A DNA stretch of 64,000 nucleotides. It comes from Pseudomonas frederiksbergensis (lineage in GTDB: Bacteria; Pseudomonadota; Gammaproteobacteria; Pseudomonadales; Pseudomonadaceae). The notes below the pieces were generated by a model. That model was not told the origin of the DNA and did not search any database. It saw nothing but the letters and a program-made list of their open reading frames with translations. The position numbers and the translations under genes were made by a program. Numbering within the stretch: position 1 is the stretch's first letter; the number at the start of each line of letters is the position of its first letter. The stretch covers positions 2,976,001-3,040,000 of the forward strand of contig NZ_CP017886.1 in the NCBI RefSeq assembly GCF_001874645.1, read 5' to 3'. Shown piece after piece: positions 1 through 64,000 of this stretch.

Positions 1-34
1 GTGATGGGCGGAGCACAGTAAATTCACTACCATC

Positions 35-47
35 GTTATATCGTAAC
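35..47. promoter_or_regulatory. Zur-like operator upstream of the SPFH/P-type ATPase operon
   Basis: The 13-mer GTTATATCGTAAC keeps both arms (GTTA..TAAC) of the Zur palindrome GTTATA-N-TATAAC and differs at three central positions. It lies about 75 bp before the first SPFH gene. The better copies at 13103 and 14823 in the same region support the assignment. Zur regulation is inferred. Confidence 0.6.
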
Positions 48-77
48 GATTTGCAATAAATGCAACGGTCTGATGAC

Positions 78-86
78 TTATCCACA
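78..86 (+). promoter_or_regulatory. Isolated perfect DnaA box
   Basis: TTATCCACA matches the strict DnaA 9-mer. It lies between the Zur-like site and the first gene. A single box may occur by chance or may tie the promoter to DnaA; nothing else here decides. Confidence 0.4.
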
Positions 87-121
87 GGCCTGGTTCACGT
101 AACAGCAAGTACTGAGGTGGT

Positions 122-2095
122 ATGCAAGTCGATCTGGAGGCTGAGGGGGCGAACGTGGAAGGACTGCCGCGCTTTCAGCAGGCGGTGTTTCACGGACGTC
201 GGTTGAAGCGGGTGGGCATCGGCCTGGCGAGTCTCGCGGTGGCAGGATTGTTGTTGGCGTTTTTTGTCGGGCTGTTTGCACCGCAATCGCTCTGGGCGCC
301 GCTATTGGTCAGTCAGTCCTCGGCGTTGATCGTGGGGGTGGCGGGTCTGCAATCGGCCTGGTGGATTACCCAATGGCGAGCGCGGGCGCTGGTTGAACCG
401 GTGGTTGTGCTGGCTGCGGAAACCGTCGAGCCTCTTGAGGCGCAGGGCTGGTATGAACGCCTGCTGACACGCATCAGCGAGCGATGGGCCGGGTTGCTGG
501 CGCAGATCGGCGCGCCGACGTTGTGGCTGGCTGGTTGGTCATTGCTGGCGTTGTTCAGCCTCGAACAGTTCTGGAACCTGACGTTACCCGCTGCTGCGCT
601 GGGCCTTTCGGCCAGTGTCGGGGCAGCGCTATCGTTGCTCCTGGCGTTCGGTTTGCTGGTGTGCGAGCGCCAACTGGCCCAGGAAAATCCCGCCGAGTGG
701 CCCGAAGCCGGGCAGTTGGCGCAGCTCACCCGCGTGGCGATCATCTGTCTGGTGACCAGCGCATTCTGCCTGTTGTTCAGCAGCGAAACTGCCGTCTGGC
801 CGGTGCGCCTGGCGGTGTTGATTGGTTTACTGCCGGGGCTGGTCGCCGCAGAATTGTTGCTGCGTGCGGTGTTGTCGTTGTTCAGTCCGCGTCGCGATCT
901 GCTCGAACCGACGTTGCTGGCGCGAAGTTTTGTCGCGGATATGTTGCGTTGGCCGCCACAACCCTTGCTGGCGTTGCAGCACGAGCTGCATAACCGTTTT
1001 GGCATCGACCTGCGGCAGATCTGGGCTTTCACTTATATGCGTCGGGCATTCTTGCCTGTGCTGACCGTGGTGCTGGTCGTGGGTTGGCTGCTCACCGGGA
1101 TTCACGAAATACCGCTGCAAGCGCGGGGGATCTACGAGCGCTTCGGCAAACCGGTGCAGGTGTTTGGTCCGGGTTTGCATGCGGGTTTGCCTTGGCCGCT
1201 GGGTCGGGTGCTAAGCGTCGAAAATGGCGTGGTTCACGAATTGGCGACCAGCGTCGGTGACGCGCCAGCGGTGACGGTGGCCGATCCTGCGGAGGGGCCT
1301 GCGCCGGCCATTGCCAATCGGTTGTGGGACGCCAGCCACGTGAATGACAAGTCTCAGGTGATTGCCAGTAGCAGCAACGATAAACAGAGCTTCCAGATCG
1401 TCAACATGGACGTGCGTTTCGTTTATCGCATCGGTCTGAGCGATCAGGCGGCGTTGGCCGCGACTTACAACAGCGCCGATGTCCCGACGCTGATTCGCAG
1501 CACCGCCAGCCGGATTCTGGTGCACGACTTCGCCTCACGGACCCTCGACGGTTTACTAGGCGCAGATCGGATAGGACTCGCCGAAGACATTGGTCGTGCG
1601 GTGCAGGCTGATTTGCAGAAACTCGACAGCGGCGTGGAAATCCTCGCCACAGTCGTCGAAGCCATTCATCCGCCGGCCGGTGCGGCCAACGCCTATCACG
1701 GTGTGCAAGCCGCGCAAATTGGCGCGCAAGCCTTGATCTCGCGCGAGCGCGGTGCGGCTGCCGAGCAGACCAATCAGGCGCAATTTCAGGCCAGTGTCGC
1801 CCATGACCAGGCGCTGGCCACGGCCCGCGAAGTCAACGCCACGGCCCAGGCCGCCGACTTGCGTTTTGCAGCCGAGCGCAAGGCTTACGCGGCAGCCGGT
1901 CGGGCCTTCGTGCTGGAGCAATACTTCGCCCAGCTGTCGCAAGGCCTGGCCAACGCCAAAGTGCTGGTTCTTGATCATCGTCTGGGCGGCAACAGCACGC
2001 CGACCATCGACTTACGCAGCTACGCGTTACCCGCCACTTTACCGACTGACACTGCGCCGTCACGTCAACCCGTTCAGTCAGGAGCCGTCAATTGA
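122..2095 (+). CDS. Polytopic SPFH-domain protein (HflK-like), first gene of zinc-linked operon
   Basis: A 657-residue membrane protein. The N-terminal half (about residues 30-330) has six or seven hydrophobic segments. A HflK/HflC-type SPFH domain follows, entered through 'GIYERFGKPVQVFGPGLHAGLPWPLG', and then an Ala/Gln-rich coiled coil (about 550-620). Classical HflK has one membrane segment, so the extra multi-pass part is unusual. SPFH proteins form large membrane cages that organise proteases or lipids; the partner here is unknown. The stop codon overlaps the TTG start of the next SPFH gene, so the genes are translationally coupled. A Zur-like site upstream suggests expression in zinc starvation (inference). 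Confidence 0.8.
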   Translation: MQVDLEAEGANVEGLPRFQQAVFHGRRLKRVGIGLASLAVAGLLLAFFVGLFAPQSLWAPLLVSQSSALIVGVAGLQSAWWITQWRARALVEPVVVLAAETVEPLEAQGWYERLLTRISERWAGLLAQIGAPTLWLAGWSLLALFSLEQFWNLTLPAAALGLSASVGAALSLLLAFGLLVCERQLAQENPAEWPEAGQLAQLTRVAIICLVTSAFCLLFSSETAVWPVRLAVLIGLLPGLVAAELLLRAVLSLFSPRRDLLEPTLLARSFVADMLRWPPQPLLALQHELHNRFGIDLRQIWAFTYMRRAFLPVLTVVLVVGWLLTGIHEIPLQARGIYERFGKPVQVFGPGLHAGLPWPLGRVLSVENGVVHELATSVGDAPAVTVADPAEGPAPAIANRLWDASHVNDKSQVIASSSNDKQSFQIVNMDVRFVYRIGLSDQAALAATYNSADVPTLIRSTASRILVHDFASRTLDGLLGADRIGLAEDIGRAVQADLQKLDSGVEILATVVEAIHPPAGAANAYHGVQAAQIGAQALISRERGAAAEQTNQAQFQASVAHDQALATAREVNATAQAADLRFAAERKAYAAAGRAFVLEQYFAQLSQGLANAKVLVLDHRLGGNSTPTIDLRSYALPATLPTDTAPSRQPVQSGAVN

Positions 2096-3135
2096 GCCCG
2101 TCACATACCCACGAGCCGCATGATCATCACGACCACGTCGGCCATGACCATGGCGGACATCATCACGGCCACCATCATCATCACCATGGTGATCCGCAAG
2201 AGGCGGGTCCGTTCCCGTGGCGGCGTATGGGCTGGGCGGCGCTGCTGGTACTGTTTGCCATTGCCGCGGCCAGTCTGGTGCAAGTGCGCTCGGGCGAGGC
2301 GACGGTGATTACCCGTTTTGGCAATCCTTCGCGAGTACTGCTGGAGCCAGGCCTCGGCTGGCGCTGGCCGGCACCGTTCGAGGCGGCGATTCCGGTAGAC
2401 CTGCGACTGCGTACCACCTCCAGCGGTTTGCAGGACGTGGGCACACGCGATGGTTTGCGGATCATCGTTCAGGCCTACGTCGCGTGGCAGGTGCAGGGTG
2501 ATCCGGACAATGTGCAGCGCTTCATGCGAGCGGTGCAGAACCAACCGGACGAGGCGGCGCGGCAGATTCGTACGTTTGTGGGCTCCGCGCTCGAAACTAC
2601 CGCCAGCAGTTTCGACCTGGCCAATCTGGTGAACACCGACGCCAACCAGGTGCATATCGCTGATTTTGAGGCGCAACTGCGTAAGCAGATCGATCAGCAA
2701 CTGCTGACCACTTACGGCGTGCGTGTGCTGCAAGTGGGCATCGAACGGCTGACATTGCCGTCCGTAACCCTGACCGCAACCGTCGACCGTATGCGCGCCG
2801 AGCGTGAAACCATTGCCACTGAACGCACGGCTATCGGTAAGCGCGAAGCGGCGCAAATCCGTTCTGCCGCCGAGCGCGATGCGCGTATCGTCCAGGCCGA
2901 CGCCACGGTGAAAGCTGCAGACATTGAGGCTCAATCGCGGGTTGAAGCCGCGCAAATCTACGGCAAGGCTTACGCTGGTTCGCCGCAGTTGTACAACTTG
3001 CTGCGTTCGCTGGACACCTTGGGCACGATGGTAACGCCGGGCACCAAGCTGATCCTGCGTACCGATGCCGCGCCATTCCGGGTGTTGGTGGATGGGCCAC
3101 CGACACTGGATAACAAATCCGGGTCGCAGCCATGA
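2092..3135 (+). CDS. SPFH protein (HflC-like) with a histidine-rich cytoplasmic N-terminus
   Basis: 347 residues with a TTG start: AGGAG lies six bases upstream and no ATG fits. The first 33 residues hold 17 histidines, mostly in H-D-H and H-H runs, a likely zinc-binding tail. One membrane segment follows (about 48-65), then an SPFH domain ('GEATVITRFGNPSRVLLEPGLGWRWP') and a charged coiled coil (about 230-290). It has the HflC layout, but the His tail is not part of ordinary HflC. It overlaps both neighbours by 4 bp or less. Metal binding by the tail is inferred from composition. Confidence 0.82.
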   Translation: MSPSHTHEPHDHHDHVGHDHGGHHHGHHHHHHGDPQEAGPFPWRRMGWAALLVLFAIAAASLVQVRSGEATVITRFGNPSRVLLEPGLGWRWPAPFEAAIPVDLRLRTTSSGLQDVGTRDGLRIIVQAYVAWQVQGDPDNVQRFMRAVQNQPDEAARQIRTFVGSALETTASSFDLANLVNTDANQVHIADFEAQLRKQIDQQLLTTYGVRVLQVGIERLTLPSVTLTATVDRMRAERETIATERTAIGKREAAQIRSAAERDARIVQADATVKAADIEAQSRVEAAQIYGKAYAGSPQLYNLLRSLDTLGTMVTPGTKLILRTDAAPFRVLVDGPPTLDNKSGSQP

Positions 3136-4190
3136 GTGTGGTTCCACGTGGAACAAATGAACTTGGCAGCCCGTGGATTCAGGCGGGGCGCCTGACATTT
3201 CTCGCGCTTTATGCGATTACGGTGCTGGCTGCGTTGGCTTGGGCTTTCTCCAATGTGCGGCAAATTGATCCGCAGAATCGCGCCGTGGTGTTGCACTTCG
3301 GAGCACTGGATCGTATTCAGAACGCCGGTTTGCTGTTGGCGTGGCCGCGTCCGTTCGAACAGGTGATTTTGTTGCCGGCGGCGGATCGGGTGATCGAGCG
3401 GCGGGTAGAGAATCTGCTGCGCTCTGATGCCGCACTGCAAGGTGAGCGAGTGGCGAGTTTCGCCACACCGCTCAGCGATGCGCTGGCCGGCTCGGGGTAT
3501 TTGCTCACCGGCGATTCGGGCGTGGTTCAACTGGACGTTCGGGTGTTTTACAAAGTGACCGAACCTTACGCCTTCGTCCGGCAGGGTGAACATGTACTGC
3601 CGGCGCTGGATCGTTTGGTGACTCGCAGTGCGGTGGCGCTGACGGCTGCGCGAGACCTCGACACTATTCTGGTCGCTCGGCCGGAGTTGATCGGTGCTGA
3701 CAATCAGGCCGCCGAACGTCGCGAACGCCTGCGCGGTGATCTGGTGCAAGGGATCAATCAACGCTTGGCCGAGTTAGCCGCGACGGGGCAGGGACTGGGC
3801 ATCGAGGTCGCCCGGGTCGACGTGCAATCGAGTCTGCCCGGACCTGCGGTCAATGCTTTCAACGCGGTACTGACCGCCAGTCAGCAGGCAGATAAAGCCG
3901 TCGCCAACGCACGTACTGATGCCGAAAAACTCACTCAGACCGCTACCCAGCAAGCTGACCGCGCACTGCAAGTGGCTCACGCTCAAGCCAGCGAACGCCT
4001 GGCCAAAGCGTCGGCCGACACCGCTGCGGTGCTCAGCTTGGCGCAGGCGCAACAGAAGGGGACCGACCCGGAAATGCTTCTGCGGATCTACCGCGAGCGT
4101 ATGCCGAAAATTCTCGGCCAAGCCGGCTCGGTCACGACGGTCAACCCTAAAGACGATTCCCGCCTGATCATTCAGGGAGCCGAACAATGA
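3132..4190 (+). CDS. SPFH protein (HflK-like), third of the operon
   Basis: 352 residues: one membrane segment (about 22-42), an SPFH domain starting near 'DPQNRAVVLHFGALDRIQNAG', and a long Ala/Gln/Asp-rich coiled coil (about 245-310). The start overlaps the previous stop (ATGA) and the end overlaps the ATPase start (ATGA), so all four genes are coupled. Codons 4-8 contain a full parS palindrome, which fixes the peptide VPRGT there. It probably hetero-oligomerises with the preceding SPFH proteins as HflK and HflC do. Target unknown. Confidence 0.82.
   Translation: MSVVPRGTNELGSPWIQAGRLTFLALYAITVLAALAWAFSNVRQIDPQNRAVVLHFGALDRIQNAGLLLAWPRPFEQVILLPAADRVIERRVENLLRSDAALQGERVASFATPLSDALAGSGYLLTGDSGVVQLDVRVFYKVTEPYAFVRQGEHVLPALDRLVTRSAVALTAARDLDTILVARPELIGADNQAAERRERLRGDLVQGINQRLAELAATGQGLGIEVARVDVQSSLPGPAVNAFNAVLTASQQADKAVANARTDAEKLTQTATQQADRALQVAHAQASERLAKASADTAAVLSLAQAQQKGTDPEMLLRIYRERMPKILGQAGSVTTVNPKDDSRLIIQGAEQ
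3140..3155. other. parS: parS centromere site (ParB binding)
   Basis: GGTTCCACGTGGAACA is the reverse complement of the main P. aeruginosa parS sequence (TGTTCCACGTGGAACC), with the full 14-bp palindrome GTTCCACGTGGAAC intact. It lies in codons 4-8 of the third SPFH gene. ParB loads here and spreads to condense and segregate the origin domain. A second exact palindrome at 12655 supports function. Confidence 0.85.
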
Positions 4191-6097
4191 CAGCTCAAAC
4201 CGCCGCCGCGCCAAGCATGCTCAGCACGGCCGAACAACGCAGCGCTGCACGCCAATTGACCTTGGCGATGCTCGCTTTGGGCTTGCTCGGTCTGGGGCTG
4301 GTCTGGCGCTGGTTGTCGCCGGAGCAAACCGGTGTCAGCCAGTTGTTGCTCGGGCTGGCTTCGTTGCTGGTAGCCGTTCCGGTCATGCGTTCGGCCTGGT
4401 ACAGCCTGCGTTACCCGAGCCTGCACGGGATCACCGATCAACTGATCGCTCTGGCGATGATGGGGGCCTGGGCTACGGGCGATCTGCTGACCGCGGCCTT
4501 GTTGCCGATCATCATGATCTTTGGCCACGTGCTGGAAGAGCGCAGTGTGATTGGCTCGCAGGAAGCGATCCACGCGCTGGGTCGTCTGACGCGTAGCCAC
4601 GCCCGCAAGGTTCAGGCCGATGGCTCGATAATCGAAATCGACAACGCTGCGTTGAAGGCTGGAGACATCGTCGAAGTGCGCGCAGGCGATCGAGTACCGG
4701 CCGATGGATTGGTGCTGTCTGGCCAGGCGAGCCTGGACACCGCGCCGATTACCGGTGAGTCGGTGCCGCTTGAGGCCACTGTCGGCATGCAGGTATTCGG
4801 CGGGGCGATCAACCTTGATGGTTTGCTGCGGCTGGAAGTGACCCGCACCGGTAACGAATCGACCCTCGGCAAAGTCATTGCGCTGATGCAAAGTGCCGAG
4901 CGCTCCAAACCACCGATCACCCGTTTGCTGGAACGCTATGCCGGCAGCTACATGGTGTTGGTGTTGCTGTTGGCCGCTGTGACCTGGTTTGTCACCAATG
5001 ATGCGCAAGCGATGCTCGCGGTACTGGTTGCCGCGTGCCCGTGCGCGTTGGTGCTGTCGGCCCCGGCCACCGCGATTGCCGGGATCGCGGTGGCGGCGCG
5101 CCACGGGATCCTGATTCGCAGCTCGGCATTCCTCGAAGAGTTGGCGGACCTGACATCACTGGTGGTCGACAAGACCGGCACCCTGACGTTCGGCACGTTG
5201 CGTTTACAGTCAATCGACAGCCCGATCGAGGACCGCGGCCCCTTGCTGAAGCTGGCCGCCAGCCTCGGCTCGGCCAGCAGTCACCCGGTCAGTCGGGCGT
5301 TGGCCGGGTTGGTCGCTCAGGAGCATTTCCTGCTGCTGTCGGACATTCGCGAACGCCAGGGCCTGGGTGTGGTGGCGATGACCGAGCAGGGCGAAGCGGC
5401 GCTCGGCCGACCGGAGTTGTTTGCGCAATTGGGCATCGCCACCTCGACCGTGCCGGAGCACGACGGGCCTATTGCCGGTCTGGCGTTGAATGGGCGTTTC
5501 CTTGCGTGGTTGTTGCTGGCGGACAGCGTCAAACCGGAAGCGCGTTTTGCCATGAGAGAACTGCGCGAGCTGGGCCTTGGCCGGCAGTTGTTGTTGACGG
5601 GTGATCGGCAGAGCGTCGCCCACAGCCTGGCCCAGGAAGTCGGGATCAGCGATGTCGAGGCTCAAGCCTTACCGGAAGACAAACTCAATCGGGTTCTGAC
5701 CGAAATCGACAATGGTTTCCGGCCGATGGTGGTGGGCGATGGCATCAACGATTCGTTGGCGCTCAAGGCCGGTGTGGTTGGTGTGGCCATGGGTGCGGGC
5801 GGGGCGGACATTGCTCTGGCCTCGGCCGACATCGTGTTGATCGGCAGCGATTTGCGTCGGCTCGGCACCTGTGTACGCCTGAGTCGCCAGTGCCGGCAGA
5901 CCCTGCAGGTCAATGTGATCATTGGTCTGGGCTGGACGCTGGCGATTGTTGCGTTCGCCGCGTTTGGCTGGCTGGGGGCCGCGGGGGCGATGATTGCTGC
6001 GGTCCTGCATAACCTGAGCACTTTGCTGGTGCTGGGCAATGCCGGGCGTTTGCTGCGGTTCCAGGAGCCGCTGCTCAAGCTGAAAGAAGAGGGTTGA
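4187..6097 (+). CDS. P1B-type heavy-metal translocating ATPase
   Basis: 636-residue P-type ATPase. It shows the CPC metal-site motif (about residue 283), the phosphorylation motif DKTGTLT (about 327), SSHPVS and GDGINDSLALK (about 516). There is no N-terminal HMA domain and no CxxC. The last membrane segment reads LHNLSTLLVLGNAGRLL, which lacks the Asp of ZntA-type zinc pumps, so the transported metal is uncertain (zinc, cadmium, cobalt or manganese all possible). It is the last gene of the SPFH operon, overlapping by ATGA. P1B pumps export metal from the cytoplasm, which is surprising under a Zur-like site. It may serve periplasmic metal loading or expel a competing metal (inference). Confidence 0.9.
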   Translation: MTAQTAAAPSMLSTAEQRSAARQLTLAMLALGLLGLGLVWRWLSPEQTGVSQLLLGLASLLVAVPVMRSAWYSLRYPSLHGITDQLIALAMMGAWATGDLLTAALLPIIMIFGHVLEERSVIGSQEAIHALGRLTRSHARKVQADGSIIEIDNAALKAGDIVEVRAGDRVPADGLVLSGQASLDTAPITGESVPLEATVGMQVFGGAINLDGLLRLEVTRTGNESTLGKVIALMQSAERSKPPITRLLERYAGSYMVLVLLLAAVTWFVTNDAQAMLAVLVAACPCALVLSAPATAIAGIAVAARHGILIRSSAFLEELADLTSLVVDKTGTLTFGTLRLQSIDSPIEDRGPLLKLAASLGSASSHPVSRALAGLVAQEHFLLLSDIRERQGLGVVAMTEQGEAALGRPELFAQLGIATSTVPEHDGPIAGLALNGRFLAWLLLADSVKPEARFAMRELRELGLGRQLLLTGDRQSVAHSLAQEVGISDVEAQALPEDKLNRVLTEIDNGFRPMVVGDGINDSLALKAGVVGVAMGAGGADIALASADIVLIGSDLRRLGTCVRLSRQCRQTLQVNVIIGLGWTLAIVAFAAFGWLGAAGAMIAAVLHNLSTLLVLGNAGRLLRFQEPLLKLKEEG

Positions 6098-6193
6098 GGG
6101 CCTGGCCTTACCAGGTCAGCCTGCCGCCTGATAAGGCACAGGCGCTGAACGTGGAGCTTTGCCGAACTGTGCGCACAATTGACAGTCAACTGT

Positions 6194-6212
6194 GAAGAGG
6201 GCGCACCTCTTC
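6194..6212. terminator. Hairpin after the ATPase gene
   Basis: GAAGAGG-GCGCA-CCTCTTC forms a 7-bp stem with a 5-base loop, about 100 bp after the ATPase stop. There is no T-run, so it may be a weak terminator or an mRNA 3' structure. A second small stem, GGCTAT(N7)ATAGCC at 6280-6298, lies in the cfa leader. Confidence 0.35.
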
Positions 6213-6358
6213 AGGCCGTCACGTGGCTGAAGCAATGGGTTTACGACAGTTTGTTGCTCCGTCGTGACTTATAGGAAAAGGCTATTAAATCGATAGCCAG
6301 CTAATTTTCCATGATGGTCTACCCTCAATTCAGACGTCTGAAACAAGGGGGGCTATTC

Positions 6359-7546
6359 ATGCTCGCGCAACTTCCGCCGGCCTTACAGAATCTGCAATTA
6401 CCGCTTCGCTTGCGACTCTGGGATGGTCATGAATTTAATCTGGGGCCCGCGCCCAGCGTCACGATTGTGGTCAAGGACCCGCAACTGGTGTCTCAATTCA
6501 CCCGCCCAAGCCTCGACTTGCTGGGGGCTGCCTTCGTCGAGGGCAAGCTCGAACTCGAAGGCTCGATCAGCGATGTGATCCGGGTGTGTGATGAGTGGAG
6601 CCAGGCTTTGCTGAATGAAGCTGACGACAATCAACCGGTGCGCTCTGTCCATGACAAAGCCACTGACGCGGCGGCAATTTCCTATCACTACGATCTTTCG
6701 AATGCCTTCTATCAGCTCTGGCTCGACAGTGACATGGCGTACTCCTGCGCCTACTTCGAGACCGGCAGCGAAACCCTGGAACAGGCCCAACAAGCAAAGT
6801 TTCGCCACCTGTGTCGCAAACTACGCCTGCAACCCGGCGAGTATCTGTTGGATGTCGGCTGCGGCTGGGGAGGGTTGGCGCGTTATGCTGCGCGGGAGTT
6901 TGGGGTGAAAGTATTTGGCATCACCTTGAGTAAAGAGCAACTGGCGTTGGCCCGGGAACGGGTGATCGCTGAAGGTTTGCAGGATCAGGTCGAGCTACAG
7001 CTGCTCGATTACCGCGACCTGCCGCAGGACGGGCGGTTTGATAAGGTCGTGAGTGTCGGCATGTTCGAACACGTCGGGCATGCCAACCTGGCGGAGTACT
7101 GCAAGACATTGTTCGGTGTCGTGCGCGAAGGTGGCCTGGTGATGAACCACGGCATTACCGCCAAACACATCGATGGCCGGCCAGTGGGGCGCGGTGCCGG
7201 TGAGTTCATCGAGCGTTACGTTTTCCCCAACGGGGAATTGCCGCACCTGTCGATGATCTCGGCCGAGATCAGTGACGCGGGATTGGAGATCGTCGATGTC
7301 GAAAGCCTGCGCTTGCATTACGCACGCACGCTGGACCACTGGAGCGAGCGGCTAGAGGACAACCTGGAAGCCGCTTCTAAAGAGGTTCCAGTGCAGGCGT
7401 TGCGGATCTGGCGACTGTATCTGGCAGGCTGCGCCTACGCGTTTGCGCGGGGCTGGATCAACTTGCACCAGATCCTCGCGGTCAAGACCCACGCCGACGG
7501 CAGCCATGAGCTACCGTGGACGCGTGACGACATCTACAACCCTTAA
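6359..7546 (+). CDS. cfa: Cyclopropane-fatty-acyl-phospholipid synthase
   Basis: 395 residues from the ATG at 6359, chosen because AGGGGGG sits just upstream; an upstream in-frame ATG at 6311 lacks a good site. The enzyme methylenates cis double bonds of membrane phospholipid acyl chains using S-adenosylmethionine. The SAM motif [15 protein letters not shown] is near residue 165, followed by the family's MFEHVGHAN and HYARTLDHW segments. Length fits the Cfa family. It stands alone and converges with cls. Cfa genes are commonly RpoS-controlled in pseudomonads; I see no decisive promoter. Confidence 0.93.
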
Positions 7547-8982
7547 AGGATCGGCGAGATAAGCCGGGCGATCCGCATGCCAAGCTGTTGCAGGCGGTGG
7601 GTCTTGCGGCTTTCGCCTTTGGCAATTTCGTGGGCCTGAGCAAAGTCGTCGTTGAGCATGTGTTCCACCTCATTAGCGAATGTGCTGTCGACGGTCAGTA
7701 GCATCACTTCGAAGTTGAGTCGGAACGAACGGTTGTCCAGATTCGCACTGCCGATGGCGCTGATTTCGCTGTCGATCAACACGACCTTCTGATGCAGGAA
7801 ACCCGGCTGGTAACGGAACACCCGAACCCCGGCGCGTACCGCTTCGAAGGCGTACAGGCTGGAGGCGGCGTAGACGATCCGGTGATCCGGGCGAGATGGC
7901 AGCAGAATTCGCACATCGACCCCGCGCAGCACCGCCAGGCGCAGCGCGGCAAACACTGCCTCATCAGGAATGAAATACGGGCTGGTGATCCACACGCGCT
8001 CGGTCGCGGACTGGATGGCTTCAACGAAAAACAGTGAGCAGGTTTCGTAAGGGTCCGCCGGGCCACTGGCCAGCAGTTGGCAGAGCACGCCGTCATCGGG
8101 GTAGCTCTGCGGCAGTATCAGCGGTGGCAGTTTGCGGGAGGCCCAGAACCAGTCTTCCGCGAATGACTCCTGCATGCACGCAACCACGGGGCCGCTGACG
8201 GCAACGTGGGTATCGCGCCACGGTGCCAGCGGTGGTTTCTCGCCCATGTATTCGTCGCCGACGTTATGCCCGCCGACAAATCCCTGCAGACCGTCGACCA
8301 CGACAATCTTGCGGTGGTTACGGAAGTTCACCTGGAACCGATTGAGCCAGCCACTGCGTGTGGCGAATGCTTCGACCTGCACCCCGGCATCGCGCAAAGG
8401 TTCAACGTAGCTGTAAGGCAGGGAGTGGCTACCGATTCGATCGTAGAGCAGGTAAATGGCGACACCTTCCGCGGATTTTTCCATCAGCAGTGTTTGCAGG
8501 CGTCGGCCGAGCTGGTCGTCATGGATGATGAAGAACTGAATCAGCACAGCTTCGCGGGCGGTGCGTATCGCTTCGAAAATCGCATCAAAGGTCGAATGGC
8601 CGTTGATCAACAGGCGCACCTGATTGTTCGCCAGGCACGGCATCCGCCCCAGCTTCGGCATCGCCCGCAACGACGCGTAGGCATTAGAGGCGCGCGCGGT
8701 TAACGCTTCCTCGACCCACGGGCGCCAGTCCAGATCGGCGATGGCCTTGCGCATTTCTTCGTTGGCCTGTCGACGCGCCTTGATATAAGCGTCGAAGCTG
8801 CTGCGACCAAAGACCAGATAAGGGATGAGCGTCAGATAGGGTATGAACACCAGTGACAAGGCCCAGGCAATCGAGCCTTGAGCAGTCCTGACGGTCAATA
8901 CGGCATGAATGGCCGCGATCGTGCCCAGCGAGTGGATGAGTGCGATCAGATAAGCGAAAAGATGGGGTCCAAAAAAATCCAT
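7543..8982 (-). CDS. cls: Cardiolipin synthase
   Basis: 479 residues from the ATG at 8982, preceded by AGGAG. Two N-terminal membrane segments are followed by two phospholipase-D (HKD) repeats: HRKIVVVDG near residue 223 and [20 protein letters not shown] near 396. It condenses two phosphatidylglycerols into cardiolipin and glycerol at the inner membrane. The 3' end overlaps cfa by 4 bp tail to tail, so two membrane-lipid enzymes converge here. Confidence 0.93.
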
Positions 8983-9113
8983 GGGGCAATCGTGCTCCTG
9001 ACAATTCAATGCTTAACAGACCATGTTCCACGGTGAATGTCGCTATTTAATTAGACATGCAACCGAAGTAGATTGGCGACGTCTAACGGCCACTAATGTC
9101 TAGGAGTTACTCG

Positions 9114-9635
9114 ATGAACGTACGTCTGCTGGGTTTGGCCATGGCTGTTGGCTTGTCACTTCCTGTGGTCGCTCAAGCACAGATGCTGCAACCGGGTTTG
9201 TGGGAATTGACCTCAAGTAACATGAAGGTTGATGACCAGAATCTGCCGGATCTGCAGTTGATCCTTAACCAGTTGGGCAGCCAGATGACGCCGGCACAAA
9301 AGGCTGCACTGGAGAAACAGGGCATCACTATGGGCGGTAAAGGGATTCGCGTGTGCCTGACTCAGGCACAGGTTCAATCCGATACCATTCCCCTGCAAGA
9401 TCCGCAGTCGGGTTGCACTCAGCAGGTCACCGACCGCACCGGCAACCAATGGAAGTTCCGCTTCAGTTGTCCGAAAGCGCAGGGCGCCGGTGTTGCTACG
9501 TTCCTTAGCGACCGTGAGTTCAACACCACGGTCAACGGCACGTTCAACGCCACCGGCGTCCAGCAAAACGGCAGCATGGATACTCGCGCCGTGTGGCTCG
9601 GGCAGGATTGCGGGGCGGTCAAACCTCGCGCCTGA
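9114..9635 (+). CDS. DUF3617 secreted protein
   Basis: 173 residues from the ATG at 9114 (AGGAG eight bases upstream). A Sec signal peptide ends around AQAQM. The mature part begins LQPGLWELTSSNMKV and has CLTQAQ, GCTQQVTDRTGNQWKFRFSC and QDCG cysteines, the usual DUF3617 pattern of a small periplasmic beta-rich protein. Function unknown. It stands alone and converges with znuA. Confidence 0.8.
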   Translation: MNVRLLGLAMAVGLSLPVVAQAQMLQPGLWELTSSNMKVDDQNLPDLQLILNQLGSQMTPAQKAALEKQGITMGGKGIRVCLTQAQVQSDTIPLQDPQSGCTQQVTDRTGNQWKFRFSCPKAQGAGVATFLSDREFNTTVNGTFNATGVQQNGSMDTRAVWLGQDCGAVKPRA

Positions 9636-9638
9636 TAT

Positions 9639-9674
9639 CTATCGCTGGCAAGGCCCTGGCCTTGCCAGCGATAG
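9639..9674. terminator. 17-bp perfect hairpin between convergent genes
   Basis: CTATCGCTGGCAAGGCC and its exact complement (9658-9674) are separated by CT. It lies between the DUF3617 gene and znuA and could end transcription from both sides. The core resembles a repeat common between Pseudomonas genes; no T-run is present. Confidence 0.55.
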
Positions 9675-9746
9675 CGTCCTCTTCGATCCGCAACCGTTCA
9701 CACATCGCCTCAACACTCATCCGCCCCAGATCCCGCTGCTTGCAGA

Positions 9747-10631
9747 TCATGGCGTGCTCAAGGCGTCGTAAAGCGTGTTGAGGTTGTATTCGAACAGCCC
9801 CGCAAAGGTGCTGGCCGGACCTTCGGCGGCGAGCGCGTCCGAGTACAGGGTGCCACCAATTTGCGCGCCGCTTTCATCGGCGATTTGCTTGAGCAGCCGG
9901 GCGTCCCTGATGTTTTCCATGAACACCGCTTTGACCTTGGCCTGACGGATCTGCGTGATCAATGCGGCGACTTCGGCGGCGGACGGCTCACGTTCGGTGG
10001 ACAAGCCTTGAGGTGCCATGAAGTCGATGCCGTACGCCTGACCCAGATAGCCGAAGGCGTCATGAGAGGTAACGATCTTGCGGTTACCCGGCGGTAATGC
10101 GCCGAGCTTGGCTTTGGCTTCTGCCAGCAAATGGTAGATCTGTTTCAGGTAGGTCTGGCTGTTGTGTTCGTAGTCGGCTTTGTTCACCGGGTCTGCGGCA
10201 ATCAGCGCCTTGGTGATGTTGTTCACATAGAGTTCGGTATTCGCCAGATTGTGCCAGGCGTGTGGGTCGGGCATGGTCTCACCGCCCTCATTCATGGTCC
10301 TTGGAATGACTCCGCGGCTGACAGTGATTACCGGGGTTTTGGTGGAGGTACTGGCAACCATGCGGTCCAGCCATGGCTCGAAACCGAGGCCGTTCTTGAA
10401 GATCAGCTTGGCCTTGAGCAGGGCCTTGGCGTCGTCCGGAGTGGGCTCGTAGGTGTGAGCGTCAGCATCCGGACCGACCATGTTGGTGATCTGAATATGC
10501 TCACCGCCTACCTGATGAACCATGTCGGCAAGGATGCTGAAGCTGGTGACCACCGGGAGCTTTTCTGCTGCCGATGCCGTTGATAGCGACATCGACAACC
10601 ACACACTGAACAGCACAAGTAGAGCGCGCAT
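9747..10631 (-). CDS. znuA: Zinc (or Mn) ABC transporter, periplasmic binding protein
   Basis: 294 residues from the ATG at 10631; a longer upstream frame has no signal peptide, while MRALLVLFSVWLSMSLSTASA does. This is a cluster A-I metal-binding protein: DADAHTYEPTPDD, DPHAWHNLAN, SHDAFGYLGQAYG and FMENIRDARL carry the expected His/His/Glu-type ligands. The long His/Asp-rich loop typical of E. coli-type ZnuA is missing, so manganese cannot be excluded from the sequence alone. It is last in folE2-znuC-znuB-znuA; the Zur palindrome upstream argues for zinc. Confidence 0.85.
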   Translation of the reverse strand: MRALLVLFSVWLSMSLSTASAAEKLPVVTSFSILADMVHQVGGEHIQITNMVGPDADAHTYEPTPDDAKALLKAKLIFKNGLGFEPWLDRMVASTSTKTPVITVSRGVIPRTMNEGGETMPDPHAWHNLANTELYVNNITKALIAADPVNKADYEHNSQTYLKQIYHLLAEAKAKLGALPPGNRKIVTSHDAFGYLGQAYGIDFMAPQGLSTEREPSAAEVAALITQIRQAKVKAVFMENIRDARLLKQIADESGAQIGGTLYSDALAAEGPASTFAGLFEYNLNTLYDALSTP

Positions 10632-10642
10632 CGGGAAACACC

Positions 10643-11509
10643 TCATTGGGATGTGAGCGAAGGCGGGCGGCGCAGTAAACCGTGCACCGGACCGAACACC
10701 ACGGACAGCAGGTACAACGCGCCGGCCACCAGCACGATGGCCGGGCCACTGGGCAGCGAGTAGTAGAACGACAGCAACAGACCGAGCCATACCGAGAGGC
10801 AGCCGAGCAGCCCGGCGATGGCCATCAGCATCGGCAAGTGGCGGCTCCAGAAGCGTGAAGCGGCGGCCGGTAACATCATTAAACCGACCACCATCAGTGC
10901 ACCGATGGCCTGGAAACCGATCACCAGATTCAGCACCACCAGGGTCAAAAACACACCGTGGGCCAACGGGCCAAGACGGCTGACGGTTTGAAGAAATAAC
11001 GGGTCAAGGGTGTCCAGCAGCAGTGGCCGATAGATCAGCGCCATGGCGATCAGGCTGATCCCCGAGACCCACAGCATGCCGGTCAACGTCGGGCCGTCGA
11101 CGGCCAACGCCGAGCCGAACAGCAGGTGGAGCAAGTCGAGGCGTTTTCCGGCGATCCCCAGAATCAACACGCCGCTGGCCAACGAGATGGGGTAGATCGC
11201 CGCGAGGCTTGCATCCTCCCGAAGACCGGTGCGGCGGGTGATCCATGCCGCCAATCCGGCCATACTCAGGCCGGCGCCGAGGCCTCCGATGGTCAGCGCT
11301 GGCAAGCTCAAACCGGCGAACCAGAACCCTAACGCGGCACCGGGCAAGATGCCGTGAGCCACGGCGTCGCCGATCAGACTCATACGCCGCAGGATCAAAA
11401 ACACCCCAAGCGGTGCAGTGCTGCAAGCCAATACCAGACCGCCGATGAGGGCTCGGCGCATGAACACGAATTCGTGGAAGGGTTGCCAAAGTTGCGCAGC
11501 GACGAGCAT
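10643..11509 (-). CDS. znuB: Zinc ABC transporter, permease
   Basis: 288 residues, about eight hydrophobic segments, ABC-3 family. Recognisable parts are RRMSLIGDAVAHGILPGAALGF, the exchange loop contacting the ATPase, and LGPLAHGVFLTLVVLNLVIGFQAIGALMVVGLMMLPAA. It moves the metal handed over by ZnuA across the inner membrane. Its first base coincides with the last base of znuC, and znuA starts 11 bp after it, a compact operon. Confidence 0.9.
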   Translation of the reverse strand: MLVAAQLWQPFHEFVFMRRALIGGLVLACSTAPLGVFLILRRMSLIGDAVAHGILPGAALGFWFAGLSLPALTIGGLGAGLSMAGLAAWITRRTGLREDASLAAIYPISLASGVLILGIAGKRLDLLHLLFGSALAVDGPTLTGMLWVSGISLIAMALIYRPLLLDTLDPLFLQTVSRLGPLAHGVFLTLVVLNLVIGFQAIGALMVVGLMMLPAAASRFWSRHLPMLMAIAGLLGCLSVWLGLLLSFYYSLPSGPAIVLVAGALYLLSVVFGPVHGLLRRPPSLTSQ

Positions 11510-12177
11510 TACGCCACCTGCGTGTGTGGTTGCTGGAGAATCAGTTCACGGCTCGGCGCCAGGGCGCAGCCAGTGTTTTTGATCAGCAATGCTTGAGGCA
11601 TGTGCTGTCGAACCGCAGCCAGGTCATGACACACCACGACCAGCGTTCGGCCTTCGTTGTGCCAGGTGTGGATGTGTTTCCACAGCAGCGCCTGGCCGAG
11701 GTCATCCAGCGCTGCGTGAGGCTCGTCGAGCAACAACAGCGGCGTCTCGGCGAGGCTCAAACGGGCGAGCAGGGCGCGTTGCAATTCGCCGCCCGACAAC
11801 GCCATCAATGGGCGTTGCTCCAAACCGTTCAAACACCAGTCATTCAGCACGCTGTCGAGGCGTTGGCGGCGAACGTCTGGCGCTTGTTTGCTGCCCCAGA
11901 ATCCGGCGCTCACCAACGCTTGGAGGCTGATGGGGAACTGTCGGTCAAGGTGCTGTTGTTGTGGCAAAAAAGACAAACCACCCCGTGGTGAAACATCGAG
12001 GACGACTTTGCCCGCTAACGGTTTTTGCAGGCCTGCGATGACTTTCAGCAAGCTGCTTTTACCCGAGCCGTTGGCGCCGATTACTGCCGTCAGGCTACCA
12101 GTGGGCAACTCGACATCGACGGGGGGCGTCAGTGGTTGGCCGGGTGCACCCCAGCGGAGTCCTTGGCAACGAATCAT
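11509..12177 (-). CDS. znuC: Zinc ABC transporter, ATPase
   Basis: 222 residues from the ATG at 12177, whose ATGA overlaps the folE2 stop. It has Walker A GANGSGKSSLLK, the Q-loop region LPQQQHLDRQFP, the signature LSGGELQRALLARL, Walker B LLLLDEPHAALDD and a switch His in VVVCHDLAAV. It energises ZnuB. It is on the short side for ZnuC, which often has a C-terminal extension. Translational coupling with folE2 indicates one zinc-starvation transcript. Confidence 0.9.
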   Translation of the reverse strand: MIRCQGLRWGAPGQPLTPPVDVELPTGSLTAVIGANGSGKSSLLKVIAGLQKPLAGKVVLDVSPRGGLSFLPQQQHLDRQFPISLQALVSAGFWGSKQAPDVRRQRLDSVLNDWCLNGLEQRPLMALSGGELQRALLARLSLAETPLLLLDEPHAALDDLGQALLWKHIHTWHNEGRTLVVVCHDLAAVRQHMPQALLIKNTGCALAPSRELILQQPHTQVA

Positions 12178-13070
12178 GCGGCCTCCCAGTTCCAACGACT
12201 TTCGGCGACCGCATCGTGGGCGTGCAGACTTTCGGCGTGAACCACGCGCAATTGAAATGCCTTGATGCCGGACGAGCGTTTCAACGCCAGATTCAAACGT
12301 CGTGCAGCGTCTTCGCAGAACATCAGGTTTTGACCGTTAGCGAGAGCGAAGGCTTGTTCGTCGGCGCGTTTGACTGCGGTTTGAACGGCGGTGCCGAGCG
12401 CGGCTTCGGCGTCGTTGATCGCCGCGATCAAGGGCAGATCGTCCAGATAGTCATCCAGTCGTAGCCGCAATTGCGCACTGCTGCGTTGACTGTGCGGCGT
12501 CGCGACGATGCCTTTCGAAGAGCCGAGCCAAGCCAGAATGTCAGCGTGCTGCAATGGTTTGTTGGCGAAGTCGTCGATGAACTGCTGCTGAATAAGTTGT
12601 CTCGAAAGTGCAGCTGAACAGGGGCACGTGGACGAGTAAGACACCTCAATTTTTAGTTCCACGTGGAACACTGCGTTTTCAAAACGTGCTTCGACGGTGA
12701 TCGGATAGCTTTTCCAACCGGCCAAAGGGCTGATCAAGGCTGGGCGTTTGAGCAGTAAATCGGCGTGAATGCGCAGGTAAGCGGCATTGGATAAACCCTT
12801 GTGGCTGTCGAGGAAGCGTTGCAGAACGTGCCGCAACAGCGCCGGGGTTAGGTTTTCCTGTTCAAGCATTTCCAGCGCCAGATACAGCCGCGACATATGG
12901 ATGCCGCGCGCTTCGCCATCATTGAGACTGACGCCTGCGTCGGCTCTCGCGCTTAATCGCTGGCCGTCGAACACAACAGGAAGAGCAATGCCGCACATGC
13001 CCACCCATTCGAGTGGCAAGGCTTGGCGTGAGGCCTGCGCGGCGATATCCGGCAGAGTCAGCGCATTCAT
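12174..13070 (-). CDS. folE2: Zinc-independent GTP cyclohydrolase I (FolE2 type)
   Basis: 298 residues from the ATG at 13070 (MNALTLPDIA). It makes dihydroneopterin triphosphate from GTP for folate synthesis. COG1469 enzymes can use metals other than zinc and replace zinc-dependent FolE during zinc shortage. Seen here: GMCGIALPV, the catalytic-Cys region SYSSTCPCSAALS and FCEDAARRL. It heads the znuCBA operon and lies 33 bp from a perfect Zur palindrome. The gene also contains a parS site, read as the peptide FHVEL. Confidence 0.92.
   Translation of the reverse strand: MNALTLPDIAAQASRQALPLEWVGMCGIALPVVFDGQRLSARADAGVSLNDGEARGIHMSRLYLALEMLEQENLTPALLRHVLQRFLDSHKGLSNAAYLRIHADLLLKRPALISPLAGWKSYPITVEARFENAVFHVELKIEVSYSSTCPCSAALSRQLIQQQFIDDFANKPLQHADILAWLGSSKGIVATPHSQRSSAQLRLRLDDYLDDLPLIAAINDAEAALGTAVQTAVKRADEQAFALANGQNLMFCEDAARRLNLALKRSSGIKAFQLRVVHAESLHAHDAVAESRWNWEAA
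12655..12670. other. parS: parS centromere site (ParB binding)
   Basis: AGTTCCACGTGGAACA carries the full 14-bp palindrome GTTCCACGTGGAAC inside folE2. Only the outermost base differs from the main Pseudomonas parS form. It is 9.5 kb from the first copy at 3140, a spacing typical of origin-proximal parS groups. Confidence 0.83.
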
Positions 13071-13102
13071 GAGCAGGTCCATCGTTGGAAATGTTTTGCC
13101 AT

Positions 13103-13115
13103 GTTATATTATAAC
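13103..13115. promoter_or_regulatory. Perfect Zur operator between folE2-znuCBA and the amidase gene
   Basis: GTTATATTATAAC is a perfect palindrome GTTATA-T-TATAAC, the gammaproteobacterial Zur core. It is 33 bp from the folE2 start and 42 bp from the amidase start, so one dimer site can shut both divergent promoters when zinc is plentiful. Family assignment is established knowledge; actual Zur binding is inferred. Confidence 0.85.
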
Positions 13116-13156
13116 AATAAAATCGACGATGCCTTTTTCTCGAGCGGTCTTTCACT

Positions 13157-14368
13157 ATGCACAGGCGACAATTGCTCAAACTGTTGTTGGCCAGCGCTGC
13201 GCTGGTTTTACCTTTCGGCGCGTCGGCGACGCAGATCCGCAATGCGCGGCTCTGGCGTTCGGATGACAAGCTTCGCCTGGTACTCGATCTGAGCGGACCG
13301 GTGCAGTACAAAACCTTCTCGTTGAGCGCGCCCGAGCGACTGATCATCGACTTGAGCGGTGCGCAACTCAGCGGTGACTTCAGCCAATTAGCGCTCACCA
13401 ACACGGTGATTCGTTCGATTCGTTCAGGGCACTTCGGGCAAGGCATTACGCGGATCGTGCTCGACCTGACTGGCCCGGTGCGACTCAATAGTTTTCAACT
13501 GCCGCCACAGGACGGGCAGGGCCATCGCCTGGTGCTCGACCTGCTCAGCGCGGCGCCTGCGCAGATCGCTGCGGCTGCGCCTTTTGTTCAGCGTGAAACA
13601 CCGCTCGGCAAGGCTCATCCCAAGCGCGACATCATCGTCGTGGTTGACCCCGGCCACGGTGGTAAGGACCCCGGCGCGATTGGCGCCAAAGGCGAGCGCG
13701 AGAAAGACGTGGTGCTGTCCATCGCACAATTGCTGGCCAAGCGTTTGAAGCGCGAGAAAGGTTTTGATGTGAAATTGGTGCGCAACGACGACTTCTTCGT
13801 GCCGCTACGCAAGCGCGTGGAGATCGCCCGTACGCACAAGGCCGACATGTTCATCTCGGTGCACGCTGACGCGGCGCCACGGCTCACGGCGTCTGGCGCT
13901 TCGGTTTACGCATTGTCCGAAGGGGGTGCGACTTCGGCCACGGCGCGCTTCATGGCGCAACGGGAAAACGGTGCCGACTTGCTGGGTGCGACCAGTCTGC
14001 TCAACTTGAAGGACAAGGATCCGATGCTCGCCGGAGTGATCCTCGACATGTCGATGAGCGCCACCATCGCCGCCAGTTTGCAGCTCGGCAACTCGGTGCT
14101 CGGCAGCCTGGCGGGCATTACTACGCTGCATCAGAAACGCGTGGAGCAGGCCGGTTTTGCAGTGCTGAAGTCACCGGATGTGCCATCGATTCTGGTCGAG
14201 ACCGGCTTCATGTCCAACGCCCGCGACAGTCGGCGGCTGGTAACGGCGCGGCACCAAAAGGCGGTAGCCGACGGTCTTTTTGAAGGTTTACAGCGCTATT
14301 TTCAGAAGAATCCGCCCGTGAACAGCTACATGGCCTGGCAGCAGTCGCAGCAAAAATCGCAGGTCTAG
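13157..14368 (+). CDS. N-acetylmuramoyl-L-alanine amidase (AMIN + Amidase_3)
   Basis: 403 residues. The start carries RRQLLK before a hydrophobic run, which looks like a twin-arginine export signal as in AmiA/AmiC. An AMIN domain (about 30-130, 'RLWRSDDKLRLVLDLSG') precedes a zinc amidase domain with VVDPGHGGKDPGAIG (about 160), the VSVHADA-type segment 'ISVHADAAP' and the catalytic VETGFMSN. It cuts stem peptides from peptidoglycan at division. It is divergent from folE2 across a perfect Zur site and matches the zinc-responsive amidase of the P. aeruginosa zinc region (recalled), probably a spare enzyme for zinc shortage. Confidence 0.9.
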   Translation: MHRRQLLKLLLASAALVLPFGASATQIRNARLWRSDDKLRLVLDLSGPVQYKTFSLSAPERLIIDLSGAQLSGDFSQLALTNTVIRSIRSGHFGQGITRIVLDLTGPVRLNSFQLPPQDGQGHRLVLDLLSAAPAQIAAAAPFVQRETPLGKAHPKRDIIVVVDPGHGGKDPGAIGAKGEREKDVVLSIAQLLAKRLKREKGFDVKLVRNDDFFVPLRKRVEIARTHKADMFISVHADAAPRLTASGASVYALSEGGATSATARFMAQRENGADLLGATSLLNLKDKDPMLAGVILDMSMSATIAASLQLGNSVLGSLAGITTLHQKRVEQAGFAVLKSPDVPSILVETGFMSNARDSRRLVTARHQKAVADGLFEGLQRYFQKNPPVNSYMAWQQSQQKSQV

Positions 14369-14742
14369 CAGCCAGTCAGTCGGCTACAGGTGAATTTGCC
14401 GCTGGAACCGCCGGAGCTGGAAAACCGATTAAGGGTGGTCCAGCCAACGCGGCGGCTGTAACCGACCCAGGCTTCGCCGTCGGACGCCAAACCGGTGAAG
14501 AACGTCAGTTGGCCGTAACGGCTGCTGGTCTGCGCCCAGTAGCGTTTACCGCTCACTTCAAACCCGCGCATGTAGGTCGTACTGCCCGCCGTGGCGACGC
14601 TGTAAGCATTGCCGTCGGGGTCCACGCAGGCCAGCAGATTGGCGCTGCGCGTGCACTTCGCCAGGCTCGGTGCCTGCGCGCAAGCGTTTGCCGCGGCCAA
14701 CAGCGAAAGGCTTAACAGCGTGCATTTCAAGGCGTTATGCAT
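14365..14742 (-). CDS. Small secreted protein of unknown function, zinc-region
   Basis: 125 residues from the ATG at 14742 (MHNALKCTLLSLSLL), chosen because a signal peptide ending in ANACAQA begins there. The mature part has cysteines in AKCTR, LLACVD and FTCSRLTGC and aromatic-rich segments (YMRGFEVSGKRYWAQTSSRYGQL). I do not recognise a family. The Zur palindrome at 14823 lies 81 bp upstream, so zinc-starvation expression is likely. It ends 4 bp into the amidase 3' end, tail to tail. Confidence 0.65.
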   Translation of the reverse strand: MHNALKCTLLSLSLLAAANACAQAPSLAKCTRSANLLACVDPDGNAYSVATAGSTTYMRGFEVSGKRYWAQTSSRYGQLTFFTGLASDGEAWVGYSRRVGWTTLNRFSSSGGSSGKFTCSRLTGC

Positions 14743-14822
14743 AGGTTTTCTCGTGGTGCGAACGGGCTCAAGCATTGCGCCCTTCGTCGTTGGGAGCAAG
14801 AGGGGATTGGCTTATTTGTGTT

Positions 14823-14835
14823 GTTATACTATAAC
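14823..14835. promoter_or_regulatory. Zur operator, divergent
   Basis: GTTATACTATAAC is a perfect palindrome around a central C. It sits between the secreted-protein gene (minus) and the dksA2 remnant/cobW genes (plus). The cobW start is 153 bp downstream, separated from this site only by the remnant. Confidence 0.82.
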
Positions 14836-14866
14836 ATAAAACGGTTGCCTGACCTGTGATCCGCCC

Positions 14867-14960
14867 CTGACGGAACAAGAACTCCTCGCCCACCGCCACC
14901 CTGTGTATCGAAGCCAAAGAACGTGAAGAGCTGCGCGAACGCCATCAACGGGCGATTTGA
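14867..14960 (+). pseudogene. dksA2: Deletion remnant of a DksA2-like regulator gene
   Basis: From 14867 the frame reads (L)TEQELLA, and from 14892, in a different frame, TATLCIEAKEREELRERHQ followed by a stop at 14958-14960. These match, from memory, the first and last residues of Pseudomonas DksA2 (MTEQELLA... and ...ATLCIEAKE). The roughly 100 central codons are gone and the ends are joined out of frame; the start codon position reads CTG. DksA2 is the zinc-independent DksA paralogue that is Zur-regulated and lies next to cobW in P. aeruginosa, exactly the position here. The identification relies on two short matches plus context. Confidence 0.65.
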
Positions 14961-14987
14961 CCGGCTACTCCTGATGAGGAATACCTG

Positions 14988-16195
<1,208 letters not shown>

Positions 16196-16196
<1 letters not shown>

Positions 16197-16837
16197 TGTT
16201 AGCGCCGAGCCTGAAAGCGCACCCGGTGGTTCGTCAGGTACAGGGCCAAACCCCTGACGTCTTCACGCAGATACTTGAAGACGGCACCAACCTGGCGCTC
16301 TGGCAGCGCTGTTTGCCGGCACACATCGCCGACTTCGGCACCTTGTTGTTATCGCTGAACGAACCGCTGGCCGAGTCGTTGGTGGTGGAGTTGGCGACTG
16401 ACGACGCTGATCCCGATCTGCGCGGCCTGGCCGAAAGCTTCAGTGACTTGGAGGGCTATGAAGGCTTTATAGCCGATGTTTCATGGTTGGTCAGCGCGTT
16501 TGCCTGCTTGCTCGGCGCGACGCGTATCGGCTTGCGTTTGCGGGTGCTGGATAACGCCATGTGCCCGCGTTTTCATGTTGATCATGTGCCGGTGCGGCTG
16601 ATCACCACCTACGCCGGCATCGGCAGTCAGTGGCTCAGAGAGGGCGCCATGGATCGTAAGAACCTGGCCAGCGTGGAGGGCGAGCCGCAGGACTGTGAGC
16701 AAATGGCTTGTGGTGAAGTGGCGTTGCTCAAGGGCGAAAAATGGTACGGCAACGAGGGCTTCGGGTTGATTCATCGTTCGCCGCAACCGGCACCGGGTGA
16801 GCGCCGGCTGATTCTGACCCTCGACTGGCTCGCGTGA
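16196..16837 (+). CDS. DUF1826 protein
   Basis: 213 residues from the ATG at 16196, which shares a base with the cobW stop; GAGGAGG precedes it. The sequence contains DNAMCPRFHVDHVPVRLITTYAGIGSQWL and GEVALLKGEKW, the conserved His/Cys-containing core of DUF1826. It resembles a cupin-like or iron/2-oxoglutarate-type fold by eye, which is only a guess. The family is repeatedly found after Zur-linked cobW genes, so a client or partner of the GTPase is likely. Function unknown. Confidence 0.78.
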
Positions 16838-16838
16838 C

Positions 16839-17195
16839 TCAAGGCGTGAGCCAAGCGCCCTGGCTTTGGCTTTCGCAATACGGTTTCAGGTACGCCGCGT
16901 CTGTGGCCACGCCGTAATAGTGAATATCCTGCCGGTAAGGCATATTGGCGACTTGAGCGTTGTTGCACACACCGAAGGCGCCGCTGGGGCATTGCTCGAG
17001 GAATGCGACTTCGACCTTCTGCCCCGCGAGGTTTGGCTGACAGAAGCCGTCATGGAACATCTTTTCCGGGATGTTGCGGTTCTGTTGGCAGACTTTGACG
17101 TCGAGCCGCTCCGCCTGACTATGAACCACGCAGGCCTGGGCCAGCGCCTCGCCCGAAGCGAAGGCTAACAGCAACGGCAAGCCGATCAGTCGCAT
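16839..17195 (-). CDS. Small secreted six-cysteine protein, unknown function
   Basis: 118 residues from the ATG at 17195 (MRLIGLPLLLAFASGEALAQA is a clear signal peptide). The mature chain has six cysteines (ACVV, VCQQ, FCQP, QCPS, VCNN, YCES), consistent with periplasmic disulfides. I do not recognise a family. It lies on the opposite strand between two cobW-type operons and starts only 27 bp from the second GTPase gene. Confidence 0.62.
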   Translation of the reverse strand: MRLIGLPLLLAFASGEALAQACVVHSQAERLDVKVCQQNRNIPEKMFHDGFCQPNLAGQKVEVAFLEQCPSGAFGVCNNAQVANMPYRQDIHYYGVATDAAYLKPYCESQSQGAWLTP

Positions 17196-17222
17196 CCTTT
17201 TTCTCCCAAGAAGCCGTCGAAC

Positions 17223-18194
17223 ATGTTGCAGAACATTCCCACTCACGTCATTGCCGGACCGTTAGGCGCCGGCAAGACCAGCCTGATCCAGCATCTGCTG
17301 ACGCAGCGGCCGGCGAACGAGCGCTGGGCGGTGCTGATCAACGAGTTCGGCCAGATCGGTCTCGACGCCGCGCTGTTGACCACCGGCGCCGATGGTATCG
17401 CACTGGGTGAAGTGGCTGGCGGCTGTTTGTGTTGCGTTAATGGTGCGCCGTTTCAGATCGGCCTCGGGCGGTTGCTGCGCAAATCACGGCCGGATCGCTT
17501 GTTTATCGAACCCTCGGGGCTGGGGCATCCGGCGCAACTACTCAAGCAATTAAGCGAAGCGCCGTGGCAGGGGGTGCTGGCGATTCAGCCAAGCGTTCTA
17601 GTGCTCGACGCGCAAGCACTCGCTGCCGGAAAACCACTGCCAGAAGCGCAACAGCAAGCGCTACCGAGCGCCGGTCTGTTGCTGTTGAACAAGGCCGAGC
17701 AACTGAACGACGAACAGCGCCAGCGCATCACTGCGCAATTGCCAGAATGCCCGCTGTATTGGACGCAGCAGGGCACTCTGGCGTTGAGTGACTTGCCGGG
17801 CGTGCACAGTCGATCGGTTGAGGGTGTGGATAACTTCAGTGTGCCAAAAGGTCTGGCGCAAATGCCGGCAGTCTGGACTGATCCGACGCAGCCGATTTGC
17901 CTGAGCCAGCAGCAGGAAGGTGGCTGGAGCATCGGTTGGCGTTGGTATCCGGGACAGTCGTTCGACCTTTCACTGATCCAGGCCTACCTGGAGGCGCTGG
18001 AGTGGCGCCGGGCCAAGCTGGTTATCCACAGCGCCGAGGGGTGGGTTTCGGCCAATTCGCTGGATAACGCTGCGCTGCACTGGCAACCCAGTGAATGGCG
18101 CCAGGATTCGCGCATCGAGCTTATTTTCGATAAGCCACAGGATGCCGAATCACTACAGAGGAAACTCGCGAGTTGCCGGGTGAACCTGATTTAA
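17223..18194 (+). CDS. Second CobW/COG0523 GTPase
   Basis: 323 residues. P-loop AGPLGAGKTSLIQ (about 10-22), metal motif GGCLCCVNG (about 70), NKAEQ as the G4-like motif and a shorter C-terminal CobW domain (from about 235). It is shorter than, and divergent from, the paralogue at 14988 and probably serves another client. Its start is 27 bp from the divergent secreted-protein gene, so its promoter must lie in or across that gene; I see no Zur palindrome there. Two perfect DnaA boxes lie in its 3' part (17825 and 18022). Confidence 0.85.
   Translation: MLQNIPTHVIAGPLGAGKTSLIQHLLTQRPANERWAVLINEFGQIGLDAALLTTGADGIALGEVAGGCLCCVNGAPFQIGLGRLLRKSRPDRLFIEPSGLGHPAQLLKQLSEAPWQGVLAIQPSVLVLDAQALAAGKPLPEAQQQALPSAGLLLLNKAEQLNDEQRQRITAQLPECPLYWTQQGTLALSDLPGVHSRSVEGVDNFSVPKGLAQMPAVWTDPTQPICLSQQQEGGWSIGWRWYPGQSFDLSLIQAYLEALEWRRAKLVIHSAEGWVSANSLDNAALHWQPSEWRQDSRIELIFDKPQDAESLQRKLASCRVNLI
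17825..17833 (-). promoter_or_regulatory. Perfect DnaA box inside the second cobW gene
   Basis: TGTGGATAA on the plus strand, that is TTATCCACA on the minus strand, within codons of the GTPase gene. It is 189 bp from an opposite-strand box at 18022. Significance alone is doubtful. Confidence 0.35.
18022..18030 (+). promoter_or_regulatory. Perfect DnaA box inside the second cobW gene
   Basis: TTATCCACA within the coding sequence, inverted relative to the box at 17825. Confidence 0.35.
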
Positions 18195-18207
18195 CGCGGT
18201 TCAGGGC

Positions 18208-18606
18208 TCAGTTACGCGACTTGTTGTGGTCCTGGCGCCATTGACTCAGCTCAATCACTTCAGCGCTGGGCAGCACAGGTTTTTCCTCGAATGGAAACGG
18301 GTAGGGCGCCAGTTCGATCTGCGCGCTGTGGGCGCCGAACTGGGTGATGGTGCCTGTATGACGCGTTTCGCCAGTCACGGTGAACTCAAAGTTATACACA
18401 CGGGCCAGACGTCGTCGCCCGTTGGCGTCCTTCACGAAGCCGATTTTTTTCAGCGCCACATTGCCGTCGAGCAATTCGATGTCGAGTTTGGCGCAATGCC
18501 GCTTGACCCGTTCCAGGGCCCTCTCACGCAAGCCATGGTTGTGCCACAGCCAGGCGGCACCGGTCGCCAGCAGCATCAGCACGAAGATATTTCCAAGGGT
18601 CAGCAT
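18208..18606 (-). CDS. DUF3301 membrane-anchored protein
   Basis: 132 residues: an N-terminal membrane segment (about 3-20, 'LGNIFVLMLLATGAAWLW'), then a short soluble domain with RALERVKRHCAKLDIELLDG and RRRLARVYNFEFTVTGETRHTG, the pattern of DUF3301. It is probably an inner-membrane protein facing the cytoplasm. Function unknown. It converges with the second cobW gene and is divergent from pdxY. Confidence 0.8.
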   Translation of the reverse strand: MLTLGNIFVLMLLATGAAWLWHNHGLRERALERVKRHCAKLDIELLDGNVALKKIGFVKDANGRRRLARVYNFEFTVTGETRHTGTITQFGAHSAQIELAPYPFPFEEKPVLPSAEVIELSQWRQDHNKSRN

Positions 18607-18721
18607 GAACAGTGCTCCAACAAATTAGTGTCAGCTTAACTGTGTCTCTGGTCTGTCGTACAGGCTCCGTTTAGTCGCATACTGCGCGGCTCGAATTTCA
18701 ATCGTTTTACGGAAATCCCGC

Positions 18722-19594
18722 ATGAAACGTACTCCCCATCTGCTCGCCATCCAGTCCCACGTGGTTTTCGGTCACGCCGGCAACAGCGCCGCGGTTTTCC
18801 CGATGCAGCGGGTCGGGGTGAACGTCTGGCCGCTCAATACCGTGCAGTTTTCCAACCACACTCAATACGGTCAGTGGGCCGGTGAAGTGCTGGCGCCGCA
18901 GCAGATTCCCGAGCTGGTGGAAGGCATCGCGGCCATTGGTGAGCTGGGCAACTGCGACGCCGTGCTGTCCGGTTACCTGGGCAGTGCAGCTCAAGGACGG
19001 GCGATCCTCAGCGGCGTTGCACGCATCAAGGCGATCAACCCCAGCGCCTTGTACTTGTGCGATCCGGTGATGGGGCATGCGGAGAAAGGCTGCATCGTGC
19101 CGGCTGAAGTCAGCGACTTCCTGCTGGATGAAGCGGCAGCGGTGGCGGATTTCATGTGCCCGAATCAGCTGGAGCTGGACAGTTTCTCCGGTCGTAAGCC
19201 GCAGTCATTGTTCGATTGCCTGGCGATGGCCCGCGCGCTGCTGACGCGTGGCCCGAAGGCGGTGCTGGTCAAGCATCTGGACTATCCCGGCAAATTGCCG
19301 GACAGCTTCGAGATGTTGCTGGTGACGGCCGAAGGCAGTTGGCATCTGCGTCGTCCATTGCTGGCGTTTCCACGTCAGCCGGTGGGCGTGGGCGACCTGA
19401 CGTCGGGCCTTTTCCTGGCTCGGGTGTTGTTGGGCGACAGTTTGGTCGCGGCCTTCGAATTTACGGCGTCCGCAGTGCATGAAGTACTGCTGGAAACCCA
19501 GGCCTGCGCAAGCTATGAGCTGGAACTGGTGCGCGCCCAGGACCGTATTGCCCATCCTCGGGTGAGGTTCGAGGCGACGGCGATCAGCTTGTAG
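18722..19594 (+). CDS. pdxY: Pyridoxal kinase
   Basis: 290 residues of the ribokinase-type PdxY family: it phosphorylates pyridoxal to pyridoxal 5'-phosphate in the vitamin B6 salvage route. Seen: [16 protein letters not shown] near the start, the substrate/ATP region [17 protein letters not shown], and the anion-hole motif [19 protein letters not shown] near residue 220. Length fits. It stands alone; a REP pair follows it. Confidence 0.93.
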
Positions 19595-19608
19595 TCCGGT
19601 CGCGGCGC

Positions 19609-19682
19609 AAAGATCGCAGGCTGCGCCAGTTCCTACATAGGAATACGTATCCCTGTAGAAGCTGCCGCAGGCTGCGATCTTG
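19609..19682. repeat. REPIN (inverted REP pair) between pdxY and the thioesterase gene
   Basis: Two inverted copies of the Pseudomonas REP unit (core GATCGCAGGCTGCG...TCCTACA) flank a short spacer. The left copy has two or three changes, the right copy ends GCAGGCTGCGATCTT. It lies between convergent genes and may help terminate both. Confidence 0.75.
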
Positions 19683-19686
19683 TGCT

Positions 19687-20169
19687 TTAAGCGTCAGCCT
19701 TTATTTCGCGATAACGCTGATCCAGTTCCTGACGAATCTGTCGGCGCTGTTTGGCTTGGGCAAATCGGCGTTTATCTTCGCTGTTCTGCGGTTGCAACGG
19801 TGGGACGGCCGCTGGTTTGCGCTGATCGTCGACCGCAACCATGGTGAAGAAGCAGCTATTGGTGTGACGCACCGAGCGCTCGCGGATGTTCTCGGTCACT
19901 ACCTTGATACCCACTTCCATCGAGGTGTTGCCGGTGTAGTTGACCGACGCCAGAAAGGTCACCAGCTCACCGACATGGATCGGTTCGCGAAAGATCACCT
20001 GATCCACCGACAGGGTTACCACGTAGCGCCCGGCATAACGGCTGGCGCAGGCGTAGGCGACTTCGTCGAGGTATTTGAGCAGGGTGCCACCGTGGACATT
20101 GCCAGAGAAGTTGGCCATGTCGGGGGTCATCAATACCGTCATCGACAGCTGGGCGTTTCCGGGTTCCAT
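19687..20169 (-). CDS. Acyl-CoA thioesterase (hotdog fold)
   Basis: 160 residues. The hotdog core reads MTVLMTPDMANFSGNVHGGTLLKYLDEVAYACASRYAG; the Asn/His-Gly-Gly and Asp are typical active-site positions. A second conserved segment is YTGNTSMEVGIKVV. It hydrolyses acyl-CoA esters in the cytoplasm; chain-length preference cannot be read. The C-terminal 40 residues are a charged helix. A second, shorter thioesterase of the YciA type is encoded at 58699. Confidence 0.88.
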   Translation of the reverse strand: MEPGNAQLSMTVLMTPDMANFSGNVHGGTLLKYLDEVAYACASRYAGRYVVTLSVDQVIFREPIHVGELVTFLASVNYTGNTSMEVGIKVVTENIRERSVRHTNSCFFTMVAVDDQRKPAAVPPLQPQNSEDKRRFAQAKQRRQIRQELDQRYREIKADA

Positions 20170-20225
20170 AGCACACTACTCACGGTTCAAGGCTGGGATT
20201 TCGGGAGCACCTCTGTGGGTGCCTG

Positions 20226-20354
20226 GCGGGCTTTTCAAAACCACCGTTAACGGGACGCCGCACCGATGGCGGCCGTCACGCCCGGATCGATCTGTTTCCA
20301 TATATTGCACCGCCTTTGCGCCCGAAGTCGCGGTGTTACCCTTCAAAAGCCCGC
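20226..20354. other. Intergenic stretch with a long-range inverted repeat
   Basis: Within the 263 bp between the thioesterase and antiporter genes, GCGGGCTTTT (20226-20235) pairs with AAAAGCCCGC (20345-20354), 109 bases apart. No reading frame is convincing. It may be a structured leader of the antiporter mRNA or chance. Confidence 0.3.
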
Positions 20355-20432
20355 CTCAAGGGCCCTTTCATCCGATCTGGTAACCACCCAACGACTTAAC
20401 GCCTTCGGCACACCCGCTTAGGAGCCTTCGCC

Positions 20433-22196
20433 ATGCATGCCATCAGTTTTATTCAGGATCTGGCAGTGATCATGCTGGTTGCAGGTGTGGTGACCATTGT
20501 TTTTCATCGGCTCAAACAGCCGGTCGTCCTGGGCTATATCGTTGCTGGTTTCATCATTGGCCCGCACACCCCGCCGTTCGGGCTGATCCACGACGAGCAA
20601 ACCATCAAGACCCTCGCCGAACTCGGGGTGATTTTCCTGATGTTCTGCCTGGGCCTGGAGTTCAGTTTGCGCAAGCTGTTCAAGGTCGGCGCCACGGCGT
20701 TCATTGCGGCGTTCCTGGAAATTGTGCTGATGATCTGGATCGGTTACGAAATCGGCCGCTGGTTCGACTGGAGCACCATGGATTCGCTGTTCCTCGGCGC
20801 GATCCTGGCGATTTCCTCGACCACCATCATCGTCAAGGCGCTCAACGACTTGAAGATGAAGAATCAGCGCTTTGCCCAGTTGATCTTCGGCGTGTTGATC
20901 GTCGAAGACATCCTCGGAATCGGCATCATTGCCTTGCTCTCGAGTATCGCCGTCAGCGGCACCGTGAGCTCCGGCGAAGTGTTTTCCACCGTCGGCAAAC
21001 TCTCGCTGTTCATGATCGTCGCGCTGGTGGTCGGCATCCTGTTGGTGCCGCGTTTGCTGGCCTATGTGGCGAAGTTCGAAAGCAATGAAATGTTGCTGAT
21101 TACCGTGCTTGGCCTGTGTTTTGGCTTTTGCCTGCTGGTGGTCAAGCTTGAGTACAGCATGGTGCTCGGCGCGTTTCTGATCGGCGCGATCATGGCCGAA
21201 TCCCGGCAACGGGTGAAAATCGAGCGCCTGATCGAGCCGGTTCGCGACATGTTCAGCGCCATCTTTTTTGTCGCCATTGGTCTGATGATCGATCCGCAGA
21301 TTCTTCTTCAGTACGCCTGGCCGATTGCGGTGATTACCGTCGCGGTGGTGCTCGGCAAGATGCTCTCTTGCGGCCTTGGGGCGTTTATCGCCGGTAATGA
21401 CGGACGCACCTCACTGCGAGTCGGTATGGGCCTCTCACAGATTGGCGAATTCTCTTTCATCATCGCGGCGTTGGGCATGACCCTGCAGGTCACCAGTGAT
21501 TTCCTCTACCCGGTGGCGGTCGCCGTCTCGGCCATCACCACCTTGCTGACGCCCTACCTGATCCGGGCTGCCGACCCGCTTTCATTGAAGCTGGCTGCGG
21601 TCATCCCACAGCGCCTTGGCCGTGTGCTGGGGATGTATGGGGAATGGCTACGCAGCATTCAGCCGCAGGGCGAAGGTGCGCTGCTGGCGTCGATGATTCG
21701 GCGGATTTTGCTGCAGGTCGGGGTCAATCTGGCGCTGGTGGTGGCGATTTTCTTTTCAGGCAGTTTTTTTGCCGAGCGGATTTCCAGCTACCTGCACACC
21801 TGGATCAGTGATCCGAGCTGGCAGAAGGCGTTGATCTGGGGCGGGGCATTGCTGCTGTCGCTGCCGTTCCTGATTGCCGCCTACCGCAAGCTCAAGGCGC
21901 TTTCGATGCTGCTGGCAGAAATGGGCGTGAAACCGGAAATGGCCGGCCGCCACACGCAGCGAGTGCGTCGGGTGATCGCCGAAGTGATCCCGATTCTCTC
22001 GCTGCTGGTGATTTTTCTGCTGCTGGCAGCCTTGTCGGCCAGTATCTTGCCGACCAACAAGCTGCTGGTACTGATCGTCGTCGTAACCGCTGCGGTGGCG
22101 GCCCTGCTTTGGCGATGGTTTATCCGCGTGCACACGCGGATGCAGGTCGCCCTGCTGGAAACCCTGGATAACCACAAGGATTCGTCCGGGCATTGA
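20433..22196 (+). CDS. Cation:proton antiporter (KefB/CPA2 type, no RCK domain)
   Basis: 587 residues. The N-terminal 390 form a Na+/H+-exchanger-type membrane domain with about 12 segments; key stretches are VVLGYIVAGFIIGPHTPP, LAISSTTIIVKAL and FGVLIVEDILGI, the last carrying the acidic transport site. The C-terminal part adds further hydrophobic segments (about 435-460, 475-490, 530-570) where KefB or YbaL would have a nucleotide-binding TrkA-N domain, so regulation differs from Kef. Probably exports K+ or Na+ against H+. AGGAG precedes the start. It stands alone. Confidence 0.85.
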   Translation: MHAISFIQDLAVIMLVAGVVTIVFHRLKQPVVLGYIVAGFIIGPHTPPFGLIHDEQTIKTLAELGVIFLMFCLGLEFSLRKLFKVGATAFIAAFLEIVLMIWIGYEIGRWFDWSTMDSLFLGAILAISSTTIIVKALNDLKMKNQRFAQLIFGVLIVEDILGIGIIALLSSIAVSGTVSSGEVFSTVGKLSLFMIVALVVGILLVPRLLAYVAKFESNEMLLITVLGLCFGFCLLVVKLEYSMVLGAFLIGAIMAESRQRVKIERLIEPVRDMFSAIFFVAIGLMIDPQILLQYAWPIAVITVAVVLGKMLSCGLGAFIAGNDGRTSLRVGMGLSQIGEFSFIIAALGMTLQVTSDFLYPVAVAVSAITTLLTPYLIRAADPLSLKLAAVIPQRLGRVLGMYGEWLRSIQPQGEGALLASMIRRILLQVGVNLALVVAIFFSGSFFAERISSYLHTWISDPSWQKALIWGGALLLSLPFLIAAYRKLKALSMLLAEMGVKPEMAGRHTQRVRRVIAEVIPILSLLVIFLLLAALSASILPTNKLLVLIVVVTAAVAALLWRWFIRVHTRMQVALLETLDNHKDSSGH

Positions 22197-22217
22197 CCCA
22201 GCGGGGCGTCAAGCAGA

Positions 22218-22646
22218 TCAGCTTTCCAGCCAGACGTCCCGCGCCCAGTGCCACACTGATTCCCAGGTCTCTTCGGCCAGCAGCTCTTCCTCGGCCAGCC
22301 ACAGCACCACGGTGCCGTCTTCTTCGACCAGGTAATAGTTGTCACCGTCCTGGCAGATCGGAATCATGCTGCGATCAACGCCTGCGTCCCAGGCATTGGC
22401 GGCAACGTCCGGCAGGTAGGTGTGCGATTGCGGGTCGGTGACGGTCACCGGCTCCAGGCTGCCGTAAACGACGTCGCTGACGGTCAGCAGGAATTCTCTG
22501 AAGACGAACGGGATATCGATGAACAGTTGTTCTTCGATTTCCACCAGTTGGTCTTCGTCAGGCAGCTCCAAGGGCACCGGTACCGGTTCGTTGGCTTCTC
22601 GCAGTTGTTCGATGATTTCTTCCACGTCCGGGATCCTCTTGCTCAA
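22218..22646 (-). CDS. SMI1/KNR4-family protein
   Basis: 142 strongly acidic residues. The pattern LPDEDQLVEIEEQLFIDIPFVFREFLLTVSDVVYG is the SMI1/KNR4 helix-loop start ('lgvkLP..yrefLl..ngg'), and the C-terminus ends WESVWHWARDVWLES. Such proteins often act as immunity proteins beside toxins, but no toxin is adjacent and the gene is widespread in pseudomonads, so a housekeeping role is as likely. Function unknown. Confidence 0.75.
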   Translation of the reverse strand: MSKRIPDVEEIIEQLREANEPVPVPLELPDEDQLVEIEEQLFIDIPFVFREFLLTVSDVVYGSLEPVTVTDPQSHTYLPDVAANAWDAGVDRSMIPICQDGDNYYLVEEDGTVVLWLAEEELLAEETWESVWHWARDVWLES

Positions 22647-22707
22647 TGGCGCGGTTTAGTTGGGGCGGTTTATACAGTAGCTTGCTATAGATGCAACCGC
22701 GAAATAG

Positions 22708-22734
22708 AAAACCCCGGACAAGTCCGGGGTTTTT
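22708..22734. terminator. Rho-independent terminator, bidirectional
   Basis: AAAACCCCGGAC-AA-GTCCGGGGTTTTT: 12-bp stem with a T-run on the plus strand and an A-run that becomes a T-run on the minus strand. It ends the Tim44-like gene on the minus strand and isolates it from the SMI1/KNR4 gene. Confidence 0.9.
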
Positions 22735-22761
22735 ATTACAGCATGCGAAACGAGAACGGTA

Positions 22762-23634
22762 TTAGCCGTTCTGACGGATACCGGCTACCAGCCAAGGCTG
22801 GTTTTCGCCCTGCGGACGCTCCATGTTCCAGCTCTCGCTGAACACTTCGCCCTGGTCGAAACGCGAGTTTTTCGACACACCGCTGAAGGTCAGGGTGGCG
22901 ATGGTCTTGTCTGCGCGATCATCCACGCCGTCCAGCTGAACGGTAAGGTTGTCGATGTAGGTGGACTGGAAGCCGTCACCCAGATCGGCACGTTCGCGCT
23001 TGAGGAACTCCAGCATTTGCGGGGTCACGAACTCGGCGATCTTGTCCATTTCGTTAGCGTCCCAGTGCTGTTGCAGGGACTGGAAGTGGCTGCGTGCGGC
23101 TTCAATGAAGCGCTCCTCGTTGAACCAGGCCGGAGCGTTGATCACCGGGCGAGCGGCAGCAGGAGCAGCCGAACCGCCGAAGATCGAACCCATGGCCGGC
23201 TTCTGTTCGTACACTTCACGCTGCATTGGCGCGCCCGCAGGAGCCATGTGCTCTTGCTGCTTGCGGCGACGAGCGGCGATGAAGCGGAAGATCACGAACG
23301 CGATGACCGCCATGATCAGGATGTCGAAAAACTGCATGCCCTGAAAGCCGCCGCCCATGAACATGGAGGCCAGCAGGCCGCCGGCAGCGATACCGGCCAG
23401 AGGGCCGAGCCAGCGCGAAGCACCGCCGGCTTTGGCGGCAGCGCCTGCGGCACCCGCAGCACCAGCGGTCGCGGCAGCAGAACCCATGCCGGAAGAAGCC
23501 GGCGCCATTTGGCTGGTCTGGTGGGTAGGCGCAGCGCCTACGCTTTTGCCGCCACCGAAGCGCTTGGCGTTGGCGTCGAGGCTCATCGTCAGGCCGATGC
23601 ACAACGCCAGGGCGATGCTAAGAAAACGTTTCAT
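22762..23634 (-). CDS. Tim44-like domain protein
   Basis: 290 residues from the ATG at 23634. A signal peptide (MKRFLSIALALCIGLTMSLDANA) or anchor precedes a Gly/Ala-rich low-complexity stretch (about 30-80), one membrane segment (about 95-120, 'FDILIMAVIAFVIFRFIAA'), basic RRRKQQ and a C-terminal Tim44/MbA-type domain (about 160-290). The domain in mitochondria links the import motor to the translocon; in bacteria its role is unknown. It stands alone with its own terminator. Confidence 0.85.
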   Translation of the reverse strand: MKRFLSIALALCIGLTMSLDANAKRFGGGKSVGAAPTHQTSQMAPASSGMGSAAATAGAAGAAGAAAKAGGASRWLGPLAGIAAGGLLASMFMGGGFQGMQFFDILIMAVIAFVIFRFIAARRRKQQEHMAPAGAPMQREVYEQKPAMGSIFGGSAAPAAARPVINAPAWFNEERFIEAARSHFQSLQQHWDANEMDKIAEFVTPQMLEFLKRERADLGDGFQSTYIDNLTVQLDGVDDRADKTIATLTFSGVSKNSRFDQGEVFSESWNMERPQGENQPWLVAGIRQNG

Positions 23635-23811
23635 AAAGGGAATTCCCATTTGTGGATGGCACGCGCGCCATGTTGCACAGGTGAAGTGACACTGGCTAGC
23701 GGCAGAGTGTTTCGGGCTTTTGCCTGACAGGCTGCGTTCAGCTCCGTCGGTACAAGGCGGCGCGTGTACTTTTGTCTGTAGGACAAGTGGATTGGTTTTG
23801 CGGGAAGCCGC

Positions 23812-24252
23812 TTAACGCCGCAACGCCAACATCACCACGCCCGCCGTGATCAGACCGATTCCGCCCCATTGGCGCAGGTCGAGCCGCTCACCCAGCAACA
23901 CTACGCCCAGCACGGCCACCAGCACCACACTGAGTTTGTCGACGGGTGCTACCAACGAGGCTGGCCCAAGTTTCAGCGCACGGAAGTAGCAAATCCACGA
24001 GGCCCCGGTTGCCAGGCCAGACAGCAGCAGGAACAGGTAGCTCTTGGCGGATATCGATCCTAATGACTGATATTGGCCCGTTGCGTACAAAATCAAGGCC
24101 AAGCTGACCAATACCACGATCGTGCGCAGCAGCGTGGCGAAGTCGGAATTGACGTTTTCGATGCCGACCTTGGCGAAAATCGCGGTCAGCGCCGCGAATG
24201 CCGCCGACAACAGGGCCCAGAATGTCCAGGAAGAAAAGAAGCCTGAGCCCAT
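23812..24252 (-). CDS. EamA-family (half-size DMT) membrane protein
   Basis: 146 residues from the ATG at 24252 (MGSGFFSSWTFWALLSAAFAALTAIFAKVG). Five hydrophobic segments match one EamA repeat, ending LLGERLDLRQWGGIGLITAGVVMLALRR, the classic EamA end. Full DMT transporters have two repeats, so this single-repeat protein should act as a dimer, like small multidrug-resistance relatives. Substrate unknown. Confidence 0.85.
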   Translation of the reverse strand: MGSGFFSSWTFWALLSAAFAALTAIFAKVGIENVNSDFATLLRTIVVLVSLALILYATGQYQSLGSISAKSYLFLLLSGLATGASWICYFRALKLGPASLVAPVDKLSVVLVAVLGVVLLGERLDLRQWGGIGLITAGVVMLALRR

Positions 24253-24301
24253 GTGTAATCCTCTAAGTTGATCGTTCCCACGCCGGGTTCGGGAATAAAT
24301 C

Positions 24302-24378
24302 AAAAGATCGCAGGCTTCGCCAGCTCCTACATTAGCTTGCGTGGACCTGTAGGAGCTGCCGCAGGCTGCGATCTTTTA
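24302..24378. repeat. REPIN (inverted REP pair) after uvrD
   Basis: AAAAGATCGCAGGCTTCGCCAG... and ...GTAGGAGCTGCCGCAGGCTGCGATCTTTT face each other across a short spacer. Ends with a T-run on each strand, so it may also terminate uvrD. It lies between uvrD and the EamA gene. Confidence 0.8.
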
Positions 24379-24383
24379 AGCCG

Positions 24384-26567
24384 TTAGATGGCTTCTAGCT
24401 TGGCGTAGCCGAGCATCAGCCACTTGCTGCCTTCGCTGAAGTTCACTTGCACCCGGGCCTGCGCGCCGGCGCCTTCGAAGTTGAGGATCACCCCTTCGCC
24501 GAAGACCGCGTGTTGCACTTGCTGGCCGAGGCTGAACGCGGTTTCCGGGATTTCCGTACCGGCGAACAGGCTGCTCGAACTTTGTTTCTGGCCGCCACCG
24601 AACGGACGGCTGACGCTGTTGGACAGCCGCACTTCCTGGATAAGGCCTTTAGGCACTTCGCGTACGAAGCGTGAAACCTTGTTGTAGGTCTCGCTGCCGT
24701 ACAGGCGTCGGGTTTCGGCGTAGGTCATTACCAGGTTTTGCATGGCCCGGGTGATGCCGACGTAGGCCAGGCGGCGTTCTTCTTCAAGGCGGCCGGGCTC
24801 TTCCAGGCTCATCTTGTGCGGGAACAGACCTTCTTCCATGCCCACCAGGAACACGTAAGGGAATTCCAGGCCTTTGGCGCTGTGCAAGGTCATCAGCTGA
24901 ATGCTGTCTTCGTGCTCGTCGGCTTGAGTGTCACCGGCCTCCAGCGAGGCGTGGCCGAGGAACGCGGCCAGCGGCGTCAGGTCTTCGTCTTCTTCGGCAC
25001 TTTCAAAGTTGCGCGCCGCGCTGACCAATTCCTCGAGGTTTTCTACCCGCGCCTGACCTTTCTCGCCTTTTTCCGCTTCGTGATAGGCGATCAGGCCGGA
25101 CTGCTCGATGACTGTCTGAGTCATCAGGTGCAGCGGCATTTCGGCGGTTTTGGCTGCCAGGTTCTCGATCAACTCGATGAACGCACCCAGAGCGCCGGCT
25201 GCGCGCCCGGTGAGACCTTTATTGGCCACCAGCTGACGCATGGCTTCCCACATCGACACATCGCTGTGACGAGCGTGATCGCGGATCGCTTCGACAGTTT
25301 TTTCGCCGATGCCACGGGCCGGAACGTTGATCACCCGTTCCAGCGCCGCATCGTTGCCACGACCTTCGAGCAAGCGCAGGTAGGCCATGGCGTTCTTGAT
25401 TTCAGCCCGTTCGAAGAAGCGCTGGCCGCCATAGATGCGGTACGGAATGCGCTCACGCAGCAAAGCTTCTTCCAAAACTCGCGATTGGGCGTTCGAGCGG
25501 TACAAAATCGCGATATCGCTGCGGGCCATGCCGGTTTTCAGCGCACTTTCGATGGTTTCCACCACGTAGCGTGCTTCGTCATGTTCGTTGAACGCGGCAT
25601 ACAGGTTGATCGCTTCGCCTTCGCCGCCGTCGGTCCACAGCTCTTTGCCCAGACGCCCGGTGTTGTTGGCGATCAAGGCGTTGGCGGCCTTGAGGATCCC
25701 GGCAGTGGAGCGGTAGTTCTGTTCCAGTCGAATGACTTCCGCGTCCGGGAAGTCGGCCGAATACTGGTGAATGTTCTCGATTTTCGCGCCGCGCCAGCCG
25801 TAGATCGACTGATCGTCGTCGCCCACCACCATCAGGCTGTCGCCGCCCTTGGCCAGCAGTCGCAACCAGGCGTACTGCACGGCGTTGGTGTCCTGGAATT
25901 CGTCCACCAGCACATGGCGGAAACGCTTCTGATAATGCGCCAGCAGGCCCGGATGGTCGCGCCACAGGTCGAGGGCGCGCAGCAGCAGTTCGGAGAAGTC
26001 GATAACGCCCGCGCGCAGGCACGCGGCCTCATAGGCTTCATAAATGCTGCGCATGGTGGCCAGGAACAGATCGCCGCTGGCTTGAATATGTTGTGGGCGC
26101 AGGCCTTCGTCTTTCTGCCCGTTGATGAACCACTGAGCCTGTCGCGCCGGCCAGCGCTGTTCGTCGAGGCCCAGTTCACGGATCACCCGCTTGACCAGAC
26201 GCTGCTGGTCATCGCTGTCAAGGATCTGGAAGGTCTGGCTCAGGCCGGCTTCCTGCCAGTGCGCCCGCAGCAAGCGGTGCGCCAGGCCGTGGAAGGTGCC
26301 GACCCACATGCCGGCCGGGTTGATACCCATCAGCTGCTCGATGCGATGGCGCATCTCGGCGGCGGCCTTGTTGGTGAAAGTCACCGACAGGATTGAGTGT
26401 GGCGAGGCGTTCTCGACCTGGATCAACCAGGCGATACGGTGCACCAGCACACGGGTTTTACCGGAACCAGCACCGGCCAGGACCAACTGACGACCCACGG
26501 AGGCCGCTACGGCCTGACGTTGGGCATCGTTGAGGGAGTTCAGCAGAAGGGAGAGATCATCGCGCAT
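24384..26567 (-). CDS. uvrD: DNA helicase II
   Basis: 727 residues of superfamily 1 helicase. Walker A AGAGSGKTRVLVHRIAW (near residue 31), the Walker B/box III area VDEFQDTNAVQYAW and VGDDDQSIYGWRGA, LEQNYRSTAGIL and the C-terminal motif VI VGITRAMQNLVMTYAETRR. It unwinds DNA 3' to 5' in nucleotide-excision and mismatch repair. Length equals the UvrD family. It stands alone between a REP pair and a 260-bp gap in which I see no other feature. Confidence 0.95.
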   Translation of the reverse strand: MRDDLSLLLNSLNDAQRQAVAASVGRQLVLAGAGSGKTRVLVHRIAWLIQVENASPHSILSVTFTNKAAAEMRHRIEQLMGINPAGMWVGTFHGLAHRLLRAHWQEAGLSQTFQILDSDDQQRLVKRVIRELGLDEQRWPARQAQWFINGQKDEGLRPQHIQASGDLFLATMRSIYEAYEAACLRAGVIDFSELLLRALDLWRDHPGLLAHYQKRFRHVLVDEFQDTNAVQYAWLRLLAKGGDSLMVVGDDDQSIYGWRGAKIENIHQYSADFPDAEVIRLEQNYRSTAGILKAANALIANNTGRLGKELWTDGGEGEAINLYAAFNEHDEARYVVETIESALKTGMARSDIAILYRSNAQSRVLEEALLRERIPYRIYGGQRFFERAEIKNAMAYLRLLEGRGNDAALERVINVPARGIGEKTVEAIRDHARHSDVSMWEAMRQLVANKGLTGRAAGALGAFIELIENLAAKTAEMPLHLMTQTVIEQSGLIAYHEAEKGEKGQARVENLEELVSAARNFESAEEDEDLTPLAAFLGHASLEAGDTQADEHEDSIQLMTLHSAKGLEFPYVFLVGMEEGLFPHKMSLEEPGRLEEERRLAYVGITRAMQNLVMTYAETRRLYGSETYNKVSRFVREVPKGLIQEVRLSNSVSRPFGGGQKQSSSSLFAGTEIPETAFSLGQQVQHAVFGEGVILNFEGAGAQARVQVNFSEGSKWLMLGYAKLEAI

Positions 26568-26828
26568 CGGGGCATTCTAGGGCGCCGCGCCACACCGGGC
26601 AAACCGAGCTTTGCATTAACCGATGAAAGAAACGCGGGGGACGACCGGTCGGTCATCCGCTGCAAGCCTTGATGGGCCGCGCTTTTGTGGTTTTGAACAG
26701 TGGCAACGGGCCATTTGCTTTGTCGATTTTCTGATCTGGAGCAGTTTGGTCCGGGCCATTGCTTGTGTATGCTCCGTCGACGTTTCGGGCTCACCACGCT
26801 CATTAATATAAGAACAAGAATATCGCCT

Positions 26829-29696
26829 ATGACCCTCAGTCCCAGCCTGTCGGGCCCTTCTGTGGAGCCGCGGGTTATCCGCAAACAGTACGCCATGGAG
26901 ATGGCGGTCGAACGCACGCGACTGCTGTATCAGGGCTCGTTGCTGCCCACGTTGTTCATGTTGATCAATGGTCTGGTCTGCGCCGGGCTGCTCTGGAGCC
27001 CGCAGCGCTACTTCCTGGTGAGCGTCTGGCTGGTCTGGCTGCTGTCGCTGGTGGCGTTGCGGGTGATTCAGGTCGCGGCCTTCGATTCGGCGATGCCCAG
27101 CCGTCAGGCGCAGCCAGTCTGGCGCCGAATGTTTTTGCTGGGCTCGGCCATGAGCGGCCTGACCCTGGCTGCCGCCGGCATTGCCCTGGTGCCCACCGAC
27201 AGCTTTCTGCAACAAGCCTGGGTGTTCGGCCTGATCGGCGCGGCGACCCTCTCGGCGAGTGTCGCCTATGCGGTGAGCTTGCCGGCCTTCCTGTCGTTTA
27301 CCTTGCCGTGTCTGTTACCGGCGATCGGTTATTTATTCTGGGGCGGCGATGAACAGCAGCAGGGATGGGGCTGGCTCGGGCTGATTCTGTTGGGTTCTCT
27401 GAGTGTGGTCGCGTGGCAGGTCAACCGGCTGATCCAGCACGGTTTGATGCGGCGCTTTCAGAATCAGGCGCTGATCGAGCACTTGCAGCAGGCGCAAAGT
27501 CGCAGCGAGCTGCTTAATCAGGAACTGGCGCGTGAAATCGAACAGCGCCGCCATGCCGAAGAAGAGCTGCGTGAGGCCCAGGTCGGTCTCGAAAGCCGGG
27601 TGGCCCAGCGTAGCCGCGAACTGGATGCCGCCAACCAGGCCCTGAGCAAGAGCGAAGCACGGCTGGCGCTGGCGTTGAAGGCCAGTGAACTGGGGCTCTG
27701 GGACTGGAACCTGCAAACCGATGAGGTGCATCACACCCAACTCAAGGAGTTGTTCGGTATTGAGCCGGAATTCGTCACGGCGATGCTGAGTCACTTGAAG
27801 CCGCGGTTGCACCCGCAGGACTTGCCGCCGCTGCGGCGGGCGCTGGTGGAGCATTTGAAGGGTCGCACCGAGGATTATCAGATCGAGTACCGCGTGCGCC
27901 ACGGCGATGGCCACTGGGTCTGGATCGAAGACCGCGGCCGGGCAGTGGAGCGGGGTGCCAACGGGCGGGTGATCCGGATGGTTGGCACCCGGCGTGACAT
28001 CAGCGTCAGCAAAGGGCTTGAAGAACAGCGGCAACTGGCGGCGACGGTGTTTGAAGCGGCCAGCGAAGGCATTGTGATTTTCGACCCGAATTACGCCTTG
28101 ATTGCGGTCAATCAGGCGTTCAGCCGGGTTACCGGGTATCAGATTGAAGATTTGTTGGGGCGCAATGTGGTCGAGTTGCCGTGCAGTCGCGACGCGCGGC
28201 GGCACTACTCGGCAATCCATCAGGCACTGGATCAACACGGTAGCTGGCAGGGCGAGTTGGTGGAGGCGCGCAAAAACGGCGAGCTCTATCCGCAGTGGCA
28301 GCAACTGAATGTGGTGCGTGATGTTCGAGGAAATGTCAGCCACATCGTCGGCTTCTTCGCTGATCTATCCGCGCGTCGCGAATCCGAAGAGCGCATGCGC
28401 TACCTGACCCATTACGATGAACTGACCGGGCTGGCCAATCGCTCGTTGTTTCGCGAGCGCCTGCATGAAGCCCATCAACGGGTGCGCCAGGGCGGCCGGA
28501 GTCTGGCGCTGCTGCACATCAACCTGGACCGTTTCAAATTGCTCAACGACAGCCTCGGCCATGAAGTCGCCGATCAGATGCTGCAGAAAATGGCTCGGCG
28601 TCTGGTCAACGCATTACCGGAGGCGGACACCATTGCACGTTTGTCCGGCGACGAGTTCGCGGTACTGTTCGACGCTTATGGCAACCTGTCGAGTCTGGCG
28701 CGGGTCGCCACCCGACTGTCGACCAAGCTGCGCTTGCCGCTGACCGTTGAAGGCCATGAGCTGGTGGTCAGTGCATCAATGGGCATCAGCATGTTGCCGG
28801 ACAACGCGCGGGAAATTTCCGCGCTGGTCAGCCAGTCAAACATGGCCATGCAACACGCCAAGCACCTGGGCGGGAACAATTTCCAGTTCTACACCGACAG
28901 CCTGCAAGCCAGCACCCTTGAGCGCTTGCAGCTGGAGAACCACCTGCGCAAGGCCATCGAAGAAAAGCAGCTGAAGGTGTTTTACCAACCGAAACTCTGC
29001 CTCGCGACTGGCCGCTTGAACGCCGCTGAAGCGCTGGTGCGCTGGGATCATCCGACCATGGGTCGGGTGCCGCCGGGAGACTTCATCGGTCTGGCGGAAG
29101 AGACAGGGCTGATCGGGCCGATCGGTGAATTCGTGCTGCGCCAGGCTTGCTGGCAAGCGTGCGAGTGGCAACGTCAGGGGCTGGAGCCGATTCGGGTTTC
29201 GGTCAATCTGTCGGTCCACCAGTTGCGTCAGGGCAAGCTGGTCAGTCTGGTGCGCCAGGTGCTTGAAGAAACTGGCCTGGCGCCGCACTACCTCGAACTG
29301 GAGCTGACCGAAAGCCAGTTGCTGGACAGCGTCGAGCACATCATCGCGACCTTCCAGCAGTTGCGCGACCTCGGCGTGAAACTGGCGATTGACGATTTTG
29401 GCACGGGGTATTCTTCGCTGAGCTACCTCAAGCGCATCCCTGTGGATTACGTGAAGATCGATCAGGCGTTTATCCGTGGGTTGGGTGAGGGTGGTGAAGA
29501 CGCGGCGATCACCCGGGCGATCATTGCCATGGCGCATGGGCTTTCGCTAAAAGTGGTGGCAGAAGGTGTGGAGCGTTCGGAGCAGCTTGAATTCCTCAAG
29601 GCCGAGTTGTGCGATGAGGTGCAGGGTTACCTGATTAGTCGCCCGGTCGAGGCGCAGGCACTGGCGGTTTTGCTGCAAACGCAAGGCATACACTGA
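26829..29696 (+). CDS. Membrane sensor with PAS, GGDEF and EAL domains (cyclic-di-GMP turnover)
   Basis: 955 residues from the ATG at 26829; upstream in-frame ATGs precede sequence without sense for this family. Five or six membrane segments (about 30-185), a coiled coil (about 220-275), two PAS domains (about 285-420 and 430-530), GGDEF domain with degenerate SGDEF (about 607) and no RxxD inhibitory site, and an EAL domain (EALVRW about 733; DDFGTGYSSLSYLKRIPVDYVKID). EAL residues look intact, so phosphodiesterase activity is likely, perhaps modulated by GGDEF. It stands alone. Confidence 0.9.
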   Translation: MTLSPSLSGPSVEPRVIRKQYAMEMAVERTRLLYQGSLLPTLFMLINGLVCAGLLWSPQRYFLVSVWLVWLLSLVALRVIQVAAFDSAMPSRQAQPVWRRMFLLGSAMSGLTLAAAGIALVPTDSFLQQAWVFGLIGAATLSASVAYAVSLPAFLSFTLPCLLPAIGYLFWGGDEQQQGWGWLGLILLGSLSVVAWQVNRLIQHGLMRRFQNQALIEHLQQAQSRSELLNQELAREIEQRRHAEEELREAQVGLESRVAQRSRELDAANQALSKSEARLALALKASELGLWDWNLQTDEVHHTQLKELFGIEPEFVTAMLSHLKPRLHPQDLPPLRRALVEHLKGRTEDYQIEYRVRHGDGHWVWIEDRGRAVERGANGRVIRMVGTRRDISVSKGLEEQRQLAATVFEAASEGIVIFDPNYALIAVNQAFSRVTGYQIEDLLGRNVVELPCSRDARRHYSAIHQALDQHGSWQGELVEARKNGELYPQWQQLNVVRDVRGNVSHIVGFFADLSARRESEERMRYLTHYDELTGLANRSLFRERLHEAHQRVRQGGRSLALLHINLDRFKLLNDSLGHEVADQMLQKMARRLVNALPEADTIARLSGDEFAVLFDAYGNLSSLARVATRLSTKLRLPLTVEGHELVVSASMGISMLPDNAREISALVSQSNMAMQHAKHLGGNNFQFYTDSLQASTLERLQLENHLRKAIEEKQLKVFYQPKLCLATGRLNAAEALVRWDHPTMGRVPPGDFIGLAEETGLIGPIGEFVLRQACWQACEWQRQGLEPIRVSVNLSVHQLRQGKLVSLVRQVLEETGLAPHYLELELTESQLLDSVEHIIATFQQLRDLGVKLAIDDFGTGYSSLSYLKRIPVDYVKIDQAFIRGLGEGGEDAAITRAIIAMAHGLSLKVVAEGVERSEQLEFLKAELCDEVQGYLISRPVEAQALAVLLQTQGIH

Positions 29697-29714
29697 AAGC
29701 TGGTCGCAAAGTCG

Positions 29715-29746
29715 CGCCTTCCCGTCACATGCGTGACGGGAAGGCG
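29715..29746. terminator. Hairpin terminator after the GGDEF/EAL gene
   Basis: CGCCTTCCCGTCAC-ATGC-GTGACGGGAAGGCG makes a 14-bp stem with a 4-base loop 20 bp after the stop, followed by TTCAGGCTTTT. It marks the boundary where GC content drops into the island. Confidence 0.8.
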
Positions 29747-29755
29747 TTCAGGCTT

Positions 29756-30068
29756 TTAGTCCGTAATCATCACGTCTGTAATATGGTGAATTAGTTCGCC
29801 TTTAAAAAATGCTCACGCCGGTGACATGGGAGTCACCCGGTGCTTTATATTAAACAAGTTTATCTGACTCGACTTGCAGAGAAACTTCATTGGAAGTTTA
29901 AAGTTTCAACTCCAGTCGCAGATCAAAGGATTTATCTTGAATATCAGTCATTACCAGTTTTGGCGTAATGCCTGGGTGTGCAACGGTTACGGTGCCGAAG
30001 GTGCGGAAAGATGCGGCGCCTGGCATCCGGTCAATCTGTGCGGTCCAGTCTTTGGTTTTAATGCTCAT
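29756..30068 (-). pseudogene. Decayed small gene with two nonsense codons and a frameshift
   Basis: Reading the minus strand from the ATG at 30068 (AGGAG upstream) gives MSIKTKDWTAQIDRMPGAAS... to RLELKL, then TAA where a Glu codon would fit, TSNEVSLQVESDKLV, a second TAA (Glu again), YKAPGDSHVTGVSIF, and a shift of one base before KGELIHHITDVMITD and a stop. All segments together give a coherent protein of about 103 residues. I recall a small Pseudomonas hypothetical protein with this layout but cannot name it. Both nonsense changes fit GAA to TAA. The conserved start signal and clean ends suggest recent loss. Confidence 0.72.
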
Positions 30069-30523
30069 AGCGTGTAACTCCTGTAATTAGGTTTATTGCG
30101 TCCTGCACTAGCAATATATACAGCTTTGTTGTGGTGCAAGAGGAAAATTAACTTGAGTTTGTAAGATAATATTGTTCGGGTGCTGGCCTATGAAAATTCT
30201 GATATCCCTCATGTGATATAAGCTTCAAGGTGGTTATTTGACCATGATATGTATTTCAGCCCCTGATAGTTTATTAGATGTCTACGGTTATCGCTTCCGA
30301 TTTTTTCTGGATATAGCTTGAGCACGGACTCCGATGTCTTGGGGATGTAGGTTATTGAAGATAAGCGCCCATTGATGAATCGAAATTGGGCAGCTCCAAT
30401 ACTTGTTTCGCCATGAACGCTATAGTTTCTTATTTCAAATTTCTGTCGATCAAATTTTTCTTTAAATAGGCCTCTGCTTTTAGGTCATAGCGTTTTACGT
30501 ATTACATTTTGTGTGCAGGTGAG
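30069..30523. other. AT-rich gap downstream of the rhs locus
   Basis: No intact gene is visible. The stretch holds the upstream region of the decayed gene at 30068 and the truncated reading frame at 30209-30484. Its composition is clearly more AT-rich than the core genes on either side. Confidence 0.6.
30209..30484 (-). pseudogene. 5'-truncated reading frame, possible orphan immunity-gene remnant
   Basis: An open minus-strand frame of 91 codons without ATG, GTG or TTG near its beginning reads PKSRGLFKEKFDRQKFEIRN... and ends NNHLEAYIT before TGA. Composition is protein-like (mixed charged and aromatic residues, segment SVHGETSIGAAQFRFINGRL). It lies just after the candidate immunity gene. 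Displaced immunity or toxin tails commonly accumulate after rhs genes, so a leftover is plausible. No family recognised. Confidence 0.35.
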
Positions 30524-30952
30524 TCACCACCAAGATGGTGGATGTAGTGATGCATTGAAGCCAAGAGATTTTAAATTACTAAGTAGAGTAGTATCTTTAA
30601 CCAAGATCATTCCTTCGTGACCTATTATGCATGCTTGCCACTCAGGACTTTTAAGGCTGTAGACACATAGGCTGTCGCAGTTTTTCGCTATGAAGTTTTT
30701 TTCTTGCGTGATTTTATTTATTAATGTGCCGGTTAGTCGGAGTCTTTGAGTGCACCTCGTGATGCCACCACTCTTGTAAGTTGTAACTGGAATTGCATTG
30801 ACAGTGGTTGATGCAAAAATACTTTCGCCAATTATGCTATCAATGCTCGACTCTGGATACAGCCAGATCACTAGCTCGATGGATTCCTGATTCGCAAGCT
30901 CAGAGATCAAGTGTGTTCGTCTCTCGAAGCTACTTTCTTCAATATAAATCAT
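30524..30952 (-). CDS. Hypothetical protein, candidate immunity protein of the Rhs locus
   Basis: 142 residues, AT-rich codon use like the rhs genes. It starts MIYIEESSFERRTHLISELANQ and has no signal peptide or membrane segment. Cysteines occur at TRCTQ, KNCDSLCVY and QACIIG. It begins 37 bp after the end of the C-terminal rhs gene on the same strand, the usual place for an immunity gene specific to the variable toxin tip. I recognise no family; the role is inferred from position only. Confidence 0.55.
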   Translation of the reverse strand: MIYIEESSFERRTHLISELANQESIELVIWLYPESSIDSIIGESIFASTTVNAIPVTTYKSGGITRCTQRLRLTGTLINKITQEKNFIAKNCDSLCVYSLKSPEWQACIIGHEGMILVKDTTLLSNLKSLGFNASLHPPSWW

Positions 30953-30989
30953 TTTACTTTCCTTTAGTAATTCAGGCCTGACCTGAGTT

Positions 30990-33614
30990 TTAACACTCTC
31001 TAGGCACGCCCTCCATTGGATCAGGGAGGCGTTGTGGATTTATCCTTTCCAACGTTTCAGGAGAAAGTGGGATTAGTATTAAAGGAATTTTTAGATTCCA
31101 GTTGAACTTGTCGTTTATCTTGTCTTTTATTTGTTGGGGCGGTTCCTTTCCGTGTCGTATAGATCCGTCCTTATTTACCGCATTCTTCCGCGGGTCGGAT
31201 TTATCTCCCCAATGAACATGTTCCTTGCCACCATTGTGTGATTCCACTCCACTACCAAGATTGGGTTTGGTGAGGCCGTATGGGTCAAAGAAGCTAATTG
31301 GATTTCCCTCAACATACCCATAGGTGTTAAGGCCGCCATTCAGCCCAATCGGATCACTTTGGACATAGCGCCCCGCTTCCGGATCGTAATCCCGGAAATA
31401 GTTATAGTACAGCCCGCTCTCAGCATCGTAATACTGGCCAGGAAAGCGGAGGTTCAAGGTCAGGCTGCCGCTGGTTTCTCCGGCGCCAAAGGCGTCGGAT
31501 TTCCATTGCCATATGGTGTGCTGACTGGCGTTGGTGGCGATACGCGGTGTGTTGAGGTGATCGCTATGGATATAAAACGAGGTGCTGTTTGCGAGTGCGC
31601 CTGTCGCGTCGTAGTTAACGCTGACTCCACCTAATGGCAGACCCTCGAGCCAGACATAGTATTGACTCGTTAGCTTGTTGCCTTGGCTGTCGAACAGGGT
31701 TTCGCCCAACAGTTGCCCATCAGGTCCGTAGAGGAATGTGGTCACACTTTGCGGCGTGATTTTCTGGGTGCGCTGACCCAAAACGTTGTAGCGAAACTCG
31801 GCCAGGGTCAGGTCGCCGTTTTTCACGCTGCTCAGGCGATTTTGTTCGTCGTAGGTCAATTGACGATCAGCGCGGTCTTGGGTCAGATTGCCCGCTGCAT
31901 CAGCGATGACCACTTGGTCGTCGATTTGAGTCAAACGGTTATTGCTGGCGTCATACTGGTAAGTAGTGACGGCACTCTCTTGCACCTGACCTTCGATTAG
32001 CGGCGCGAGGGTTTTGTCGGTTCGATTGCCCACCGCGTCATAGGTGAAGGTCTGCTGTCGGCTGGCATCTGTCTCTTCTGTCAGGCGGTCCAACGCGTCG
32101 TAGCTGTAGTTCAGTTCGCCGAACAGGTTGCTTTGTATTTGGGTGATGTTGCCGTTGGCATCGTAGTCATACAGGTTGCTCCAGCCGGCGACGATTTGTG
32201 CTGTCAACCGATAGTCCTGGTCATAGCTACGTTCAAGCGTGGCGCCGTTGGTCCAGGTCAGGCTTTTAAGCGGGCCGAAGGGGAGATAAGCAAGGTTGCT
32301 GGCGAAGCTGATCGGTTCATCTGCGCCAAGCCGCATTTGCACCTGGCTGACCTGCCCGGCGGAGTTGCGCAGGTAGTCGATGCTGAAGCCCGTCGGATAG
32401 TCGATACGGATCAGTCGATTGGCTCCGTCGTACCCATAGCCGAGGTTATCGGACCGAGCGACTTCGTTCGTTGTCAGGAGATGCCGTTGCCCTGTGAGGT
32501 TGCCTTGCTCATCGTAGGTGTAACTCAGCACACCATTGCTGTCTTCTACCCCAGTTAATCGGCCGCTGCCTTTGTTGCCCTCGGCCATCGCGTCGTAGTG
32601 GAACTGGGTATCCAGTTGTGGTTTGGCCGGATAACGGCGAGCAGTCAAACGATTGAGGGCGTCGTAGGTGAAAAGCGTAACGACGCCGCGGGCATCAGTC
32701 TTCTGTGTGATGTTGCCAGCGGCGTCATGCTTGTAGATGTGGGTGCCGCTGTCGGGGCTGACCAGATGGGTCAGATTGCCGAGGCCGTCGTATTGATATC
32801 GAGTGATCACTCCGCGCGGGTCGTGTACGTGTGTGAGGTTGTCTTGGGCGTCGTATTCAAAACGAGTGGTGCCGTTTAGCGGGTCGGTGTTCTTCACTAA
32901 CCGGTCGAGCGGGTCATAGGCTCTGCTATTGCTGTCATTGCGAGGGTTGGTAGCGACGGTGGGATTATCGTTCAGGTCGTACTGCAGGCGACGGGTCTGA
33001 CCAGCAGCACCCACTGAGTGCAGCAAGCGACCCAGTTCGTCATATACCCATCGATGCTGTTTCGTCAGATTGCCCGCACTGTCTTTCAGGCGTGTTGCGG
33101 TGCGATTGCCCATTGGATCAACATCGAATTCGACTCGCTCTTCCAGGCTATTGGTTATACGAGTGAGCCGCCTGGCGTCGTCCCAGGTGTAGGCCAACCA
33201 GCTACCGTCACCACGAATCAGCTTGGTGATATCACCGACAGCGTTGTATTCGAATTGTATTGTGCTGTTTTCGATACTGACTGACGTTAACCATCCTTGG
33301 GGCGCATAGGTCAGGGTTGTGGCGACTCCATTTGGATCAATGATGGTCTGGGGATTTCCCATATAGTCGAAATTTGACAGCTCAGTGATGTGCCCAAGGG
33401 TGTTGGTAACGCGCGTCAGATTGCCTTCTGTGTCGTATTCGTAGTGAGTTATATCGTTAACATCGGTTCGCGGTCCATCCGAGTACTCGAGCAAGCCTTT
33501 AGCATTGTAGGTGAATGACCAGCCGCGCTCCGGTGCTTGCCAAAAGGGCACGGTAACAAGAGTGCCCCCCACCGCTAGCGCTAACAACCCTACCCTAAAT
33601 ATACGTGTGTTCAT
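30990..33614 (-). CDS. Rhs/YD-repeat protein, C-terminal half with variable tip
   Basis: 874 residues from the ATG at 33614, chosen because AAGGA lies upstream and a signal-like stretch MNTRIFRVGLLALAVGGTLVTVPF follows. Around twenty YD repeats (forms such as YDALDRLTEETD, YDANGNITQI) lead to the Rhs core end: SDHLNTPRIATN, FPGQYYDAESGLYYNYFRDYDPEAGRYVQSDPIGL, then NPISFFDPYGL. The last 90 or so residues after DPYGL are the variable tip (HNGGKEHVHWGD..., SIRHGKEPP), a likely toxin of unknown activity. The repeat region continues directly from where the upstream gene stops, so the two genes together equal one standard Rhs protein. Confidence 0.85.
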   Translation of the reverse strand: MNTRIFRVGLLALAVGGTLVTVPFWQAPERGWSFTYNAKGLLEYSDGPRTDVNDITHYEYDTEGNLTRVTNTLGHITELSNFDYMGNPQTIIDPNGVATTLTYAPQGWLTSVSIENSTIQFEYNAVGDITKLIRGDGSWLAYTWDDARRLTRITNSLEERVEFDVDPMGNRTATRLKDSAGNLTKQHRWVYDELGRLLHSVGAAGQTRRLQYDLNDNPTVATNPRNDSNSRAYDPLDRLVKNTDPLNGTTRFEYDAQDNLTHVHDPRGVITRYQYDGLGNLTHLVSPDSGTHIYKHDAAGNITQKTDARGVVTLFTYDALNRLTARRYPAKPQLDTQFHYDAMAEGNKGSGRLTGVEDSNGVLSYTYDEQGNLTGQRHLLTTNEVARSDNLGYGYDGANRLIRIDYPTGFSIDYLRNSAGQVSQVQMRLGADEPISFASNLAYLPFGPLKSLTWTNGATLERSYDQDYRLTAQIVAGWSNLYDYDANGNITQIQSNLFGELNYSYDALDRLTEETDASRQQTFTYDAVGNRTDKTLAPLIEGQVQESAVTTYQYDASNNRLTQIDDQVVIADAAGNLTQDRADRQLTYDEQNRLSSVKNGDLTLAEFRYNVLGQRTQKITPQSVTTFLYGPDGQLLGETLFDSQGNKLTSQYYVWLEGLPLGGVSVNYDATGALANSTSFYIHSDHLNTPRIATNASQHTIWQWKSDAFGAGETSGSLTLNLRFPGQYYDAESGLYYNYFRDYDPEAGRYVQSDPIGLNGGLNTYGYVEGNPISFFDPYGLTKPNLGSGVESHNGGKEHVHWGDKSDPRKNAVNKDGSIRHGKEPPQQIKDKINDKFNWNLKIPLILIPLSPETLERINPQRLPDPMEGVPREC

Positions 33615-33631
33615 GATCAGATCCTTCTGAA

Positions 33632-35110
33632 TCAACGTGAGATAACAGTTTTACTAAGTTGTCGTCCTTGGGCGTCATAGGTGTACTGGATTAGCCGGTT
33701 CGGTTCGGTGATGCGCACGGGAGAAAACAAAGTCGGGTGCCACTCGGTGGCAATAGTTTTGGCGTCGGGTGTCCCGCTGGCTTCTGTTCTGGAAGTTTCC
33801 AGTCTCCGGTCGTTATAGGAGTAAGTTGTAATATTGCCGTTGTTGTTTGTTTTCGTTTTTAGATTGCCACGATCATCGTATGTGAAGGACGAATTACTAT
33901 CAGGGCAGTTCGCGGAGGGTAAACCTTTAATTGAAATGATATGTTTGACGTTTTGAATAAGGTCAAACTTATAATGAGTGGATTTTCCTAGCGCATTGAT
34001 GATGGTGGTTGACCCGTCGTTGTTGTAGTTGACCAGCATTCTATCCGCAGCTGCTCCGTGCTCACTTGAAATGGCTCGTCCTTGACCATCATAACTCCAG
34101 CTGGCGTAACGAATGCCGCGCTCATCAATTATGCCTGTCAGTAGCGTGGGGTTTCTCTCATCTTCGTATAGATAATCTTTTTTATCGCCGCCGTCTTCAT
34201 ATAAACGAGTAACGCGTTTTAATTGTTTGTATTCGTTGTAGGAGTAATCAATTGTGACATTCTGGGATTCAAGCTTTACAGGTTGCCCGCGGGGATCTTC
34301 AGTTATTTTGATGTGGGTGCCGTATTCATCAGTAACAGTTATATAATTTTTGTCCTGCTTTATGTGTTGCAGCGCCCCTAGATACTCGATGGCGAGTAGT
34401 TTTCCTCTATCATCGAAGTCATAAAAATGGTTGTCTTTCGACTGATAGCGCCAGCGATTTCCCTTGCGAGCTAAAAATCCCTGTTCGGGGTGTTGGACGG
34501 ATAGATTTGGTTCTGATCTGTCAAACGTTGAGGTTGTCCCGTCTGCATTAAAAAGCGCTATGATCTCAGAATTTATATCAAGTCGATAATTATAACTGTG
34601 TGTCCACAGGCCATTTGCACTTGTATAGGTTCTAGAGAATCTGACTGAATTAGGCTTGTGTTTGTTTTTAGGGGGCGCGAAATCTGTTTCTATTTGAATT
34701 TTTTGCCCGGTTGAAAAGTTTATAGGGTTTCCAGCGATGCTAGAGGGGCAGCTTCCGCCAAAGGTTTTAATTTCGCACTGTCCGGTTAGTGAGTTGTATT
34801 TTTTGCCTTGCTCACAGTTTTCCCCTGAGCGTACAAGTCCTATCGCACCCATGTAATCTCCATCGGAGAAAAACATAGGGCACACCCAGGTATTCTTTTC
34901 TTTTCCGGATTGTGCTGGCGTGTAAACCCATGTAGCGTCATATTCTTTATATAGCCATCTACAAACTGAATCTGGGGAGGAATGCTCTGGCTGCTGATTA
35001 TGTGGAATATCTTGTTCATTTACCTTCCAGTGATACCCCTGCGCTTGTAATTCACGGGTTGTTGCGAACGTTAAAAATAAAAAAAGGCCATTGTATATTT
35101 TGGTTGCCAT
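33632..35110 (-). CDS. Rhs/YD-repeat protein, N-terminal half
   Basis: 492 residues. Signal peptide MATKIYNGLFLFLTFATTRELQAQG, a cysteine-containing segment (about 45-125, VCRWLY, WVCPMF, NCEQGKK, QCEIKTFGGSCPS), a DUF6531-type Rhs entry domain (GNPINFSTGQKIQIETDF) and the first YD repeats, ending YDAQGRQLSKTVISR. Intact Rhs proteins do not stop here; the partner gene starts 17 bp after this stop and resumes the repeats after its own signal-like start. AT content is high, a sign of transfer. Confidence 0.82.
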   Translation of the reverse strand: MATKIYNGLFLFLTFATTRELQAQGYHWKVNEQDIPHNQQPEHSSPDSVCRWLYKEYDATWVYTPAQSGKEKNTWVCPMFFSDGDYMGAIGLVRSGENCEQGKKYNSLTGQCEIKTFGGSCPSSIAGNPINFSTGQKIQIETDFAPPKNKHKPNSVRFSRTYTSANGLWTHSYNYRLDINSEIIALFNADGTTSTFDRSEPNLSVQHPEQGFLARKGNRWRYQSKDNHFYDFDDRGKLLAIEYLGALQHIKQDKNYITVTDEYGTHIKITEDPRGQPVKLESQNVTIDYSYNEYKQLKRVTRLYEDGGDKKDYLYEDERNPTLLTGIIDERGIRYASWSYDGQGRAISSEHGAAADRMLVNYNNDGSTTIINALGKSTHYKFDLIQNVKHIISIKGLPSANCPDSNSSFTYDDRGNLKTKTNNNGNITTYSYNDRRLETSRTEASGTPDAKTIATEWHPTLFSPVRITEPNRLIQYTYDAQGRQLSKTVISR

Positions 35111-35535
35111 ATAGACCTTCCTTGGTCGTATTTTAGATTGCTAGATGTATGCTGTCGTTATAACAAGTTTGGAATTTTTTGTATTGGCCTGAAATAAAAT
35201 GTATATAACAAATTTGGTAGCATATATGCCGTCATACATTTCTTGTTGTTTCTATATGCAACACAAGGCGGAGCTTCTATAGGGCGGTTGATTACGATGG
35301 ACATTTTGATACTTGTCTCTGTTTTGCCAAGATCAGCGTGGGCTGAAGCCCTTATGAGATTACCAGCACCCGTTTCGCCCATGGGTGAGGATCGCTACAT
35401 GGAGCGCCTATGGCCAAAACAAAGGGCAGAAGGACCATTCAGTTACGCATTGAGCAGGCAAAAAGCCGATTCATGTAGTATAACTACAAGCTTGCTACAT
35501 CCCCGGCGCCAGCCCATAACAATGAGTCCTGCCCT
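35111..35535. other. AT-rich gap holding the rhs promoter region and RpiR operator
   Basis: About 425 bp between divergent genes. TATAACAA(A/G)TTTGG occurs twice as a near-direct repeat (from about 35158 and 35206) upstream of the rhs genes. A 22-codon frame from 35410 and longer frames across the gap have no recognisable content. The palindrome at 35474 is listed separately. Confidence 0.5.
35474..35488. promoter_or_regulatory. Palindromic operator before the RpiR regulator gene
   Basis: TGTAGT-ATA-ACTACA is a perfect inverted repeat 48 bp before the regulator's start. HexR-like RpiR regulators bind TGTAnT...AnTACA palindromes, so this is probably its own operator (inference). Confidence 0.6.
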
Positions 35536-36402
35536 TTGAACCTGTTGCAACATATCGCCCAGTCTCGCCACCTGTTACGCAAATCGGAACTCAAGGTTGC
35601 CGATCACGTGCTGCTTGACCCTGCGGCTGTGATGCACAGTTCCATGGCCGATCTTGCCCACAGTGTCGGCATCAGCGAGCCGACCATCGTGCGTTTCTGT
35701 CGTGCTATCGGTTGTTCGGGTTTTCAGGACTTGAAACTGAAACTGGCGCAAAGCCTGGCAGCGGGGGCGAGCTTCGGGCAGTTCGCGATTCACGAAGACG
35801 ATTCGGTCGCCGACTACAGCCTGAAAATCTTTGACACCACCCTGCACACCCTGATGGAGGTTCGCGAGAAGCTCGATCCGGTGGAGTTACAGAGGGCTGT
35901 GTCGCTCATGTCCCAGGCCCAGCGTGTCGAGTTCTACGGCTTCGGCGCGTCCGGCGCCGTTGCAGCGGATGCCCAGCACAAATTTTTCCGTTTGCTGCTG
36001 ACCGCAGCAGCTTATTCCGACCCGCACATGCAGGCGATGTCGGCGGTCACGCTGAAACCGACGGACGTGGCGATCTGCATTTCCCAGTCTGGCCGCTCCA
36101 AAGATCTGTTGATCACCGCCAACCTGGTGCGTGAAAGTGGCGCTTCGCTGATCACGTTGTGCCCGAGCCAGACCCCGTTGGCCGAGCTGTCGACCGTCAA
36201 CCTGGCGATCGATGTGCACGAAGACACCGAGATCTACACGCCGCTGACTTCGCGCATCGCTCACCTGGTGGTGATCGACGTATTGGCCATGGGCGTGGCC
36301 ATGGCGCGCGGGCCGAGCCTGGTCAACCACCTCAAGAGCGTCAAACGCAGCCTTCGCAGCCTGCGCCTGTCGCCCAAGTCGGTGAAAGCGCTGGACGATT
36401 GA
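35536..36402 (+). CDS. MurR/RpiR-family regulator (HexR-like)
   Basis: 288 residues with a TTG start (MNLLQHIAQSRHLL); no in-frame ATG lies nearby. An N-terminal HTH_6 domain (about 1-77, SMADLAHSVGISEPTIVRFCRAIGCSGFQDLKLKLA) is followed by a SIS sugar-phosphate-binding domain (about 125-255; ISQSGRSKDLLI). It resembles HexR, which senses KDPG and controls glucose catabolism, but it is probably the paralogue next to the pyruvate carboxylase genes in P. aeruginosa (recalled). Likely effector: a sugar phosphate. A palindrome upstream suggests autoregulation. Confidence 0.87.
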   Translation: MNLLQHIAQSRHLLRKSELKVADHVLLDPAAVMHSSMADLAHSVGISEPTIVRFCRAIGCSGFQDLKLKLAQSLAAGASFGQFAIHEDDSVADYSLKIFDTTLHTLMEVREKLDPVELQRAVSLMSQAQRVEFYGFGASGAVAADAQHKFFRLLLTAAAYSDPHMQAMSAVTLKPTDVAICISQSGRSKDLLITANLVRESGASLITLCPSQTPLAELSTVNLAIDVHEDTEIYTPLTSRIAHLVVIDVLAMGVAMARGPSLVNHLKSVKRSLRSLRLSPKSVKALDD

Positions 36403-36408
36403 TTCAAA

Positions 36409-36480
36409 CGATCGCAGCCTGCGGCAGCTCCTACGGGAGTACACATTGCCCGTGTAGGAGCTGCCGCAGGCTGCGATCTT
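36409..36480. repeat. REPIN (inverted REP pair) after the RpiR gene
   Basis: GATCGCAGCCTGCGGCAGCTCCTAC and its inverse (GTAGGAGCTGCCGCAGGCTGCGATC) flank a 22-base spacer. Both halves are perfect copies of the consensus seen in this window. Confidence 0.88.
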
Positions 36481-36589
36481 TGCTTTTAACTGCGTTGATA
36501 ACTTTCACATCCCTGTAACCCACCCGCCGCCAAACCGTCATCCCCCGCGCCTATCTTGAAACTCCCGTACTCGCCTTGGGAGACTCGAA

Positions 36590-36802
36590 ATGGCCCAGCA
36601 CTACGAAGAACGCAACAGCGCAGTCAAAACCCGCCGTCAGCAAGAAGACCAGCGCCGCATGGCGTTTCGCCGCGCGATTGAAGATCGATGCGAGCACCGC
36701 CAGCTTCTGGCCGAGATTGGCGACTTTCCCGACGCAGCCGAACTCAACTACTGGCAGGCAACACCGGCAGCTTCGCGTCGAAACGCTCAACCAGCGCGCT
36801 GA
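36590..36802 (+). CDS. Small basic hypothetical protein
   Basis: 70 residues, MAQHYEERNSAVKTRRQQEDQ..., rich in Arg, Gln and Glu, predicted helical and cytoplasmic. GGGAG sits ten bases before the ATG. The last 59 bp overlap the 3' end of the LysR gene on the other strand, so the C-terminal residues (from about 52) may be poorly conserved or the true gene may once have been shorter. No family recognised with confidence. Confidence 0.5.
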   Translation: MAQHYEERNSAVKTRRQQEDQRRMAFRRAIEDRCEHRQLLAEIGDFPDAAELNYWQATPAASRRNAQPAR

Positions 36803-37706
36803 TCTGCACCCGTTCACTGCGGATAAATCCCAGGAACGCATGCGCTACCGGTGACAGGCGTTTGGCTTTGGCCTGCACCAGGCACCAACTGCGGTACAAC
36901 GGCAGTTCTTCGACCGGCAGCTCCTTGAGCGCGCCGGTCGCCAACTCCAGGTTCAGGGCGTGGCGCGTCAACAAGGCCAGGCCCAGACCCGCCACCACGC
37001 ATTCACGCTGGGCTTCGGCCGATGCCACTTCCACGGTCTGGGTGAAGTGCACGCGCTTTTCTTTGAAATATTCTTCGCAGGCCAGTCGTGTCCCGGAGCC
37101 CGGTTCGCGCAAGAGCAGCGTGTAGGGTTCCAGATCCTGCAAGCGCAGTGGTCCCATGTGGCACAGAGGATGATCCGGTGGTGCGACGGCAACGATCGGG
37201 TTGTTGAGGAAGGGCAAGAACTCCAGGCCCATGTCCTGCGGCACCATGGACATGATCACCAGGTCGTCGCGGTTGTCGGACAGGCGTCGAATCGCCTGGG
37301 CGCGGTTGACCACCGTCAGGTGCAGGTTCACTTCCGGGTGCTGACGCTTGAAGGCGGCAAACAAGTGCGGTACGAAGTACTTGGCGCTGGATTCCACCGC
37401 CAGTTTCAGCTGACCTTGCAGCGAGCCTTGCATGTCCGAAAGCTGCATATCGAGGTTTTCCAGGCGCCCGAAAATATCCCGGCTGGCGCGCTGTAACGCT
37501 TCAGCCGCTTCGGTCATGTAGAGTTTTTTGCCGACGTAATCGAATAAAGGCTGGCCAATCAGCTCTTCAAGCTGACGAATCTGTAGGCTGACGGCCGGTT
37601 GTGTGAGCGACATTTCGTCGGCTGCGCGGCTATAGGAGCGTAAATCGCAGACTTCATTGAAGATCTGAAGCTGGCGCAATGTCATACGCATCAAAGACTT
37701 ACGCAT
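36744..37706 (-). CDS. LysR-type regulator, divergent from pycA (PycR-like)
   Basis: 320 residues. Winged HTH MTLRQLQIFNEVCDLRSYSRAADEMSLTQPAVSLQIRQLEELIGQPLF (about 8-55), then a CbbR/RbcR-like effector domain. The start could also be the Met at codon 6 or 8. It is divergent from pycA-oadA across 190 bp, the layout of PA5437 (recalled as PycR) with the pyruvate carboxylase genes in P. aeruginosa, so it probably controls them. Confidence 0.88.
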   Translation of the reverse strand: MRKSLMRMTLRQLQIFNEVCDLRSYSRAADEMSLTQPAVSLQIRQLEELIGQPLFDYVGKKLYMTEAAEALQRASRDIFGRLENLDMQLSDMQGSLQGQLKLAVESSAKYFVPHLFAAFKRQHPEVNLHLTVVNRAQAIRRLSDNRDDLVIMSMVPQDMGLEFLPFLNNPIVAVAPPDHPLCHMGPLRLQDLEPYTLLLREPGSGTRLACEEYFKEKRVHFTQTVEVASAEAQRECVVAGLGLALLTRHALNLELATGALKELPVEELPLYRSWCLVQAKAKRLSPVAHAFLGFIRSERVQISALVERFDAKLPVLPASS

Positions 37707-37895
37707 TATCTAGAGACTCTGGTCATAGGCGGGTCGTTCAACTATAAGTCTTTGCTTATACCTAACCCAATAATTATTGATTTTTGTTAATCCCTTGAGC
37801 GGGCTAGTGTGACTACGCGACTGGCTTGAAACATTTAGTCACGCGCCGACCCAGTCCAAGGTCGTGGGTAGCAACCGGCTCAAGGGAACCTCCAA

Positions 37896-39311
37896 GTGAT
37901 AAAAAAGATCCTGATTGCCAACCGTGGTGAGATTGCCGTACGAATCGTACGTGCCTGCGCCGAGATGGGCATTCGTTCGGTCGCGATCTATTCCGACGCT
38001 GATCGCCATGCGTTGCATGTCAAACGCGCCGATGAAGCCCACAGCATTGGTGCCGAGCCACTGGCAGGCTACCTGAACCCGCGCAAGCTGGTGAACCTGG
38101 CGGTGGAAACCGGTTGCGACGCGTTGCACCCAGGTTATGGCTTTCTTTCGGAAAACGCCGAGCTGGCGGATATCTGCGCCGAGCGCGGTATCAAATTCAT
38201 TGGCCCATCGGCGGAAGTCATTCGCCGCATGGGCGACAAGACCGAAGCCCGCCGCAGCATGATCAAGGCCGGTGTGCCGGTCACGCCGGGCACTGAAGGC
38301 AACGTTGCCGACATCGCCGAAGCCCTGACCGAAGGCGATCGCATCGGTTACCCGGTGATGCTCAAGGCCACCTCCGGTGGTGGCGGTCGCGGGATTCGTC
38401 GCTGCAACAGCCGCGAAGAATTGGAACAAGCCTTCCCGCGAGTGATTTCCGAAGCGACCAAGGCCTTTGGTTCGGCGGAAGTCTTTCTCGAAAAATGCAT
38501 CGTCAATCCCAAGCACATCGAAGCGCAGATCCTCGGCGACAGCTTCGGCAACGTGGTGCACCTGTTCGAGCGTGATTGCTCGATCCAGCGTCGTAACCAG
38601 AAACTGATCGAGATCGCCCCAAGCCCGCAACTGACGCCAGAGCAACGCGCCTACATCGGCGACCTGTCGGTGCGTGCAGCCAAGGCGGTGGGTTACGAGA
38701 ACGCTGGCACTGTGGAGTTCCTGCTCGCCGAGGGCGAGGTGTACTTCATGGAGATGAACACTCGGGTGCAGGTGGAACACACCATCACCGAAGAAATCAC
38801 TGGCATCGACATCGTCCGTGAGCAGATCCGCATTGCGTCCGGTCTGCCTCTGTCGGTGAAACAGGAAGACATCCAGTACCGCGGTTTCGCGCTGCAATTC
38901 CGGATCAATGCCGAAGACCCGAAAAACAACTTCCTGCCGAGCTTTGGCAAGATCACCCGTTACTACGCACCCGGCGGTCCCGGCGTCCGTACCGACACGG
39001 CGATCTACACCGGTTACACCATTCCACCGTTCTACGACTCCATGTGCCTGAAACTGGTGGTCTGGGCATTGACCTGGGAAGAGGCAATGGACCGTGGCTT
39101 GCGCGCCCTCGACGACATGCGTCTGCAAGGGGTCAAGACCACCGCCGCCTATTACCAGGAAATTCTGCGTAACCCGGAATTTCGTAGCGGTCAGTTCAAT
39201 ACCAGCTTCGTTGAAAGCCACCCAGAACTGACCAACTACTCGATCAAGCGCAAACCCGAAGAGCTGGCCCTGGCCATCGCCGCCGCCATCGCCGCCCACG
39301 CAGGCCTGTGA
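37896..39311 (+). CDS. pycA: Pyruvate carboxylase subunit A (biotin carboxylase)
   Basis: 471 residues with a GTG start (AGGGAA upstream). Biotin carboxylase fold: N-terminal KKILIANRGEIAVRIVRAC, ATP-grasp glycine loop KATSGGGGRGIR (about 157), and catalytic MEMNTRVQVEHTITEEITG (about 288). It charges biotin on the partner subunit with bicarbonate and ATP. The next gene, with biotin carrier and carboxyltransferase, begins 11 bp after the stop, so together they form the two-subunit pyruvate carboxylase that refills oxaloacetate. An acetyl-CoA carboxylase role is less likely in this context. Confidence 0.9.
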   Translation: MIKKILIANRGEIAVRIVRACAEMGIRSVAIYSDADRHALHVKRADEAHSIGAEPLAGYLNPRKLVNLAVETGCDALHPGYGFLSENAELADICAERGIKFIGPSAEVIRRMGDKTEARRSMIKAGVPVTPGTEGNVADIAEALTEGDRIGYPVMLKATSGGGGRGIRRCNSREELEQAFPRVISEATKAFGSAEVFLEKCIVNPKHIEAQILGDSFGNVVHLFERDCSIQRRNQKLIEIAPSPQLTPEQRAYIGDLSVRAAKAVGYENAGTVEFLLAEGEVYFMEMNTRVQVEHTITEEITGIDIVREQIRIASGLPLSVKQEDIQYRGFALQFRINAEDPKNNFLPSFGKITRYYAPGGPGVRTDTAIYTGYTIPPFYDSMCLKLVVWALTWEEAMDRGLRALDDMRLQGVKTTAAYYQEILRNPEFRSGQFNTSFVESHPELTNYSIKRKPEELALAIAAAIAAHAGL

Positions 39312-39322
39312 GGAACAAAACA

Positions 39323-41146
39323 ATGTCCAAGACCCCTTCTTCTAAAAAAATACATGTCACTGACACAATCCTGCGCGACGCTCACCAATCGCTGCTCGCG
39401 ACCCGCATGCGCACTGACGACATGCTGCCGATCTGCGACAAGCTCGACAAAGTCGGCTACTGGTCGCTGGAAGTCTGGGGCGGCGCGACCTTCGATGCCT
39501 GCGTACGCTTCCTCAAAGAAGACCCGTGGGAGCGTCTGCGCAAATTGCGTGCGGCGCTGCCTAACACCCGTTTGCAAATGCTCCTGCGCGGACAGAACCT
39601 GCTGGGCTACCGTCACTACAGCGACGACGTGGTCAAGGCCTTTGTCGCCAAGGCCGCCGTGAACGGCATCGACGTCTTCCGCATCTTCGACGCGATGAAC
39701 GACGTGCGTAACCTGCGGGTGGCCATCGAAGCGGTAAAAGCTGCCGGCAAACACGCCCAGGGCACTATCGCCTACACCACCAGCCCGGTGCACACCATCG
39801 AGGCGTTCGTGGCGCAAGCCAAGCAAATGGAAGCCATGGGTTGCGACTCCGTGGCGATCAAGGACATGGCCGGCTTGCTGACCCCGTACGCCACTGGCGA
39901 ACTGGTCAAAGCGTTGAAATCCGAGCAGTCGTTGCCGATATTCATCCATTCCCACGACACTGCGGGCCTGGCCGCGATGTGCCAACTGAAGGCCATCGAA
40001 AATGGTGCCGACCATATCGACACCGCAATCTCCAGCTTCGCTTGGGGCACCAGTCACCCAGGCACCGAGTCGATGGTTGCCGCCCTTAAAGGCAGCGAGT
40101 TCGACACCGGCCTGAGTCTGGAGCTGCTGCAGGAAATCGGTTTGTACTTCTACGCCGTGCGCAAAAAGTACCACCAGTTCGAAAGCGAATTCACCGCCGT
40201 CGACACCCGCGTGCAAGTCAACCAGGTGCCGGGCGGGATGATTTCCAACCTCGCCAACCAGTTGAAAGAGCAGGGCGCGCTGAACCGCATGAGCGAAGTG
40301 CTGGCCGAAATCCCGCGGGTTCGCGAAGACCTCGGTTTCCCGCCGCTGGTGACCCCGACTTCGCAGATCGTCGGTACTCAGGCGTTCTTCAACGTGTTGG
40401 CCGGTGAGCGCTACAAGACCATCACCAACGAAGTGAAGCTCTACTTGCAGGGTGGCTATGGCAAGGCACCGGGCACCGTCGACGAGAAACTGCGTCGTCA
40501 GGCGATCGGCAGCGAAGAGGTGATCGATGTTCGTCCTGCTGACTTGATCAAGCCGGAAATGACCAGGCTGCGCGGCGAAATTGGGGCGCTGGCCAAGTCC
40601 GAAGAAGACGTGCTGACCTATGCGATGTTCCCGGACATCGGGCGCAAGTTCCTTGAAGAGCGCGAGGCCGGCACCCTGACTCCAGAAGTGCTGTTGCCGA
40701 TTCCAGAAGCCGGTGGCGTGACCTCGGCGGGCGGCGAAGGTGTACCGACCGAGTTCGTCATCGACGTTCACGGTGAAACCTACCGCGTCGACATCACTGG
40801 TGTGGGCGTCAAGGCTGAAGGCAAGCGTCACTTTTACCTGTCCATCGACGGCATGCCGGAAGAAGTGGTGTTCGAGCCACTCAATGAATTCGTCAGCGGC
40901 GGCAGCAGCAAGCGCAAGCAAGCCAGCGCGCCAGGCCACGTCAGCACCACCATGCCAGGCAACATCGTCGATGTGCTGGTCAAGGAAGGCGATAGCGTGA
41001 AAGCCGGCCAGGCGGTGCTGATCACCGAAGCGATGAAGATGGAAACCGAAGTGCAATCGGCCATCGCCGGCAAAGTGACTGCCATCCACGTGGCCAAGGG
41101 CGACCGGGTCAACCCGGGCGAAATCCTGATCGAGATCGAAGGCTGA
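39323..41146 (+). CDS. oadA: Pyruvate carboxylase subunit B / oxaloacetate decarboxylase alpha-like
   Basis: 607 residues from the ATG at 39323 (GAGGA upstream). HMGL-like carboxyltransferase domain (IHVTDTILRDAHQSLLATRMRTDDML, metal ligands in HSHDTAGLA), a PYC/OadA conserved region (about 300-460) and a C-terminal biotinyl domain with the biotin Lys in EAMKMET (about 573). No OadB/OadG sodium-pump genes are adjacent, so it works with pycA as pyruvate carboxylase (pycB) rather than as a sodium pump. Joined to pycA in one operon. Confidence 0.92.
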   Translation: MSKTPSSKKIHVTDTILRDAHQSLLATRMRTDDMLPICDKLDKVGYWSLEVWGGATFDACVRFLKEDPWERLRKLRAALPNTRLQMLLRGQNLLGYRHYSDDVVKAFVAKAAVNGIDVFRIFDAMNDVRNLRVAIEAVKAAGKHAQGTIAYTTSPVHTIEAFVAQAKQMEAMGCDSVAIKDMAGLLTPYATGELVKALKSEQSLPIFIHSHDTAGLAAMCQLKAIENGADHIDTAISSFAWGTSHPGTESMVAALKGSEFDTGLSLELLQEIGLYFYAVRKKYHQFESEFTAVDTRVQVNQVPGGMISNLANQLKEQGALNRMSEVLAEIPRVREDLGFPPLVTPTSQIVGTQAFFNVLAGERYKTITNEVKLYLQGGYGKAPGTVDEKLRRQAIGSEEVIDVRPADLIKPEMTRLRGEIGALAKSEEDVLTYAMFPDIGRKFLEEREAGTLTPEVLLPIPEAGGVTSAGGEGVPTEFVIDVHGETYRVDITGVGVKAEGKRHFYLSIDGMPEEVVFEPLNEFVSGGSSKRKQASAPGHVSTTMPGNIVDVLVKEGDSVKAGQAVLITEAMKMETEVQSAIAGKVTAIHVAKGDRVNPGEILIEIEG

Positions 41147-41179
41147 TTTAACAGCCTCGACTGCAACACTTTTACCTCG

Positions 41180-41205
41180 GGGGAGCATGTGCTCCCCTTT
41201 TTTTT
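41180..41205 (+). terminator. Rho-independent terminator of pycA-oadA
   Basis: GGGGAGCA-TG-TGCTCCCC followed by eight T's, 33 bp after the oadA stop. Confidence 0.93.
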
Positions 41206-41447
41206 GTCCGCTGTTGTCAGTGTTTTAGAAACTCACCCGCCACTGACCCATCACGCCATTTTCGTGGCTGTTGCTGCTCATCTCACCGTTGGGGTTTCGA
41301 ATGGGGGTTGTGAAGGTTCGTCGTTTTATCAACCGAGACTAGAGGTGACCTTCCGGCTGGTTGATTTGGGTGCGCGCCGATCTACTACGAGAGTTAGCCC
41401 GCGATGGCCATCGGTATCTACACATCTCTGATGACCGCCAAATCTCC

Positions 41448-41476
41448 CGTAGGAGCTGCCGCAGGCTGCGATCTTT
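41448..41476. repeat. Single REP element
   Basis: GTAGGAGCTGCCGCAGGCTGCGATC followed by TTTT, the right half of the paired elements in this window, without its inverse partner. It lies just after the GNAT gene on the minus strand. Confidence 0.8.
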
Positions 41477-41491
41477 TGCTGTCAGGGGCTG

Positions 41492-42163
41492 TTATCCCCG
41501 GCACTCCACCAACGTTTTCACCTGCCCCGAATCCGTCTGGTTCTCATCAGACAGCCACTGCTCAAACCCCGCGCCAATCGCCGGCCACTCCGAATCCAGA
41601 ATCGAATACCACGCGGTGTCGCGGTTCTGGCCCTTGACCACCATGTGCTGGCGGAACACGCCTTCGAAGCTGAAGCCCAGGCGTTCGGCCGCGTACTTGG
41701 AGCGGGCGTTGCCGTTGTTGCATTTCCATTCCAGGCGACGGTAGCCCAGGGCGAACGATTCTTTGGCCAGCAGGTACACCGCTTCAGTGCTTTTCGGTGA
41801 GCGCTGCATTGGGGCGCCGAAGGTGACGTGGCCGATTTCGATGCGGCCCTGGGCCGGGACGATCGACATCAGGCTGAGCATGCCCTGCACGTCGCCGCTG
41901 GTGCGGTCGATCACGCAGAAGAAATACGGATCGCTGTTGGCGGCATGGTTGTTCAGCCAATCATTGAATACGCTGCGCTCCGGGAAGGGGCCGTAAGGCA
42001 GGTAATCCCAAAGCTTCGGGTCGGCGCCCGGGCCTTGCAGGGCTTTGAACAGACCGTCGGCGTGACGCGCCGGGTCGAGTTTTTCCAGGCGAATGAAGCG
42101 CCCTTCGATCAGTTGAACCGAGGGCGCCGGAACGCCTTTCCAGTCTGCGAGTGAAGTCGACAT
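41492..42163 (-). CDS. GNAT N-acetyltransferase (RimJ/RimL-like)
   Basis: 223 residues. Typical Acetyltransf_3 sequence: IEGRFIRLEKLDPARHADGL, then MLSLMSIVPAQGRIEIGHVTFGAPMQRS and the acetyl-CoA region EAVYLLAKESFALGYRRLEWKCNNGNARSKYAAERLGFSFEGVFRQHMVVKG. Proteins of this kind acetylate protein N-termini, amines or small molecules; the substrate is not readable. It is the last gene of the PaiB-GNAT-GNAT group opposite the MocR regulator. Confidence 0.88.
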   Translation of the reverse strand: MSTSLADWKGVPAPSVQLIEGRFIRLEKLDPARHADGLFKALQGPGADPKLWDYLPYGPFPERSVFNDWLNNHAANSDPYFFCVIDRTSGDVQGMLSLMSIVPAQGRIEIGHVTFGAPMQRSPKSTEAVYLLAKESFALGYRRLEWKCNNGNARSKYAAERLGFSFEGVFRQHMVVKGQNRDTAWYSILDSEWPAIGAGFEQWLSDENQTDSGQVKTLVECRG

Positions 42164-42180
42164 GCTGTTCTCCTTGAACC

Positions 42181-42627
42181 TTAAAGGCCTTTGCGAAACT
42201 GAATGAAGCCGGGGCGTTCGGCGATGCGCTCGTAGAGCTGGATCGCGGTGGCGTTGGTTTCATGGGTCAGCCAATGAACCTTGCAGCAACCGTCGGCCTT
42301 GGCCGTGGCGTAGACGAATTCGATCAGCTTGCGGCCGACACCGGTGCCGCGGGTTTCGGGCGTCACCAGCAGGTCTTGCAGGTAGCAGGAGTTTTCGATG
42401 CTCCAGTTCGAGCGGTGATAGATGAAATGCACCATGCCCACCGCTTTGCCATCGGCCCAGGCGAGGGCGGCGTGGGTCGGCTCGCTCGGGTCGAGGAAAC
42501 GTTGCCAGGTGCTGTGGCTGACGGCCTCTGGCAGCTCGGTGTTGTAGAAGCGCAGGTAGGCTTGCCACAACGGCAGCCACGCTGCGTGGTCGTCGGCGGT
42601 AACGCGGCGAATCTCGATCTGACTCAT
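42181..42627 (-). CDS. GNAT N-acetyltransferase
   Basis: 148 residues from the ATG at 42627 (MSQIEIRRVTADDHAAWLPLWQAY). The acetyl-CoA loop is LQDLLVTPETRGTGVGRKLIEFVYATAKADGCCKVHWLTHETNATAIQLYERIAERPGFIQF, typical of polyamine/diamine acetyltransferase-like GNATs. It begins 2 bp after the PaiB-like gene, suggesting coupled translation. Confidence 0.9.
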   Translation of the reverse strand: MSQIEIRRVTADDHAAWLPLWQAYLRFYNTELPEAVSHSTWQRFLDPSEPTHAALAWADGKAVGMVHFIYHRSNWSIENSCYLQDLLVTPETRGTGVGRKLIEFVYATAKADGCCKVHWLTHETNATAIQLYERIAERPGFIQFRKGL

Positions 42628-42629
42628 GA

Positions 42630-43259
42630 TCATTCCTTTGGCATCAAGTGGGCGAGGGCCTGGTCGCGCAGGTCGGGGCTGGCAGTCAGCCCTTCGCGCA
42701 CGCCGGCGATATCTGCGGTACTGCGGTTCTGACTGAGCTTGCGCTTGCCTTCCAGGCGCTGGATGGGCAGGGCGAAGCCGACGATGGCCTTGAGCATGCC
42801 ATCGATGTAATGGGCTGGCGCATCGTCGACTTTCCACGGCTTGGCGCGGCTGGCTTCATGGCGATCGGTCAGGGCGCTGACCAGGTTGCGCAGGCGATGA
42901 GCGTCGCTGAACACTTCGGCGCTGCCATAGACGTGCACCGCCACGTAGTTCCAGGTCGGCACGACTTTGCCGTGGTCAGCTTTGCTGGGGTAGAACGACG
43001 GGCTGACGTAAGCATCGGCGCCGGCAAAAATCACCAACGCTTCGGCACCGGCTTCCAGTTCCTGCCATTGTGGATTGGCCCGGGCCAAGTGCCCATAAAG
43101 GGTCCCGTTAGGGCCTTGTTCCGGGCTTAGCAGCAGCGGCACATGGCTGGCCTGCAAGCCTTGTTCGCCATGGGTGACCAGCACGGCCAGGCGAGTGTCG
43201 AGGATCTGCTGATGCAGGGCGGGAAGGTCTTCGATGGCAAATGCGCTGGGGGTATACAT
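42630..43259 (-). CDS. FMN-binding negative regulator, PaiB type
   Basis: 209 residues from the ATG at 43259 (AAGGAAAA upstream). It shows the PaiB pattern: MYTPSAFAIEDLPALHQQI, PLLLSPEQGPNGTLYGHLARANPQW, and SPSFYPSKADHGKVVPTWNYVAVHVYGSAEV. PaiB proteins have a flavin-reductase-like fold and sit beside acetyltransferases (pai operon of Bacillus), as here. Divergent from the MocR regulator across 90 bp; the group is probably MocR-controlled. Confidence 0.87.
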   Translation of the reverse strand: MYTPSAFAIEDLPALHQQILDTRLAVLVTHGEQGLQASHVPLLLSPEQGPNGTLYGHLARANPQWQELEAGAEALVIFAGADAYVSPSFYPSKADHGKVVPTWNYVAVHVYGSAEVFSDAHRLRNLVSALTDRHEASRAKPWKVDDAPAHYIDGMLKAIVGFALPIQRLEGKRKLSQNRSTADIAGVREGLTASPDLRDQALAHLMPKE

Positions 43260-43299
43260 GGAAATTTTCCTTGGCGAATGTCTGCATCCTAGGCAGGCT

Positions 43300-43332
43300 A
43301 TTGGTCTGTTGTAAGAGCCATTAATGACCAAT
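43300..43332. promoter_or_regulatory. Inverted repeat in the paiB-mocR divergent promoter
   Basis: ATTGGTC (43300-43306) and GACCAAT (43326-43332) are exact inverses 19 bases apart, in the 90-bp gap. A MocR dimer often binds paired sites in such gaps, so this is the likely operator (inference). Confidence 0.5.
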
Positions 43333-43349
43333 TTCATGGGTCCATTCTG

Positions 43350-44894
43350 ATGAGCAATCCGTCGCTGTCCTTGTCATTCAACCCGGCCGGTATCGAACTC
43401 GATCGTCGTCAGGGCTTGAGCCGTCAGCTCTACCAGGCATTGCGTGTGCGCGTACTCGACGGTCGTCTGGCCAGCGGCACGCGCTTGCCAGCCAGTCGCG
43501 ATCTGGCAGCAGCGTTGTCGATTTCCCGCAATAGCGTGGTCCGTGCCTACGACCAACTCTACGCCGAAGGTTTCATCGAAGGGCGGGTCGGTGATGGCAC
43601 TTACGTGGCGCAATTGCCACCCACCGTGCTGCCCACGAAAAAACTATCCACAAAAGTATCCACAGGGTTTTCAACAGGCTTACCCACAGGGTTATCCACA
43701 AATTGGCTGGATTTACCTGTGGTTACATCCAGTAAAGTTATCCACAGAGGTGCTCTGGAGCGGGTCGAGAAGCATCATTTGGCCAGGCCGCCGAGTGGTC
43801 CGCCGAGGGCTTTTCGGGTGGGTGTGCCGGCCTTCGATCTGTTCCCGTTCGAGGTTTGGGCCAAGCTGAATGCGGCTTTCTGGCGAAAACCGGATTTACA
43901 GCAGCTGTGTTACGGCGCGCCCGAAGGTGACGAGCGTTTGCGCGGGTTGATCGCGGCCTATTTGCGCAGTTCACGCGGCATGCAGTGCAGCGCTGAGCAA
44001 ATTGTGATCACCAGTGGCGCACAGCAGGGGATTAGCCTTTGTGCACAGCTGCTGGTGGAGCCCGGCGATGGGGTGGCTGTGGAAAACCCCGGCTATCGCG
44101 CGGCCGGGCATGCCTTCGCCGTGGCCGGGGCGCGTTTGCATGGGGTTTCGGTGGACAGCGACGGCATCGACTGCGCCGAACTGGCGGAATTGAGCGACTG
44201 CCGATTGGCTTATGTCACGCCGTCTCATCAGTATCCGACCGGAGTCATCATGAGCCTGGCCCGGCGTCTGGAGTTGCTCGCCTGGGCCGAGCGCACTGAC
44301 GGCTGGATCATCGAGGACGACTACGACGGCGAGTACCGCTACAGCGGCGCACCGTTGGCGCCCTTGGCGGCGTTGGATCGACAGGGTCGGGTGCTTTACG
44401 TCGGCACCTTCGGTAAAGTCGCGTTTCCGGCGTTGCGTCTGGGCTATCTGGTGTTGCCGATGGGCCTGGTAGAGGCGTTTGCCCAGCGTCGCGCGGTGGA
44501 CGTGCGCCATTCCGAGGTAGGCACTCAGGCGGTGATGGCCGAGTTCATGGCCGCCGGGCACTTTCAGCGGCATATCCGCCGTATGCGGCGTGCGGCGTTG
44601 AGTCGCCGCAACACCTTGTTGGCCGGCTGGCCTGTGGATATCCCCGGCGTTGGCAGCCTGCCGAATGTCGCGGCGGGGCTGCACTTGACGGTGGCGGTCG
44701 ACACACAGGCCCGAGAACGTGAATTGATCGAAGCCGCCGCCAGCGTTGATGTCGAGATCAATGGCCTGAGCAGTTATTGGCTGCCGGAATCGAGCATCCC
44801 GCTGGATCAGCGCGCCGGCCTGGTGCTGGGGTTCGCGGCGGTGCCCGAGGAGGCGATCCGCGCAGCGCTCGGGCGGTTGAAAAAGGTCTGGTGA
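43350..44894 (+). CDS. MocR-family transcriptional regulator with DnaA-box repeat linker
   Basis: 514 residues. GntR-type winged helix (about 15-85, GLSRQLYQALRVRVLDGRLASGTRLPASRDLAAALSISRNSVVRAYDQLYAEGFIEGRVGDGTYVA), a linker, then a fold-type I aminotransferase domain (about 150-510) with the PLP Lys in GTFGKVAFPALRLGY (about 356). The linker residues 99-118 are a four-residue repeat of the form [LVF]-[SP]-T-[KGN], encoded by the 12-bp DnaA-box array. MocR proteins bind PLP or amino compounds and control a divergent gene, here the PaiB/GNAT group. Confidence 0.9.
   Translation: MSNPSLSLSFNPAGIELDRRQGLSRQLYQALRVRVLDGRLASGTRLPASRDLAAALSISRNSVVRAYDQLYAEGFIEGRVGDGTYVAQLPPTVLPTKKLSTKVSTGFSTGLPTGLSTNWLDLPVVTSSKVIHRGALERVEKHHLARPPSGPPRAFRVGVPAFDLFPFEVWAKLNAAFWRKPDLQQLCYGAPEGDERLRGLIAAYLRSSRGMQCSAEQIVITSGAQQGISLCAQLLVEPGDGVAVENPGYRAAGHAFAVAGARLHGVSVDSDGIDCAELAELSDCRLAYVTPSHQYPTGVIMSLARRLELLAWAERTDGWIIEDDYDGEYRYSGAPLAPLAALDRQGRVLYVGTFGKVAFPALRLGYLVLPMGLVEAFAQRRAVDVRHSEVGTQAVMAEFMAAGHFQRHIRRMRRAALSRRNTLLAGWPVDIPGVGSLPNVAAGLHLTVAVDTQARERELIEAAASVDVEINGLSSYWLPESSIPLDQRAGLVLGFAAVPEEAIRAALGRLKKVW
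43644..43746 (+). other. DnaA-box array inside the MocR gene
   Basis: Nine-mers starting at 43644 (CTATCCACA), 43656 (GTATCCACA), 43668 (TTTTCAACA), 43680 (TTACCCACA) and 43692 (TTATCCACA, perfect) are exactly 12 bp apart and in one orientation. A sixth box, TTATCCACA, is at 43738. The in-phase spacing keeps the reading frame (four codons per unit) and puts the boxes on nearly the same DNA face. It looks like a datA/DARS-type DnaA-binding cluster or an iteron array; function inferred. Confidence 0.6.
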
Positions 44895-44999
44895 TGCTCA
44901 TGTCTGGAGGACTGAGTCGCCGTCATTGCTTTAAGACACAACCCGGCGCGGTGTGGGAACTAATTGAGAACGCCCCCTAACTACCAATAGGCAAAAAAA

Positions 45000-45019
45000 G
45001 ACCCGCACACGTGCGGGTC
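45000..45019. terminator. Terminator between mocR and the polyamine-binding gene
   Basis: GACCCGCAC-AC-GTGCGGGTC, a 9-bp stem. The A-run just before it (44993-44999) gives a T-run on the minus strand, so it mainly ends the minus-strand polyamine gene. Confidence 0.85.
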
Positions 45020-45043
45020 TTCGGTTTGAGTGGCGTGAGTGTT

Positions 45044-46144
45044 TCAGGTCCCGGACTTGATCTTGGTCCAGGCCCGGGTCCGCGCCCGTTCGGCATCACG
45101 CGGCAGCGGTTGCAGGGTGTAAAGCGTGTTCATGGCCGCTTCGGTCGGGTACAGGTTCGGGTTGCTGCGGATCGCCGGGTCGACCAGCTCGGTGGCGTCC
45201 TTGTTCGGGTTTGGGTAGCCAACAAAATCGCTGACCGGCGCGATGGTTTTCGGTTGCAGCAAGTAGTTGATAAAGGTGTAGGCATCTTCCGGGTCTTTCG
45301 CTCCTTTCGGGATCGCGAGCATGTCGAACCAGATCGGCGCGCCTTCCTTCGGCAGACGCATGTCGACGATCACCCCGTTCTTGGCTTCCTTGGCGCGGTT
45401 GGCGGCCTGGGAGAAGCTGCCGGAGTAACCGACGGCCACACAGATATCACCGTTGGCGATGTCGGCCATGTACTTGGATGAGTGGAAGTAGGTGATGTAC
45501 GGACGAATCTTCATCAGCAACGCTTCAGCCTTGTCGTAGTCCGCAGGCTTTTTGCTGTTCGGGTCCAGGCCCAGGTGTTGCAGGGCCAGCGGCAATATCT
45601 CCGACGGCGAGTCGAGCAGGGCCACGCCGCACTGTTTGAGCTTGCTGATGTTCTCTTCCTTGAAGATCAGGTCCCAGCTGTCCACGGGTGCGTTGGTGCC
45701 CAGCGCCGCCTTGACCTTGTCCGGGTTGAAGCCGATCAGGATGGTGCCGTACATGTACGGCACGGCGAATTTGTTGCCCGGATCGTTGGCCTCGATCAGC
45801 TTCATCAGCTTGGGATCGAGGTGATTCCAGTTCGGCAGTTTGCTGCGGTCCAGCGGTTGGAATACCCCGGCTTCAATCTGCTTGGCGAGAAACACGTTGG
45901 ACGGCACCACCACGTCGTAACCGGAGTTGCCGGTGAGCAGCTTGGCTTCCAGCGCTTCGTTGGTGTCGAAAATGTCGTAGACCAGCTTGACCTTGGTGTT
46001 CTCGGCCTTGAAGTCTTCAAGAGCTTTGGGGGTGATGTAGTCGAACCAGTTGTAGACCCGCAAGGTGCGCTCTTCAGCGTGCACGGCGCCGCTGAGGACT
46101 GTGGCGCAGAGAGCTGGGGCGATAAAACGCTTGAGTTGATTCAT
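45044..46144 (-). CDS. Polyamine ABC transporter substrate-binding protein (PotF/SpuD-like)
   Basis: 366 residues, signal peptide MNQLKRFIAPALCATVLSGAVHAEE. Family signatures: LRVYNWFDYITPKALEDFKAENTKVKLVYDIFDTNEALEAKLLTGNSGYDVVVPSN, DSPSEILPLALQHLGLDPN, and SSKYMADIANGDICVAVGYSGSF. It binds putrescine or spermidine, perhaps acetylated forms given the neighbour. The amidohydrolase gene starts the pair 13 bp upstream; no permease or ATPase gene is here, so it must share a transporter elsewhere. Matches the PA1409-PA1410 pairing I recall. Confidence 0.9.
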   Translation of the reverse strand: MNQLKRFIAPALCATVLSGAVHAEERTLRVYNWFDYITPKALEDFKAENTKVKLVYDIFDTNEALEAKLLTGNSGYDVVVPSNVFLAKQIEAGVFQPLDRSKLPNWNHLDPKLMKLIEANDPGNKFAVPYMYGTILIGFNPDKVKAALGTNAPVDSWDLIFKEENISKLKQCGVALLDSPSEILPLALQHLGLDPNSKKPADYDKAEALLMKIRPYITYFHSSKYMADIANGDICVAVGYSGSFSQAANRAKEAKNGVIVDMRLPKEGAPIWFDMLAIPKGAKDPEDAYTFINYLLQPKTIAPVSDFVGYPNPNKDATELVDPAIRSNPNLYPTEAAMNTLYTLQPLPRDAERARTRAWTKIKSGT

Positions 46145-46156
46145 TGTTCTAATTCC

Positions 46157-47188
<1,032 letters not shown>

Positions 47189-47328
47189 TTTCTTGTTCTC
47201 CGCAGGCTGATTCGGTTGAACACAGTCTTGCGGCGCGCGGAGTTTCAGAGAACGGCAGGAAAGGCCAAAAGGGGATAGATATGGCCAGAGTGTTTGACCG
47301 AAATTCGCCCCTGAATGGCGTAATCCGA

Positions 47329-47402
47329 AAAGATCGCAGCCTGCGGCAGCTTCTACAGAGAATGCATACCTATGTAGGAGCTGCCGCAGGCTGCGATCTT
47401 TT
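47329..47402. repeat. REPIN (inverted REP pair) between aphA and the AraC gene
   Basis: AAAGATCGCAGCCTGCGGCAGCTTCTAC... faces ...GTAGGAGCTGCCGCAGGCTGCGATCTTTT. T-runs at both ends could terminate the AraC gene. Confidence 0.85.
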
Positions 47403-47407
47403 GATCT

Positions 47408-48400
47408 TCAAGGCCGGAACTGACTCGGCGCCACTCCACTCCAGCGCACGAAGGCATGGCGGAAACTCGCGGTCTCGCTGAACCCCAGCGCCTCGGCAAT
47501 GCGGTAGATCGGTAGCTGATCCTCATAGAGCATTTGTTTGGCCTGCTCGAATCGTAATTCGTCGAGCAATTCCTGATAGCTGCAACCCAGGTCCTTGAGG
47601 TGCCGGCGCAAGGTCCGCGCCGAGCAGTTCATCTGTGCGGCCAGACCTTCAAGGCCTGGCGCGGCGTCGAGTTGGGCGGTGAGCAGTTGGCGAATCCGTC
47701 CCAGCCACGCCTGGCGGCCGGTGAACTCAGTGTTCTGCTTGCGACAGCGTTCGGTCATGGCCTGATGAGTGATGATGTCGGCCAGCGGCAAGGGCTGGTC
47801 CAGCCACTGTTTGTCGAAGGCGAAGGCGTTATCGGTGCAGTCGAAGTGCAGTGGGCAATCAAAGTGCGTTGCATAGCTGGCCTGATAATCCGGTGCCGAA
47901 TGTTCGAAGCGAGCACCGAGTAGCGGCAGTGGATGGCCGAGCAGGTCGTCGCAAATGACTTTCAGCGAGACCAGGCAGAACTCGGCGTTGAACACCGCCA
48001 GCGCCGGGTTCTCCCGGTAATCGGCGGCCACGAACCAGATGCGCTCGCCATCGTTTTCAAGGCTCAACTCGAAAAGTGTTCCCAACAGCGCCGGATAACG
48101 AATCGCCAGACGCAAAGCGTCACCGAAGGTGGCACTGGTGAGCAACGCATAACCGAGCATGCCGTAGGACGAAACGTGCATCCTCCGGCCCAGCTCCAGG
48201 CCGACATCACGCTTGAGTGCGACCGCGTTGGCGCAGACCTGCATCTCTTGGTTGGTGGTGATTCGCGTGTCCGCCCGGCTCAAATCCGCCGCGCTGATGC
48301 CACTGCCGGCCAGCAGCGCCTCACTTGAAAGCCCATCGGCCTTGAAGGCGTCGAGCACCAGGGATACGGCGTTGAGGGTCGTGAGGTGGGAGTGGAGCAT
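47408..48400 (-). CDS. AraC-family regulator (Arabinose_bd N-domain)
   Basis: 330 residues from the ATG at 48400 (MLHSHLTTLNAVSLVLDAF). The N-terminal 190 residues are of the Arabinose_bd type found in OruR/ArgR-like regulators; the C-terminal AraC HTH reads FEQAKQMLYEDQLPIYRIAEALGFSETASFRHAFVRWSGVAPSQFR. The ligand may be an amino compound; the target could be aphA-polyamine genes downstream on the same strand (inference). Confidence 0.87.
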   Translation of the reverse strand: MLHSHLTTLNAVSLVLDAFKADGLSSEALLAGSGISAADLSRADTRITTNQEMQVCANAVALKRDVGLELGRRMHVSSYGMLGYALLTSATFGDALRLAIRYPALLGTLFELSLENDGERIWFVAADYRENPALAVFNAEFCLVSLKVICDDLLGHPLPLLGARFEHSAPDYQASYATHFDCPLHFDCTDNAFAFDKQWLDQPLPLADIITHQAMTERCRKQNTEFTGRQAWLGRIRQLLTAQLDAAPGLEGLAAQMNCSARTLRRHLKDLGCSYQELLDELRFEQAKQMLYEDQLPIYRIAEALGFSETASFRHAFVRWSGVAPSQFRP

Positions 48401-48457
48401 GGGCGATTCCAGCCTTTGGGTGGCTGGAAAGGAGCAAGTTGTGTGCCGCTGGGTACA

Positions 48458-48504
48458 GATCGTTCCCACGCAGTGGGGTCAGTTCACAGAGCGTGGGAAC
48501 GATC
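48458..48504. repeat. Second repeat family: long intergenic hairpin
   Basis: GATCGTTCCCACGC (48458-48471) and its exact inverse (48491-48504) leave a 19-base loop. The arm recurs in part at 24271 (GATCGTTCCCACGC). It matches a repeat I recall as common between pseudomonad genes, distinct from the REP units. Confidence 0.65.
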
Positions 48505-48521
48505 AGCAGTATGGAGTGCTG

Positions 48522-49526
48522 TCAGCTGAGTTCGCCGCAAAGGTCGAGTTCTACAAGCCGCCGAACCTCTGCCGTATCCAGTTCTGCACCCAACAGCGCA
48601 TGCAATTTGCCAAACGCTGCTTCACGGGTCATTCCGCCGCCGGACAATACGCCCACGCCACGCAAGCGGCTGCCCGCCTCGTAGACGTCCAGCTCGACAC
48701 CACCTTCATGGCACTGAGTGATCGCGACCACCACCACGCCTTTGTCCCGCGCCCGCGCAAGGCTGGCGAGAAAATCGGGGTTATCACTCGGCCCGGTGCC
48801 GCTGCCGAAGCATTCCAGCACCAGACCCTGGACGCCGCTGTTCAGCATGCCATCGAGTTGTTCCGCACCGATGCCGGGGAACAGTGGCAGCACGCCGACC
48901 TTGGCCAATTGCTTGCTCTGACGATACTCAAGCGCCGCCGGCAGAGCAGGCGCTTTGACGCCGCCGCCCTGGCGTTGCAGGCGAGCAAACGGGTGCCGAC
49001 CGAAGCTGCGAATCTTCGCGCAACGGGTCGGGTCCAGCCGCTCGCCGTGGAAGTACAACTGCACGCCCGGTGCCAGGCCTTGGCCGAGGGCAACCAGCGC
49101 ACCGCTGAGGTTTTCCCAGGCATCGCTGTCAGGCACGCCGGCCGGCAGCATGGAGCCGGTGAACAGCACCCGTGCGTGCAGGCCGAGCAATTGAAAACTC
49201 ATGGCGGCGGCGCTGTAGGCCAGGGTGTCGGTGCCGTGCAGGATCAGCACGCTGTCGCAGCCGTCGACCTCGACCGCTTCGACGACTGCGTCGCGCAGGC
49301 GCTGCCAATAGGCCGGGGTCATGTTGGCGCTGTCGATCAGCGGAGTCATCTCGCGAAAGCGCCAATTCGGCACGATCAGCTCGGGTTGGCTGTGCAGGTA
49401 GTCGCGCATCCGGGCTTCGAAACCGGACGCCGGGGCCAGACCGTTGGCGCTGGCTTGCATGCCAATGGTGCCACCGGTGTAGAGCACCATGACGTGCTGC
49501 GCAGCGGGATAAGTTGCGGGATTCAT
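48522..49526 (-). CDS. ansA: L-asparaginase (type I, cytoplasmic)
   Basis: 334 residues from the ATG at 49526 (AGGAG upstream). No signal peptide. Catalytic Thr motif MVLYTGGTIGM near residue 15 and the second site HGTDTLAYSA near 92, then SMLPAGVPDSDAWENL. It converts asparagine to aspartate and ammonia. Next come, on the same strand upstream, an AGCS symporter and aspA, so this is an asparagine/aspartate catabolic set, though the genes are spaced by 97 and 463 bp. Confidence 0.9.
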   Translation of the reverse strand: MNPATYPAAQHVMVLYTGGTIGMQASANGLAPASGFEARMRDYLHSQPELIVPNWRFREMTPLIDSANMTPAYWQRLRDAVVEAVEVDGCDSVLILHGTDTLAYSAAAMSFQLLGLHARVLFTGSMLPAGVPDSDAWENLSGALVALGQGLAPGVQLYFHGERLDPTRCAKIRSFGRHPFARLQRQGGGVKAPALPAALEYRQSKQLAKVGVLPLFPGIGAEQLDGMLNSGVQGLVLECFGSGTGPSDNPDFLASLARARDKGVVVVAITQCHEGGVELDVYEAGSRLRGVGVLSGGGMTREAAFGKLHALLGAELDTAEVRRLVELDLCGELS

Positions 49527-49623
49527 GTGGGGTCTCCTGAACGATGACAGCGTACGGCCGAGCATGACGCTGGCCGCACGATGTGTCACGTCGGGCGCAA
49601 GGGATGCGCCCGGTTTTAACCAA

Positions 49624-51075
49624 TCAGCGTTGCGCTGCGGTCACGCCTTGCGGCTCAGCTTCGGCTTTTGGAGCGGCGGCTGGCGGGTTGGCTGGCCAGG
49701 CTTTCAGGTCCAGGTCCAGGTCCGGGAATTTGCTCGAATCGAACACTGGCGTCTTGATGCCCGCCGCACGCTGGTCATCGTAGTCACGCAGGATACGCAT
49801 ACCGACCTTGAACAGCAGGAACAGCGCGATCAGGTTGACGAACGCCAGCATGGTCATGGTGATGTCGGCAAACGCGAACACCGTGCTGAGGTTCTCGATA
49901 GCACCCCAGAAGATCAGCACCAATACCAGCGCGCGATAGCCGATCAGCACCTTGCGGTTTTCACCGATCAAGAAGCGCAGGTTGCTTTCGCCGAGGTAGT
50001 AGTTGTAGAGGATCGAGGTGAACACGAACAACGCCAGCGCGACGCTGATGAACATCCGGCCCCATTCGCCGACTACCGCTGCCAGGGAGTTCTGGGTCAG
50101 GGCGATGCCGTCACCTTCGAAGCCTGGAGTGTAGAAACCCGACAACAGAATCAGCAATGCGGTGCAGGTGCAGATCACGAAGGTGTCGAGGAACACGCTG
50201 AACGCCTGAACCACGCCTTGTGCGACCGGGTGCTCGACCGAGGCCACAGCGGCCACGTTCGGTGCACTGCCCAGGCCCGCTTCGTTGGCGAACACGCCAC
50301 GCTTCACGCCCATGATAATGGCGCTGCCGATCAGGCCGCCGAAGGCCTGGTCCAGACCGAAGGCGCTTTTGACGATGGTCATCAGCATGCCTGGCACGTG
50401 ATCGAATTGCAGCACGATCACGTACAGGGTCACGGCGATGTAGACCAGCGTCTTGACCGGCACCAGCAGGTCAGCGATCGCCGCGATGCGCTTGATCCCG
50501 CCGACGAACACCAGACCCAGCAATACGGCCAGACCGAGACCGGTGTAGGTGGTGTCGAGGCCGAAGGCGTTGTTCAGCGAGTGAGTCACGGCATGGGCTT
50601 GCAGGCCGTTGAAGGCGAAGCCGAAGGTGACCAGCAGCAGGAATGCCATGACCATCCCCAGCCAGCGTTTCTGCAGGCCGTGCTGGATGTAATAGGACGG
50701 GCCGCCGCGGAACTGGCCTTCGGAGTCGCAGCGCTTGTAGAGCTGGCCGAGGGAGCATTCGAAGAAGCTGCTGGACATGCCGACCAGTGCGGTCACCCAC
50801 ATCCAGAACACCGCGCCCGGACCGCCGAGGGTCACGGCGATGCCGACACCGGCGATGTTGCCTGCGCCGACGCGGCCGGCAAGGCTGAGCATCAGTGCCT
50901 GGAAGGAGCTGAGTTGACCGGCGCTGCTGCGCAGGCTGTCGCGGAAGACCGAAAACATGTGGAAAAAGTGACGCAGCTGAACGAAACGCGAGCGGATCGT
51001 GAAGTAGCTACCGAGCCCGACAATGAGCACGATCAGTACTTTCCCTGAGAGGAAGTCGTTAATGACTTCGAGCAT
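49624..51075 (-). CDS. Alanine/glycine:cation symporter (AGCS family)
   Basis: 483 residues from the ATG at 51075 (GAGGAA upstream). About eleven hydrophobic segments; AGCS signatures AGRVGAGNIAGVGIAVTLGGPGAVFWMW, FRGGPSYYI and FANEAGLGSAPNVAAVA. The C-terminal tail is Pro/Ala-rich and cytoplasmic. It imports a neutral amino acid with Na+ or H+. Between ansA and aspA, it may bring in alanine, glycine or asparagine; the true substrate is not readable. Confidence 0.9.
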   Translation of the reverse strand: MLEVINDFLSGKVLIVLIVGLGSYFTIRSRFVQLRHFFHMFSVFRDSLRSSAGQLSSFQALMLSLAGRVGAGNIAGVGIAVTLGGPGAVFWMWVTALVGMSSSFFECSLGQLYKRCDSEGQFRGGPSYYIQHGLQKRWLGMVMAFLLLVTFGFAFNGLQAHAVTHSLNNAFGLDTTYTGLGLAVLLGLVFVGGIKRIAAIADLLVPVKTLVYIAVTLYVIVLQFDHVPGMLMTIVKSAFGLDQAFGGLIGSAIIMGVKRGVFANEAGLGSAPNVAAVASVEHPVAQGVVQAFSVFLDTFVICTCTALLILLSGFYTPGFEGDGIALTQNSLAAVVGEWGRMFISVALALFVFTSILYNYYLGESNLRFLIGENRKVLIGYRALVLVLIFWGAIENLSTVFAFADITMTMLAFVNLIALFLLFKVGMRILRDYDDQRAAGIKTPVFDSSKFPDLDLDLKAWPANPPAAAPKAEAEPQGVTAAQR

Positions 51076-51339
51076 GGAGTATTCCTCGCTATTTTTTGTG
51101 TAGGCAAATGCTGGTCGGTCAGACACATCGCGTTACACCAGTCTGCGCAGGGCACAACAGGTGGGGCGAAGTTCGTCCCGGTTCCATATCGCGGGTTTGT
51201 TATTAGTTCGGGTTTCGCATGGGTTTGGGTCTCGTTACCGACGACCGCTCACGCGAAGAGGGGCGGCACTATACCTATCAGTGCGGCGTCCGTCTGCACG
51301 GTTGTGGTGCGAACGATGAAACGAAGGCCCTCTGGATCA

Positions 51340-51414
51340 AAAGATCGCAGCCTTCGGCAGCACCTGCAGGTGTATGTCAGTCCCTGCGTAGGAGCTGCCG
51401 AAGGCTGCGATCTT
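51340..51414. repeat. REPIN (inverted REP pair) between aspA and the symporter gene
   Basis: AAAGATCGCAGCCTTCGGCAG... and ...GTAGGAGCTGCCGAAGGCTGCGATCTT; both halves share CTTCGG/CCGAAG instead of the usual CTGCGG/CCGCAG, compensatory changes that keep the hairpin. Confidence 0.85.
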
Positions 51415-51451
51415 GGCGGCACTGGGCATCGATGGAATCCGGAAAATGCTG

Positions 51452-51485
51452 AAAAAAAAGGGCCTGGAGAATCATCTCCAGGCCC
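51452..51485 (-). terminator. Rho-independent terminator of aspA
   Basis: GGGCCTGGAGA-ATCA-TCTCCAGGCCC (51460-51485), 11-bp stem, preceded on the plus strand by eight A's (51452-51459), which are the T-run for the minus-strand aspA. Confidence 0.93.
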
Positions 51486-51538
51486 TCAAAAGGTGAGAGG
51501 TGTCTAGTCCCTCAACCTGGTGAGCAGAAACTACAGCG

Positions 51539-52963
51539 TTAGGCCTTCAGTGGTACCAGACGCGGAGCAATCATGTTTTCCGGGCGCAGGATATCGGCGA
51601 GCATGGCGTCGTCGAGCAAACCTTCTTCGCGCACCAGTTCCAGCACGCCGCGGCCGCTTTCGAGGGCGATACGGGCGATGCGGGTGGCGTTCTCATAGCC
51701 GATGTACGGGTTCAGCGCGGTCACCAGACCGATCGAGTGCTCGACCAGTTCGCGGCAGCGGGCTTCGTTGGCGGTGATACCGACGATGCAGTGCTCGCGC
51801 AGCATGTCCATGGCACGTTGCAGCAGGCGGATCGAGTCGAAGATCTTGAAGGCGATCAACGGCTCCATCACGTTCAGTTGCAGCTGGCCGCCTTCGGCCG
51901 CGATGGTCAGTGCCAGGTCGTTACCGATGATCTGGAACGCCACCTGGTTAACGGCTTCCGGAATAACCGGGTTGACCTTGCCTGGCATGATCGAGCTGCC
52001 TGGCTGACGCGCTGGCAGGTTGATTTCGTTGATGCCGGTGCGTGGGCCGCTGGACAGCAGACGCAGGTCGTTGCAGATCTTCGACAGCTTGACCGCGGTA
52101 CGCTTGAGCATGCCGGAGAACAGCACGAAGGCGCCCATGTCGGAAGTGGCTTCGATCAGGTCGGCGGCCGGTACCAGCGGTTGACCGCTGATCAGTGCCA
52201 GACGCTCAACGGCCAGGTGCTGGTAGCGCGGGTCGGCGTTGATGCCGGTGCCGATCGCGGTACCGCCCAGGTTCACTTCGGTCAGCAGTTCCGGTGCCAG
52301 TGTCTTCAGGCGTGCCAGGTCTTCGCTCAGGGTGGTGGCGAAGGCGCGGAATTCCTGACCAAGGGTCATCGGCACAGCGTCTTGCAGCTGGGTACGACCC
52401 ATCTTCAGAACGTGGCTGAATTCTTCACCTTTGGCAGCGAACGACTGGATCAGGCTGTCGAGGCTGGCGAGCAGGGCGTCGTGACCCAACAGCAGACCCA
52501 AACGGATGGCCGTCGGGTAGGCGTCGTTGGTCGACTGCGCCATGTTCACGTCGTTGTTCGGGTGCAGGTATTGGTATTCGCCCTTGCTGTGGCCCATGGC
52601 CTCCAGCGCGATGTTGGCGATGACTTCGTTGGCATTCATGTTGGTTGAAGTGCCAGCGCCGCCTTGAATCATGTCCACCACGAACTCTTCGTGGAAATCG
52701 CCGCGGATCAGACGGGCACACGCTTCGCTGATGGCAGCGTGCTTGACTTCGCTCAGGTGACCCAGCTCGCGGTTGGCGTCAGCAGCAGCCTGCTTGACCA
52801 TTGCCAGGCCCACAACCAGCTTCGGGTAATGCGAAATCGGAACGCCGGAGAGACGGAAGTTATTCACCGCTCGCAGGGTCTGGATGCCGTAATACGCTTG
52901 AGCGGGTACTTCGAGTACGCCAAGCAGGTCTTTTTCTGTGCGGAAAGATGCAGCGGAGGACAT
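51539..52963 (-). CDS. aspA: Aspartate ammonia-lyase
   Basis: 474 residues from the ATG at 52963 (MSSAASFRTEKDLLG; GGAGG-like AGCGGAGGAC upstream region). Fumarase/aspartase superfamily; signature GSSIMPGKVNPVIPEAVNQ near residue 320, substrate segments GGAGTSTNMNANEVIAN and STNDAYPTA. It converts aspartate to fumarate and ammonia, the step after ansA. Divergent from a LysR regulator that probably controls it. Confidence 0.93.
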   Translation of the reverse strand: MSSAASFRTEKDLLGVLEVPAQAYYGIQTLRAVNNFRLSGVPISHYPKLVVGLAMVKQAAADANRELGHLSEVKHAAISEACARLIRGDFHEEFVVDMIQGGAGTSTNMNANEVIANIALEAMGHSKGEYQYLHPNNDVNMAQSTNDAYPTAIRLGLLLGHDALLASLDSLIQSFAAKGEEFSHVLKMGRTQLQDAVPMTLGQEFRAFATTLSEDLARLKTLAPELLTEVNLGGTAIGTGINADPRYQHLAVERLALISGQPLVPAADLIEATSDMGAFVLFSGMLKRTAVKLSKICNDLRLLSSGPRTGINEINLPARQPGSSIMPGKVNPVIPEAVNQVAFQIIGNDLALTIAAEGGQLQLNVMEPLIAFKIFDSIRLLQRAMDMLREHCIVGITANEARCRELVEHSIGLVTALNPYIGYENATRIARIALESGRGVLELVREEGLLDDAMLADILRPENMIAPRLVPLKA

Positions 52964-53088
52964 GATAGAAATCATCTCGATATGGACCCGGTCTGTGCCG
53001 GAACGCTGCGAATGCTAGGCTTGTGGAAAATTTTGGGCCAATGCTGTTAAGCACTGCCCTATGCACATTCGGCATAATGCCCGTGTGA

Positions 53089-53104
53089 CGCCGTGTGTAC
53101 GGCG
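53089..53104. promoter_or_regulatory. Palindrome in the aspA-LysR divergent gap
   Basis: CGCCGT-GTGT-ACGGCG, a 6-bp inverted repeat 40 bp before the LysR start and about 126 bp before aspA. Candidate LysR operator, by position only. Confidence 0.35.
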
Positions 53105-53143
53105 AGCGTGTGACCTAAATTGGTGCGTGTCCGGGAGGGCGTG

Positions 53144-54052
53144 ATGAATCTGGAAAGCAAATGGCTCGAGGACTTTAGTGCCCTGGCCGCCACCCGCAGC
53201 TTTTCGCAGGCCGCCGAACGGCGCTTTGTGACTCAGCCGGCATTCAGTCGGCGGATCCGCAGCCTGGAAGCCGCGCTGGGGCTGACTCTGGTCAATCGCT
53301 CGCGCACGCCCATCGAACTGACGGCGGCGGGTCAGCTGTTTCTGGTGACGGCTCGCACGGTGGTCGAGCAACTCGGCGAAGTGCTGCGGCATTTGCATCA
53401 CCTTGAAGGCGGGCAGGGCGAAGTGATGCAAGTCGCTGCCGCGCACTCCCTGGCCCTGGGCTTCTTTCCGCGCTGGATCGCGCAACTGCGTAATGAAGGC
53501 CTGAACATCGCCACGCGGCTGGTGGCGACCAACGTGGGCGATGCCGTGCATGCGCTGCGCGAAGGCGGCTGCGATCTGATGTTGGCGTTTTACGACCCGG
53601 ATGCGGCCATGCAAATGGACCCGGAGATTTTCCCGTCACTGCACTTGGGCGATACCGAAATGCTCCCGGTCTGCGCGGCGGATGCCGATGGCAAACCGCT
53701 GTTTGACCTCGAAGGCGAGGCCAGCGTGCCGCTGTTGGCCTACAGCGCCGGGGCATTTCTCGGGCGTTCGGTGAACATGCTGCTGCGCCAGCGCGCGCTG
53801 CGTTTCACCACCATTTATGAAACCGCCATGGCCGACAGCCTGAAAAGCATGGCACTGGAAGGGCTGGGCATCGCCTGGGTGCCGCAACTCAGCGTGCGCG
53901 CCGAATTGGCGCGCGGTGAACTGGTGGTCTGCGGTGGCCCGCAATGGCACGTGCCGCTGGAGATTCGCCTGTACCGCTGCGCGCTGGTGCGCAAGGCCAA
54001 TGTGCGGTTGTTGTGGCGCAAGCTGGAAGGCGGGACAGCGGGAAGTAATTGA
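53144..54052 (+). CDS. LysR-type regulator divergent from aspA
   Basis: 302 residues from the ATG at 53144 (GGGAGG upstream; MNLESKWLEDFSALAATRSFSQAAERRFVTQPAFSRRIRSLEAALGLTLVNRSRTPIELTAAG is the HTH). The effector domain is LysR-substrate type. It is the position of PA5428 next to aspA in P. aeruginosa (recalled). Probable activator of aspartate or asparagine use. Confidence 0.88.
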   Translation: MNLESKWLEDFSALAATRSFSQAAERRFVTQPAFSRRIRSLEAALGLTLVNRSRTPIELTAAGQLFLVTARTVVEQLGEVLRHLHHLEGGQGEVMQVAAAHSLALGFFPRWIAQLRNEGLNIATRLVATNVGDAVHALREGGCDLMLAFYDPDAAMQMDPEIFPSLHLGDTEMLPVCAADADGKPLFDLEGEASVPLLAYSAGAFLGRSVNMLLRQRALRFTTIYETAMADSLKSMALEGLGIAWVPQLSVRAELARGELVVCGGPQWHVPLEIRLYRCALVRKANVRLLWRKLEGGTAGSN

Positions 54053-54065
54053 TGGAGCGTTTATG

Positions 54066-54758
54066 TCACGGGGTGTCAGCCAGGAAGTTGTTGATGCGTG
54101 CACGGTTGGGATCGGTATACACAAAGCAGCTGGAGTAAAGAGGATTCACTTTGGGGATCATGAACGTTTCACACAGCCAGCCGTTGTATCTGATTTCAGA
54201 AAGTTCGTGCTGCGCAGTAAGCATGTGCCCTACTTCATGACCGACTATTTGTTGGCTGGCCACAGTGGCGAGCCCGAACTGTTGGCCCTCAGCTGTAATA
54301 CCTAGTGTATGGCTATTCATCCAGTCGTTGGTGAGCAGCAGGAACTTTGTTGTTCTGCCAAATGGAAGGTTGTTATTGTCGCGGTAATGTTCTCCAAGCG
54401 CCTTCCATCCATCATATGAAGTCTGGTTTTCGCCCCTGTACACGTAGGAGGTATAGGGTGGAGTCTTACGGATAAACTTTACGGATACGTCACGGCCTGT
54501 TGCAATTTTCAACTCTTTGACCATCGGTAGAAAATGCGCTGGGTAAATCGACTGGAATCTCGATTCGGGAACATCATCGTGTACAAATGCAAAAATGAAT
54601 ATCGGCCGTTTTCCCATGGGAATAGTAACCAGGCTTCTGGGCTGAACGGATGGATCGGAGGGCCAGGGTGTTTCGTCCTTGACGACGGTTGCGTAGGTCG
54701 TTTGATTGATCAGCGGCATTAACAGCATCGAAAGTACAAGTTTGAATATTGGCGACAT
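54066..54758 (-). CDS. Secreted metzincin-like metalloprotease, accessory
   Basis: 230 residues. Signal peptide MSPIFKLVLSMLLMPLINQTTYA. The zinc site is QQIVGHEVGHMLTAQHE: HExxH plus a third His at the metzincin spacing, but the usual Gly in HExxHxxGxxH is Thr. Two cysteines (WLCETF, SSCFVY) near the end could form a disulfide. Codon use is AT-rich and unlike the neighbours, and in P. aeruginosa an unrelated gene (adhA, recalled) lies between this LysR gene and purE, so it is probably acquired. Substrate unknown. Confidence 0.72.
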   Translation of the reverse strand: MSPIFKLVLSMLLMPLINQTTYATVVKDETPWPSDPSVQPRSLVTIPMGKRPIFIFAFVHDDVPESRFQSIYPAHFLPMVKELKIATGRDVSVKFIRKTPPYTSYVYRGENQTSYDGWKALGEHYRDNNNLPFGRTTKFLLLTNDWMNSHTLGITAEGQQFGLATVASQQIVGHEVGHMLTAQHELSEIRYNGWLCETFMIPKVNPLYSSCFVYTDPNRARINNFLADTP

Positions 54759-55131
54759 CTAACAATCTCACATTTATTAATATTAATGTTTTGGGTGGGC
54801 GTGTGAAAACACTGCGGATATTAATAGCGGTTATTAAATAATTTGTATGGGTGAGTTATGTATCACAAGGTGTGGAATACTGAGTTCACTGGAGAGTGAA
54901 TAAGAGATGTTTTTTCTCTGACCTTTGAGTCAGTAAATCTGTCGGATTCTGGCCGAAATCAGTCATGTGACAGATGGTCGTCCAGGGGGCTGTTTATCGG
55001 TATCTTTACGGTATACTGCGCGGCCTTCGGCCGGTTCGCCCGGCCATAATTCGTACATTCAAGCCACGCATTTCGCGTGGCTTGTTGTTTTTTGACGCGC
55101 CTGCGGGCGCCCAGAGAGAAGAGGCACGACG
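54759..55131. other. Gap between the metalloprotease gene and purE
   Basis: The first 200 bp are AT-rich and empty. From about 54990 the purE leader begins, with a TATACT -10-like box at 55012-55017 and the hairpins listed at 55061. Confidence 0.55.
55061..55093 (+). promoter_or_regulatory. Terminator-like hairpin in the purE leader (possible attenuator)
   Basis: AAGCCACGC-ATTTC-GCGTGGCTT then GTTGTTTTTT, about 40 bp before the purE start codon and downstream of the likely promoter. Just before it, CGGCC-TTC-GGCCG and GGCCGG-TTCGC-CCGGCC share GGCCGG, so only one can form. An intrinsic terminator inside a 5' leader points to attenuation of purEK (inference). Confidence 0.6.
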
Positions 55132-55623
55132 ATGAGTGCACTGGTTGGCGTGATCATGGGCTCCAAGTCCGATTGGTCCACCCTTAGCCACACCGCCGAT
55201 ATGCTGGAAAAGCTCGGCATCCCTTACGAGGTGAAAGTGGTCTCTGCCCACCGCACCCCGGACCTGCTGTTCCAGTATGCCGAAGAGGCCGAGGCCCGTG
55301 GCATCGAGGTGATCATCGCCGGTGCCGGTGGCGCGGCCCATTTGCCAGGCATGTGTGCAGCCAAGACCCACCTGCCGGTGCTAGGTGTGCCGGTGCAGTC
55401 ATCGATGCTTTCGGGTGTCGATTCACTGTTGTCGATCGTGCAGATGCCAGCGGGCATCCCGGTTGCTACCCTGGCCATCGGCAAGGCCGGCGCGATCAAC
55501 GCCGCGCTGCTGTCGGCGAGTATCCTGGGCGCCAAGCACCCGCAATTCCACGCAGTGCTGAAAACCTTCCGTGCTGAGCAGACAGACAGCGTCCTGGACA
55601 ATCCAGACCCACGCATTGCCTGA
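55132..55623 (+). CDS. purE: N5-carboxyaminoimidazole ribonucleotide mutase
   Basis: 163 residues, class I Pur[30 protein letters not shown] and [27 protein letters not shown] are the substrate-binding signatures. It moves the carboxyl group of N5-CAIR to make CAIR in purine synthesis. purK follows 11 bp later with matching role. Confidence 0.96.
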
Positions 55624-55634
55624 GGTTGTTGACG

Positions 55635-56717
55635 ATGAAAATCGGTGTAATCGGTGGCGGCCAGCTGGGTCGCATGTTGGCCTTGGCGGGTACGCCGCTG
55701 GGAATGAACTTCGCTTTTCTGGACCCTGCGCCGGATGCCTGCGCAGCCGCGCTGGGTGAACACCTGCGCGCCGATTACGGTGATCAGGACCACCTGCGCC
55801 AGTTGGCTGATGAAGTCGACCTGGTGACCTTCGAATTCGAAAGCGTCCCTGCCGAAACCGTGGCCTTCCTGTCGCAATTTGTCCCGGTTTACCCGAGTGC
55901 CGAAGCGCTGCGCATTGCCCGTGATCGCTGGTTCGAAAAGAGCCTGTTCAAGGACCTGGGCATTCCGACTCCGGCCTTCGCCGATATCCACTCGCAAGCC
56001 GACCTGGAGGCTGCGGTAGCCACCATCGGCCTGCCCGCCGTGCTGAAAACCCGCACCCTGGGTTACGACGGCAAGGGCCAGAAAGTCCTGCGCACGTCGG
56101 CTGATGTGGTCGGCACCTTCGCCGAGCTGGGTAGCGTGGCCTGCTTGCTGGAAGGCTTCGTGCCGTTCACCGGTGAAGTGTCGCTGATCGCCGTGCGTGC
56201 TCGCGATGGCGAAACGAGGTTCTACCCGCTGGTCCACAATACCCACGACAGCGGCATTCTCAAGTTGTCCGTGGCCAGCACCGACCACCCGTTGCAAGCC
56301 CTGGCTGAGGATTACTCCAGCCGCGTGCTCAAGCAACTGGATTACGTCGGCGTGATGGCATTCGAGTTCTTTGAAGTCGACGGTGGCCTCAAGGCCAACG
56401 AAATCGCCCCGCGCGTACACAATTCCGGGCACTGGACTACCGAAGGTGCCGAGTGCAGTCAGTTCGAAAACCACCTGCGCGCCGTGGCCGGCCTGCCGCT
56501 GGGCTCGACCGCCAAGGTCGGCGAGAGCGCGATGCTTAACTTCATCGGCGTTGTCCCGCCGGTCGAGAAGGTCATCGCCATTGCTGATTGCCATCTGCAC
56601 CACTACGGCAAGGCGTTCAAGGTCGGCCGCAAGGTCGGTCACGCCAACCTGCGTTGCGCCGACAGGGCCACGCTGGAGCAACAGATCCTCAAGGTCGAAG
56701 CGCTGATCGCCGAATAG
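55635..56717 (+). CDS. purK: N5-carboxyaminoimidazole ribonucleotide synthase
   Basis: 360 residues from the ATG at 55635 (MKIGVIGGGQLGRMLALAG). ATP-grasp enzyme: KTRTLGYDGKGQKVL, EGFVPFTGEVSLIAVR, and FFEVDGGLKANEIAPRVHNSGHWT. It carboxylates AIR with ATP and bicarbonate for PurE. Second gene of purEK. A stem GCCAAAGCC-TGACTA-GGCTTTGGC (56772-56795) lies 55 bp after the stop and may end the transcript. Confidence 0.95.
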   Translation: MKIGVIGGGQLGRMLALAGTPLGMNFAFLDPAPDACAAALGEHLRADYGDQDHLRQLADEVDLVTFEFESVPAETVAFLSQFVPVYPSAEALRIARDRWFEKSLFKDLGIPTPAFADIHSQADLEAAVATIGLPAVLKTRTLGYDGKGQKVLRTSADVVGTFAELGSVACLLEGFVPFTGEVSLIAVRARDGETRFYPLVHNTHDSGILKLSVASTDHPLQALAEDYSSRVLKQLDYVGVMAFEFFEVDGGLKANEIAPRVHNSGHWTTEGAECSQFENHLRAVAGLPLGSTAKVGESAMLNFIGVVPPVEKVIAIADCHLHHYGKAFKVGRKVGHANLRCADRATLEQQILKVEALIAE

Positions 56718-56771
56718 TTTCATCTGGCGGCGACGGAACCTTCGGTCGCCGCCGTTCTCTGATGGCAGGAT

Positions 56772-56795
56772 GCCAAAGCCTGACTAGGCTTTGGC
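56772..56795. terminator. Hairpin after purK
   Basis: GCCAAAGCC-TGACTA-GGCTTTGGC, a 9-bp stem without a clear T-run. Possible terminator of purEK. Confidence 0.45.
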
Positions 56796-56832
56796 TTAGT
56801 GTCCTGTCTCACTTCACTCAGAGGGAAACGCC

Positions 56833-57078
56833 ATGCATATTATTGGAACCATCTTCATCGGATTGATCGTTGGCCTGCTGGCTCGTTTCCTGAAACCGGG
56901 TGACGACAGCATGGGCTGGATCATGACCATCCTGCTCGGCATCGGCGGTTCGCTGGCGGCCACGTACGGCGGCCAGGCGCTGGGTATCTATCAGGCTGGC
57001 CAAGGTGCGGGCTTCATCGGTGCACTGGTGGGCGCGATCATCCTGTTGGTGATTTACGGCTTCATCAAAAAGAGCTGA
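56833..57078 (+). CDS. GlsB/YeaQ/YmgE-family membrane protein
   Basis: 81 residues, three hydrophobic segments; MHIIGTIFIGLIVGLLARFLKPGDD and WIMTILLGIGGSLAATYGG are the family pattern. These small inner-membrane proteins are linked to stress, often RpoS-dependent. GAGG precedes the ATG. Not joined to purK (115-bp gap). Confidence 0.88.
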   Translation: MHIIGTIFIGLIVGLLARFLKPGDDSMGWIMTILLGIGGSLAATYGGQALGIYQAGQGAGFIGALVGAIILLVIYGFIKKS

Positions 57079-57166
57079 TTCAAGCGACAAAGCCCTCTCG
57101 GCTCTGCGTGCGGGGAGGGTTAAAATGCTCGACGACTTACTGACCCCCTTTTTGCCGAGCACATTC

Positions 57167-57703
57167 ATGCGCCGTCTTCTGTTGACTCTTCTATTGCTGG
57201 GCACTGGCCTGGTCCATGCTGGCGAGCTGCCGGAAACCGACTGGCTCGAACTGATGCCCAAGTCGGACCAGAAAGCCCTTGAGGCCATGCCTGAAATCGA
57301 CCACAACTCGCCCGAAGCCAATGGCACCTTTACCGACAAGGGTGGCTTGAAGCAGAGCAAGGGCTTGCCGGCGGTGATGTATTCGACCAAAACCGTGGCG
57401 TCGATGAACGACAAGAACATCCGTATCGGTGGGTATCCCGTGCCACTGGAAACCGACGCCAAGGGTCGCAGCACGCTGTTCTTCCTGGTGCCGTACCCAG
57501 GCGCCTGCATCCACGTGCCGCCACCGCCGCCTAACCAGTTGGTGCTGGTGCGCTATCCGAAGGGCTTGAAGCTGGACGATATCTACACACCGTTGTGGGT
57601 CACCGGCACGCTGAAGATCGAGAAGGTCAACAACGACCTGGCCGATGCAGCCTATGCACTGGATGCGGCGAAAGTGCGGGCGGTCAAAGAGTCGGATTTG
57701 TAA
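57167..57703 (+). CDS. DUF3299 lipocalin-like secreted protein
   Basis: 178 residues from the ATG at 57167 (signal MRRLLLTLLLLGTGLVHAGELP). DUF3299 features: ETDWLELMPKSDQKAL, RIGGYPVPLETDAKGRSTLFFLVPYPGACIHVPPPPPNQLVLV, and WVTGTLKIEK. The conserved single Cys in PGACIHVPPP is present. Periplasmic; function unknown, sometimes tied to metal or ABC export systems. The call 'lipocalin-like' is only a shape guess. Confidence 0.78.
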   Translation: MRRLLLTLLLLGTGLVHAGELPETDWLELMPKSDQKALEAMPEIDHNSPEANGTFTDKGGLKQSKGLPAVMYSTKTVASMNDKNIRIGGYPVPLETDAKGRSTLFFLVPYPGACIHVPPPPPNQLVLVRYPKGLKLDDIYTPLWVTGTLKIEKVNNDLADAAYALDAAKVRAVKESDL

Positions 57704-57706
57704 TCG

Positions 57707-57738
57707 AAAAAGATCGTCCGAACGCGGCCCGATCTTTT
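57707..57738. terminator. Bidirectional hairpin between DUF3299 and mutarotase genes
   Basis: AAAAGATCG (57707-57715) pairs with CGATCTTTT (57730-57738); runs of A and T give a terminator for both convergent genes. Confidence 0.75.
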
Positions 57739-57742
57739 GACC

Positions 57743-58642
57743 TTAAAGCGGTTTGCTGGCGATGCTCACACCCAGCGTATGGCTCGCCCCTGGCGCCAGG
57801 GTCACCACGTCATCCATCACATTCGCCGTTTCGATGCACAGCATGCGCTGCCAGCCATCGTCGGCCATGTCGCTGAACTGCGCCGCCCGCGCGATCCACG
57901 GGTTCCAGATGACCGCCGAGCGCGAGCCGCTGCTGGTCAGCTCGATGCGCCGTTCCCAGGCCGGATCGACGATGCTCAATTGCGCCGGTGTCTCCAGGTA
58001 GATCCGGTCGGTTTCCCCGGCAAAACGCAGATCGTCGGTCTGAGTGACGATTTTCCAGTTATCCAGGGTTTCGATGTAGTTCAGCCCGTCCAGGCCTTCG
58101 ACGTGCACGTTGCGTACATCGCTGACGGCGTAGTAGCTGTGCAGCGCCTGGCTGATGGTGACGGGGGCGCTGCCCTGGTTTTGGCTGGTCAGGTTGATGT
58201 GCAGTTGCTCATCCAGGCGAATGCTCAGTTTCAGATCCACCGAATACGGCCAACCTGGCAAGCCGCCTTCGGGGTAGGGCAGGAAGAATTCGACCTTCAG
58301 GCTTTCGCCTTCGGTTTCAATTGCACCCAGCTCCCAGTCCATTGCCCGCACCAGTCCATGGGCGGTAGCCGGTTGATCGCTGACGCGCATCGCCTGAACG
58401 CTCGGCGGGTTGCGGTCCAGATTGCCAAACCACGGCCAGCAGATCGGAACACCGGCGCGGATGCTGTTGCCGGTTTTGAACACAGCCTCTTCGTTGAGCC
58501 ATATCAGCGGCGGTTGCCCGGCCAGTTGATAACTGAGGATGTGCGCGCCTTGCTGGGCCACCAGCAATTCGGCCTGACCGTGGCGGATGCGCCAGCAGTT
58601 CAGTTCATTCAGTTTCACGGCTTCAACGTTGGGAGTAGGCAT
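57743..58642 (-). CDS. D-hexose-6-phosphate mutarotase (YeaD-like aldose epimerase)
   Basis: 299 residues from the ATG at 58642 (MPTPNVEAVKLNELN); the Met three codons upstream is equally possible. Family segments: VAQQGAHILSYQLAGQPPLIWLNEEAVFKTGNSIRAGVPICWPWFG, TAHGLVRAMDWEL and a catalytic Glu in AQFSDMADDGWQRMLCIETAN. It interconverts anomers of hexose 6-phosphates. Convergent with the DUF3299 gene and its own promoter unknown. Confidence 0.88.
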   Translation of the reverse strand: MPTPNVEAVKLNELNCWRIRHGQAELLVAQQGAHILSYQLAGQPPLIWLNEEAVFKTGNSIRAGVPICWPWFGNLDRNPPSVQAMRVSDQPATAHGLVRAMDWELGAIETEGESLKVEFFLPYPEGGLPGWPYSVDLKLSIRLDEQLHINLTSQNQGSAPVTISQALHSYYAVSDVRNVHVEGLDGLNYIETLDNWKIVTQTDDLRFAGETDRIYLETPAQLSIVDPAWERRIELTSSGSRSAVIWNPWIARAAQFSDMADDGWQRMLCIETANVMDDVVTLAPGASHTLGVSIASKPL

Positions 58643-58698
58643 GTTGCACATCTCGTTCAGGATCATTGACGGCAATGGACCGCAGACGGCCGCCGGGT

Positions 58699-59103
58699 TT
58701 AACGAGCTCTAGGCGGAACCGAACGGGTGCGGCCGCTGCCATCGATGGCGACGAACACGAACACCGCTTCAGTGACTTTACGCCATTCGCTGGACAACGG
58801 ATCGTCGCTCCAGACTTCGACCATCATCTTGATCGAGCTGCGGCCGATTTCCGTTGCCTGGGTATAGAAGGACAGCTGAGCGCCTACCGCGACCGGCACC
58901 AGGAACGCCATGCGATCGATCGCCACCGTGGCGACGCGTCCGCCCGCGACCTTGCTGGCCATCGCCGTACCGGCCAAATCCATCTGTGACACCAGCCAGC
59001 CGCCGAAAATATCGCCAAAGCCGTTGGTTTCGCGAGGAAGCGCGGTAATTTGCAGGGCCAGATCGCCTTGCGGAATAGGATCTTCTTGTTCGAGCTCTAT
59101 CAT
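58699..59103 (-). CDS. yciA: Acyl-CoA thioesterase, YciA type
   Basis: 134 residues: ALQITALPRETNGFGDIFGGWLVSQMDLAGTAMASKVAGGRVATVAIDRMAFLVPVAVGAQLSFY is the YciA hotdog core with the conserved Asn and Asp. It hydrolyses acyl-CoA in the cytoplasm. It is 57 bp upstream of, and on the same strand as, the mutarotase gene. Confidence 0.88.
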   Translation of the reverse strand: MIELEQEDPIPQGDLALQITALPRETNGFGDIFGGWLVSQMDLAGTAMASKVAGGRVATVAIDRMAFLVPVAVGAQLSFYTQATEIGRSSIKMMVEVWSDDPLSSEWRKVTEAVFVFVAIDGSGRTRSVPPRAR

Positions 59104-59464
59104 GCCGGGGGTGCCTCTGACCCGTGACTCTCTTTTGTACTTCAGGTGAATAGCCGTCTTGGGAAAAACGATTCAGCCCGAACATACTACGTTCGTCGCG
59201 TTTTTCGTAAGGCGTACTAAAGGGAAACTCTGCGAAATCGACTGGTAGAGCCAGCGGCGTCTTCGCACAGCAACCCTTTCAGCGTGTTGCAGGTTGCGAG
59301 TATATCGAGCGGTAGACCGCGCGACGACCACCCGGTTCTCATTTTGACGGCCAAATACGCGCTTCCCTGTGCTTTTTCGAACAATTTGCTATCGTGCCGA
59401 ACCTGCCCAAGCCCCTGCCAGCGTTGTTGGGGTTGCGGATCTGACTATAAGAGAAGCCCTTGCC

Positions 59465-60763
59465 ATGACCACAGCGCCATCGAGCATAGCGACACCCGCG
59501 CAATCTGCACGCCCCTTGACCCGCAACGATTACAAGACACTGTCGCTTTCAGCGTTGGGCGGCGCGCTGGAGTTTTACGACTTCATCATTTTCGTGTTCT
59601 TTGCCACGGTCGTCGGCAAGTTGTTCTTCCCGGCGGACATGCCCGAGTGGCTGCGGCTGATGCAGACCTTCGGCATCTTTGCCGCCGGTTACCTGGCGCG
59701 GCCCTTGGGCGGCATCGTCATGGCGCACTTCGGCGACCTGCTGGGGCGCAAGAAAATGTTCACCCTGAGCATTTTCATGATGGCCGTGCCGACGCTGATC
59801 ATGGGCTTGCTGCCGACGTACGCACAGATCGGCCTGTGGGCGCCGATCCTGTTGCTGCTGATGCGGGTGATCCAGGGCGCGGCGATTGGCGGTGAAGTGC
59901 CAGGGGCCTGGGTATTCGTTTCCGAACACGTGCCACAGCGGCACATTGGCTACGCCTGCGGCACGCTGACGTCCGGCCTGACCGCCGGCATCCTGCTCGG
60001 CTCGCTGGTCGCCACCGCGATCAACAGTCTCTACACCCCTGAGCAGGTGGCCGATTACGCCTGGCGGATCCCGTTCCTGCTCGGCGGTGTGTTTGGCCTG
60101 TTCTCGGTCTACCTGCGCCGCTGGCTGCACGAAACCCCGGTGTTTGCCGAGTTGCAATTGCGCAAGGCGCTGGCCGAAGAAGTGCCGCTGCGTGCGGTCC
60201 TGCGTGACCATCGCGGCGCCATTGCCATCTCGATGCTGCTGACCTGGCTGCTGTCGGCCGGGATTATCGTGGTCATTCTGATGACCCCAACCGTGCTGCA
60301 AACCATTTATCACTTCTCGGCCACGACCGCGCTGCAAGCCAATAGCGTGGCTATCGTGTGCCTGAGTCTGGGCTGCGTGGTCTCCGGCGCGCTAGCGGAT
60401 CGTTTCGGCGCTGGCCGGGTGTTCGTGTTCGGCAGCGCGGCGCTGTTGGCGACTTCCTGGACGTTCTACCACAGCCTGTTCAATCACCCCGACTGGCTGT
60501 TCCCGCTGTACGCGCTGACCGGCCTGTTCGTCGGCACCATCGGCGCGGTGCCGTTCGTGATGGTCAAGGCGTTCCCGGCCGTGGTGCGCTTCAGCGGCCT
60601 GTCGTTCTCCTACAACCTGGCCTACGCGATCTTTGGTGGCCTGACCCCGATGGTTGTCACCCTGTTGCTCAAGGAAAGCCCAATGGGGCCGGCGTATTAC
60701 GTGGCGATCATTTGCGGCATCGGCATCCTGGTGGGTAGCTACCTCTGGAAGAACAACCGCTGA
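59465..60763 (+). CDS. MFS transporter, metabolite:H+ symporter type
   Basis: 432 residues from the ATG at 59465; upstream in-frame sequence is not membrane-like. Twelve hydrophobic segments, MFS loop GGIVMAHFGDLLGRKKMF and LLMRVIQGAAIGGEVPGAWVFVSEH near residue 135, typical of the MHS group that takes up carboxylates, proline or betaine with protons. It lies just before pstS as in PA5370-PA5369 (recalled); a REPIN separates them. Substrate unknown. Confidence 0.9.
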   Translation: MTTAPSSIATPAQSARPLTRNDYKTLSLSALGGALEFYDFIIFVFFATVVGKLFFPADMPEWLRLMQTFGIFAAGYLARPLGGIVMAHFGDLLGRKKMFTLSIFMMAVPTLIMGLLPTYAQIGLWAPILLLLMRVIQGAAIGGEVPGAWVFVSEHVPQRHIGYACGTLTSGLTAGILLGSLVATAINSLYTPEQVADYAWRIPFLLGGVFGLFSVYLRRWLHETPVFAELQLRKALAEEVPLRAVLRDHRGAIAISMLLTWLLSAGIIVVILMTPTVLQTIYHFSATTALQANSVAIVCLSLGCVVSGALADRFGAGRVFVFGSAALLATSWTFYHSLFNHPDWLFPLYALTGLFVGTIGAVPFVMVKAFPAVVRFSGLSFSYNLAYAIFGGLTPMVVTLLLKESPMGPAYYVAIICGIGILVGSYLWKNNR

Positions 60764-60773
60764 TTCACTGAAT

Positions 60774-60852
60774 CAAAAGATCGCAGCCTGCGGCAGCTCC
60801 TACGCCAGATCGGTGAACGCCCTGTAGGAGCTGCCGCAGGCCGCGATCTTTT
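60774..60852. repeat. REPIN (inverted REP pair) between the MFS gene and pstS
   Basis: AAAAGATCGCAGCCTGCGGCAGCTCCTAC... faces ...GTAGGAGCTGCCGCAGGCCGCGATCTTTT. One base change (GGCC for GGCT) in the right copy. Likely terminator of the MFS gene. Confidence 0.87.
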
Positions 60853-60903
60853 CGGGTTTCATTTCAAGGGCCAGCTCTCTCCGAGTGTCGGCCTTTCATC
60901 TAA

Positions 60904-60921
60904 TTGTCATATTCAAGTCAT
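60904..60921 (+). promoter_or_regulatory. Pho box before pstS
   Basis: TTGTCATATTCAAGTCAT: two CTGTCAT-like repeats 11 bp apart, 68 bp before the pstS start, the PhoB site expected for phosphate-starvation induction. Confidence 0.75.
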
Positions 60922-60988
60922 AGAGTGTTTGCACGGCCTGCCGATGCTTGGCCCCGACTTAACACACCCTATTTGCTAGGAGCAAGGC

Positions 60989-61993
60989 ATGAAACTGAAG
61001 CGTTTGATGGCGGCAATGACTTTTGTCGCTGCTGGCGTTGCGACCGCCAATGCGGTCGCCGCTGGTGTTGACCCGGCTATTAAGCCTTATGTAAAGGCCA
61101 CCGGTGTGTCGGGCAACCTGTCCAGCGTCGGTTCCGATACCCTGGCCAACCTCATGACCCTGTGGGCTGAGAACTACAAAAAAGAATACCCGAACGTAAA
61201 CATCCAGATTCAGGCCGCTGGCTCCGCCACTGCGCCACCTGCGTTGACTGAAGGCACCTCCAACCTGGGCCCGATGAGCCGCAAGATGAAGGACACCGAA
61301 CTGGCTGCCTTCGAGCAGAAGTACGGCTACAAGCCAACCGCTATCCCGGTTGCCGTGGATGCCCTGGCCGTGTTCGTGCACAAGGACAACCCGATCCAGC
61401 ACCTGACCATGGAACAAGTCGACGCGATCTTCTCCTCGACTCGTCTGTGCGGCGCTAAAGAAGAAGTCAAAACCTGGGGCGACCTGGGCGTGAAAGGCGA
61501 CCTGGCCAACAAGCCGGTTCAACTGTTCGGCCGTAACTCGGTATCCGGCACGTATGGCTACTTCAAAGAAGAAGCCCTGTGCAAAGGCGACTACAAGCCA
61601 AACGTCAACGAACAACCAGGCTCGGCGTCGGTCGTGCAATCGATCAGCTCGTCGCTGAACGGTATCGGTTACTCGGGCATCGGCTACAAGACCGCCAGTG
61701 TGAAAACCGTTGCCCTGTCGAAGAAAGGCAGCACCGAGTTCATCGAAGACACCGAAGAAAACGCCCTGAACGGCAAATACCCGCTGTCGCGTTTCCTCTA
61801 CGTTTACGTCAACAAAGCCCCGAACAAGCCTCTGGCCCCGCTGGAAGCCGAGTTCGTGAAACTGGTTCTGTCCAAACAGGGCCAGGAAGTTGTCGTGAAA
61901 GACGGCTACATCCCACTGCCAGCCAAAGTTGCCGCCAAGGCACTGGCTGACCTGGGTCTGCAAGAAGGCGGCGCTGAAGTCGCAAAAAAGTAA
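60989..61993 (+). CDS. pstS: Phosphate ABC transporter, periplasmic phosphate-binding protein
   Basis: 334 residues, signal [25 protein letters not shown]. Phosphate-binding segments are [17 protein letters not shown] [11 protein letters not shown] near residue 46, [25 protein letters not shown] and [12 protein letters not shown]. It captures phosphate for PstCAB. AGGAGCAAGGC precedes the ATG. pstC follows after 193 bp with its own Pho box. Confidence 0.95.
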
Positions 61994-61999
61994 CACCGT

Positions 62000-62073
62000 A
62001 GGTCCGGGGGACTAACCTCGGACCTGTGTAGGAGCGTGTAGGAGCTGTCGAGTGAAACGAGGCTGCTCCTACA
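62000..62073. repeat. Terminator-like stem and repeat hairpin after pstS
   Basis: AGGTCCG (62000-62006) pairs with CGGACCT (62019-62025). Then TGTAGGAGC (62037-62045) pairs with GCTCCTACA (62065-62073), a different repeat with a tandem extra TGTAGGAGC at 62027. Together they may reduce pstS read-through into pstC. Confidence 0.6.
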
Positions 62074-62146
62074 TAGTTCCTACCCCCCCAAGAATTTTTA
62101 CTCCGCTGCCAGTTCACACAGGCGGCGGATTTGTTGCGTCACTGCA

Positions 62147-62164
62147 TTGTCATCTTTCTGTCAT
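62147..62164 (+). promoter_or_regulatory. Pho box before pstC
   Basis: TTGTCATCTTTCTGTCAT is a near-perfect Pho box 22 bp upstream of the pstC start, indicating a second PhoB-controlled promoter. Confidence 0.8.
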
Positions 62165-62186
62165 ACAGGATCGCTAGGGTGTGCGC

Positions 62187-64000
62187 ATGAATGATCTGGC
62201 CAATTCCACCATGACTACCAATCCCCCCAAGCGAATTGACTTCAATACGCCTGAGTTACAACGCAAACGTCGCATCCGTGCGCTTAAAGACCGCCTGACC
62301 CACTGGTACGTCTTCGTCGGCGGTCTCGCCGTGCTCGGTGCGATCACGCTGATCTTCTTCTTCCTTGGCTACGTCGTTGCGCCACTGTTTCAGGGCGCCA
62401 ACCTGACCGCCAAAGACGCGATCACCCCGGCCTGGATGCAAGACGCCGGCAAACCGCTGATGATCTCCCTCGAAGAACAGAACCAGGTCGCCATGCGGGT
62501 TTCCGACAAGGGCCAGGCGCTGTTTTTCGACGTCGACAGTGGCGCCGAGCTGCGCCGCGTCGACCTGCCAATCCCGGCCGGCACCCGCGTAACCTCCATT
62601 GGTAAAGACCAACCCGGCCATCCGTTGGTCGTCGTGGGCCTGTCCAACGGTCAGGCACTGGTATTCAGTCACACTTATAAAGTCAGCTATCCGGAAGGCA
62701 AGAAAACCATCTCGCCGGCCATCGAGTTCCCCTACGGCGAAACACCGATCGCGTTGAACGAGCAGGGCGGTGCCCTGGAGCACGTCAGCCTCAATGCGAC
62801 CGATTCGACCCTGCTGCTCGCCGGCTCTACCGGTTCGCAATTGCAGGTGCTGTCGCTGACCAGCGAAGAAAACATGATGACCGGTGAGGTCACCAACGAG
62901 CAGAAGCGTATCGAACTGCCGCAAATGACCGAGACGGTGAAGAACATCTTCGTCGACCCGCGTCAGCAGTGGCTGTACGTGGTCAACGGCCGTGCTCAGG
63001 CCGACGTCTTCAGCCTGCGTGACAAAAGTCTCAACGGTCGCTACAAACTGCTGGATGACGGCGAAGCGCAAGTGACTGCCAGTACTCAACTGGTGGGTGG
63101 TATCTCGCTGATCATCGGCGACTCCAAGGGTAGTCTGGCCCAGTGGTTCATGGCTCGCGATACCGATGGCGAGCAACGACTGAAACAGATCCGTACTTTC
63201 CAGATGGGCACCACGCCGATCGTTGAAATCACCGCTGAAGAACGTCGCAAGGGCTTCCTCGCCCTCGACACTTCCGGCAAGCTCGGCGTGTTCCACAGCA
63301 CCGCCCACCGCACCTTGCTGGTGGACCAGGTGGTCGATGGCTCGGGCATCTTCGGCCTGTCGCCGCGTGCCAACCGCGTCATCGTGGAACAGGGCGGCAA
63401 GTTGCAACCGCTGCTGCTCGACAACCCGCACCCGGAAGTCTCGTGGAGCGCGTTGTGGAGCAAGGTCTGGTACGAAAACTACGACGAGCCTAAATACGTC
63501 TGGCAATCGACCGCGGCCAACACCGACTTCGAACCCAAGATGAGCCTTTCGCCACTGACCTTCGGTACGCTGAAAGCCGCGTTCTACGCGATGCTGCTGG
63601 CCGCACCGCTCGCGGTAGCGGCGGCGATCTACACCGCTTACTTCATGGCTCCGGGTATGCGCCGCAAGGTCAAGCCGGTCATCGAATTGATGGAAGCGAT
63701 GCCGACGGTGATCCTCGGCTTCTTTGCCGGCCTGTTCCTCGCACCGTATGTGGAAGGGCATTTGCCGGGCATTTTCAGCCTGTTGATGCTCTTGCCGATC
63801 GGCATTCTGGTGGCTGGTTTCATCTTCAGTCGCCTGCCTGAATCCGTGCGCCTGAAAGTGCCGGACGGCTGGGAAAGCGCGATCCTGATCCCGGTGATTC
63901 TGTTTGTGGGCTGGTTGTCGCTGTACATGAGCCCGTACATGGAAACCTGGTTCTTCGGCGGCGACATGCGCATGTGGATCTCCCACGACCTGGGCATCAC
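62187..64000 (+). CDS. pstC: Phosphate ABC transporter permease PstC (large form), truncated by window end
   Basis: At least 604 codons from the ATG at 62187 (MNDLANSTMTTNPPKR), still open at the window edge. One membrane segment (about 44-66), a large periplasmic region (about 70-450) and then the permease core membrane segments (from about 465). This long PstC form with an N-terminal insert is usual in pseudomonads, whereas E. coli PstC has about 320 residues. It forms the phosphate channel with PstA. Confidence 0.9.
   Translation, partial: MNDLANSTMTTNPPKRIDFNTPELQRKRRIRALKDRLTHWYVFVGGLAVLGAITLIFFFLGYVVAPLFQGANLTAKDAITPAWMQDAGKPLMISLEEQNQVAMRVSDKGQALFFDVDSGAELRRVDLPIPAGTRVTSIGKDQPGHPLVVVGLSNGQALVFSHTYKVSYPEGKKTISPAIEFPYGETPIALNEQGGALEHVSLNATDSTLLLAGSTGSQLQVLSLTSEENMMTGEVTNEQKRIELPQMTETVKNIFVDPRQQWLYVVNGRAQADVFSLRDKSLNGRYKLLDDGEAQVTASTQLVGGISLIIGDSKGSLAQWFMARDTDGEQRLKQIRTFQMGTTPIVEITAEERRKGFLALDTSGKLGVFHSTAHRTLLVDQVVDGSGIFGLSPRANRVIVEQGGKLQPLLLDNPHPEVSWSALWSKVWYENYDEPKYVWQSTAANTDFEPKMSLSPLTFGTLKAAFYAMLLAAPLAVAAAIYTAYFMAPGMRRKVKPVIELMEAMPTVILGFFAGLFLAPYVEGHLPGIFSLLMLLPIGILVAGFIFSRLPESVRLKVPDGWESAILIPVILFVGWLSLYMSPYMETWFFGGDMRMWISHDLGI

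What the first reader, a model, noticed from the sequence alone, without database searches (positions are those of the whole stretch)
43644..43746. DnaA-box array with 12-bp period hidden in the linker of a MocR regulator
Five DnaA-box-like 9-mers start exactly every 12 bp in one direction (43644, 43656, 43668, 43680, 43692), and a sixth perfect TTATCCACA is at 43738. The period equals four codons, so the protein carries a tandem four-residue repeat in the linker between its DNA-binding and aminotransferase domains. Linkers tolerate sequence drift, so keeping five boxes suggests selection on DNA. The array could titrate or reload DnaA (datA/DARS role) or tie the regulator to replication.
Basis: partly seen in the sequence, partly recalled or inferred. 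Interest (0 to 1): 0.78.

Follow-up and report, generated by a model that had tools for sequence, protein, structure and literature searches.

The report
DnaA-binding array hidden inside a gene
Many Pseudomonas species carry a row of evenly spaced binding sites for the replication starter protein DnaA inside an unrelated regulator gene near the replication origin; evolution preserves the DNA letters rather than the protein, so the row probably helps control how often the chromosome is copied.

Summary
Five DnaA-box-like 9-mers lie exactly 12 bp apart, with a sixth, perfect box 46 bp further on, inside a MocR-type gene. They are selected as DNA. In 46 array-bearing sequences, synonymous variation in box codons is 0.23 of expectation and in box 6 0.16, against 0.77 in spacer codons; 0 of 20,000 random codon sets is as low. 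Box 6 keeps the 9-mer in another reading frame. Two sister species lack mocR and paiB but keep a five-site, 12-bp array alone. The three-box pattern occurs in 316 of 398 genomes of the genus, and in 113 genomes of other genera only as two chance-like hits. In 45 genomes it lies 49-158 kb from dnaA. Here it edges a 130-kb oriC zone holding 37 of the genome's 137 exact DnaA boxes. Best explanation: an early-replicated cis site that binds a DnaA oligomer and limits free DnaA after initiation. DNA selection is near certain; that function, and DnaA binding itself, are inferred. No datA-type IHF site was found. New variant of a known kind.

The parts
43644..43652 (+). DnaA box 1, CTATCCACA (codons Leu-Ser-Thr)
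   Evidence: at most 1 mismatch in 39 of 46 array-bearing sequences
43656..43664 (+). DnaA box 2, GTATCCACA (Val-Ser-Thr)
   Evidence: at most 1 mismatch in 40 of 46
43668..43676 (+). weak DnaA box 3, TTTTCAACA (Phe-Ser-Thr), two mismatches
   Evidence: least conserved of boxes 1-5, at most 2 mismatches in 29 of 46
43680..43688 (+). DnaA box 4, TTACCCACA (Leu-Pro-Thr)
   Evidence: at most 1 mismatch in 45 of 46
43692..43700 (+). DnaA box 5, perfect TTATCCACA (Leu-Ser-Thr)
   Evidence: perfect in 44 of 46
43738..43746 (+). DnaA box 6, perfect TTATCCACA, read in another frame (Val-Ile-His)
   Evidence: perfect in 29 and at most 1 mismatch in 33 of 46, unrecognisable in 13
43350..44894 (+). host gene: MocR-type regulator (GntR DNA-binding domain plus aminotransferase class I/II domain), 514 aa
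42630..43337 (-). divergent neighbour with FMN_bind_2 domain (PaiB-like); absent together with mocR from the locus in G043 and G249
42181..42630 (-). GNAT acetyltransferase; still beside the array in G043 and G249
78..86 (+). exact DnaA box of the oriC-flanking field
17825..17833 (-). exact DnaA box of the oriC-flanking field
18022..18030 (+). exact DnaA box of the oriC-flanking field

Best explanation
This is a cis-acting DnaA-binding locus that uses the variable linker of mocR as its host. Shown here: the 9-mers, their 12-bp spacing and the sixth box are conserved as DNA across much of the genus, and a five-site array is present in two species that lack the host gene. Inferred: DnaA binds the perfect boxes 5 and 6 tightly and fills the weaker co-oriented boxes 1-4 cooperatively, one protomer per 12 bp. 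Because the site lies about 50-160 kb from oriC it is duplicated soon after initiation. Together with the other boxes around oriC it then takes up free (probably ATP-bound) DnaA and damps re-initiation, a titration role. Whether the bound oligomer also speeds ATP hydrolysis is open.
For: Synonymous O/E: box codons 0.225, box 6 0.164, spacer codons 0.77; 0 of 20,000 random 15-codon sets as low. Codons in the linker of 46 sequences: Leu TTA 62% vs 3% elsewhere in the gene, Thr ACA 85% vs 8%. Box 6 conserved in another frame. G043 and G249 lack mocR yet keep five sites at exactly 12 bp; they nest among array-bearing species in a GNAT tree (support values not printed). Pattern in 316 of 398 genus genomes; reversed control in 16 of 398 by my count of the rows. 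45 of 45 measured genomes: 49-158 kb from dnaA. 37 of 137 exact boxes of this genome lie in 130 kb around oriC; boxes are also concentrated near oriC in G190 and G268. DnaA of this genome carries GGRDHTTVLHACRKI (its role in box reading is recalled). P. putida's high-affinity box is TTATCCACA (PMC4285127, passages). Box enrichment and titration near oriC are reported for E. coli (PMC12371093, abstract and section 6).
Against: No DnaA-binding or replication data for this locus. Proximity to oriC may be inherited with mocR through gene order. Relatives L020, G129 and G274 lack the array and live on. Of 22 genomes without mocR, 20 lack the three-box pattern too. Box 3 is weakly kept and box 6 is gone in 13 of 46. 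oriC of this genome does not use 12-bp head-to-tail spacing. Between G043 and G249 the array is no better conserved (52 of 57) than the 200 bp downstream (178 of 200).
Confidence: 0.6

Rival explanations
1. DnaA bound at the array works as a transcription factor or roadblock, regulating mocR from inside the gene or the divergent paiB-GNAT genes, so that the regulon follows the replication cycle.
For: The array is about 300 bp inside mocR and a similar distance from the paiB start. In G043 the array lies just upstream of GNAT: 19 bp from the first ATG of its ORF, about 75 bp from the later ATG that matches the start in this window. DnaA is a known transcription factor (start of abstract of PMC8203912 in the search listing).
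Against: In G043 and G249 mocR and paiB are gone from the locus and the array stays. The array is part of a wide box field around oriC rather than an isolated promoter site.
Confidence: 0.2
2. The array is a DnaA nucleotide-exchange or hydrolysis site in the strict sense (DARS or datA equivalent), with helper proteins acting on the bound oligomer.
For: Six DnaA boxes in 103 bp, conserved across species, position near oriC kept.
Against: No IHF consensus within -300 to +400 bp in 46 sequences (strict consensus only). All boxes point the same way, unlike the paired DARS core (recalled).
Confidence: 0.12
3. Selection acts on the protein: the linker needs the tetrapeptide repeat (x-Ser-Thr-Gly), and the boxes follow from it.
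For: Ser and Thr are nearly invariant at boxes 1, 2 and 5 in 46 array-bearing sequences.
Against: At boxes 3 and 4 the residues vary. Synonymous sites are conserved mainly in box codons, rare codons are used, box 6 is kept in another frame, and the array is present without the gene in two species. Back-translation never gives the array (0 of 20,000 draws above two boxes).
Confidence: 0.03
4. A different protein that reads a TTATCCACA-like motif, for instance a nucleoid or segregation factor, is the real ligand.
For: No binding experiment has been done, and the sites lie in the origin region.
Against: The 9-mer is the E. coli and P. putida DnaA box (PMC4285127, passages), the same 9-mer clusters before dnaA in this genome, and DnaA has the expected motif.
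Confidence: 0.05

Closest known systems
oriC-proximal DnaA-box clusters (DBCs) of Bacillus subtilis (Okumura et al. 2012; paper not held; described in PMC5295017, passages)
   Same: Clusters of DnaA boxes outside the origin; removing all six caused early initiation, read as loss of sites that hold DnaA.
   Different: Here one dense, co-oriented, 12-bp-phased array lies inside a protein gene in a different phylum; its effect on initiation is untested.
datA of Escherichia coli (PMC4585315 and PMC5295017, passages)
   Same: A DnaA-box cluster outside oriC, conserved in sequence and in relative distance from oriC.
   Different: datA is a non-coding region of about 1 kb that depends on an IHF site; no IHF consensus was found here.
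DARS1 and DARS2 of Escherichia coli (PMC4585315, PMC5295017, passages)
   Same: Conserved DnaA boxes at a conserved place relative to oriC.
   Different: Box orientation differs (DARS layout recalled); Fis and IHF dependence not shown; nucleotide exchange not testable here.
oriC-centred enrichment of DnaA boxes in E. coli, proposed to titrate DnaA (PMC12371093, abstract and section 6)
   Same: Boxes concentrated near the origin and so duplicated early.
   Different: In E. coli it is a broad density rise, counted mainly in 10-centisome windows with wider motifs; here 37 of 137 exact boxes sit in about 2% of the genome, with a structured array at one edge.

Membership tests
datA | several DnaA boxes outside oriC, conserved across strains | tested here: met
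datA | IHF site between DnaA boxes, needed for function | tested here: not met
   0 strict-consensus IHF sites within -300 to +400 bp in 46 sequences; looser sites not tested
datA | non-coding locus | tested here: not met
   inside the mocR ORF; outside mocR only in G043 and G249
datA | promotes hydrolysis of DnaA-bound ATP | not testable with these tools
   needs biochemistry
DARS | core of boxes in opposed orientation with Fis and IHF sites (layout recalled) | tested here: not met
   all six boxes on the + strand; IHF consensus not found; Fis sites not tested
DARS | releases ADP from DnaA | not testable with these tools
   needs biochemistry
oriC-proximal DnaA-box cluster (B. subtilis DBC type) | dense group of DnaA boxes outside oriC | tested here: met
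   five boxes at most 1 mismatch within 103 bp
oriC-proximal DnaA-box cluster (B. subtilis DBC type) | close to oriC | tested here: met
   94 kb here; 49-158 kb in 45 genomes
oriC-proximal DnaA-box cluster (B. subtilis DBC type) | bound by DnaA in vivo and delays initiation | not testable with these tools
   no binding or timing data seen in the listings
MocR-type regulator (host gene) | GntR DNA-binding domain joined to an aminotransferase domain | tested here: met
   PF00392 and PF00155 above their cut-offs

The most novel reading that the evidence does not exclude
Pseudomonas has its own dedicated replication-control element, unrelated to datA and DARS: an evenly phased, one-directional DnaA array at the rim of a box field around oriC, that grew inside the coding sequence of a non-replication gene. 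It assembles an ordered DnaA oligomer right after initiation and prevents re-initiation, with the gene as a mere host that can be lost while the element stays.
Probability: 0.4. Interest if true: 0.82.

Novelty: new variant of a known kind. Interest (0 to 1): 0.7.

Why it matters
The searches made here (open-access papers only, listings capped) showed no study of DnaA-box clusters outside oriC in Pseudomonas. A genus-wide element whose DNA is conserved through a protein gene gives a precise and easily mutated target for asking how these bacteria restrain initiation: synonymous recoding removes the boxes without touching the protein, and two natural species show the element without the gene. 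It is also a clean case of a coding sequence hosting an unrelated chromosomal control site, and it warns against reading such linkers as protein motifs.

Tried and rejected
Protein-repeat explanation: rejected by synonymous conservation, frame change of box 6, and presence without the gene. Slippage repeat without function: rejected, because copies differ while box positions stay and because 12-bp spacing is found outside mocR. datA-like IHF site: searched by strict consensus, none found. Continued selection after gene loss judged from G043 against G249: inconclusive, the array is not better conserved than its downstream flank. Whether array-less species hold a substitute: in G041 the 400 kb around mocR gave no dnaA hit and only three exact boxes, so mocR is not near oriC there; one genome only. 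The strict label regex in the tree marks L031-L034, L060 and L211 as lacking the array although searches show boxes there; the labels were not used for counts, and L030 is missing from that tree. Rfam found nothing in L122 or L140 at E <= 0.1. The paper on B. subtilis clusters (PMC3245932) is not held. Papers: only search listings, except PMC12371093 (abstract, section 6) and PMC4585315, PMC4285127 and PMC5295017 (passages). An earlier count said 46 of 54 orthologues; the right figure is 45 of 54 plus the window.

Full report
Observation. The window (contig C1:2976001-3040000 of a 6.12-Mb genome; closest named orthologue Pseudomonas fluorescens FW300-N2E3, 94% protein identity) holds CTATCCACA, GTATCCACA, TTTTCAACA, TTACCCACA and TTATCCACA at 43644, 43656, 43668, 43680 and 43692, and TTATCCACA at 43738. 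At up to one mismatch the window has 18 matches against 6.56 expected; the third site has two mismatches. The host ORF 43350-44894 has a GntR domain and an aminotransferase domain, and the array sits between them. The stretch 43640-43746 is 41% G+C against 62% for the gene.

Is it selected as DNA? I took the 54 closest loci (L009-L062 of the 79) plus the window. Two of them bear other genus names in their record titles (L036 Paucimonas MAG, L045 Pantoea sp. Cy-639). 45 of the 54, and the window, hold ATCCACA in the linker (46 of 55); the nine without are L020, L048, L049, L053, L054, L055, L057, L058 and L061. Choosing the 46 by presence of one such core favours box conservation slightly; adding L020 changes the result little (0.225 to 0.238). 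Among the 46, pairs sharing an amino acid differ in codon at box codons only 0.225 as often as the same amino acids do outside the linker; spacer codons give 0.77, box 6 gives 0.164, flanks 1.05 and 1.08. 0 of 20,000 random 15-codon sets and 0 of 438 contiguous 19-codon windows outside the linker are as low. Per box: 0.40, 0.16, 0.52, 0.15, 0.03. No tree was used, but the comparison is within the same sequence pairs. Codon choice: Leu TTA 62% inside and 3% outside, Thr ACA 85% and 8%, Lys AAA 95% and 36%. In this window boxes 1-5 read x-Ser/Pro-Thr in frame; box 6 reads Val-Ile-His in another frame and is perfect in 29 of 46, gone in 13. Back-translating the linker with local codon usage never gave more than two boxes in 20,000 draws; five are present.

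Distribution. The three-box pattern (boxes 1, 2 and 5, up to one mismatch) occurs in 316 of 398 genomes of the genus, the reversed control in 16 of 398 by my count of the rows. A pair of boxes 12 bp apart at up to one mismatch occurs in 346 of 398, at several different loci. The 316 include non-array matches (G082 for one, L145), so it is somewhat too high; on the other side, genomes without a hit can hold variant arrays with the same 12-bp and 46-bp spacing (L174-L178, L187). The place list is cut; for 62 genomes listed in both I compared places: 62 of 62 hits lie in mocR, in frame, 267-297 bases after the first matched codon. mocR is found in 376 of 398 (E <= 1e-90). One search covered 115 genomes: this one, one other of the genus (no hit) and 113 of other genera, of which 2 have a hit; neither looks like DnaA boxes.

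The element without its gene. Of the 22 genomes without a mocR match (20 listed, two inferred by exclusion: G333, G397), 20 lack the three-box pattern and two have it: G043 and G249. They are sister species (93% identity over 3.06 kb). Beside the GNAT gene, and before a membrane-protein gene that looks YeeE/YedE-like (by eye, not searched), stands TTATCCACA-CAA-GTATCCACA-GGG-TTATACCCA-AGG-TTACACACA-GGT-TTATCCACA in G043, and a near copy in G249; sites 3 and 4 of G043 have two mismatches. In translated comparison with the window the only match at this place is a 66-base stretch covering the array; short weak matches are scattered elsewhere, and the printed list was cut. A GNAT protein tree (midpoint root, support not printed, about 150 residues) places both inside the array-bearing group, so the gene was most likely lost around an existing array. 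The 12-bp spacing is kept although no known gene's frame enforces it. No box 6 was seen at +46 there. The array is not better conserved between the two species than the flank (52 of 57 against 178 of 200), so selection after the loss is not shown.

Place on the chromosome. dnaA lies at C1:2923907 and the box-rich region before it, taken as oriC, at C1:2924958-2925230: the array is 94 kb away, on the side of rpmH (recognised by eye). In 45 array-bearing genomes in which array and dnaA share a contig (my choice, 45 of 316) the distance is 49-158 kb, median 90 kb. The array points away from oriC in 45 of 45 by my reading, including G125, where it lies on the other side of dnaA. In G043 and G249 it is 54 kb. 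This genome has 137 exact TTATCCACA against 23 for the reversed 9-mer; 37 lie between 2889210 and 3019746 (bounds chosen by eye), none in the 184 kb before or the 127 kb after. The array is the outer edge of that field. In G190 26 exact boxes lie within 60 kb of oriC on the array side and 15 within 40 kb on the other, with 0 in 120 kb of control stretches; in G268 22 lie within 20 kb of oriC on both sides, others in patches to 100 kb, with 1 in 120 kb of controls. Gene-order conservation alone could keep mocR near oriC.

Mechanism. Shown: conserved DNA element, phasing, early-replicated position. From established knowledge: TTATCCACA is the high-affinity DnaA box of E. coli and P. putida (PMC4285127, passages), and the DnaA of this genome has the expected motif (role recalled). 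Inferred: cooperative loading of DnaA from the perfect boxes onto weaker co-oriented ones, and titration of DnaA after initiation. The rival that DnaA regulates mocR or its neighbours stays possible, partly because in G043 the array lies just upstream of GNAT. A datA role is unlikely in the strict sense (no IHF consensus).

Known or new. Box clusters that hold DnaA are a known kind (B. subtilis clusters, PMC5295017, passages; E. coli, PMC12371093, abstract and section 6). New here, as far as searches show (open-access library, capped listings), are the coding-sequence host, the 12-bp phasing, the genus-wide conservation, and presence of the element without the gene.

Noticed in passing
genome C1:2281387-2281870 (L122:2388-2873, L001; relative L120 in G344): Second conserved DnaA-box element in intergenic DNA between an HflK-like and a LivF-like gene (named by eye), about 640 kb from oriC: six boxes at most one mismatch, including a 12-bp pair; blocks around the boxes are sharply conserved against G344 in otherwise diverged DNA. 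The same pair is listed in 17 other genomes. No Rfam match. Candidate datA- or DARS-like locus.
   Followed up: partly
genome C1:2889210-3019746; G190 and G268 origin regions (L214-L227, L234-L247): Exact DnaA boxes are about 17-fold denser in the 130 kb around oriC of this genome than in the rest (37 of 137) and are concentrated near oriC in two other species.
   Followed up: partly
L007 (C1:2898992), L093, L097, L101: 12-bp-spaced DnaA-box pair just before a DprA-like gene (named by eye), about 26 kb from oriC on the side opposite mocR in this genome, recurring in other species.
   Followed up: no
L004, L091, L110: 12-bp-spaced box pair near a Maf-like and a YceD-like gene (named by eye), recurring in other species.
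   Followed up: no
L020, L172 (G129), L173 (G274): Close relatives without the array, with the tetrapeptide repeat replaced while mocR stayed intact; natural loss strains.
   Followed up: partly
L140:1654-1662 and the matching place in L211: A TTGTTCACA site in a fully conserved stretch downstream of the stand-alone array in G043 and G249.
   Followed up: no
L277-L296 (G041): In this array-less genome the 400 kb around mocR hold no dnaA hit and only three exact DnaA boxes, so mocR is not near the origin there.
   Followed up: no
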